34,446 nt of DNA from Gammaproteobacteria bacterium (lineage in GTDB: Bacteria; Pseudomonadota; Gammaproteobacteria; Pseudomonadales; Balneatricaceae), in NCBI GenBank assembly GCA_030748435.1, contig JASMLZ010000088.1, positions 1-34,446 on the forward strand, given 5' to 3'. Shown here in pieces: positions 1 to 34,446 of the stretch (positions are counted from its first letter, which is position 1; the number at the start of each line of letters is the position of its first letter). A program made the position numbers and the translations under genes. The notes beneath the pieces are model-generated. The model did no database searches and was not told the DNA's origin. It saw only the letters and a list, made by a program, of their open reading frames with translations.

Positions 1-576
1 ATAGATAGTGCTATGCGCCTACGCTATAAAGTATTTAAGCAACGCCTAGGCTGGGAGGTAACCACCCAAGGAGATCAGGAACGGGACCAGTTTGATAGCC
101 TGCCGGATACCCTATATATATTGCATATTGGCACTCATGGTGAGGTTGATGGCTGTATAAGATTACTCCCTACTATGGGACCGAATATGCTACGTGATGT
201 TTTTCCAATTTTGCTGGAAGATAAAAAAGCTCCCTGTTCTCCTAACATTTGGGAGTGCTCTCGTTTTGCCGTTGCCCAAGATAACTTAAGCCAACCTGGG
301 CTTATTACAGCCAGACTGCTAGATGCTATGTATGAATTGGGTACACTTTATGGTTTCAATAGTATTGTTGCTGTGACAGATCTGCTAGTAGAGAAACTGC
401 TAAGAAAATACGGTACATCAGCCAAGCGTATAGGTAACATTCACCAGATAGGCGTCACAAAAGCTGTGGCCGCCTATTATCAAACCAATCTAAAAACACT
501 GGCGCAATTGCGCACCTATTCAGGATTCTCCAGCAGCCAGATTTATGTAGCACCCTGGATAAGAGAGGCTGCATGA
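1..576 (+). CDS. luxI: Acyl-homoserine-lactone synthase, LuxI family (5' end outside window)
   Basis: Makes an N-acyl-homoserine lactone quorum-sensing signal from S-adenosylmethionine and an acyl-ACP or acyl-CoA in the cytoplasm. The frame is open to the left edge (I-D-S-A precede the first ATG at 13). The family motif R-x-x-V-F is only a few residues after that ATG, whereas in LuxI proteins it lies about 20-25 residues in, so the true start is upstream. Visible family residues: R and F of RLRYKVF, W of LGWEV, acidic ERDQFD, R of CIRLLPT, and the WECSRFAV block with its conserved E and R. The rest has the expected length of about 190 residues. The TGA stop overlaps the next ATG (ATGA). No luxR lies to the right; a partner, if present, would be outside the window. 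Family call is firm; signal acyl chain unknown. Confidence 0.93.
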   Translation: MDSAMRLRYKVFKQRLGWEVTTQGDQERDQFDSLPDTLYILHIGTHGEVDGCIRLLPTMGPNMLRDVFPILLEDKKAPCSPNIWECSRFAVAQDNLSQPGLITARLLDAMYELGTLYGFNSIVAVTDLLVEKLLRKYGTSAKRIGNIHQIGVTKAVAAYYQTNLKTLAQLRTYSGFSSSQIYVAPWIREAA

Positions 577-740
577 GTAATCTGCCTATACAAGCGCATT
601 TGGAAGGGCTTGAGGCAGCTATTGCTTATTTACAGCAGGTGGCCAGCCAACAACAACTGTTAATAACAGCTGAAATGTTGGCTATGACCCATGAGGTTGC
701 GCAACTGGAACGCACCCAAGAAACAGGGCGGCCTCATTAA
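573..740 (+). CDS. Small hypothetical protein (55 aa) translationally coupled to luxI
   Basis: A 55-residue frame starts at the ATG whose last two bases are shared with the luxI stop (ATGA at 573-576) and ends with TAA at 740. The product (begins MSNLPIQAHLEGLEAAIAYL) is predicted almost wholly alpha-helical, Gln/Ala/Leu-rich, with heptad-like spacing of Leu and Ala, and has no signal peptide or membrane segment. I recognise no family. The stop-start overlap suggests translational coupling, so it may be made together with the AHL synthase. It could be a small dimeric coiled-coil protein. It could also be a fortuitous frame, since short helical frames arise easily; the tight overlap and the hairpin ten bases after its stop are what favour a real gene. 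Confidence 0.5.
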   Translation: MSNLPIQAHLEGLEAAIAYLQQVASQQQLLITAEMLAMTHEVAQLERTQETGRPH

Positions 741-749
741 GGAGGTAGT

Positions 750-794
750 GGGGGCTGGGTAAAAGTTACTAATAAGTCTATTTATCCAGCCTCC
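750..794. terminator. Long hairpin downstream of luxI and the 55-aa ORF
   Basis: Bases 750-763 (GGGGGCTGGGTAAA) can pair with 781-794 as a 14-bp stem with two G-U wobbles and a 17-base loop. It lies just after the TAA at 740. No U-run follows on either strand, so it may act as an RNA 3'-end stabiliser or a weak terminator rather than a classical Rho-independent terminator. Confidence 0.45.
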
Positions 795-884
795 AAAAAT
801 GACCGTTAGTGCTGCTATATGCGACTCATCAGTGCATTACAGACTACTCTGGGAAGGGTCTCACCAATAACATCAATCGCTTAG

Positions 885-916
885 TCATTGCCTTCTCGCT
901 ACGCCTCTGGCAATGA
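885..916. repeat. Short inverted repeat between the luxI unit and the GGDEF-EAL gene
   Basis: TCATTGCC (885-892) and GGCAATGA (909-916) are perfect 8-bp arms around a 16-base loop. On the minus strand the loop contains GCGTAGCGA, a string also found inside the intergenic repeat at 28668-28725. It lies 40 bases past the stop of the minus-strand gene, so it may be its terminator or a degenerate REP-like element. No poly-U tail is seen. Confidence 0.3.
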
Positions 917-956
917 TGAATTTTGCAACGCTTCCCTAGCTGTTATTTTACGACTG

Positions 957-3900
957 TTATGTTTGTGTAAAATAGAGATAAATCTCTTGTTCAGACAAGG
1001 GTTTGGCATAGTAAAAACCCTGTATAACCGAACAACCACTACGTAGTAAAAATTCCAGTTGGGCCTGAGTTTCAACACCTTCGGCAATCACATCAATTTG
1101 CATCTTGCGAGCCAAATCAATAAGTAATCCAATCACCAGTTCAGATTTTTTCTGGCCTATTTTTTGGACAAAATATTTATCTATTTTTATCACGTCTACG
1201 TCGCATTCCAACATCCTCTGCAACGACGAATACTCGGTACCAAGATCATCCAGAGTAATCGTGATTCCTGTCTTGCGCAACTGCGCCAGATTATCGATAA
1301 ATGTGGAAAAGTCGCTGATTTTGTGACGCTCGGTGATTTCTACCTCAATACAATCACCTGGCACTTGCATATGTTCCATGGTCGCGCAGATTATTTGTGC
1401 AAACCCTTTTTGGTTCAGATCTTTGGCACTAAGATTCCATGATAAACGCCCAAACTCAACACCTTGATCACGCCATCTGACCACCTGACTACACACATTG
1501 TTTAGCAGCCATATGCCTATCTGATGCCCGAGACCGCTGCGCTCAATTATGTCCATAAATTCCTGTGGATCCATTAGACCTTGTTGGGGATGTCTTGGGC
1601 GCAACAAAGCCTCCACTCCAACAACCCGTTGAGCATGGTAATCATAGCGGGGTTGAAAATAGAGCATCAATTCCTCATTTTGTAAAAGGTTTACCACCTG
1701 CCGTTCCAGTTTTCTCTGTTTGCTTGCAGCATCCTGCAGGCTATCGTTAAACACTTGGTACTGCAGACCTCCCTGTTTCTTCACCTGATAAAGAGCAAGA
1801 TCAGCCTGTTGTAACATCTGGTTAGCACTAACAGCGTTTGCAGAGCAGCTAGTAATACCGATACTTGCCCCCGCCTGAACCATATGGGAGTCTAAGACCA
1901 GTGGGTTGTTTAGCTGTAATAATATCCGTTCAGCAATCCCAAGCACTGCCGAAAAGGATTCGATATTACTCATAACGATGGCAAATTCATCACCACCCAG
2001 GCGAGCTACCACATCCTCATCGCGGGTGGTTTGTATAAGCAGCTGAGCAATATGGCCAAGCAGCTTGTCACCCATTTCATGGCCAAATGAATCATTAACC
2101 TGTTTAAACCTATCCAAGTCAATAAGCATAAGCGCCGCATTCACATGGTGATCTTGCACCTGCTGAATGGTCGAATTTAACGCTGCCTGAAAACCGCGTC
2201 TATTCAGCAAGCCGGTCAATTCATCATGCTCAGCCAAATGTCTGACTTGCAGTTCTGCTTTTTGTCGCTGAGCCACTTCCAAAGTTAGCTCTCTGGTACG
2301 CTCTTGCACCCTGTTTTCAAGTTGGCTATGTACATTTTTCAGCTTGGCTTCACTTTCGGTGCGCCTTTCTACTTCCTGTTCCAACTTACCAAGATGGCCT
2401 ATAACCTCATCTGCCATCTGATCAAAAGCCACAGCGATGGTATCAATTTCATCACCTTTGGTCGCGTTAAAACGAAATTGGTGATAACCACTTTGAAATT
2501 TGGCAAACCCATTAACCAAAGTGACAATACGGTTACTCAAATAAGAGGCAACCCAAAAGGCGATAATGACGACTAGCACAATCATAATGATGGTTGAATA
2601 ACCCAGCGCCTTTGCTGTTTGCAAGAGATTCTTACTAATGGCTTTATTGCCGGATTCAGCTTTGCTGGTAACACTCTTGCCATTAACTGTGATGATGTCT
2701 TTAAGACGCTCTTCAGAGGCCTTGGCAGGCTGATAAAATTCATCAATATTAGTACCAATAGTGACAACACCAAAGCCCCGTGGGCTAACACTATATTGCC
2801 CGGAAAAATAGGGTATGGAAGCCGCTGTAACCAGCTTCCATAACCCACTCCAATAAATAATAAATGAGCCAGAGCCACCTTTTCTGGTCAGATCGTACCA
2901 ACCCTTGCACTGGGGCGCAAAATCCAAAAACCGACAATCCAAACCCCGTAAGCCCGTATTCTGCAGTTGTTTGGCTGGTTGCTTAGCCAGACTTTGATCT
3001 TTAAACGGCGGCGCCTGACGGGCATAAGCAGCAAATGACATGCCACTTTGTTGCCAATGGTCATATACTTCCTGCTCCAGCCATGGCATCTGAGGTTGAC
3101 CAGTTTCAGCGTCATAACCCGTGATAAAATAATGCCGAGGATGAGCAATATTGCGTCCTACATGATCCCAGATAAAGGCATAATTGCCTTCTGATGGATC
3201 TGGATGGGGAGTATAACGCTGATCAGTGGGCATGATAGTATCGGTAATATTCATAATATGGTCATGATTTAATGCCAAGGTAACGTAACCGGCAATAGCA
3301 CCATCCACTGCCACCGGTGTAGCCCATCGAACAATGCCTTTAAAACGTTTCCCTACCGGGTTTTCCTTGCCGGCATAGGCACTGTCCTGGGGGCTGAATG
3401 TATGGCCATGCTGCTCTGCAGAGGCAGGCGTATATTTACCAATAAAGTGGGTTGGAATATATTCGCCAATCACCTCTGATACATAAATTTCACCAATCTG
3501 AAGGGTCTGCAGATGAGTATAGTAAGTCTCAGCTCGCAAAAAAGTATTGTGGGGATCACTAATATTTTTCAGTTCTGCTGACAATAGAGGGGAATTCGAT
3601 ATCTTCACCTGCTCCTGACCATCAAGGGCAACAAAAGTCATTTCATGATACAGGGGCAGGTGTTGAAAATGGTTAGTCACTTCCGGAGGCCGTGAGTTAA
3701 AAGCGCGACTGTTGTCCGTCAAGATATCTTCAACCAGCAAGGTTTGTGCATCATGTTCAGGCACTCCCACCTGCTGCCACTGCTGCTCGTTCTGATCAAA
3801 TCGCCAAGCGTATTTGAGTGGTGCAATGATATTTCTATGTTGCAAGAACTGCTGATAGCTTTGTGGACTTGGAGCAAGAGTAGCTGCCAATAATATGTCT

Positions 3901-4220
3901 TCATCTCTGGCGTACAACAGATGGGCAATCTGTTTGGCAGTATCGGTAGTAAGACGCTCAATCTCATTTCTGGCACGATCTTCCAGCGAAGCCATGCTAT
4001 CCTCGACAGCCTCAGAGCCTACCTGCTGCAAAGATTGTTGTGATACCTGAGCAAAGCCATTGAATTGTTGCTGTAATAATTTAGCTAACTGGGAGGACTG
4101 CTGCCACGCCAGCCAAGCCAGAAACAGCAAAGGCAACACCTTGATAGCGACAAATAGAATAATCAATTTGCCCCGTAGTCCGGGCCTTAGATTGGATAAT
4201 TTGAAAATACCATTCGCCAT
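957..4220 (-). CDS. Membrane GGDEF-EAL cyclic-di-GMP signalling protein with large periplasmic sensor
   Basis: A 1087-residue inner-membrane protein expected to make and/or degrade c-di-GMP in response to a periplasmic or redox-type signal. Order of parts: TM1 about 18-38; a long periplasmic region (about 40-540) that looks Cache-like but is not assigned further; TM2 about 541-560; HAMP-like linker and coiled coil to about 660; GGDEF domain about 662-825; EAL domain about 840-1080. The active site GGDEF (742-746) is intact and is preceded exactly five residues upstream by RDED (733-736), a c-di-GMP inhibitory I-site. The EAL motif is EALLR (870-874), with the metal-binding DD at 991-992 (DDLGTEYSS, a slight variant of DDFGTGYSS), K1012 and AEGVET present. 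Both domains could therefore be active; which dominates cannot be told from sequence. It stands alone, converging on the luxI unit, and the pairing with quorum sensing is only positional. Confidence 0.93.
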   Translation of the reverse strand: MANGIFKLSNLRPGLRGKLIILFVAIKVLPLLFLAWLAWQQSSQLAKLLQQQFNGFAQVSQQSLQQVGSEAVEDSMASLEDRARNEIERLTTDTAKQIAHLLYARDEDILLAATLAPSPQSYQQFLQHRNIIAPLKYAWRFDQNEQQWQQVGVPEHDAQTLLVEDILTDNSRAFNSRPPEVTNHFQHLPLYHEMTFVALDGQEQVKISNSPLLSAELKNISDPHNTFLRAETYYTHLQTLQIGEIYVSEVIGEYIPTHFIGKYTPASAEQHGHTFSPQDSAYAGKENPVGKRFKGIVRWATPVAVDGAIAGYVTLALNHDHIMNITDTIMPTDQRYTPHPDPSEGNYAFIWDHVGRNIAHPRHYFITGYDAETGQPQMPWLEQEVYDHWQQSGMSFAAYARQAPPFKDQSLAKQPAKQLQNTGLRGLDCRFLDFAPQCKGWYDLTRKGGSGSFIIYWSGLWKLVTAASIPYFSGQYSVSPRGFGVVTIGTNIDEFYQPAKASEERLKDIITVNGKSVTSKAESGNKAISKNLLQTAKALGYSTIIMIVLVVIIAFWVASYLSNRIVTLVNGFAKFQSGYHQFRFNATKGDEIDTIAVAFDQMADEVIGHLGKLEQEVERRTESEAKLKNVHSQLENRVQERTRELTLEVAQRQKAELQVRHLAEHDELTGLLNRRGFQAALNSTIQQVQDHHVNAALMLIDLDRFKQVNDSFGHEMGDKLLGHIAQLLIQTTRDEDVVARLGGDEFAIVMSNIESFSAVLGIAERILLQLNNPLVLDSHMVQAGASIGITSCSANAVSANQMLQQADLALYQVKKQGGLQYQVFNDSLQDAASKQRKLERQVVNLLQNEELMLYFQPRYDYHAQRVVGVEALLRPRHPQQGLMDPQEFMDIIERSGLGHQIGIWLLNNVCSQVVRWRDQGVEFGRLSWNLSAKDLNQKGFAQIICATMEHMQVPGDCIEVEITERHKISDFSTFIDNLAQLRKTGITITLDDLGTEYSSLQRMLECDVDVIKIDKYFVQKIGQKKSELVIGLLIDLARKMQIDVIAEGVETQAQLEFLLRSGCSVIQGFYYAKPLSEQEIYLYFTQT

Positions 4221-4851
4221 TTTTAAACCAGACTAGTAGGGGCACCTTTTGCTAGTGCATAGCCCCTTGCAACAGAATCAGGTGCAATGCGACAATAATA
4301 ATCGCCATAACACTTACAACATTACTATATCTTAATATAGTTAGATATTGCAATAATTAAGTTTTGCTATCAGCTTCCACTACTTGTCATTCAGTCTGCA
4401 CTTTATAAAATATACAGAGATAAGATAATAACTTAGTTCATAATTAAACAATTGCAAAAAAAGTTGGTATATATATGGTAAACAAGCAAAATTAATCCAT
4501 CTGTGATTACTAATAATAGCCAATAGATTAGAAGTCTCCGCGTCACTACACTCCTCACAATAGCAAATTATGCATAAACTTCTCAGGAAATATGGGACAA
4601 ATATTTTCGATATACAAGGGACATTATTATATTTTTTTAGCCTTTAGACAAAAGCCAACAGATTGGACTACCAAGTAATCAGCTACCCATGACATAGATA
4701 TGGTTATTATTTACCATCATCGATATAGCAATAAGCAATAACCAATAACCCACCTCTATCACTGGGCATCAACATGTTCTGGATATATACTCTGCCCACG
4801 GACAGATTTAATACCTGACGATCTGACAACGGGTATATGGAGGAAAACACA
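4221..4851. other. Long AT-rich intergenic region, no gene seen
   Basis: About 630 bp between the diverging GGDEF-EAL gene and aroQ. I find no convincing reading frame or RNA gene. It holds a small dyad, ACTATAT (4324-4330) with ATATAGT (4335-4341), and short direct iterations of caataa/ccaataa near 4728-4750. It presumably carries the promoters for both flanking genes, but no standard -35/-10 pair stood out clearly. Confidence 0.5.
4839..4843 (+). promoter_or_regulatory. Ribosome binding site GGAGG that sets the aroQ start at TTG 4852
   Basis: GGAGG lies 8 bases before the TTG at 4852. The in-frame ATG at 4837 overlaps this Shine-Dalgarno and has no good one of its own, so TTG is the better start. 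It also gives a protein beginning P-A-K-I-A-V-V-H-G-P-N, as AroQ proteins normally do. Confidence 0.75.
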
Positions 4852-5319
4852 TTGCCGGCAAAAATAGCGGTTGTACATGGCCCAAACCTGAACATGTTAG
4901 GTATGCGTGAAGTGGGCATCTATGGCGGCCAAAGCATGCAAGATATTAACGACGAAATCACGGCCAAAGCAAAACAGTTAAATGTCGCGGTAGAGTTCTT
5001 TCAATCCAACTGCGAAGGTGAGCTGGTGACATTTATGCAACAGTGTCGTGGCCGGGTAGACGGAGTGGTGTTAAACGCAGGCGCCTATACCCACTATTCG
5101 ATAGCCTTGCGTGATGCCATTGCTGCCGCCCAAGTTGATGTTGTAGAAGTCCATATCTCGAATATATTCAAACGTGAAGCATTTCGACATGTATCCGTGA
5201 TTGGTGCCGTTTGCATTGGCCAAATTTGTGGGTTTGGTTCACTGGGCTATATTCTGGGGCTAAAGTCGCTACTAGCTAAATACGCTGAACCCAGAATTTC
5301 AGCTGGAGAAACCCCATGA
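4852..5319 (+). CDS. aroQ: Type II 3-dehydroquinate dehydratase
   Basis: Converts 3-dehydroquinate to 3-dehydroshikimate in the shikimate pathway to aromatic amino acids; type II enzymes are cytoplasmic dodecamers. From the TTG start the protein has 155 residues, the usual size. All key residues are present and, from this start, fall at the numbers known from the M. tuberculosis enzyme: GPNLNMLG (10-17), R19, Y24 (catalytic Tyr), N75-A-G-A-Y-T-H, E99-V-H101 (catalytic His), R108 and R112 in KREAFRH. The stop overlaps the ATG of a catalytically dead paralogue (ATGA), so the two are likely translated together. AroQ in many gammaproteobacteria sits beside accBC; here it does not, so this could be a second or specialised copy. 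Confidence 0.95.
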   Translation: MPAKIAVVHGPNLNMLGMREVGIYGGQSMQDINDEITAKAKQLNVAVEFFQSNCEGELVTFMQQCRGRVDGVVLNAGAYTHYSIALRDAIAAAQVDVVEVHISNIFKREAFRHVSVIGAVCIGQICGFGSLGYILGLKSLLAKYAEPRISAGETP

Positions 5320-5753
5320 GCAAAACCAAATTTCTTGTTATTTCTGGCACCAATTCCAATCTGGTGGTTGGCCGTGAAGCTTTCGAATGCGATTCCTGGC
5401 AGAATATCCATGCTGCCTTAGACGTCACAGCAAGCCATCTGGGGATTGCCGTGGACTGTCACCAATTTAGCCATAAAGATGATATTGTTGACTGCTTACG
5501 CCGTGCCCCTGAACAATATGCCGGGGTGGTTATTAATGCCGCTGGGATGACCGACTATGGTGATGCCTTACGTAATGCTATAGGCTCTATGCTATTACCA
5601 TGTGTAGAAGTCTTTGACAGCGGTGCACATAAACTTGAGGACAGCGGCCATAACTCAGTTATTGCAGCCGTTTGCCTGGGTGTTATCGGTGGCTTTGGCC
5701 AACAAAGTTATATCCTCGCTCTGCAAGCACTGGTGCACCTGAGTGAACAATAG
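5316..5753 (+). CDS. AroQ-like pseudoenzyme paralogue
   Basis: A 145-residue protein clearly homologous to the AroQ just upstream. The last 60-odd residues align without gaps (EVF..., then AVCLG-x-IGGFG against AVCIG-x-ICGFG, then YILAL against YILGL). The catalytic residues are replaced: Tyr24 by Cys, His101 by Phe, Arg108 by Leu, Arg112 by Gly, and the THYS of the active-site loop by TDYG; only the Arg19 equivalent remains (GREAF). GPNLN has become GTNSN. The frame is intact with no stop or shift, and the ATGA overlap with aroQ indicates coupled translation. I infer a structural or regulatory subunit, perhaps co-assembling with AroQ, or a protein that binds another ligand in the old pocket. 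Dehydratase activity is not expected. The homology is clear; the function is unknown. Confidence 0.85.
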   Translation: MSKTKFLVISGTNSNLVVGREAFECDSWQNIHAALDVTASHLGIAVDCHQFSHKDDIVDCLRRAPEQYAGVVINAAGMTDYGDALRNAIGSMLLPCVEVFDSGAHKLEDSGHNSVIAAVCLGVIGGFGQQSYILALQALVHLSEQ

Positions 5754-5936
5754 CAGTTCACTACCGATACACGATGCAATATAACTTTGTATTTGGCCAT
5801 TACTCCGGGAAACTTAGAAGGATGCATAAATCCGTCATAGTGGGCGCCGCTCAGCAAGCTCTGGCTAATGCAATGCATAGCTGAAAGATTGCAGCGGTGC
5901 CAAACTACTAACCATGACAGATTTTGCAGAGGTTTC

Positions 5937-6293
5937 TTAACAGGCCTGCGCCAATAGCCCAACCATAGCACCCGATGCCCCTACATGAGGCAGTATAGTG
6001 ATGACTTTATCGGGCCATTTATTCTGAACCTTATCGATTTGCCGGGGTATATCATTGGTCACGTGATTGCCGGCCGACAAGAAATATGGCAACACCACAA
6101 CTTCTTCAACACTACGCTTAAAGCAATCATCAAGCGCAGCCCCAATGGACGGCTCGGCAAATTCCAAAAACGCCACCGCCACGTCCTCAACAGCTGTTTG
6201 TAGATTGTCTGCCACCTTAGAGGCCAAGGTTACCACCTCTTTATTGGAAGCCGCTCGGCGGCTGCCATGGGCTACTATTAATAGTTGTTTCAT
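5937..6293 (-). CDS. cbiX: CbiX/SirB-type small sirohydrochlorin chelatase
   Basis: A 118-residue single-domain protein of the class II chelatase family, which inserts cobalt (B12 synthesis) or iron (siroheme) into sirohydrochlorin in the cytoplasm. It begins MKQLLIVAHGSR with the first metal-binding His, and the second His lies in PYFLSAGNHVTNDIP. The length fits the short archaeal-type CbiX form that works as a homodimer. It starts 35 bases after the stop of the MerR-type regulator on the same strand, so the two probably share a transcript. That context hints at cobalt insertion for B12, the cofactor of the LitR regulator encoded nearby, but iron chelation cannot be excluded. Confidence 0.85.
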   Translation of the reverse strand: MKQLLIVAHGSRRAASNKEVVTLASKVADNLQTAVEDVAVAFLEFAEPSIGAALDDCFKRSVEEVVVLPYFLSAGNHVTNDIPRQIDKVQNKWPDKVITILPHVGASGAMVGLLAQAC

Positions 6294-6328
6294 TGCTACT
6301 ACTCTCTTTTATATAAATAATTTATTTG

Positions 6329-7207
6329 TTATCCAGCCAAGTGTTTTTTATAAAGGCTATCCAGACAACCTTTTAATTCGGTAAAGACGCGCTCCTGATA
6401 ATCTGTTTGCATCAAACCAGGTGCTGTACCACACATAAACAGACGTTTATTTTCCAGCAAGGCTGAACCTGCCTGAGCCTGCTCCTGACTATTCCAGATA
6501 CCGTCCTGATAAAACACAGTATATGCATCTGGCCATTGCCAGGCCAACTCAATGCCTGCTGCTAGGCTAAAGTCCCGATGCAGCAAACACACAGAAAATT
6601 TTGCATCATCTAATTCCAAAGCCAACAAGGCCAAGCGCCATATAGGCGTTTGTTTTCCCACTATCAAAGTCACACTGGTAGGGCGTTGGTTGGACCTGCT
6701 TCTGGACTTTAAGCGCAAACAGGCATAACGCATTAATTCGCTTTCAGCAAAACCAAGAGCGGCACCATAATCTTTGCGCAGGGTCAGTTCTGCAAATACA
6801 GGCTCTAGCCAGCGCTCACGACACACAGGCACTGGATAATTGGCTAAAGTCTGTTTCAGCAGATGCTCTACCTTGGTAACAGAAAATAATTCTATGGCGG
6901 CAATTAGTTCAGCAACCAGTCCTTGCCAGGAATCTGTTCCTTGTTGCTGTGCATCTAATGGCATGCTGGCCATCAATAGTGGTTTAACCTTACTAAGGGG
7001 AACCCCGCGTGCCACCAAAGATAACACCCTCTCAATAGTGGCAACGTCCGCAACCGAATACAAACGGTGGCCTTTGAGGGTTCTCTCGGGTTGCAGTAAC
7101 CCATACCGTCTCTCCCAAGCTCTGAGGGTAACAGTGTTAACTTGTGTACGTGCGCTTAATTCACGAATAGGAAAGCGGCTATTATTGCTGGGATTGCTAT
7201 TATTCAT
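6329..7207 (-). CDS. MerR-family regulator, LitR/CarH-like but without B12 ligands
   Basis: A 292-residue transcription factor. The N-terminal winged helix-turn-helix (about 12-80) is typical of the LitR/CarH branch: FPIRELSARTQVNTVTLRAWERRYG, then GHRLYS. The C-terminal part has the size of the four-helix bundle plus B12-binding domain. The W-x9-E-H light-sensor motif is not conserved there (YGAALGFAESELM aligns, with no His), and no E-x-H-x-x-G motif follows. I infer that it does not bind adenosylcobalamin. It is transcribed away from the photolyase operon across a TGTACA palindrome, which it probably binds, and it is followed by cbiX. It may act as a light-insensitive partner or competitor of the intact LitR at 11466-12359, or sense light through another protein. 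P. putida also has several LitR homologues that act together. Confidence 0.85.
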   Translation of the reverse strand: MNNSNPSNNSRFPIRELSARTQVNTVTLRAWERRYGLLQPERTLKGHRLYSVADVATIERVLSLVARGVPLSKVKPLLMASMPLDAQQQGTDSWQGLVAELIAAIELFSVTKVEHLLKQTLANYPVPVCRERWLEPVFAELTLRKDYGAALGFAESELMRYACLRLKSRSRSNQRPTSVTLIVGKQTPIWRLALLALELDDAKFSVCLLHRDFSLAAGIELAWQWPDAYTVFYQDGIWNSQEQAQAGSALLENKRLFMCGTAPGLMQTDYQERVFTELKGCLDSLYKKHLAG

Positions 7208-7237
7208 AACTCTTTTAAGGTGGTTTTGCTATCACTA

Positions 7238-7305
7238 AATACTTGTACAGAAAATAATACTGTACAATATAATTCATGTACAGTATTATTTTCTGTACAA
7301 GTATT
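7238..7305. promoter_or_regulatory. Symmetric divergent operator/promoter with four TGTACA boxes
   Basis: Bases 7238-7266 and 7277-7305 are perfect 29-bp inverted repeats around a 10-base AT centre. Four TGTACA boxes start at 7244, 7261, 7277 and 7294 (steps 17, 16, 17). TGTACA half-sites spaced near this are the known LitR/PplR-type operator in Pseudomonas. Each strand carries a possible promoter using an inner TGTACA as -35 and TATTAT as -10 with 17 bases between: plus strand 7261-7266/7284-7289, minus strand 7277-7282/7254-7259. Regulator bound to the boxes would cover both promoters. No U-run follows, so it is not a terminator. Confidence 0.85.
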
Positions 7306-7368
7306 AGCAAGCATAACATGTTGCTGCTTTTTATTTAATCACTCAATAGTAAAGGTGAGGCATCGACT

Positions 7369-8370
7369 ATGAGACAAGCACAGGTCATTGCAACAGATAA
7401 AACGGCAAATACGAAATCACAGACAATGGTGCAAATTGGCCTTAGTGCTTGCTTAGCAGGCCAAAAAGTACGTTATAACGGTGGTCATACGCAATCACGT
7501 TTATGCCTTAACGTGTTAAGCCAATACTTCTCTTTCCATACTTTTTGCCCCGAGGTTGCCGCCGGCTTTAGTACCCCCAGGCCAGCTATGCGCCTGATAG
7601 GTAATCCCACCTCGCCACAACTGGTATTTAGCAATGGAGGCAATGAGGATTTAAGCGCACAGTTAAATCAGGGTGTGGCGACTATCTTGCCCAAACTGGA
7701 TACTTTGGATGGCTATATTTTGATGAAAAATTCCCCCAGCTGTGGACTGGAAAGAGTAAAAATTTATCAGCAAAACGGCCATCCACATACCATCCGCACT
7801 GCTGGCCTGTTCACCCAAGCATTGATAAAGCAATATCCGCTAATGCCTGTCGAAGAGGAAGGGCGGCTGCATGATGACGGCTTATTGGATAATTTCCTAT
7901 TACGTGTGTATGCCTATAGTAATTTCCGCCGCGAAGTATTACATGCTCCTAGCATACATAAACTTATTACCTTTCATGGCACTTATAAATATGTGCTTAT
8001 GGCACACAACCAAAAGTTAAGCCGCTATCTGGGACAACTCCTAAACGGCAACAAAAAAATGCCATTGGCAAATCTGGTTAATAACTATTTTAAAGTCTTT
8101 ATGCAAGCTCTGGCCAAACCTGCTGACCGCAATAACCACACCAATACCCTGCTCCATATCCTCGGCTATATAAAAAAAGCCGTATCTTCACCCGCCCGTC
8201 AGCATATTGTTGAAGTGATCTATAAATACCAACAGGGTTTGACGCCACTAACCACCCCACTAGCCCTTTTGACACACTATCTGGATCAATATGGCTCCAG
8301 TTATATCAATGCACAAAGATATTTAAACCCTTATCCGGAAAGGCTTAATCCTTTGACCAGACATATATAA
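7369..8370 (+). CDS. DUF523-DUF1722 (YbgA-like) protein, first gene of photolyase operon
   Basis: A 333-residue cytoplasmic protein with an N-terminal DUF523 domain (SACLAGQKVRYNGG near 27-40; KNSPSCG with a second conserved Cys, which may bind a metal or cluster) and a C-terminal DUF1722/YbgA domain (LITFHGTYKYVLMAHNQ and on). Its biochemical role is not established. E. coli ybgA sits next to phr, and fused DUF523-DUF1722 proteins recur in photolyase clusters, so a role in light or UV response is the usual inference. The start at 7369 has a good GGTGAGG site 8 bases upstream. Transcription likely begins near 7296 from the palindromic operator, making it light-controlled together with the four genes behind it. 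Confidence 0.88.
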   Translation: MRQAQVIATDKTANTKSQTMVQIGLSACLAGQKVRYNGGHTQSRLCLNVLSQYFSFHTFCPEVAAGFSTPRPAMRLIGNPTSPQLVFSNGGNEDLSAQLNQGVATILPKLDTLDGYILMKNSPSCGLERVKIYQQNGHPHTIRTAGLFTQALIKQYPLMPVEEEGRLHDDGLLDNFLLRVYAYSNFRREVLHAPSIHKLITFHGTYKYVLMAHNQKLSRYLGQLLNGNKKMPLANLVNNYFKVFMQALAKPADRNNHTNTLLHILGYIKKAVSSPARQHIVEVIYKYQQGLTPLTTPLALLTHYLDQYGSSYINAQRYLNPYPERLNPLTRHI

Positions 8371-8417
8371 GGGCACAACAAAAATTATATTATCAAGCTG
8401 AAAAATAGGTAAAACAA

Positions 8418-8909
8418 ATGCAGTTATGGCGCTGGTTTCAACCGATTAGTTTCCAGATAATTTGGCTAGCATGTGTGCTAGGTGGCAATCAGTGGTTATT
8501 TATTGCCGCTATTCTTTTGCTTATACATTTTGTGCTGACACCTAGTTTATCAAGTGATTTAAAAACCATACCCCTAGTCATACTGGGCTATGCCATAGAT
8601 ATGCTATTTACTCAGGTTGGATTGTTTGTATTTAATGCATGGCCTTTATGGCTGCTAGTATTGTGGGTGGCTTTTGTCTTGAATTTTGGTCATAGCCTGA
8701 GCTTTTTACGCCATCTTAAATTTCTCTGGTTAGTCACCATTGGCGCTGTTGGCGGTAGTTATGCATATTGGATTAGCTGGCAGCTTGGTGCCGTCGCATG
8801 GCCCTTTGACCCTTTGTTAACCACCTCGATAATCGCAGCAACCTGGGCCCTTCTATTGCCTCTGTTGGTGAAAGGTGACTTATTTTTCAGGCGCCTAGGC
8901 CATGGGTAA
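8418..8909 (+). CDS. DUF2878 membrane protein
   Basis: A 163-residue integral inner-membrane protein with about four to five hydrophobic helices, starting with FQIIWLACVLGGNQWLF. It matches DUF2878 proteins, which occur in photolyase and cyclopropane-fatty-acid gene clusters of proteobacteria; their function is unknown. It lies 47 bases after the DUF523-DUF1722 gene, and its stop overlaps the next start by 8 bases. An AGGT sequence precedes the ATG. It is presumably part of a light-induced membrane-modification or protection set. Confidence 0.75.
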   Translation: MQLWRWFQPISFQIIWLACVLGGNQWLFIAAILLLIHFVLTPSLSSDLKTIPLVILGYAIDMLFTQVGLFVFNAWPLWLLVLWVAFVLNFGHSLSFLRHLKFLWLVTIGAVGGSYAYWISWQLGAVAWPFDPLLTTSIIAATWALLLPLLVKGDLFFRRLGHG

Positions 8910-9450
8910 ATATTATGCTCCTGCAGCCAGATTATATGTCTTTGGTTTAGCTATTCTGCTAAGCGTGGCACCAGCATTTGGTAACCAGAACACGACGAGG
9001 GACAAGGATCAACCATCTATACCAAATTATCAATTAGTTGGGCAAGCGGATGTGCACTGGCTGTGGCTGAAACTTTACACAGCACAGCTGCGCACGCCTT
9101 CAGGTCGTTATAACCAGCAAACACGGAACTTATCTCTACAGCTCACTTATGCACGCACTTTTAGTCGTGATGAACTTATTAAAGCCACCCTGCAAGAGTG
9201 GCAACGTCAAGATATTTATTATCTTGCGCAATGGGCAGTAGAGTTAAGCAATATTTGGCCACATGTAGAAGTTGATGATCGTATATTATTGTTTGTTGAT
9301 AGCAACGGTTACAGCCACTTCTTTTATAACCAGTCCTTTATAGGCACCGTGGAAGACACTGCATTTGCCCAAGCATTTACTGATATCTGGTTATCAGAAA
9401 ACACCCAAAAACCTTTATTACGTCAACAACTAACAGGATATAAACCATGA
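8902..9450 (+). CDS. Exported chalcone-isomerase-like domain protein
   Basis: A 182-residue protein with an N-terminal signal sequence (hydrophobic stretch 10-27, AFG before the likely cleavage) and a body resembling the bacterial chalcone isomerase-like fold (Chalcone_3): QADVHWLWLKLYTAQLRTPSG, then LQLTYARTFSRDELIKATLQEW. Such bacterial proteins are not flavonoid enzymes; related folds bind fatty acids, which would suit the lipid genes nearby. It overlaps DUF2878 by 8 bases and the following lipoprotein gene by an ATGA. It is expected to work in the periplasm. Confidence 0.75.
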   Translation: MGKYYAPAARLYVFGLAILLSVAPAFGNQNTTRDKDQPSIPNYQLVGQADVHWLWLKLYTAQLRTPSGRYNQQTRNLSLQLTYARTFSRDELIKATLQEWQRQDIYYLAQWAVELSNIWPHVEVDDRILLFVDSNGYSHFFYNQSFIGTVEDTAFAQAFTDIWLSENTQKPLLRQQLTGYKP

Positions 9451-9998
9451 ATATATTTTCTATATTTGGTAACTACATTTATCGTTTTGTCATTTTGGTT
9501 GTCATGTGCACCCTGCTTTATAGTTGCGGCACCGTTCCCGGGGACTATAAATCCACCACACCCGAATTTGATATGGCGTTGTTTTTTAATGGTAAGTTAA
9601 AAGCCTATGGTATGGTTCAAGATCGATCTGGCAAAGTCATCCGGCGTTTTCATGCCGATTTAACGGGTACTTGGCAAGGCGACAAAGGCCGTCTGGAAGA
9701 AGACTTCTGGTATGATGACGGGGCAACACAAAAGCGGGTGTGGAACCTGACAAAACACCCAGATAACCACTACAGTGGTACAGCTGATGACGTGGTTGGT
9801 GTCGCAACCGGGCACAGTCAGGGCTTCGCTTTTAATTGGCACTATACGTTGACCATTGATGTCAACGACACAGCTTGGGATATCAGTCTGGACGACTGGA
9901 TGTACCAACTTAATGAATCGCGCATTATTAATCGTACCAGCATGACCAAGTGGGGCTTTAAGGTAGGTGAAATAACATTGATTATAGAGAAGCTCTAG
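9447..9998 (+). CDS. DUF3833 family lipoprotein
   Basis: A 183-residue predicted lipoprotein. A hydrophobic segment ends in the lipobox LLYSC, so Cys at about residue 27 would be lipidated. The rest is a beta-rich domain of the DUF3833 type (DLTGTWQGDKGRLEEDFWYDDG, then W-x-L-x-D-W-M-Y), reminiscent of a small beta-barrel. Function is unknown; the family travels with DUF2878, chalcone-isomerase-like and CFA-synthase-like genes. Its ATG overlaps the preceding stop, and the photolyase start follows one base after its stop, showing a tight operon. Confidence 0.8.
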   Translation: MNIFSIFGNYIYRFVILVVMCTLLYSCGTVPGDYKSTTPEFDMALFFNGKLKAYGMVQDRSGKVIRRFHADLTGTWQGDKGRLEEDFWYDDGATQKRVWNLTKHPDNHYSGTADDVVGVATGHSQGFAFNWHYTLTIDVNDTAWDISLDDWMYQLNESRIINRTSMTKWGFKVGEITLIIEKL

Positions 9999-9999
9999 T

Positions 10000-11418
10000 A
10001 TGCAGCAAGGGCTAAATATTTTATGGTTCGAGCAGGACTTGCGCTTGGCTGACAATCTAGCGCTTACCGCGGCTATAGCACAGGGCAAGGTTTTAGCCAT
10101 CTATATCCTTGACCAGCATAATACTGGGGCGCACTCGATGGGGGCAGCGAGCCGTTGGTGGCTGCATCACTCATTACAGGCGTTAGATACTGATTTAGGT
10201 GGCAAGCTTAATTTTTATCAAGGAGATCCACACACCATTATTAACCAATTGCGTCAGCGCCTTAGCATAGCCGGTGTGTATTGGAATCGGCGTTACGAAC
10301 CTTGGCGCATACAGCGTGATAAACATATCAAGCAGCAATTATCGTCGCAAGGCATTACTGCAAAAAGCTATAAGAGCTCATTGCTGCATGAACCCTGGAC
10401 CATATGTAACAAGGAGGGCAATCCTTATCAGGTATTTACCCCTTATCACCGTCAAGCCAGCCTGCTTGATGACGATATGGCACCTTTACCTGCGCCCAAT
10501 CTAACCACTGGGCTAGAAGTTGACAGCCAAGCAGGCAAACTGCCGGATTTTATGTTACTGCCTAAAGTAGCATGGGATAGCCAATTCTATAAGTGCTGGA
10601 AACCGGGCGAAAGGGGCGCATGTGATGCCCTTAACAGGTTCTTGGCAAATGGCATAAGCCAGTATCAAAAAGGCCGTGACTGGCCTGCCAGCAATGCCGT
10701 CTCCAAACTGTCACCGCACCTGCATTTTGGCGAGTTATCGCCGCGACAAACCATGCAATCATTGCTCCGCATAGCCAATGATAATAATAGTGAACATTTT
10801 AAAAGGGAAATACGCTGGCGGGAGTTTGCGTATTATTTGTTATATTATTGGCCCCATTTGCCCAGTCGGAATTTACGCGTTAGTTTCGACCAGTTTCCAT
10901 GGCACAACCAAGCTGACTGTCTAACAAGATGGCAGCAGGGCCGCACCGGATATCCGCTGGTAGATGCGGGTATGCGCGAACTCTGGCAGACCGGCTATAT
11001 GCATAATCGAGTCCGCATGATCACAGCATCATTTTTGGTAAAGAATCTACTTATTGACTGGCGTCTGGGATGGCAATGGTTCTGGGACTGTCTGGTGGAT
11101 GCCGATCTGGCCAGCAATAGTGCCAGTTGGCAGTGGGTTGCAGGTTGTGGTGCCGATGCGGCTCCCTACTTTCGGATTTTTAACCCTATAACTCAAGGGG
11201 AGAAGTTTGACCCTCAAGGGGCATATACCAGACGCTATATTCCTGAGCTACAGGATTTGCCCGACAAATACCTATATAAGCCCTGGCAGGCACCAGAGGG
11301 AGTGTTACGCCAAGCCAAGGTCGAGCTGGGCCAGACTTATCCATTGCCCATGGTGGATATTAACACGTCAAGACAAGCCGCATTAGCTGCCTATGCGTTG
11401 CTTAAGAAAGGAAATTAG
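10000..11418 (+). CDS. phr: Deoxyribodipyrimidine photo-lyase (class I cryptochrome/photolyase family)
   Basis: A light-driven flavoenzyme that splits UV-made cyclobutane pyrimidine dimers in DNA. It has 472 residues, normal for the family. The N-terminal antenna domain begins NILWFEQDLRLADN. The FAD domain contains WREFAYYLLYYWP, GRTGYPLVDAGMRELWQTGYMHNRVRM, DLASNSASWQWVAGCGADAAPYFRIFNP and the conserved tryptophans of the electron-transfer chain. The NSASWQW variant is common in proteobacterial CPD photolyases. It ends the operon that starts at 7369, converging with the litR operon with 47 bases between the stops. A (6-4) or cryptochrome role is less likely given the overall match. Control by light through the TGTACA operator is inferred. 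Confidence 0.95.
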   Translation: MQQGLNILWFEQDLRLADNLALTAAIAQGKVLAIYILDQHNTGAHSMGAASRWWLHHSLQALDTDLGGKLNFYQGDPHTIINQLRQRLSIAGVYWNRRYEPWRIQRDKHIKQQLSSQGITAKSYKSSLLHEPWTICNKEGNPYQVFTPYHRQASLLDDDMAPLPAPNLTTGLEVDSQAGKLPDFMLLPKVAWDSQFYKCWKPGERGACDALNRFLANGISQYQKGRDWPASNAVSKLSPHLHFGELSPRQTMQSLLRIANDNNSEHFKREIRWREFAYYLLYYWPHLPSRNLRVSFDQFPWHNQADCLTRWQQGRTGYPLVDAGMRELWQTGYMHNRVRMITASFLVKNLLIDWRLGWQWFWDCLVDADLASNSASWQWVAGCGADAAPYFRIFNPITQGEKFDPQGAYTRRYIPELQDLPDKYLYKPWQAPEGVLRQAKVELGQTYPLPMVDINTSRQAALAAYALLKKGN

Positions 11419-11465
11419 TACACTAGGTCGCCATGATTTATCAATCCACTGGCCTCGTCTGGCGC

Positions 11466-12359
11466 CTAATGCAGTGGAACCAAGCTAACAAGACGTTGCA
11501 TAGCACCAGTGAAGTCACAACCCAAAAGATGTATCGATGTAGACTCCATCTCGCCAATAGCTACGCCACCTAACATAATAGGAATCCCAGTGGCTGCTGC
11601 CAAGCAATCAAGCTGTTGCTCAAGTTCAGGATCGACCAAGCGGGTAGCCACAGACAATACCACACCGGCTGCCTGCACCTTATCAACCACTGGTAATATC
11701 TGATCACAGGGTAAATTAGCACCTAGTAATAACACCCGATAACCAGCATGCTGCGCACTTAAAGCAAATAGCAAACCACCCAGTTCGTGATGTTCTCCCG
11801 GTACGCAGGCAATAACCAATATGGGGCCTGTTGATGGTGGGCTATGGTGCAAGCGAGCACCAATTTTGTTACGCAGATAGGTAGAGAAAAAATGTTCTTC
11901 GGCAATGCTGGTTGCCCCACTTGGCCATCTTTCACCCAAAGCCAACAAGGTAGGTCGCAATATCTTGTCAGTCACGATATCAACCGTATATAAAGACAAG
12001 GCTTGTTGATAGGTTCTATCCAACTGCTGGTCATCAAATCGACTTATGGCTTGTAACAATTCCATAACCAAGTGCTGCCATTGCTGGTCTTGATTAATCT
12101 GCAACTGCTGTTGATGGCGGTTTTCATCTTCTTGCCAAGTATCCAGTTCACGTATGGCCTTGCTGATTGTCGCCCCACGTGCAAGACGCTGCTGTAGACG
12201 CTGTATCAAGGTCACATCCTGATCTGTGTAATGACGATGGCCACAGGCTGTACGTTGCGCCTGCAAAATACCATAGCGGCGTTCCCATGCCCTGATAGTA
12301 GAAGGAGGAACCCCAGTTCTTTCGGCAAGAATACGAATTGGAAAAGTGGATATATCCAT
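11466..12359 (-). CDS. litR: LitR/CarH-type adenosylcobalamin photoreceptor transcription regulator
   Basis: A 297-residue MerR-family repressor of the CarH/LitR class, which binds operator DNA in the dark as an AdoB12-bound tetramer and lets go in light. HTH at 5-75 (IRAWERRYGIL, GHRHYTDQD). The light-sensing motif W-x9-E-H is complete (W145, E155, H156), and the B12-binding E-x-H-x-x-G follows at E189-x-H191-x-x-G194. The Rossmann-like domain continues to the end (GGVAIGE). It is the last gene of the minus-strand lipid operon, 9 bases after the methyltransferase gene, so it likely regulates its own operon as well as the photolyase operon via TGTACA boxes. The ligand residues make the B12 assignment firm. 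Confidence 0.93.
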   Translation of the reverse strand: MDISTFPIRILAERTGVPPSTIRAWERRYGILQAQRTACGHRHYTDQDVTLIQRLQQRLARGATISKAIRELDTWQEDENRHQQQLQINQDQQWQHLVMELLQAISRFDDQQLDRTYQQALSLYTVDIVTDKILRPTLLALGERWPSGATSIAEEHFFSTYLRNKIGARLHHSPPSTGPILVIACVPGEHHELGGLLFALSAQHAGYRVLLLGANLPCDQILPVVDKVQAAGVVLSVATRLVDPELEQQLDCLAAATGIPIMLGGVAIGEMESTSIHLLGCDFTGAMQRLVSLVPLH

Positions 12360-12368
12360 AATAGTGAC

Positions 12369-13616
12369 CTAGCTTTTCTGCTTGTCCAAAACCAGTTGCC
12401 AGGTGCCCAAATGCGCTTCCAAAAAGCCAGCCTGACAGTAATCAAGGTAATAACGCCACATGCGTACAAAGGCCTCTGGATAGCCTAATTGCAGGACATT
12501 TTGGTATTGGCCATCAAAGCGCTGTTTCCAGTCCGCCAGAGTACGGGCATAATGCCTAGCAATATTTTCTTCATGGGTGGGCTGCATGCTAGTGGTTTGC
12601 TGCAGCGTTTGTTTAATAATGGCCAAAGACGGCAGAAAGCCACCAGGGAAAATATGCCGCTTAATAAAGTCTACTCGCTGTAAAGCTTGCTGGTAACGGT
12701 CATCACGGATGGTAATAGCCTGCAACAACATACGCCCTGCCGGCTTCAATAATTGGTCACACTGCTTAAAATAGGTAGACAAAAACTCATGGCCCACCGC
12801 TTCCACCATTTCAATAGACACCAACTTGTCGTATTGTCCCTGCAATTCACGGTAGTCCTTGCGCAACAGGTTAATCTGCTTACTTAAACCAGCCGCCTTA
12901 ATAGCCTGCTTTGCATATTGGTATTGCTGTTCCGAAATAGTCGTTGTGGTTACCCGGCAACCAAAATGTTGGGCCGCATATATCGCCAGCCCTCCCCAAC
13001 CTGTACCAATTTCTAACAAATGATCTTGTGGGCCCAATTGCAACTTCTGGCAAACCAGCCTGAGTTTGGCCTCTGACGCCTGTTCAAGGCTCATATCAGG
13101 CGTTGGATAATAAGCACTGGAATACATCATGCGAGCATCAAGAAACAGGCTAAATAAACTGTTACTTAGATCATAGTGAGCACGAATATTATCTCGACTA
13201 CCAGTCAACGTATTACGGCGCATGCGGTGCCATGCCTGCTGTGCTGCTTGCCAGGCAATATTAATGCGGTCCATACCATCACTCATAGGCAGGTTACGCA
13301 GCATTAAACGCAATAAAGCCACCAGATTATTACAACTCCAACGCCCCTGTATATAGCTTTCCCCAGCGCCTAAGCCACCGTTCATGGCAATGTCCAGCCA
13401 AAACCGACTGTCGTTGATATTCACCACAATAATAGGGTGTGCGGCGTCCTCACAATGGCCAAAGCTGTTTACCTCTCCTGCTTCTTCCACAAGCAACTGC
13501 CCCCCTTGCAAGCGCTGCAGGAACTTATATACCTGTTTGCGAGCTAAAGTGTGAGACCAACGCTTATTGTCTATGCCCAAAACTGGGTTTAGTGAGGGAA
13601 TAATATTTGTTTTCAT
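12369..13616 (-). CDS. CFA-synthase-family SAM-dependent fatty acyl methyltransferase, possibly UfaM-like
   Basis: A 415-residue enzyme of the cyclopropane-fatty-acyl-phospholipid synthase family, transferring methyl from SAM to the double bond of membrane lipid acyl chains. The SAM site is LEIGTGWGGLAIYAAQHFG; family motifs MEQA-like LEQASEAKLR, FIKRHIFPGG and HYARTLADW are present. Two of the residues that hold the catalytic bicarbonate in E. coli Cfa are changed: Cys of YSCAYW is Ser (MMYSSAYY), and His of LHTIG is Gln (LQAIT); the Glu (VEAVG) and Tyr remain. In light-induced clusters such homologues include UfaM, which makes methylated unsaturated precursors of furan fatty acids rather than cyclopropanes. 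I favour that kind of product here, as an inference. It is transcribed between the DUF1365 and litR genes. Confidence 0.88.
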   Translation of the reverse strand: MKTNIIPSLNPVLGIDNKRWSHTLARKQVYKFLQRLQGGQLLVEEAGEVNSFGHCEDAAHPIIVVNINDSRFWLDIAMNGGLGAGESYIQGRWSCNNLVALLRLMLRNLPMSDGMDRINIAWQAAQQAWHRMRRNTLTGSRDNIRAHYDLSNSLFSLFLDARMMYSSAYYPTPDMSLEQASEAKLRLVCQKLQLGPQDHLLEIGTGWGGLAIYAAQHFGCRVTTTTISEQQYQYAKQAIKAAGLSKQINLLRKDYRELQGQYDKLVSIEMVEAVGHEFLSTYFKQCDQLLKPAGRMLLQAITIRDDRYQQALQRVDFIKRHIFPGGFLPSLAIIKQTLQQTTSMQPTHEENIARHYARTLADWKQRFDGQYQNVLQLGYPEAFVRMWRYYLDYCQAGFLEAHLGTWQLVLDKQKS

Positions 13617-13632
13617 CGATACAATCCTTGCC

Positions 13633-14385
13633 TTAGTCTGCTTGCGGGTGGGAATAAAATGGCACTCTCTTTAACCATAAGCGCAGAGCTTGCCAATAAA
13701 TCAGGACCACTATTTTTATTGTCATCAGTGGAAAACCTGTCAATACTTTGGCCAAATTGCGGGCACTGATGGGCATACGCCGCAAAGCCAGGCTAGCATC
13801 AAATACTCGACTCTCTTGCTGCCAACAGGTCATATGTACACGCAACCGCTTGCACGGTGTCGACATGAGCCATTCATAATCAAGTTCCATGGGCAAAAAT
13901 GGCGATACATGAAAGGCCTTCGACTGACGGTAACGGTTTGCCTTGTGGGTACTGTTGAGCGCACTGGCATCCAGCACATAGATATGTTCTTCTTTCCATG
14001 GTGTGTTATGTACTTCACAAACAATATACTCTAAGTCATCACCTTCTGGGCTAAAGCAATAGTAAAAACTGACCGGATTAAAACAGTAGCCAAAATAACG
14101 CAAGTGAGTCAGCAACCGCACTGGGCCACGATGCTGCTTGCCCGTAGCCTTATACACTTGGGCCTGAACCTCTTGCTTGAGGGACTGATGTTCTTGACCC
14201 ATATGATCTCTACGCCTAAAGCTGGCTAAATTAGCCTTATCAACAGACCATAACCAGTATGGGTCAAACAAACCCGGCAGCTCATCAAGGTCTATATATA
14301 ACATAAATAGTTGGTAATCAAAGTCATGCCTGGTAGGCTGCATGCGCCTATGCCTTACCTTGCCCAGATACAGTGCACTATGCAT
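13633..14385 (-). CDS. DUF1365 family protein
   Basis: A 250-residue protein of DUF1365, a family of unknown biochemical role nearly always found between an FAD oxidoreductase and a CFA-synthase-like gene, as here. The start MHSALYLGKVRHRRMQP is typical, as are HLRYFGYCFNPVSFYYCF and EVHNTPWKEEHIY. No signal peptide; one hydrophobic stretch near the C-terminus (FPLMTIKIVVLIYWQALRLWL) may touch the membrane. Its start overlaps the upstream oxidoreductase stop by 8 bases, and the methyltransferase start is 16 bases past its stop. It is presumed to work in the same lipid-modifying pathway. Confidence 0.88.
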   Translation of the reverse strand: MHSALYLGKVRHRRMQPTRHDFDYQLFMLYIDLDELPGLFDPYWLWSVDKANLASFRRRDHMGQEHQSLKQEVQAQVYKATGKQHRGPVRLLTHLRYFGYCFNPVSFYYCFSPEGDDLEYIVCEVHNTPWKEEHIYVLDASALNSTHKANRYRQSKAFHVSPFLPMELDYEWLMSTPCKRLRVHMTCWQQESRVFDASLALRRMPISARNLAKVLTGFPLMTIKIVVLIYWQALRLWLKRVPFYSHPQAD

Positions 14386-15640
14386 TAGACTGTGCCTCCA
14401 GATGGCTTATAGCGGCCATAGCACTAGCCACACCATCTTCATGAAAGCCTTTACCCCAATAGGCACCACAAAATAAAACGGGGCCGCTATTAAGAGTAGC
14501 CTGCTGAGTTTGCATGCTCACCCCTTGAGCAGTAAATACCGGGTGTTCATAGTGCAAGTGTTTGATTACCTTGTCTGGATCGACCTGCTCACTGGCATTT
14601 AAACTAACAAAAAAGTCCTGTTTTGTATCAAGACCTTGCAGGCAGTTCATATGATAAGTCACCGTGACTTGCTGCTGCCGTGTTGTAGAGTCATCATAAG
14701 CTATCTGGTAGTTCCAGGCAGCCCAGGCGCGGCGGTTGCCGGGCATCAAGCTGGCATCAGTATGCAATAACACCTCGTTACGCTGATAGGGAATGCTGGC
14801 CAACACCTGTCGCTCTTTGGGTGTTGCCTGTTGTCCCAGTATTGCCAGGCTTTGATTGGCATGGGTAGCCAGAAAAACACGATCAAAGCGCTGTTCTGGC
14901 TGGCCTGCTGGTTTCACCACCACATCATTTAACTCTCTACGTAACCATTCCACCGGCGTATTCAGGTGTACCTGATGTTTATAACCAGCTGACATGGCCT
15001 CAACATAGCGGGCTGAACCATTAGCCACTACATACCATTGCGGACGATTGCGCAAATCAAGCAGACCATGATTGTCAAAAAAGCGTATAAAGAAGCGCGC
15101 TGGAAATTTCAGCATGGTATCTGGGTCCGTGGACCAGATAGCAGCTCCCATAGGCAAAATATAGTTATGAATAAACAGTTCACTGTAAGCTTCCTGCTGC
15201 AATAATTCACCCAGCGAAAGATTATCCTGCATACTTCGAGCAAGCTCACGGGCTTGGCGATTAAAGCGCAGGATATCCTTTAACATAAGATAAAACTGGC
15301 GGTTAAATATATTGCTACGCTGGGCAAACAGGCTGTTTAGATTATGGCCATTGTATTCCAGCCCCGACCCCTTATTAGTCACGGAAAAACTCATTTGGGT
15401 TTTTCGACTTGCAACACCAAGCTCTGTCAACAGATGCTTGTAAAGGGGATAGGTACGATCATTAAAGACGATAAAACCAGTATCAATAGCCAACGACTGA
15501 CCGCCCCATTCCACCGTGTGGGTATGCGTATGACCGCCCAGATGCTCCCCAGCCTCAAATAAGGTTAGGTCATGTTGTTTATGCAGATGATAGGCCACAG
15601 TATTACCACTGATGCCCCCTCCGATCACGGCTATTTTCAT
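14378..15640 (-). CDS. FAD-dependent amine-oxidase-like oxidoreductase
   Basis: A 420-residue flavoprotein. It begins with a dinucleotide-binding loop (VIGGGISG, residues 5-12), then EAGEHLGGHTHT, an FAD-contact motif, and ends with CGAYWGKGFHEDGVASA, the usual C-terminal FAD site. The family is annotated as NAD/FAD-binding protein or amine oxidase. Members beside DUF1365 and CFA-like methyltransferases are believed to oxidise or desaturate the modified acyl chain (the UfaD role in furan fatty acid synthesis is a candidate). It overlaps both neighbours slightly, showing translational coupling. No signal peptide, so cytoplasmic. Substrate not proven from sequence. Confidence 0.88.
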   Translation of the reverse strand: MKIAVIGGGISGNTVAYHLHKQHDLTLFEAGEHLGGHTHTHTVEWGGQSLAIDTGFIVFNDRTYPLYKHLLTELGVASRKTQMSFSVTNKGSGLEYNGHNLNSLFAQRSNIFNRQFYLMLKDILRFNRQARELARSMQDNLSLGELLQQEAYSELFIHNYILPMGAAIWSTDPDTMLKFPARFFIRFFDNHGLLDLRNRPQWYVVANGSARYVEAMSAGYKHQVHLNTPVEWLRRELNDVVVKPAGQPEQRFDRVFLATHANQSLAILGQQATPKERQVLASIPYQRNEVLLHTDASLMPGNRRAWAAWNYQIAYDDSTTRQQQVTVTYHMNCLQGLDTKQDFFVSLNASEQVDPDKVIKHLHYEHPVFTAQGVSMQTQQATLNSGPVLFCGAYWGKGFHEDGVASAMAAISHLEAQSNA

Positions 15641-16455
15641 AAATTATTGTCCTTGGCTTGGGACTGATTAACACTTTTACCTGCTACTCTATTAAAACGT
15701 GGAAAAAAAGCTGCTGTCTCTTGCTGATATTTTTGATAGGCCGGATTTATTCCGGTGCGCCCCTTTTCCATCATAGAAACACCAGATACGCGCAACAGCA
15801 AGAAGGTCATAATAACTGGAGAAAGTACCGTCCAAAGGGTGTCTGATTGCACACTAAGAGCAAACAAACTCCACCAAAACAAGCTTTCACCCAAGTAGTT
15901 AGGATGCCGGGTATAAGCCCATAGACCTGACTGCAATACCTGCCCCGAGTTATGCTTATTGCTCTTAAAACGATATAACTGCCAATCAGCTAATGCTTCC
16001 AAACCAATCCCCAATAGAGCTAGACCAGCCGCAATAACTTCTCGTGGACCAATAGGTGCAGACATCAGTAGACCCGGTAATAGACCAGAGAAAATGACCA
16101 TGGCAATGGCCGCTTGTAACAGATAAACAACATAGATGCTGCGCCAGTTGAAGGACCTGCCACGCTTATTACGCATAGCAGCGTAACGCCAATCTTCCGT
16201 TTTGCCCCAATTACGCAAACTTAAAAAGGCGGATAAACGCACAGCCCAAATGGCCAACAATAACACCAGCAACCACTGTCGCGCGCTTAACTGAGGCTGA
16301 GGCATAGTCACCCATAAGGCAGCAGTTAAAAAGAACATGGACCAAATGGTATCCACATTATTGACACTCTTATGACGCAAGCTAAATAACCATCCCAGCA
16401 TCCCTAAACTTAGAAATATCCACCAGGTAGAAAGCCAAATCGCACCTATCTGCAT
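15637..16455 (-). CDS. DUF1295 / steroid-5-alpha-reductase-like membrane protein
   Basis: A multi-pass membrane protein of the DUF1295 family, related to steroid 5-alpha-reductase and isoprenylcysteine methyltransferases. The longest frame starts at 16509, but the ATG at 16455 has a Shine-Dalgarno AAGGAG nine bases upstream and gives M-Q-I-G-A-I-W-L followed directly by the first membrane helix, so I place the start there (272 residues). Diagnostic motifs: SLRNWGKTEDWRY and GLWAYTRHPNYLGE, the latter part of the NADPH-binding region. It is the first gene of the lipid/litR operon, downstream of TGTACA-like boxes at 16524-16541. Its role would be reduction or modification of a lipid acyl chain or isoprenoid; the substrate is unknown. 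Confidence 0.87.
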   Translation of the reverse strand: MQIGAIWLSTWWIFLSLGMLGWLFSLRHKSVNNVDTIWSMFFLTAALWVTMPQPQLSARQWLLVLLLAIWAVRLSAFLSLRNWGKTEDWRYAAMRNKRGRSFNWRSIYVVYLLQAAIAMVIFSGLLPGLLMSAPIGPREVIAAGLALLGIGLEALADWQLYRFKSNKHNSGQVLQSGLWAYTRHPNYLGESLFWWSLFALSVQSDTLWTVLSPVIMTFLLLRVSGVSMMEKGRTGINPAYQKYQQETAAFFPRFNRVAGKSVNQSQAKDNNL

Positions 16456-16523
16456 GATTTTTAACTCCTTTTTCATTGGATTCAATATGATTTTGATAGC
16501 AGCATGCATACCAATACCAAAAA

Positions 16524-16541
16524 TGTATAATTATTTGTACA
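16524..16541. promoter_or_regulatory. TGTATA/TGTACA operator-like site upstream of the lipid/litR operon
   Basis: TGTATA (16524-16529) and TGTACA (16536-16541) with 6 bases between lie about 70 bases upstream of the 16455 start. The boxes match the LitR half-site, but the start-to-start step is 12 rather than the 16-17 of the palindrome at 7238-7305. It is the only TGTACA in a non-coding stretch besides that palindrome, and it is located where the operon promoter should be. Confidence 0.55.
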
Positions 16542-16918
16542 CTTTATTGATCCAAATCACAACTTTTTATTCTACATTTTGCTATGCAATATAAAATAAG
16601 GCTAGTAAGGGTTACTAGATAACGTCTTAACTAATTTTATAACTCATTGATAAATATATTTATTTACCAAGAAAGCAGAAAAAAAGATATTACACAAGAA
16701 GCAAGATAGGCCTGAAAACTTTAAAAAGCCATCGCTACGAGTCAGGTGAAGGACTTTTTTATAATAAAATCAATTGGTTAGAAATTGCCGCTTCACCAGA
16801 CTCTTCGCCATAACGAATTTTGCTGAGGTTCCTCAGGCAAAATATGTTTGCTATGCTTGCTCGCTCGGAATCAACCTACCTTCTAAATCAGCACGCCACT
16901 ATGCGGGGAGCGGGCAAA
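16542..16918. other. AT-rich intergenic region between the light operon and the M24 gene
   Basis: About 380 bp between diverging genes. It should hold the promoters of both. An in-frame upstream extension of the M24 gene exists from 16820 but lacks a ribosome site. No RNA gene, hairpin terminator or clear further operator was recognised. Confidence 0.4.
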
Positions 16919-18100
16919 ATGGATAACGATAATAAAAATAATGACCTAAACATCCACTTCACTGCTGAGGAGTTTGCACAACGCCAGCACAAGGTACGAA
17001 AAGCTCTGGAAGCACAGGATCTGAACGGCGCTTTACTCTTCAAAATAGAGGATATGTATTGGCTCACCGGCTATGATTCGGACGGTTTTTCTATTTTTGG
17101 TTGTATGTTTATTGGTATAGACGACCAACTAACTCACCTGGCACGCCCGGCAGACCTTGGTAATGCGACCTATTCCTCTATCTGTACAGATATAAGGGAA
17201 GCCCCTGATGATCAAGCCATATCCCGTGCTGAACAGATTAAAAACATGCTGACATCTTTAGGCATGCAAGGTAAGAGGGTTGGCATTCAGGTTGATACCA
17301 TGGGGCTCACACCACGACTGTTTCTGCAAATACAGTCAGAACTGGATAATTGGTGCGATTTGATCATTATGCCGGATTTTATTCGCGAACTGCGACTGAT
17401 TAAAAGCCCTCAGGAACTCACTTATATGCGCAAGGCTGGTGAAATCATGGATATGGCACTGGATAAAACCATTGAGGCCACCTTTGCCGGAGCATTTGAA
17501 GGGGATATTTATGCTACCTTCTATGACACACTGTTTCGCTTGGGTGCCGATTTACCAGCGCATATCCCACCACTTGGCAGTGGCAAATCAGCCTTAAACC
17601 TGCGTTACACCACCAAACGTAAGCACGTGCTGGAGAATGATCAGGTAACCCTGGAGCTTGGTGTAGCCTATCGCCACTATCACGCGGCATCCATGTGTGT
17701 TGTTCTTACTGGCCCCAAGGTTAATGCCCGACATATAAAAATGCATGCAACCAGCATTAAGGCCCTCGAGGCCGTGCAGTCAATTCTGCGACCGGGAACC
17801 CGCATTGGCGATATCTACGACACCTACCGCAAGACACTTGAACATAATGGCGAAAGGGACGCTCTGCTAACCGTTTGCGGATACACCATGGGAGCAGTCT
17901 GGCCACCAACATGGATGGAACAACCCATGATCTATGCCAACCATCCCCTTGTCCTGCAAGAAAACATGTCTTTTTTCACCCATATGATCCTTAACGACAG
18001 GCAAACCGGCTTGTCAATGGCCGTAGCCGAACAGGCTATTATTACCAACGGGGCAGCAGAAATAATCACCCACGTGCCGCGCGAGCCTATTATCAAATAA
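16919..18100 (+). CDS. M24 (creatinase/ectoine-hydrolase-like) family protein without metal ligands
   Basis: A 393-residue protein with the two-domain layout of the creatinase/prolidase M24 family: N-terminal domain (LFKIEDMYWLTGYDSDGF) and pita-bread C-terminal domain from about 170 (PHIPPLGSGKSALNLRYTT onward). The longest frame begins at 16820, but the ATG at 16919 has GGAG eight bases before it. The five metal-binding residues of aminopeptidase P are not kept: the first Asp is Glu (TLELG), the second aligns to Ala (RYHA-like YRHYHAASM), the His site is Tyr (GYTMGAVWPPTW), and the Glu sites are absent. This resembles the metal-independent creatinase/DoeA-like branch. The active-site His also seems to be Arg. 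It may hydrolyse a small amide or be inactive; substrate unknown. It stands alone. Confidence 0.8.
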   Translation: MDNDNKNNDLNIHFTAEEFAQRQHKVRKALEAQDLNGALLFKIEDMYWLTGYDSDGFSIFGCMFIGIDDQLTHLARPADLGNATYSSICTDIREAPDDQAISRAEQIKNMLTSLGMQGKRVGIQVDTMGLTPRLFLQIQSELDNWCDLIIMPDFIRELRLIKSPQELTYMRKAGEIMDMALDKTIEATFAGAFEGDIYATFYDTLFRLGADLPAHIPPLGSGKSALNLRYTTKRKHVLENDQVTLELGVAYRHYHAASMCVVLTGPKVNARHIKMHATSIKALEAVQSILRPGTRIGDIYDTYRKTLEHNGERDALLTVCGYTMGAVWPPTWMEQPMIYANHPLVLQENMSFFTHMILNDRQTGLSMAVAEQAIITNGAAEIITHVPREPIIK

Positions 18101-18195
18101 AAGTTATTTTATGGGACGCAGGGTTTTATCAATCATATACATCCTGACACGGTGATGGCCAGAAGCAAAAGAAACTGCCCTTATTGAGTTTGATA

Positions 18196-18216
18196 TTGGG
18201 GCTCACATCGCCCCAA
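18196..18216. terminator. Hairpin between the converging M24 and fur genes
   Basis: TTGGGGC (18196-18202) and GCCCCAA (18210-18216) form a perfect 7-bp stem with a 7-base loop between two converging genes. On the plus strand a T-rich stretch (tgttttgttttttt) begins about 16 bases later, not directly after the stem. It may serve as a bidirectional terminator; strength uncertain. Confidence 0.45.
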
Positions 18217-18252
18217 AAGACTTCCAGTGTTTTGTTTTTTTATAACCGTTAA

Positions 18253-18663
18253 TCAATCCTGACTAATGCCATAGATATGCACGGTACGCCCGGTGATTTC
18301 GAATCCTTGCTCCTGAGCAATTGCTTCTATACGGGCATTAAGAACAGGGTCATTAAATTCCTTCACTGTGCCTGTTTTTACACAAACCAGATGATCATGA
18401 TTATCTTCCGATGCCAGTTCAAACACTGAGTGATCACCCTCAAAGCGGTGACGCACCACCAGACCCGCTGCCTCGAACTGGGTCAAGACCCGATAAACAG
18501 TAGCCAAGCCAATATCTTCACCCTGACCAATAAGCTGCTTATAGATATCTTCCGCACTCCAGTGATCTGATTCATTGGCTTGCTCAAGAATCTGATAGAT
18601 CTTCACCCTTGGCAAAGTCACTTTCAGGCCAACTTTTCGCAATTCCTGACTTTCTGATGCCAT
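18253..18663 (-). CDS. fur: Ferric uptake regulator Fur
   Basis: An iron-sensing repressor that, with Fe2+, binds Fur boxes and shuts iron-acquisition genes. It has 136 residues, normal length. The winged helix is at 1-85 (KVTLPRVKIYQILE, LATVYRVLTQFEAAG), the metal-site sequence is GDHSVFELASEDNHDHLVCVKTG, and C-terminal dimerisation follows. As in pseudomonad Fur, the second Cys of the E. coli CxxC zinc site is missing (CVKT), which is normal for this group. Several Fur-box-like sites lie to the right (22801-22838, 32557-32571, 33324-33338), consistent with local iron genes being its targets. Transcribed alone. Confidence 0.97.
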   Translation of the reverse strand: MASESQELRKVGLKVTLPRVKIYQILEQANESDHWSAEDIYKQLIGQGEDIGLATVYRVLTQFEAAGLVVRHRFEGDHSVFELASEDNHDHLVCVKTGTVKEFNDPVLNARIEAIAQEQGFEITGRTVHIYGISQD

Positions 18664-18699
18664 AATTTTGTACTCTCAACAACATGGACTAACGTGGAC

Positions 18700-18735
18700 C
18701 AGCTTGGATTATAGTCCAGCCGGTGGATTATACCT
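18700..18735 (-). promoter_or_regulatory. Possible fur promoter with two -10-like TATAAT boxes
   Basis: On the minus strand two TATAAT hexamers (18708-18713 and 18727-18732) sit in a short imperfect direct repeat (TATAATCCA...GCTGG), 45-70 bases before the fur ATG. Matching -35 boxes are poor. No clear Fur box was seen here. Confidence 0.35.
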
Positions 18736-18901
18736 AGCCCAAATATTTTATAAAATATGCACAAACAGCAATTATGATGATTTATATCGCCTAGCGCACC
18801 AATGATATGCTAATTAGAAGGCAGCACACTGTTGCTAAGGGAATTACCAGTAGCGGCAAGACGCGATTTGCCAGATATAAGCTGAACTATCGCATTGAAC
18901 T

Positions 18902-18920
18902 CGACTAGATAATCTAGTCG
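18902..18920. terminator. Perfect palindrome just past the fbpC stop
   Basis: CGACTAGAT and ATCTAGTCG (9-bp arms with one base between) lie five bases after the stop of fbpC. In RNA this would fold into a small hairpin and may end the fbpABC transcript, but no U-run follows. A protein-binding dyad is the alternative. Confidence 0.4.
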
Positions 18921-18925
18921 GTATA

Positions 18926-19978
18926 TTAGGACCGAAATGCAAGCAGGTGTTCCATATTGAGTTTGATACCAATATCTTCACCAATATCATGGTCATGGTG
19001 GGAGTCGGTAAAACAAGCAACTTGTTCGCCACTGGCCAATTCAATACGGTAAAGAAAATGAGTACCACGAAAACGCTTACTAACGATATGCCCTTTTATC
19101 GGACTGCCATCATCATGCAAGATATCATCTGGACGCACAAAGACGTCAACTTTGCAGCCAGTTTCAAAATCTAATTTGCCATTACTGATATTGCCCAAAA
19201 TGCAGGTGATTTGGTGGCTATCCACAACCTGCCCTGCAATAAAGTCACCTTCGCCGACAAAGTCCGCAACAAAGCGGCTGGCCGGTTTATGATAGATTTC
19301 ATAAGCGCTGGACAACTGTTCTATTTCACCATGGTGCATGACCGCAATTTGGTCAGCAAAAGCAAAAGCTTCTTTTTGATCATGGGAAACCAGAATAGCA
19401 GTAATCCCCTCACGCTTTAACAAGGCAGCCACTTCAGGTACCAAAGCTTCGCGCAAAGCAGCATCCAAACCGGAAAATGGTTCATCCAATAACAATAGAT
19501 TACACTTGGGAGCAATGGCCCGAGCCAGAGCCACGCGCTGCTGCTGGCCACCAGAAAGCTCATGGGGATAACGCTCACCAAAACCTGCCAGCCCAACCAT
19601 AGACAACAAGTATTCAACTCGTCGCTGGGCATCATCAGCTGACCACTGGTGTAAGCCAAAGGCAATATTGGCGCGCACAGTTAGATGAGGAAACAGGGCA
19701 ATATCCTGAAACACCATGCCGATTTGACGGTGCTCTGGCGCCAGATTAATCCCAGCTCCAGACAACAACTGACCGGCCAACACAATACGCCCGGCAGCCA
19801 CATCCTGAAAACCGGCTATGGCTCTTAACAAAGTAGATTTGCCACAACCACTGGGTCCCAGCAAACATAACAGCTGGCCCTGTTGCAGACTTAAATCCAA
19901 GCTGGTCAGGGCGCGTGTTGAATCATAGTCAACAGTCAGATTTGTTACTTCTAAAAGCGCTGTTTGCTGTTCAGTCAT
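18926..19978 (-). CDS. fbpC: Ferric iron ABC transporter ATP-binding protein
   Basis: ATPase that powers Fe3+ import through the FbpB permease. 350 residues. Walker A is GPSGCGKST (about 40), the Q-loop is VFQDIALFPHLTV, the signature is LSGGQQQRVALARAI, Walker B is LLLLDEPFSGLD, and the switch His is in LVSHDQKEA. A C-terminal TOBE-like regulatory domain follows from about 240 (FVRPDDIL). It is the last gene of fbpA-fbpB-fbpC, 32 bases after fbpB. Fur control from the boxes upstream of fbpA is expected. Confidence 0.95.
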   Translation of the reverse strand: MTEQQTALLEVTNLTVDYDSTRALTSLDLSLQQGQLLCLLGPSGCGKSTLLRAIAGFQDVAAGRIVLAGQLLSGAGINLAPEHRQIGMVFQDIALFPHLTVRANIAFGLHQWSADDAQRRVEYLLSMVGLAGFGERYPHELSGGQQQRVALARAIAPKCNLLLLDEPFSGLDAALREALVPEVAALLKREGITAILVSHDQKEAFAFADQIAVMHHGEIEQLSSAYEIYHKPASRFVADFVGEGDFIAGQVVDSHQITCILGNISNGKLDFETGCKVDVFVRPDDILHDDGSPIKGHIVSKRFRGTHFLYRIELASGEQVACFTDSHHDHDIGEDIGIKLNMEHLLAFRS

Positions 19979-20010
19979 AAACCACTCTTTTCATTTAGTT
20001 AGCCACCAGA

Positions 20011-21663
20011 TCAGCCCCGTTGCCGGCGCCGGTTTATGGCCCTATTAAGAATTAATACAGGTATCAAACCAACCAATACAATCATCAGCGACGCAGGTGC
20101 AGCCTCAACCAGTTGTTCATCGGCAGCCAATTCGTAAGCTCTTACAGCTAGAGTATTGAAGTCAAAGGGGCGCAGCATCAAGGTGGCAGGCAGTTCCTTA
20201 AGCACATCCACAAACACCACTAACAAAGCGGTCAGTACGCTACTACGCATAAGCGGTATATGGATCAGGCGCAATACATCCCAAGCATTGCGCCCCATGC
20301 CCTTGGCAGACTCATCCAAACTGGGACTCACTTGCCCCAAACCAGACTGAATACCACCCAAGGCCACAGCCAAAAAGCGCACACAATAAGCCATTAACAA
20401 TACCACCAAAGTGCCACTTAATAATAAACCAGGGGATGACCAACCCAGCCACGTAAAAGCATCATTGATCCTATGATCCAGCCACGCCAGAGGCAACATA
20501 ACACCAATAGCGATAATCGTACCAGGCAACGCATAGCCCATACCGGCCAGAGTCACAGCATGACGCACGGACTGCCGTGGGTAGAAGCGCTGGGCATAGG
20601 CTAATAACAAGGCCAAACACACTGCCAAAACGGCCGCCAGAGCTGATAAATAAAATGAGTTCCATGCCAATTGCCAAAATGACGACCATTGCACATGGGC
20701 TTCAAACAGGGTCCACCACAATAGCTGACCAGCAGGAATAATAAAACCAAACACCACCGGAATCAGGCATACGCAACAGGCCAGCCAACCACGCCAACCT
20801 AACAATACAATAGCTGTTGCCGTCGCTCTTGGCTGGGCTTTAACATGATAGGCCTGACGTCTTCGAGACCAACGTTCCACCACAATCAGCGTCACCACAA
20901 ACAGTAATAACACGGCCGCCAATTGGGCTGCACCAGCCGTATCACCAAAACCATAAAAGGTCCGAAAAATACCCGTAGTAAAGGTGGCCACGCCAAAATA
21001 CTGTACCGTACCATAATCAGCCAGCGTTTCCATCAAGGCCAGAGTCAAGCCGGCAATAATAGCAGGCCGAGCCATGGGCACTGCTACCTTGAACCATGCC
21101 TGCCAACGGCTATAACCCAAACTACGCGCCACATCCATGCTCACTGAAGACTGCTCCAGAAAAGTCGCTCTGGCGGTCAAATAAACATAGGGGTATAACA
21201 CCAGCACCATCATCGCCATGGCGCCACTTAAGGAACGCACCTGCCAAAACCAGTAGTCACCATAGCCCCAGCCAGTCAAATGTCGCAAACCACTCTGCAC
21301 TGGGCCTGCATAATCAAGAATGCCGGTGTAGGTATAAGCAATAATATAAGCCGGCATCGCCAAGGGTAACAATAGCGCCCAATCCAACCAGCGACGGCCC
21401 GGAAACTGGCACATGGCAGCCAGCCAGGCTGCCGGCACGCCCATCATTAACACCCCTGCTCCGACACCCAACATCAAGAGCAGGGAATTGGACACATAGT
21501 CCGGCAATACAGTTTGCCAAATATGTAGCCACAGGTCATTACCAACAAAGGCCGCCTGCTGTAACACGGCAACGATAGGTAACAACACCAATGCCGCCAC
21601 GATAAGAGCAACCCACTTTAAACTGGGAACATACCTGAATTTAAAACTCTGCGAAACACTCAT
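20011..21663 (-). CDS. fbpB: Ferric iron ABC transporter permease (fused two-domain type)
   Basis: A 550-residue inner-membrane permease with about twelve helices in two homologous halves, as in FbpB/SfuB, which forms the Fe3+ channel without a partner permease. The first half has the transport motif around ARATFLEQSSVSMDVARSLGYSRWQAWFKVAVP (EAA loop), the second LDESAKGMGRNAWDVLRLIHIPL. It lies between fbpA (6 bases) and fbpC. It probably also serves the orphan binding protein at 28862-29881, which has no permease of its own here. Confidence 0.94.
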   Translation of the reverse strand: MSVSQSFKFRYVPSLKWVALIVAALVLLPIVAVLQQAAFVGNDLWLHIWQTVLPDYVSNSLLLMLGVGAGVLMMGVPAAWLAAMCQFPGRRWLDWALLLPLAMPAYIIAYTYTGILDYAGPVQSGLRHLTGWGYGDYWFWQVRSLSGAMAMMVLVLYPYVYLTARATFLEQSSVSMDVARSLGYSRWQAWFKVAVPMARPAIIAGLTLALMETLADYGTVQYFGVATFTTGIFRTFYGFGDTAGAAQLAAVLLLFVVTLIVVERWSRRRQAYHVKAQPRATATAIVLLGWRGWLACCVCLIPVVFGFIIPAGQLLWWTLFEAHVQWSSFWQLAWNSFYLSALAAVLAVCLALLLAYAQRFYPRQSVRHAVTLAGMGYALPGTIIAIGVMLPLAWLDHRINDAFTWLGWSSPGLLLSGTLVVLLMAYCVRFLAVALGGIQSGLGQVSPSLDESAKGMGRNAWDVLRLIHIPLMRSSVLTALLVVFVDVLKELPATLMLRPFDFNTLAVRAYELAADEQLVEAAPASLMIVLVGLIPVLILNRAINRRRQRG

Positions 21664-21669
21664 AGACGC

Positions 21670-22683
21670 TTATCGCCAGCGGGCCTGGTCCATCAGCTTG
21701 ATAACCTGTTGATTAAGTTCGCCCAAGCGGGTCAGGCTAACAGTATCGGCTTTAGGCTGACCATAGGCTGCCAGAACATCAGGCATAGGTACGCCTGCCA
21801 CTACGGGATATTCATTGTTGACATCGGCATACCAACGTTGGGCTTGCTCACTCACCATATATTCCATCAAAGCTATGGCATGTTGTTTATGCTTGCTGGC
21901 TTTAGTCAAGGCCATACCGCTGATATTAAAGTGAGCGCCGCGATCGGACTGATTAGGCCAGAATACAGCCAATTGCCCCGCCACTGCGTTATCCACCCTA
22001 CTATCTGAGCGTTGCAAACGTGCCAAATAATAAGTATTGACCAAGGTCAAATCACAAATACCTGCTGCGACTGCCTTGAGTTGATCAGTGTCACCACCAG
22101 CCGGTGGTTTAGACAGGTTAGCCACCATACCCTGCATCCAGTTCAAGGTCTGTTCAGGGCCATTAGCTATCAGGGCTGCCGCCACCAAAGATTGATTATA
22201 AACATTATCAGACGAACGCAGACACAGTCGCCCACGCCATTGGCTATCGGCTAAATCCTCATAACGCCCCAGTTGCTCTACTGCAACCCGACCGGGCGCA
22301 TAAACAATGGGACGTGCCCGGCTGGTAACACCAAACCAGTGATGGTCTTTATCACGCCAGGCGACTGGAACAACTTGTTGTAAAACACCATTATCAACTG
22401 CCTGAGTCAGCTGCATCTGCTTGGCACGGTGCAAACGGGCCACATCTGTGGTGATTAGCAAATCCGCTGGGCTAGCCATACCTTCCAGGGCCAGACGACG
22501 CAACAAGGCATCATCCTTGCCGGTTAACAGCTTTACCTGGATGCCAGTATCAGCAGTAAATTGCTGCAACAAAGGCAAGATAAGTGCTTCTTTGCGGGAA
22601 GAGTAAATGTTTACCTGCGCCAGGGTCGCTGCACTAAATAACAACAAAGAAGCAACAACCAAACAACGCTTTAATAACAGCAT
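21670..22683 (-). CDS. fbpA: Periplasmic ferric iron-binding protein, copy 1
   Basis: Binds Fe3+ in the periplasm and hands it to FbpB. The frame extends to 22704, but the ATG at 22683 has GAGGG six bases upstream and starts directly with a signal peptide (MLLLKRCLVVASLLLFSAATLA, cut before QVNIYSSRKE). The fold is of the transferrin-like FbpA/IdiA class, with LTGKDDALLRRL, ARPIVYAP and the iron-binding tyrosine pair in LVNTYYLARL. The C-terminal WYADVNNEYPV is typical. First gene of fbpABC, reading away from the imelysin operon across two Fur-box-like sites. About 60% similar by eye to the second copy at 28862. Confidence 0.95.
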   Translation of the reverse strand: MLLLKRCLVVASLLLFSAATLAQVNIYSSRKEALILPLLQQFTADTGIQVKLLTGKDDALLRRLALEGMASPADLLITTDVARLHRAKQMQLTQAVDNGVLQQVVPVAWRDKDHHWFGVTSRARPIVYAPGRVAVEQLGRYEDLADSQWRGRLCLRSSDNVYNQSLVAAALIANGPEQTLNWMQGMVANLSKPPAGGDTDQLKAVAAGICDLTLVNTYYLARLQRSDSRVDNAVAGQLAVFWPNQSDRGAHFNISGMALTKASKHKQHAIALMEYMVSEQAQRWYADVNNEYPVVAGVPMPDVLAAYGQPKADTVSLTRLGELNQQVIKLMDQARWR

Positions 22684-22800
22684 AACAAACCCTCGAAGCC
22701 ACAAGAGGAAAAATTATACAGTATCTAAAACTAAACGAAAATAATTCCTATTTATAAACGACAATAATTGACCCATATCAATAAAAAAACTAATATCTAT

Positions 22801-22838
22801 TGAGAATCATTTGTATTTGAGAAACATAATCGTTATCA
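22801..22838. promoter_or_regulatory. Two Fur-box-like sites between fbpA and the imelysin operon
   Basis: Against the 7-1-7 consensus TGATAAT-n-ATTATCA, 22801-22815 (TGAGAATCATTTGTA) matches 10 of 14 and 22824-22838 (ACATAATCGTTATCA) matches 11 of 14. They lie between divergent fbpA (start 22683) and imelysin (start 22887), so both operons are probably repressed by iron-loaded Fur. Confidence 0.75.
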
Positions 22839-22886
22839 TTTGGTTTTTTTATAACATCCATCAATGAACAATAGGAACACGCACCC

Positions 22887-24218
22887 ATGAATCTGAAACA
22901 AGCTATCAAACTAGCCCCTCTTGGGCTGGCCACGACTATGATGGCCTCTACTGCCGTGGCAAGCCAAGCTAACAAGGCTATTTTGCACACCTATGCCGAC
23001 CTTGCTGCCAGCAGCTACAGTCAGGCTTTAACCGATGCCCAAAGCTTGCAAGCAAGCCTGCAAGCTTTTGCCGCCTCCCCCAGCGCGGGCACCATGGAAG
23101 CAGCCAAGCAAGCCTGGTTACAGTCACGTGAATCCTATGGAGTAACGGAAATTTTCCGTCTGTCTGAAGGCCCTATTGATGCCGAGGAAGGCTGGGTAGC
23201 CGATGCTTACGGCGCTCTGGAAGGTCAGCTAAATGCCTGGCCTCTGGATGAAAATATGATCGACTACACCACCACAGCCGATGGTTCTACAACATCTGGC
23301 AATATTATCGACACCAAGGGTGCGTTCAACCCAGGTGGCGGTGTGGTTGATGTAGCCACTATTACCTCTGACGCGCTGGCTGCCCTGAACGAAAACGGTG
23401 GCGACGCCAACGTTAGTTCCGGCTACCACGCCATCGAATTCCTGTTGTGGGGCCAGGACCAGGACTACGACAACTTTGCTGCTGACACAATTACCAACGG
23501 CGCCTTGACTGCTGGTGAGCGTCCTTTAACTGACTTTACCGAAGATGCTTTGGCTGCCCGTCGCTTTGAGTACCTGAATGCTGCAGCTGACCTGCTAGTT
23601 ACCGATCTGGAAACCGTTACCAGCGCTTGGGTTGATGGCATTAGTTACAGTGGCTGTGCTACCGATATGACCGGCTGTTACCGTTCCGCCTTCCTCGGTG
23701 AACTGACCGGTGCCGATGCTGCAAAGAATATTGCCGACACTGACGCCTTGCGTACTGTCATCTCTGGCATGGGCGTATTTATCAAGTCTGAACTGGCTAA
23801 CGAGCGTATCGCTGTTGCCGTATTGACGCCTAGTGAAGAAGACGAGCACTCCTGCTTCTCTGACAACACTCACCGTGACATCGCTCTGAACTATCAGGGT
23901 TTTGTCAATGTATTAAAAGGTGAACTGGGTAGTGCAGATATGGGCGTTAGTATGTATGATAGCGCCTCCGCAGACACTCGCAGTCAGTTAGATAGCCTGA
24001 TCAACGCCATCGACACTCGTGTAGCGGCGGTCAATAATCTGGCTGAAACCAGCATGCACTTTGACTACCAGATCGTTGATGCCAAGCAAGCCGGCGAAAT
24101 TCGTCGTATGAAAAACGATATGCGTAAGTTGGGCGACGCCATGACAGCTGTTGCGGCTGATCTGGGTATCTCCCTGACCGTCGAAGATGTAACCGACGCA
24201 GAAGAAACACAACTGTAA
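22887..24218 (+). CDS. Imelysin-family (M75) periplasmic iron-uptake protein 1
   Basis: A 443-residue exported protein (signal peptide to about residue 25, ASTAVAS). Imelysin/ICMP/IrpA proteins are iron-regulated all-helical periplasmic or surface proteins related to the metal-binding part of EfeO and are implicated in iron uptake. The family's GxHxxE motif is present as G179-Y-H181-A-I-E184, next to FLLWGQD. A later HSCFSDNTHRDI segment also fits the family. First gene of a plus-strand operon with the di-heme oxidoreductase 7 bases away. The two Fur boxes upstream support iron control. Protease activity is not expected. Ligand and partner are unknown. Confidence 0.92.
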   Translation: MNLKQAIKLAPLGLATTMMASTAVASQANKAILHTYADLAASSYSQALTDAQSLQASLQAFAASPSAGTMEAAKQAWLQSRESYGVTEIFRLSEGPIDAEEGWVADAYGALEGQLNAWPLDENMIDYTTTADGSTTSGNIIDTKGAFNPGGGVVDVATITSDALAALNENGGDANVSSGYHAIEFLLWGQDQDYDNFAADTITNGALTAGERPLTDFTEDALAARRFEYLNAAADLLVTDLETVTSAWVDGISYSGCATDMTGCYRSAFLGELTGADAAKNIADTDALRTVISGMGVFIKSELANERIAVAVLTPSEEDEHSCFSDNTHRDIALNYQGFVNVLKGELGSADMGVSMYDSASADTRSQLDSLINAIDTRVAAVNNLAETSMHFDYQIVDAKQAGEIRRMKNDMRKLGDAMTAVAADLGISLTVEDVTDAEETQL

Positions 24219-24225
24219 TATAACT

Positions 24226-25533
24226 ATGACCAAAGCGCCTCAACAGCGCGCGGTGATTAACCTGGCCCGGGGAGTACTGATTAGTGCTTTCTGGGCCAGT
24301 TTCGTTAATCCTGCCAACGCGCAAATATTTACCCATGACCGTAGTGTCAAGGCTCTCACTCACCTACAATCTGGCCTCAGTGCCGAGCAAGAAGAACTGT
24401 TTTTTCTTGGTCGAAGTTTTGCCAATGTGCCCTGGGTAGAGGCCCCTGCCGCCACCACCGCACGAGACGGCCTAGGACCTTTGTTTAACGCCAATACCTG
24501 CGTTGCCTGCCACACCAAAAATGGTGCTGGGGGTGGTTATGGGCCACAAGGCGAAGCGCCTCGCTCCAGCGTCGTGCAATTACACAAATATGATAGCCAG
24601 CAGCAGATCTGGGGTAGCGATCCTGTATATGGCCCACAAATATCAGTCAACGGTAACCGTGATGTACCCTTTGAAGGAGCCTATCATATAGTATGGCAAG
24701 CCGCTGCCCATGATTCACGGCTGAGGTACCCGACACCAACCTTTAGTCAGTTAAACTACGGCCCACTGCACACGGACACCCACACCCAGTTGATGCGCGC
24801 CCCTGCCCTTACAGGATTAGGCCTACTCGAACAAATTCCAGACGCACAAATTTATGCTCAGGCAGACCCGCAAGATAGCAATGGCGATGGCATTTCTGGC
24901 CGTACCCAGATGGTCTGGTCCTATGCCACCCAGAGCCAGAAATTAGGCCGCTTTGGTTGGAAAAACACCACCGCCAGTGTGATCGATCAGTCAGCCAAAG
25001 CGGCACATCTGGATATGGGGCTATCCAATCCACTGTTTACCGAAGAAAACTGCACCCCAACTCAGACCGAATGTAATCAAGCCTTCCGCAGCGAAACATT
25101 GGACCTACCAGCCCAGCGACTGCAAGCCATCGCCATTTATCTCAGCAATCTAAAAATTCCCAAACCAGATGGCAAACATACCCAAGGCAAAGTCGTATTT
25201 AACCAGCTCGGCTGCCAAAACTGCCACAGTAATACCTATACCCTGAGCAATGGTCAGGCCCTACCCGCTTATACGGACCTACTACTGCATGATATGGGTG
25301 AGGCCCTGCAAAGTAAGGGCCCATTAGCACGGGAATGGCGCACCGCACCCTTATGGGGGCTAGGCCTTAACCAACATCAGCAACCACCGGCCTACCTACA
25401 TGACGGGCGCGCGAAAAACTTGACCGAAGCGATTCTTTGGCACGACGGGGAAGCCCAAAGCAGCCGCGAGGCATTTAATCTGTTACCCTTGGCCAAGCAA
25501 CAACAACTGCTCGCATTTTTGGGGTCTTTATAA
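24226..25533 (+). CDS. Di-heme oxidoreductase of the DHOR/DUF1111 family
   Basis: A 435-residue periplasmic c-type cytochrome with a signal sequence (hydrophobic segment 10-30, NAQ cut). Two heme-attachment motifs are seen: C92-V-A-C-H96 and CQNCH near residue 330. DHOR (DUF1111) proteins regularly sit next to imelysin genes in gammaproteobacteria and are thought to do redox chemistry on iron or on thiol groups during iron acquisition; no reaction is proven. It lies between the two imelysin genes with gaps of 7 and 3 bases. C-terminal YLHDGRAKNLTEAILWHDGEA is typical. Confidence 0.92.
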   Translation: MTKAPQQRAVINLARGVLISAFWASFVNPANAQIFTHDRSVKALTHLQSGLSAEQEELFFLGRSFANVPWVEAPAATTARDGLGPLFNANTCVACHTKNGAGGGYGPQGEAPRSSVVQLHKYDSQQQIWGSDPVYGPQISVNGNRDVPFEGAYHIVWQAAAHDSRLRYPTPTFSQLNYGPLHTDTHTQLMRAPALTGLGLLEQIPDAQIYAQADPQDSNGDGISGRTQMVWSYATQSQKLGRFGWKNTTASVIDQSAKAAHLDMGLSNPLFTEENCTPTQTECNQAFRSETLDLPAQRLQAIAIYLSNLKIPKPDGKHTQGKVVFNQLGCQNCHSNTYTLSNGQALPAYTDLLLHDMGEALQSKGPLAREWRTAPLWGLGLNQHQQPPAYLHDGRAKNLTEAILWHDGEAQSSREAFNLLPLAKQQQLLAFLGSL

Positions 25534-25536
25534 GTT

Positions 25537-26592
25537 ATGTTGAAAGCCATTATTCACATCTCAGCAGTGCTAGTAGTATGTTTGGCAGGTTCGAGTATCG
25601 CTGCCACACAGACGGCGGCAACAGCAGAAGTCAAACTTAAACCAGCCTTACTGCAACACCTGTATAAACAAGTGCTGATTGCCGACAGCCAGGCTGCTAT
25701 CAACAGTTTGCAACAACTACAAGCACAACTGGCCCAGCAGCAGGATACCCAACCTGACTGGCCACTACTGCAAGCCACCTATCGTGATCTAGCCCTGCAC
25801 TGGAAGGCTGTTGAAGCCATGTACATTGCGGGTGATTTGAATGATGACTATCTCGATCACCCTCGTTATATTGACTATTATCATCAAGGTAATGAGTCTA
25901 TCTCGAAGCAAGTGGACAAAGCGTTAGCCAGCGATATGCCACTCAATAAAGCTCTGTTTAAGCACTCTAACAAGGGTATAAACGCTCTTGAGGTAATGCT
26001 TTTTCCCAGTCAACCTATAAGTGCTGATTTGGCTGCCCGCCATATGCAAGGAGCACAACTGGCCAGTCAGACGATAGCCATGTGGCTGGGTGAAATAGCG
26101 GCCTTCTACAACACAGACCAAAGCTTTATGGCTGGTGGTAAGAGTAGTTTGAGCCTGCTGGTTAACCGCCTGATTGACAGCAGTTACAAGCTGGCTTATT
26201 GGCGAGTGGGTGAAGCCGCCGGTCTAACCCCCAAAACCAAAGGCACCCTGCACCCCCAAAGTCTGGAATTTCAGCGCGCCAAACTAAGCAAGGCTGCGAT
26301 TGAACGTATCTTGCAAACCCATCAAAAAATCATTCGCAATCCGACAGGTCAGGACCTAATGAGCGTAGGTAAAGCCGTTGGTGTAGCAGCAGATATGGCC
26401 TTTTTACAAACTCGGCTAGATGCTACTATGGCCGCCTTACAGGCCGTGCCTGAACCATTTGCGGAACAACTAACCAGCGCAGCCTATAAGACGCTCTTTA
26501 ATGAATTGGCTATGCTACAAAATGCTTATTACTTTATGCTTATCAACAGCCTTAATCTGGAAGCCCGTATTCTTGATGCCGACGGTGACTGA
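25537..26592 (+). CDS. Imelysin-family protein 2, motif His replaced
   Basis: A 351-residue exported protein (signal peptide to about residue 23) of the imelysin family: HWKAVEAMYIAGDLND near 88 and the second family region at NKGINALEVMLF. The GxHxxE motif has become G147-I-N149-A-L-E152, so the His ligand is lost. It may therefore bind iron differently or serve as a partner of imelysin 1. The pair imelysin-DHOR-imelysin is a recurring layout. Its end overlaps the start of the membrane hydroxylase gene by 17 bases. Confidence 0.85.
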   Translation: MLKAIIHISAVLVVCLAGSSIAATQTAATAEVKLKPALLQHLYKQVLIADSQAAINSLQQLQAQLAQQQDTQPDWPLLQATYRDLALHWKAVEAMYIAGDLNDDYLDHPRYIDYYHQGNESISKQVDKALASDMPLNKALFKHSNKGINALEVMLFPSQPISADLAARHMQGAQLASQTIAMWLGEIAAFYNTDQSFMAGGKSSLSLLVNRLIDSSYKLAYWRVGEAAGLTPKTKGTLHPQSLEFQRAKLSKAAIERILQTHQKIIRNPTGQDLMSVGKAVGVAADMAFLQTRLDATMAALQAVPEPFAEQLTSAAYKTLFNELAMLQNAYYFMLINSLNLEARILDADGD

Positions 26593-27478
26593 AGCCATTC
26601 ACTGGTTAGGCCTGGATTTTCCTGCCACTGCAGGTAATCGTCTGTATTGGCCTTTTCTGGTAAGCGCTTTAATCCTTGGCCTGGCCTACCAGCACTGGCG
26701 TGGGCTACCTGATTTTATGACCAAAGCTATTTGGTGGCACCCATCGGCACGACAGGATTATGCCCTGTTTATGCTGCTGAATATCTTTAAGTTAAGTGTA
26801 TTAACAGCCATACTCCCGGAAATAGGCCAATTTATCTTATGGGGGTTGATACTCTGGCAAGACTGGTTTGGCTATCAAAGTAAACAGCCTGCCAGTATAG
26901 GGGTTAATATCAGCTTTACTCTCAGCCTGTTTGTGGCCAGTGATTTTAGCCGCTATTGGTTACATCGCTGGATGCACGTGAGCCGCTGGCTATGGCCCAT
27001 ACACCGACTGCATCACACAGCCCAAGCACTTACTCCGATTACATTTTATCGTATCCATCCCCTTGAAAGCCTATTATTCGGTGTGCGCTACGCTTTGGTA
27101 ACAGGCTTGGTTACCAGTGCGTATATGCACTGGTTTGGCTTTGGTTTACAAGCTCATCAATGGCTGGGTAGTCTGATCTTTGTCGGGCTGGCCAATGTAC
27201 TTGGCAGTAATCTACGCCACTCACAATTACCGCTATGCTACTGGCCTTGGCTGCAACACTGGTTAATCAGCCCTGCCCAGCACCAATGGCATCACACGGT
27301 TGATGGAGATCAACGCAACTTTGGCAGCATTCTGGCATTATGGGACAGACTATTTGGGTCTTTGCATAACACCTCTTATGATAACCACTTTCAGTTTGGC
27401 TTGGAGCCAGAGCAGAAATCCGAAAGCCTGCTAAGACAACTACTATTGCTAGAACCCAAAGCCAACAGACACTCCTGA
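26576..27478 (+). CDS. Sterol desaturase/fatty acid hydroxylase family membrane protein 1
   Basis: A 300-residue multi-pass membrane protein with histidine boxes of a di-iron hydroxylase: HRWMH, HRLHH and HQWHH, plus further His around RIHP. Such enzymes add oxygen to a lipid or similar hydrophobic substrate at the membrane. A longer frame from 26501 overlaps imelysin 2 for 90 bases; I prefer the ATG at 26576, which leaves a 17-base overlap and starts just before the first helices. It is in the imelysin/DHOR operon, 12 bases before the di-heme peroxidase gene. A paralogue lies at 29907-30935. Substrate unknown. Confidence 0.85.
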   Translation: MPTVTEAIHWLGLDFPATAGNRLYWPFLVSALILGLAYQHWRGLPDFMTKAIWWHPSARQDYALFMLLNIFKLSVLTAILPEIGQFILWGLILWQDWFGYQSKQPASIGVNISFTLSLFVASDFSRYWLHRWMHVSRWLWPIHRLHHTAQALTPITFYRIHPLESLLFGVRYALVTGLVTSAYMHWFGFGLQAHQWLGSLIFVGLANVLGSNLRHSQLPLCYWPWLQHWLISPAQHQWHHTVDGDQRNFGSILALWDRLFGSLHNTSYDNHFQFGLEPEQKSESLLRQLLLLEPKANRHS

Positions 27479-27490
27479 TTTGAGATCCCC

Positions 27491-28636
27491 ATGCCCAAAC
27501 CTGCATCCAGCACCAGCTATTTAGCTATGTTTTTGACAGCGGCTATTAGTATACCCGTAGCAGCCAATCCAGCACCTGAACAGTTGCTGGATTTAGGCCG
27601 TATGTTATATTTTGATGTTAACCTTTCTCAACACCGCACCCAGTCCTGTGCTACCTGCCACGACCCGGCAGCAGGTTTTGTTGACTCCCGTGATAATGGT
27701 GTCAAGGCTATGGCTTCTTTGGGAGATGACCAACAATCTCTGGGTGACCGCCAGGCCCCTACGGCAGCCTATGCTGCCTTCTCCCCGGATTTTCATTTTG
27801 ATGCCAAGCAGCAAGTATTTATTGGTGGCCAATTCTGGGATGGTCGGACCACAAATCTGGCACAACAAGCCGGTGGCCCACCCCTTAACCCCGCAGAAAT
27901 GGCAATGCCCAGTAAAGCAGCGGTGGTAACACGATTACAAGACAATGCCGCCTATAGGCAAATGTTTATCGAGCACTTTGGTGAGCATATATGGCAGCAA
28001 CCGGAACAGGCTTACAGCGCCATGACTCAGGCTATTGCCGCTTTTGAAGCCAGCCCTGAAGTATCTCCCTTTAACTCCAAATACGACCGCTATCTGGCAG
28101 GCCAGTATGAACTCACCGGTCAGGAAGAGCTTGGCATGGCTCTGTTCTTCTCCAACAACAACACTAATTGTCACTCCTGCCATATGTTACGCCAACCAGA
28201 ACAGGCCAAGGAACCCTTTAGCAATTATCAGTTCCACAATATTGGCACCCCAACCAACTTGCAACTGCGCACCAAAAATGGCGTCGCAATAGACACTGTA
28301 GACCAGGGTTTGCTGGCCAACCCTGCCGTGACAGACCCTATGCATCTGGGTAAGTTTAAGGTACCCACCTTGCGTAATATAGCCATTACCGGACCCTATA
28401 TGCATAATGGTGTGTTTGCCGAACTAAGCACCGTATTGGCCTTTTATGACCAATTTAACAATCCCAAGCGCAATTTAAATCCGGAAACAGGCAAACCCTG
28501 GCGAGCTGCAGAAGCGCCAACCACAGTCAATCACGAGTTACTGGAAGCAAAAGCCCTGAGTGATGCCAAACTAGCCGCGCTGGAGGCTTTCTTGCGCACC
28601 CTTACAGACCAGCGTTACGAACATTTACTGCACTAA
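27491..28636 (+). CDS. Di-heme cytochrome c peroxidase/MauG-like protein
   Basis: A 381-residue exported cytochrome (signal peptide to about residue 25, VAANP). Two heme sites: C53-A-T-C-H57 and C227-H-S-C-H231. The C-terminal FKVPTLRNIAITGPYMHNG is the classic bacterial CCP/MauG signature. The family reduces peroxide or oxidises partner proteins in the periplasm. Its position at the end of the imelysin-DHOR-imelysin-hydroxylase operon suggests a job in this iron or redox set, perhaps protecting against peroxide made when iron is reoxidised. It converges with fbpA2. Confidence 0.92.
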   Translation: MPKPASSTSYLAMFLTAAISIPVAANPAPEQLLDLGRMLYFDVNLSQHRTQSCATCHDPAAGFVDSRDNGVKAMASLGDDQQSLGDRQAPTAAYAAFSPDFHFDAKQQVFIGGQFWDGRTTNLAQQAGGPPLNPAEMAMPSKAAVVTRLQDNAAYRQMFIEHFGEHIWQQPEQAYSAMTQAIAAFEASPEVSPFNSKYDRYLAGQYELTGQEELGMALFFSNNNTNCHSCHMLRQPEQAKEPFSNYQFHNIGTPTNLQLRTKNGVAIDTVDQGLLANPAVTDPMHLGKFKVPTLRNIAITGPYMHNGVFAELSTVLAFYDQFNNPKRNLNPETGKPWRAAEAPTTVNHELLEAKALSDAKLAALEAFLRTLTDQRYEHLLH

Positions 28637-28667
28637 TCTGAACAGGCAATACCTTGCCGGCCGGACT

Positions 28668-28725
28668 GTAGGTCGGACTCAGAGTGCCCCGTGAGCGTAG
28701 CGAATGCTTTGGATATTAGTCCGAC
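28668..28725. repeat. Intergenic repeat, copy 1 (direct repeat with 30972-31034)
   Basis: The 63 bases 28663-28725 match 30972-31034 at 61 of 63 positions in the same orientation. The unit begins GTAGGTCGGACT and ends AGTCCGAC, so its ends can pair; its middle reads GAGCGTAGCGAATG. It resembles small, widespread proteobacterial REP/MITE-like elements with imperfect terminal inverted repeats. Confidence 0.85.
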
Positions 28726-28728
28726 ATT

Positions 28729-28818
28729 GTCGGGTTAAAACCCGACCCACAGGCGAACATTGTTTAAGCCCTGTAGGTTGGATTTCAATGCAACATAATG
28801 TCGGGTTAAAACCCAACC
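28729..28818. terminator. Tandem hairpins between converging peroxidase and fbpA2 genes
   Basis: GTCGGGTT (28729-28736) pairs with AACCCGAC (28739-28746). A second, related hairpin has GGTTGG (28776-28781) with CCAACC (28813-28818), and GGGTT-AA-AACCC inside at 28803-28814. Lying between converging stops, they may end transcription from both sides, or they may be parts of the neighbouring repeat. No long U-run is seen. Confidence 0.5.
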
Positions 28819-28861
28819 CTCAGTAAACAAAAACACCCGTCCACCAAGGGCAAATTCCGCG

Positions 28862-29881
28862 TTAACGCCAACCTGCCTGATCCATTAACTGCACGGCTTT
28901 AGTATTATTTTCGCCCAGAATCTGCAGAGCAATGGGGTCTCGCTTGGCTTCACCAAAGGCATCTAACGTGGCCGAGTTAGCCACACCAGCAACTACTGGG
29001 TATTCATTATTGATATCGGCATACCAGCGCTGTGCCTCAGGGGACACCAAAAAGGCCAATAGTGCATGGGCCTCTTTGACATTGCTGGCAAATTTAGTAA
29101 TACCAGCGCCACTAACATTAAAGTGACTACCCCGGTCATTCTGATTGGGCCAGAATACTTTCACCTGCTGAGCCACCGCTCGCTCCTCGGCCGAGTCACT
29201 GTTCACCATGCGCCCCAGATAATAGGTATTGACCAGAGTGACATCACATTGGCCTGCGGCTACATTTTTGATCTGATCCACATCACCGCCAGCAGGCGGG
29301 ATAGCCAAATTGGCTACCATACCTTGTAACCAGGCTTGGGTTGCCTGTTCACCAAGCGCATGTAACGTAGCGGCAACCAAAGACTGATTGTAAACAGCCT
29401 CGGAAGAACGCAGACATAAGCGACCCTGCCACTTATTGCTGGCTAGGTCTTCATAACTGCTTAGCTCACTGCTAGCTACTCGATCAGGCGCGTACATAAT
29501 AGGCCGGGCGCGCATGGTAAGACCTAACCAATAGTTATCATCATCACGTAGTTCAGCAGGCACACTGTGCAGCCATTTTTCTGCCTGTATAGGCTGTAAT
29601 ACATTGGACACTTTGGCGCGATGTAAACGCCCCGCATCCACGGTAATAAACACATCTGCGGGACTATATGCACCCTCGACCCGCAATCGGGTTAGCAAGG
29701 CATCAGCCTTACCCGTTAGCAACTTAACCTGAATCCCTGTTTGCTGAGTAAAAGCATCCAAAATAGGCTTTATTAACACTTCTTTACGTGCTGAATAGAC
29801 ATTTACCTGCGCAGCATAGGTGGCCTGTACACTGACTATAGTCAGTAATACCAGCATCCAGTTAATCGTTCTTTTGATCAT
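28862..29881 (-). CDS. fbpA2: Periplasmic ferric iron-binding protein, copy 2
   Basis: A 339-residue FbpA/IdiA paralogue with a signal peptide (to about residue 23, TYAAQ), the LTGKADALLTRL and ARPIMYAP blocks, and the iron-binding Tyr pair in LVNTYYLGRM. It resembles fbpA at 21670 along its whole length, including WYADINNEYPV. No permease or ATPase accompanies it, so it probably uses FbpBC encoded at 18926-21663. It is the second gene of a minus-strand pair, 25 bases after the hydroxylase-family gene, and the pair is bracketed by the direct repeats at 28668 and 30977. Confidence 0.93.
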   Translation of the reverse strand: MIKRTINWMLVLLTIVSVQATYAAQVNVYSARKEVLIKPILDAFTQQTGIQVKLLTGKADALLTRLRVEGAYSPADVFITVDAGRLHRAKVSNVLQPIQAEKWLHSVPAELRDDDNYWLGLTMRARPIMYAPDRVASSELSSYEDLASNKWQGRLCLRSSEAVYNQSLVAATLHALGEQATQAWLQGMVANLAIPPAGGDVDQIKNVAAGQCDVTLVNTYYLGRMVNSDSAEERAVAQQVKVFWPNQNDRGSHFNVSGAGITKFASNVKEAHALLAFLVSPEAQRWYADINNEYPVVAGVANSATLDAFGEAKRDPIALQILGENNTKAVQLMDQAGWR

Positions 29882-29906
29882 ATTCCTTACTTCTTTTAAA
29901 GGCGCA

Positions 29907-30935
29907 CTAACCAGACTGTCTGGCAGATACCCAACGTTGAATTACCCGCTTGACGGCCTGCCCACTTTGTTGCAGTGGCTGCCAATAAGCCTGCCATAAA
30001 TTATCATGTTGATCATATTCATCACACACCCCAAACTGCAATGGTGTTTGGGGTTGATAGGCTAGCCAAGTACCTCCCAGGCGGTCCCATATGGCCAATA
30101 CCACTCCCAGGTTTTTGTCATAATGGGCTCTATCCTGAGAATGGTGAAGTTGATGCTGAGCCGGTGAAAGCAACCACTTTTCTACCCTGCTACCATAACT
30201 TAAAGGCACATGGGAGTGACGCAGGTTGGCCCCCAACAGGTTAAACATAAATACCAAACCATTAGCGCCCAGCACACCTAATAAGCTCACCTTGCTACCA
30301 AACAGGTAAACAAAAGCACCGGTAACCAGACCTTGCACCAATGCACCACGCAGTCCAAACAGCACAGCTTCTACCGGATGGGTACGCAAGACAGTGAATG
30401 GCGTGAGGGTTTTGGCACTATGGTGCAAACGATGAAAAGCCCACAACACCGGCCAGCGGTGCATCAGATGGTGTAACCAGTAACGGCTGGCATCATCTAG
30501 CAAAAATAGTACTAGCGTATATATGACTGGCACCAGCCACTCTAAACCAGACCACGACCAGGCTACCGGAACCAACCAATCCGCCATGGCATAATAAATG
30601 GCAGTGGCCACCAGCAACTTACCTAATAGGAAGGGTTTTAGCAACAGCATGATGGCCTGATTGACGACCACCAACATATAATCCAAACGAGCCGATCTGG
30701 ACCACCAAATTTGCCGACTATATAACTGTTTTAAGGTATCGTGTACAGACCAGTTATGGCGCCAAGAAAACCATAACAATGCCACCAAGGTAGCACTCAC
30801 CAAATAACCAACAGATACGCGTTTATTGGCCGCCAATAGCAAGGTCTGAAGACCAGCAAGCCAACCCCAAAACAATTCTTGTAACCAAATCAGCGTATCT
30901 AACAATAGTTGTTCCATTAGCATCAAATCATTCAA
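29907..30935 (-). CDS. Sterol desaturase/fatty acid hydroxylase family membrane protein 2
   Basis: A 342-residue membrane protein, paralogue of 26576-27478 (SPAQHQLHH against SPAQHQWHH; AIWDRLGG against ALWDRLFG; RHSHVPL against RHSQLPL). Di-iron histidine boxes: HHLMH, HRLHH and HQLHH. It has a longer N-terminus with an additional hydrophobic segment. The start is uncertain: ATGs at 30935, 30923 and 30917 all lack a strong ribosome site. It is first in a two-gene unit with fbpA2. Two such enzymes beside two iron-binding proteins suggest that the module modifies or synthesises a hydrophobic iron-related compound, or simply that the cassette was duplicated. Confidence 0.83.
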   Translation of the reverse strand: MNDLMLMEQLLLDTLIWLQELFWGWLAGLQTLLLAANKRVSVGYLVSATLVALLWFSWRHNWSVHDTLKQLYSRQIWWSRSARLDYMLVVVNQAIMLLLKPFLLGKLLVATAIYYAMADWLVPVAWSWSGLEWLVPVIYTLVLFLLDDASRYWLHHLMHRWPVLWAFHRLHHSAKTLTPFTVLRTHPVEAVLFGLRGALVQGLVTGAFVYLFGSKVSLLGVLGANGLVFMFNLLGANLRHSHVPLSYGSRVEKWLLSPAQHQLHHSQDRAHYDKNLGVVLAIWDRLGGTWLAYQPQTPLQFGVCDEYDQHDNLWQAYWQPLQQSGQAVKRVIQRWVSARQSG

Positions 30936-30976
30936 GTCTTGTGGCTCGTTCTGTACGCCAGACTATAGGTCGGACT

Positions 30977-31038
30977 GTAGGTCGGACTCAGAGTGCCCCG
31001 TGAGCCTAGCGAATGCTTTGGGTATTAGTCCGACCTAC
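30977..31038. repeat. Intergenic repeat, copy 2, with 12-bp terminal inverted repeats
   Basis: Copy of the element at 28668. Here the ends are complete: GTAGGTCGGACT (30977-30988) and AGTCCGACCTAC (31027-31038) are perfect 12-bp inverted repeats, giving a 62-bp MITE-like unit. A partial tandem iteration of the left end (GACTATAGGTC) precedes it from 30961. Confidence 0.85.
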
Positions 31039-31073
31039 ATTATGGTTAAGAACTGAGCTACAGATAAGTATTA

Positions 31074-31095
31074 TCCCCGCAGTATTCTGCGGGGA
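31074..31095 (-). terminator. Strong hairpin after the DUF4856 gene
   Basis: TCCCCGCAG (31074-31082) and CTGCGGGGA (31087-31095) form a perfect 9-bp GC-rich stem with a 4-base loop, 9 bases past the stop of the minus-strand gene. Only a weak AT-rich tail follows (ATAATACTTAT on the minus strand). Likely transcript end. Confidence 0.65.
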
Positions 31096-31104
31096 GTATC
31101 TGGC

Positions 31105-32496
31105 TTAGTCGTTCTCGGCAGCCAGGCTGCTACCCAAGCTAGCTACCAAATCAGCCAGCTCAGCAGTCACATCCTTGCTACGAGCCTGTACACCAAAGGC
31201 ATCAATCATCAGCTTTTGCACCTTGATCATATGCACACGGTATTCACCCATGCTGATACCTTCTGCCTGAGTATATTCACCGTTAGCAATACCGGTAACC
31301 TGAGTGTTACCCAGCAAGACCGGACTATAACCTAACAGACGGTTTAACTTCACGCCCACAATACCCAGATTTTTACCACCGGTTTCCAGCGCCAGAGCAA
31401 AGCCCTTCAGCTCACCCCAATGTTTGCTATAGGTACGGAATAGCTTGCTGGCGTCTTCATTATTGGCTACAGCTTTTTCCAACTTGGCAATATCAGCATA
31501 TACAGAACCGGCATATTTAAACACAGACTCGGCGATCACCTGCTGCCAGTTGGTTTTGATAACATCTGCGTAAGCTTTCAACTGCTGGCGTTGGGTATCC
31601 GTCAAGTCACGTCCATTGGCAGCGGTAATCAGTTTACGACCGTCCACATAGGCTTGAGTAATGGTATGCAGATAGTTGGTCTTACCACCCTTATCAAAGC
31701 TGGCTGCATAGTAAGCATGAGCATAGGCCATTTCGGTCTTCAAATCGACCATACCATCGCCATTATAATCTGCTTTGGCCAGCGCCTCTGGCTTTTGCTT
31801 GGCAATATTATAGACATCTTTAGCTGTCAGGGTCAGAGTGTGGGCCGGCGCACCAAAGTAACCAAAGGCTTCATCCCAAACATGCTCTTTACCTGTGTAG
31901 GCAGCGCCGTCTTTGTACGGCTTGCTATTGGGCTTATTGCCAGCTTCCAGTTTTTCATCCAGATAATTATCTACTGCCTGGCTGTAAAATACTGCACCCA
32001 TGGCAAATTTTGATACCAGTTGAATATAGTCATACCCGGTTAAAGGGTCAAAACCAGTGGCCGTATTGCTGGCTTGATCCAGCATAAATTCAAGCACTTC
32101 CACACCGGTCATATTGCCAGGGAAACCAAAGATGGCACCATTATAGGTTTTGCCTGCCAGATTTTTGCCCTTGGATAGTTCATCCACCTGGCTTTGTTTA
32201 ACCGGAAAACCCTCTTTAGAAGCTGGATCAATAATTTCACGTCCCGCATCCTTACCAGAAAAATAGGCAGCCATTTGCTGAGCATCAGCACCTTTACCTA
32301 TAATCTTCTTAAGGGAATTGTGCAGCGCATGGCGGGCCATTTGTCCACCATAAGATACAGATGTTTGTTTATCACCTGCATAATTCTGCACAGTCACAGG
32401 AAAATCAGCATAAACATCCTTGCTGGCATGGGCTGAGGTGGCTATAACCATGGCAGCGGCTAATACACCAAGTTGTGGGATTTTGGTCAAACTCAT
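31105..32496 (-). CDS. DUF4856 domain protein, exported, EF-hand-like loop
   Basis: A 463-residue exported protein (signal peptide to about residue 24, ATSAHAS). The body matches DUF4856, a family of unknown function often found near imelysin and TonB-receptor genes in marine bacteria. Its helical repeats (KHWGELKGFALALE, HVWDEAFGYFG) recall imelysins. A calcium-type loop D243-x-N245-x-D247-G-x-x-D251 is seen, which may bind Ca2+. A TTG-initiated frame reaches 32511, but the ATG at 32496 is the better start (GAG about 10 bases upstream). The promoter on the minus strand (TTGCAT at 32556-32561, 17-base spacer, TAAAAT at 32533-32538) overlaps a Fur-box-like site, so iron control is likely. Probably an extracytoplasmic iron-binding partner. 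Confidence 0.85.
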   Translation of the reverse strand: MSLTKIPQLGVLAAAMVIATSAHASKDVYADFPVTVQNYAGDKQTSVSYGGQMARHALHNSLKKIIGKGADAQQMAAYFSGKDAGREIIDPASKEGFPVKQSQVDELSKGKNLAGKTYNGAIFGFPGNMTGVEVLEFMLDQASNTATGFDPLTGYDYIQLVSKFAMGAVFYSQAVDNYLDEKLEAGNKPNSKPYKDGAAYTGKEHVWDEAFGYFGAPAHTLTLTAKDVYNIAKQKPEALAKADYNGDGMVDLKTEMAYAHAYYAASFDKGGKTNYLHTITQAYVDGRKLITAANGRDLTDTQRQQLKAYADVIKTNWQQVIAESVFKYAGSVYADIAKLEKAVANNEDASKLFRTYSKHWGELKGFALALETGGKNLGIVGVKLNRLLGYSPVLLGNTQVTGIANGEYTQAEGISMGEYRVHMIKVQKLMIDAFGVQARSKDVTAELADLVASLGSSLAAEND

Positions 32497-32545
32497 CGTT
32501 CTTGCTCTCAATTTAGTTACATTAAATTGAACATTTTATTTGAAT

Positions 32546-32571
32546 AGATTTGCAAATGCAAATCTTTCTCA
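32546..32571. promoter_or_regulatory. Palindrome and Fur-box-like site between DUF4856 and the orphan gene
   Basis: AGATTTGC (32546-32553) and GCAAATCT (32558-32565) are 8-bp inverted arms. Overlapping it, 32557-32571 (TGCAAATCTTTCTCA) matches 10 of 14 of the Fur consensus. Opposed promoters cross here: minus strand TTGCAT-N17-TAAAAT, plus strand TTGCAA (32550-32555)-N18-TAGAAT (32574-32579). Both divergent genes should be controlled together. Confidence 0.65.
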
Positions 32572-32611
32572 TTTAGAATAGTGATATATTTATCTTTTTA
32601 GAGAAAAAATC

Positions 32612-33031
32612 ATGATCCCTAATTTCCTCTGTCAAACCCATCGCAAACATTATCAACAACACCCCTCAGAGGCTTTGCTGGCATGGGATAATTGGATGAG
32701 CGCAGGACACCAGTCAGTACTTAACCAAGACAACGAAAGAGCTTTTCGCTATTACGGCAGCAGTATGGAAGTAGCTGCGATACTGATGGAACAGAGCACA
32801 CAAATCGCTTTAACCGCTATAACACCTTTTGAACGTTATCAATTAGCAGGACAACATTTGGCTGAATTGTGTCACCGCAACAGCCATGAAGAAATGGCCA
32901 ACGCTATCGTGGAGAAGTTAAACCAAGTGCTCGTTAATCAACGCTACCACCCTGTTACTAGAGCCACTGGCGCGGTTAAAAAGGACAGTTATGAGCAACC
33001 AACGCCCACTGTTTCTATGCGTGTGCACTAG
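32612..33031 (+). CDS. Hypothetical helical protein, 139 aa, in a Fur-type intergenic context
   Basis: I do not recognise a family. The product is cytoplasmic by lack of signal or membrane segments, mainly helical, rich in Gln, His and Ala. Segments such as EALLAWDNWMSAGHQSVL and RAFRYYGSSMEVAAILMEQ look like pairs of amphipathic helices, as in TPR-like proteins; the C-terminal 25 residues seem disordered. Nine His and two Cys are spread through it. It starts at an ATG with AGAG upstream, reads away from the DUF4856 gene, and shares the Fur-box-like divergent region, so it is probably iron-regulated. It could be an adaptor for iron or heme handling; this is a guess from context only. Confidence 0.7.
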   Translation: MIPNFLCQTHRKHYQQHPSEALLAWDNWMSAGHQSVLNQDNERAFRYYGSSMEVAAILMEQSTQIALTAITPFERYQLAGQHLAELCHRNSHEEMANAIVEKLNQVLVNQRYHPVTRATGAVKKDSYEQPTPTVSMRVH

Positions 33032-33322
33032 ACATGCATTGTGACCAGTAGTTGGGCGCTACAATAATCTCTAAACCGTTGATCTTATTGGGCAGGGATT
33101 GCTTTGACTAGCTGACAATAATAATGTCATGAGTAGTTAGAGATCCTCCAAAAAAAGCTAACCCCTATTGCCCACTATACAAGCACATACCCCACACCAT
33201 TTGCTATGCTACACCATCAATATCCGGGCCAGTTCGTGCTTGGTACAATGTCAGGTATAACACGCCAGACAAGATAAAATAGCTAGGGCATTAAAAACTT
33301 TGTTATTTTTTTAAAATTGTTA
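33032..33322. other. Intergenic stretch before the sRNA promoter, nothing assigned
   Basis: About 290 bp without a convincing frame. A possible fold: GGGCA (near 33091) with TGCCC (near 33171), enclosing TGACA-ATAATAA-TGTCA. This could be the 3' end of the upstream transcript. No known riboswitch or RNA was recognised. Confidence 0.35.
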
Positions 33323-33351
33323 TTGATAATCATTTTCATTTGCATTAAGAT
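33323..33351 (+). promoter_or_regulatory. Sigma-70 promoter overlapped by a strong Fur box
   Basis: TTGATA (33323-33328), 17-base spacer, TAAGAT (33346-33351) form a good -35/-10 pair. The Fur box TGATAATCATTTTCA (33324-33338) matches 13 of 14 consensus positions and covers the -35, the best Fur site in the window. Transcription would start near 33358 and be shut off by iron-loaded Fur. Confidence 0.85.
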
Positions 33352-33357
33352 TAATAT

Positions 33358-33497
33358 CGAGAGTTGCCCAAGGTCAAAACACTTATTCTTTTCCAGCTGT
33401 TTTCAAGTGCCAGCAATTACCAGAAAGATTAAGTCTTTGGGACACTCTCATTACCATCTCTCAAAATTAGCCCGTACTCTGTACGGGCACTTTTTTT
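33358..33497 (+). ncRNA. Candidate Fur-repressed small RNA (or attenuated leader of hemS)
   Basis: From the predicted start near 33358 to the U-tract end at 33497 is about 140 nt, with no good reading frame or ribosome site. A pyrimidine-rich, apparently unpaired segment CTCTCATTACCATCTCTC (33444-33461 region) lies before the terminator, resembling the seed segments of iron-sparing small RNAs. Promoter, Fur box, length and strong terminator fit RyhB/PrrF-type RNAs. In P. aeruginosa the prrF genes lie beside the phu heme-uptake operon, and here the candidate lies beside a hemS-type gene. Because the terminator is only 13 bases before the hemS ATG, a leader with transcription attenuation is the alternative. 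Confidence 0.6.
33470..33497 (+). terminator. Rho-independent terminator just upstream of hemS
   Basis: GCCCGTAC (33470-33477), loop TCT, GTACGGGC (33481-33488), then AC and seven T (33491-33497). A perfect 8-bp GC-rich stem with U-tract, the clearest intrinsic terminator in the window. It sits between the Fur-box promoter and the ATG at 33511. Confidence 0.9.
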
Positions 33498-33510
33498 CAA
33501 GAGAACGCCC

Positions 33511-34446
33511 ATGCTTACCAACTTCTACCCCATCAGCACCAAACACCTGCCAGTTAATCGTTTTAGCCTGCTAAGCCAAATTGCAAAGGCCTTTAAAGCC
33601 ATCAATTTGCGATCACCAATAAGTCACACTCCACCAACAGCAGCAACCCAATATAATCATCTAGGGCAATGGGCGGAAGACTTTAACCATCAGCTTGCCG
33701 GGCATCAAGCGACCATTGGCACTGACAATAAGGATATTAAAATTTATCAATCTGGCAAGCTTGGTCAGTTACGCCTCTATGGTGACATGGGATTATTGCA
33801 AGGCGGTGATATTGACACATACTTCTACACTGAAAACTGGCGCAATATAAACCACCAGCAAGACGACATGCATGGCTCCCTGATATGTTCCGATGACAGT
33901 CAACATCAAGCTTGGCAGTTAAACAGCACACATCTCAATACACAACTGGCATACCAGAATTTGAGCTTATCACTGCCAGAGCCACAAGCCACCATTCAAC
34001 AAGTCGCACCTACCAGTGTGGAAACGAGTGAACTCAGACAGATGTGGGCATCTTTAACACAAGTCCACCAGTTTTATGATATGTTGAGCCTTTTCAAGCT
34101 GGGTCTGCTTGACGCTATCAAGCTGATGCAAGGCCAATGGACCCAACCTATCTCCAGGTACCAGTTAACCAGGTTTTTACAACAGTGTCTGGAACACAAT
34201 CTGGACAGTAAAATCCTTGCCGGGAATAGAGGCATAGTGCACGTGCTTAAGTCCCCCATCCTGCACCTTAATCAGGATCCTAACCAGCTAACTGTTAGTG
34301 GTCACAACTATCGTTGTGAGGTAAATCTACAGGCTATCAAACAAGTCTGGTTAGTTAAACGCGCCACCAAACAGGGAATTGTGCACTCTTTGGAGGCCTT
34401 TGACTGTCACGATCGACTTATCTTGCAAGTACAAGAGCAACGACAA
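33511..34446 (+). CDS. hemS: HemS/HmuS/PhuS-type heme-handling protein (3' end outside window)
   Basis: 312 codons are open to the right edge; the family is about 340-350 residues, so only the end is missing. The C-terminal repeat is well matched: W179-x-SLTQVHQFYDMLSLFKLG (about 179-198), ILAGNRGIVHVLKSPILHL (about 235-253), then VWLVKRATKQGIVHSLEAFD (279-298), all family hallmarks. The N-terminal repeat is weaker but shows the matching end (GDIDTYFYTENW). These cytoplasmic proteins receive heme from an ABC importer and pass it to heme oxygenase or degrade it. The ATG follows the terminator by 13 bases and has only a weak AAGAGAA ribosome site, so expression must rely on read-through or a promoter inside. 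Iron control by the Fur box at 33324 is likely. Confidence 0.85.
   Translation, partial: MLTNFYPISTKHLPVNRFSLLSQIAKAFKAINLRSPISHTPPTAATQYNHLGQWAEDFNHQLAGHQATIGTDNKDIKIYQSGKLGQLRLYGDMGLLQGGDIDTYFYTENWRNINHQQDDMHGSLICSDDSQHQAWQLNSTHLNTQLAYQNLSLSLPEPQATIQQVAPTSVETSELRQMWASLTQVHQFYDMLSLFKLGLLDAIKLMQGQWTQPISRYQLTRFLQQCLEHNLDSKILAGNRGIVHVLKSPILHLNQDPNQLTVSGHNYRCEVNLQAIKQVWLVKRATKQGIVHSLEAFDCHDRLILQVQEQRQ

Follow-up and report, generated by a model that had tools for sequence, protein, structure and literature searches.

We propose that the DNA directly ahead of the hemS-type gene at the end of the window (the whole stretch of 34,446 nucleotides that was analysed) encodes a Fur-repressed iron-sparing small RNA, an analogue of RyhB, PrrF and BrrF with no detectable sequence kinship to them, which would also serve as a terminated leader of hemS; we put the probability of this reading at about 0.7. 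A Fur-repressed promoter would give an RNA of about 140 nt that ends at an intrinsic terminator and accumulates when iron is low, and its exposed segment CAUUACCAUCUCUC would base-pair across the start codon and ribosome-binding site of messages that encode iron-rich proteins, reducing their translation and sparing iron. The best candidate targets are nuoB and sdhC, followed by a ferritin-like gene, gltB and sdaA. Some polymerases would pass the terminator and produce the hemS mRNA, and because that mRNA would arise by read-through, heme use would be tied to the iron signal of the RNA. Sequence, conservation and, more weakly, the predicted targets make membership among the Fur-repressed iron-sparing RNAs likely, and the anatomy of the locus together with the joint presence and absence of RNA and gene indicates that the RNA is probably also the hemS leader.

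Anatomy of the locus and of the proposed RNA

A Fur-like box lies on the forward strand at 33319-33343, where a 16/19 match at 33319-33337 (GTTATTGATAATCATTTTC) overlaps a 14/19 match at 33325-33343, scored against what we take to be the Fur consensus. It is identical in G010, the same-genus genome that served as the reference for pairwise comparison. Across 968,711 sampled bases of the source genome (G000), scanned on a single strand of this near-palindromic site, the match at 33319-33337 scores highest and is the sole site with at least 16; the runner-up is one site at 15 and the remainder score 14 or less. The window holds two more Fur-like sites: 22819-22837 (15/19) lies in the gap that separates ORF 21670-22704 from ORF 22887-24218, and 31057-31075 (14/19) in the gap that follows a DUF4856 gene. 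The site before hemS overlies the putative promoter of the proposed RNA and is kept there in G010. The placement of a Fur box over a promoter ahead of hemS, as the first-pass annotation described it, holds in its coordinates. This sigma-70-type promoter (33323-33351, forward strand) has a −35 element TTGATA at 33323-33328, a 17-nt spacer and a −10 element TAAGAT at 33346-33351, which by eye reads TATTAT in G010. It had been called a good promoter; it is present, with 9 of 12 consensus positions, and unremarkable alone, seven sites of that grade occurring in 32500-34446 against 4.0 expected in shuffles. Because such matches are common in the region, the case for the promoter leans on its conservation and on its overlap with the Fur-like box.

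At the other end, an intrinsic terminator occupies 33470-33497 of the forward strand, with an 8-bp stem at 33470-33488 closing a UCU loop, then AC and a run of seven T (U in the RNA) at 33491-33497; the region 32500-34446 holds four terminator-like sites against 1.4 expected. G010 keeps the stem and the seven T with one pair-preserving change, and in both genomes 13 bases separate the end of the T-run from the hemS ATG (33511). The earlier description of a perfect terminator at this distance is right as to position and slightly generous as to perfection, given the two bases between stem and T-run. With these adjustments, its account of the locus anatomy is confirmed.

The proposed RNA of about 140 nt, its start placed from the promoter, would extend from 33358 to 33497 on the forward strand and is conserved in G010. 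Its predicted fold has an energy of −41.4 kcal/mol (z −4.9, with none of 200 shuffles as low), and the G010 copy gives z −4.8. In the model, a long 5′ hairpin (33359-33449) is closed by GAGAGU (33359-33364) with ACUCUC (33444-33449) and is followed by a segment predicted to be exposed, CAUUACCAUCUCUCAAAAUUA (33449-33469), which we call the seed; its sequence is identical in G010, and the mean unpaired probability over 33450-33469 is 0.92, with 0.88 in G010. Over the full structure, 28 of 28 pairs are kept between the two species, with three one-side changes and no two-side changes, and there is no covariation in these two sequences. The stretch had been described as free of reading frames for some 140 nt. 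An 85-aa frame starting with TTG does run through it in the source genome; no frame is conserved, as the G010 copy carries an 8-nt insertion and a 1-nt deletion, and these indels rule out a conserved peptide encoded in the 140 nt. At the level of sequence, the stretch reads as a putative short RNA that is non-coding and ends at an intrinsic terminator of its own. The RNA would end in a seven-U tail and would presumably use Hfq; a search for the Hfq motif among the collected loci gave one match, which is not Hfq. Rfam returned no match at the gathering threshold over the whole window, and at E up to 10 over 33200-33600 it returned five matches far below gathering scores (E 2.2-6.3), none of them RyhB or PrrF. 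The RNA is, by this search, outside the RyhB and PrrF Rfam sequence families.

Conservation and distribution

When a 261-base stretch of the locus was compared with 95 genomes, 10 matched at E ≤ 0.001, the source genome included; only the source genome and G010 match past the Fur box and promoter, and the other eight cover query positions 11-60. Between these two genomes, identity is 37-38% upstream (33100-33300), rises to 91% over 33311-33356 (91-94% for the promoter), is 67% with nine gap columns in the 5′ half of the RNA (33357-33443), reaches 98% (53 of 54 columns) over the seed and terminator (33444-33497) and falls to 69% in 33498-33510. The hemS DNA that follows is 55%, 62% and 67% identical in three successive parts, and the HemS proteins are 57% identical. 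The conservation peak of the locus is the exposed segment with the terminator and not the start of hemS. A lack of conservation between promoter and terminator had been named as a result that would speak against the RNA; the seed and terminator are instead the best conserved DNA of the locus.

Across the genus, model R1 finds the RNA in two of 15 genomes (the source genome, with one copy found, and G010). A close hemS is likewise found in these two, and neither is found in the other 13, so that RNA and gene are found or missing together in 15 of 15 genomes, several of which are incomplete (completeness 67 to 100%). Four further weak matches in three genomes, obtained in a laxer genus search, were rejected as coding or unrelated DNA by eye, one of them lying inside a DUF4856 gene. 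Filters were stricter in the searches of family and order than in that of the genus. R1 detects the RNA in two of 116 genomes of the family, with three matches in other family genomes (E 0.05-0.08) set aside because they look like ordinary terminators, and one reverse-strand match at the same locus of G010; among 390 genomes of the order it detects the source genome only, two matches elsewhere (E about 0.002-0.003) being set aside for the same resemblance.

One congener, G003, a near relative of G010 (95.9% identity across 688 nt of the locus), is without RNA and hemS via a single gap of about 1.5 kb: where G010 has 1500 nt with promoter, RNA and hemS, G003 has 32 nt. The similarity ends 72 nt before the end of the small upstream ORF and restarts past hemS; G003 is 67% complete, yet its contig is continuous across the locus. 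As the source genome and G010 share the unit, its deletion in G003 is the simpler reading. The seed is also absent from 1.45 kb upstream of the DUF4856 gene in G001 and G013, two of six congeners besides G003 that have this gene; none was seen in the upstream DNA covered in any of the six (more than 1.4 kb in G001 and G013, 111-468 nt in the other four). This patchy presence, with the joint absence in G003, provides natural comparisons. In two congeners without detected RNA, Fur-like boxes precede a short gene that by eye is lipoprotein-like and imelysin-like, at 1501-1527 of locus L006 in G001 and of L007 in G013.

Predicted targets of the exposed segment

We scanned start regions (−40 to +25, taken from a simple gene caller, so that some starts are wrong) with the exposed 28-nt segment that includes CAUUACCAUCUCUC. 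In the first scan nuoB was the best of 600 genes of the source genome (−25.4) and sdhC the best of 455 genes of G010 (−22.4). Both still led their respective genomes when 836 and 727 genes were scanned, nuoB remained first of 1006 sampled genes of the source genome, and sdhC led 220 ortholog pairs by summed energy (−39.1; next −33.3). The predicted nuoB duplex has 17 unbroken base pairs, G-U included, over the Shine-Dalgarno sequence and start codon. Shuffled segments equalled the best score of the source genome in 4 of 100 cases and the best ortholog sum in 7; for the best worst-of-two score the count was 29, for the best of G010 it was 53, and for each of the two genome-wide means it was 6. 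With 4 and 7 of 100 shuffles matching these two leaders, we regard nuoB and sdhC as suggestive, not proven, targets. Target prediction with the CUCUCAUUACC segment had been proposed as a check on the RNA: the top targets do use that stretch and fit iron sparing, with modest statistics. A second pairing segment around AAUUACCAG was dropped when its energies proved better within genes than at starts. A wobble pattern search for targets gave counts about equal to control, and a 14-mer search gave counts not above control, though it pointed to nuoB.

Comparison among species bears on both leading candidates. No nuoB was found in G010, which leaves that target without confirmation in the second carrier; its site differs by eye in all five congeners that have nuoB and no RNA, and the energies, computed for two of the five, are −7.8 each. 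For sdhC the carriers give −16.7 and −22.4 (G010), and 10 of 13 non-carriers give −8.9 to −13.3. The pairing stays fair in three genomes without detected RNA, G003 (−22.3), G005 (−15.0) and G014 (−15.0), the last two nearly equalling the source genome. Shuffled segments reached a carrier mean of −19.5 or lower in 0 of 200 cases and a contrast between carriers and others of −6.5 or lower in 1 of 200. The SdhC proteins nearest to that of the source genome are those of G010, G003, G005 and G014 (77-87% identity, against 54-61% for the remainder), and since these are the same four genomes, shared ancestry by itself might account for some of that contrast.

Iron and heme proteins in the rankings were classed unblinded from Pfam and general knowledge. 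Five of the top 20 ortholog pairs belong to them, namely SdhC, SdhD (just under the Pfam cutoff), a Rieske protein, cytochrome b and heme A synthase, representing perhaps three operons; a sample of 30 pairs from ranks 61-220 contains none, with LpxC taken to be a zinc enzyme. Iron and heme proteins likewise make up five of the top 20 of 836 genes in the source genome (NuoB, serine dehydratase, a ferritin-like protein, glutamate synthase and heme A synthase) against none of 20 from ranks 101-836, a control for which 30 were drawn and 20 scanned, with NuoA, which is without iron, included and MerR-type and cNMP-type regulators counted as non-iron. The second ferritin-like gene on contig C74 is a predicted target at −18.6, rank 13 of 1006. 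Other Fe-S or heme genes rank low among the 1006, namely a nuoF-like gene (252), an sdhA-like gene (266) and ccoN/ctaD-like genes (370 and 806), and iron proteins recognised by motif are scattered across all ranks of this set. Motifs for sodB, aconitase and catalase had no match in the sample from the source genome, which says little because the same motifs missed the ferritin-like genes too. The start of a PLP-enzyme-like gene (by eye; L248 in G000, L209 in G010) pairs at −19.0 and −18.8, and by this sum it would come second in the list of ortholog pairs, a set assembled before the G000 copy was retrieved.

The hemS leader, alternative explanations and known systems

The hemS-type gene (33511-34446, forward strand) is truncated by the end of the contig after 312 codons and matches PF05171 (HemS) with 54.6 bits against a cutoff of 24. 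It probably continues on C74, where the end of hemS lies together with two ferritin-like genes. The final 141 bases of the window (34306-34446) are the start of C74, an identity that is probably an assembly-graph overlap. HemS relatives in other genera are 24-31% identical, mainly in the C-terminal half, besides one 33-residue match at 56%. With 13 bases between T-run and ATG, a transcript of hemS has either to read through the terminator or to start within those 13 bases; the terminator stands between the promoter and hemS with no other promoter, a sequence arrangement that has the same spacing in G010. The possible hemS Shine-Dalgarno sequence AAGAGA (33499-33504, forward strand) is predicted to pair with the seed in the read-through transcript, with a mean unpaired probability of 0.20 (0.21 in G010). 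The first-pass annotation had offered an iron-sparing sRNA, a hemS attenuator or both, an interpretation that is supported in part. Conservation and the predicted targets, within their modest statistics, fit the first, and both together is the natural reading because hemS has no room for another promoter; for attenuation of hemS the argument is anatomical.

Could the element act in cis only, as a Fur-controlled leader whose terminator attenuates hemS while the short RNA has no role in trans? The 13-base spacing that leaves no space for a second promoter, the shared presence and absence of RNA and hemS noted above and the seed predicted over the possible Shine-Dalgarno sequence in both species would all suit such a leader. 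We nevertheless consider it fairly unlikely, as it leaves unexplained an exposed, near-identical segment that pairs with nuoB and sdhC, and by eye no conserved alternative fold to the terminator was seen in the two species; an antiterminator pairing of AAGUGCC with GGCACUU, also judged by eye, is possible in the source genome and mismatched in G010. RyhB and PrrF are separate genes. Each is directly preceded by its own Fur site (PMC7377471), and a terminator of 8-bp stem and seven T would likewise suit a free-standing trans-acting sRNA, with hemS fed by rare background read-through and its closeness incidental. That hemS has no other visible promoter, and that one gap removes both in G003, speaks against this reading, which we hold distinctly unlikely.

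An ordinary long hemS 5′ UTR with a chance hairpin and no stable short RNA could account for shuffled segments sometimes reaching the same pairing scores; we hold it very unlikely, since G010 keeps the stem and seven T with a pair-preserving change and conservation peaks at the seed and terminator rather than at the start of hemS. Within our preferred reading of an iron-sparing sRNA that is also the hemS leader, one speculative extension, to which we give little credence, is that CAUCUCUC has a dual use, silencing mRNAs of iron-rich respiratory proteins in trans and covering the hemS Shine-Dalgarno sequence in cis in read-through transcripts, so that target pairing would free hemS translation. 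If true, iron sparing would be coupled directly to heme use.

The locus had been likened to RyhB and PrrF in its architecture, and the parallel we find is one of function and neighbourhood, with none in sequence: the RNA has no Rfam match, in which it differs from RyhB and from PrrF, and one copy was found in G000. RyhB is a free-standing gene, and PhuS is a relative of HemS. In Escherichia coli RyhB is Fur-repressed and acts on sdh and nuo genes (PMC2851614, PMC7948967, PMC7377471); here sdhC and nuoB are predicted targets. PrrF1 and PrrF2 of Pseudomonas aeruginosa, of 116 and 114 nt, are Fur-repressed and affect sdhCDAB, and read-through of the prrF1 terminator yields PrrH (PMC2851614); here read-through would enter hemS and not a second sRNA. 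The prrF1 promoter is bound by PhuS, a heme-binding protein of the cytoplasm, without which PrrH does not show its heme response (PMC7948967); PrrH is repressed by heme in PMC2851614 and rises with heme at 5 h in PMC7948967. The PrrF/PrrH system and our RNA have in common an intrinsic terminator, Fur repression (here proposed), an sdh target (here predicted) and a link to a heme gene, phuS there and hemS here (PMC2851614, PMC7948967). BrrF of Burkholderia cenocepacia, an iron-starvation sRNA reported to be without sequence similarity to known Fur-regulated sRNAs, is linked to the heme gene hemP and has sdhC and nuoB among its predicted targets (PMC7377471), and the RNA described here resembles it in its heme-gene partner, predicted targets and lack of similarity to known families. 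In that account, BrrF lacks a Fur box immediately ahead of it, and its expression is taken to depend on that of hemP (PMC7377471), whereas here the order is Fur-like promoter, RNA, heme gene.

Among the matches listed in literature on Fur-regulated sRNAs, heme genes and UTR-derived sRNAs, no title names this RNA. Listeria belongs to a phylum different from that of the host here. Its Rli51 is a terminated 5′ leader with a second role as a trans-acting sRNA, a precedent for the RNA here, although it concerns a gene other than hemS and the cited part of its description mentions no control by a Fur box (PMC11394854). If our reading is true, it adds an iron-sparing RNA without an Rfam match in a little-studied genus, marine and gammaproteobacterial as far as habitat and class can be judged, and a further case, beside PrrF-phuS and BrrF-hemP, of such an RNA adjoining a heme gene. 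Should unrelated sequences have come to such a linkage repeatedly, a general benefit from joining heme use to iron sparing would be suggested.

A further stretch with a Fur box at its head and a terminator at its end, about 200 nt long and holding no ORF of 60 aa, was seen at 1501 to about 1770 of L003 (G052) and again in L005 (G040). It matches no Rfam family at gathering score, and R1 does not hit it at E up to 1. The two species that share it belong to another genus of the same family, and in them it precedes an FAD-oxidoreductase-like gene (by eye); it is perhaps a separate iron sRNA.
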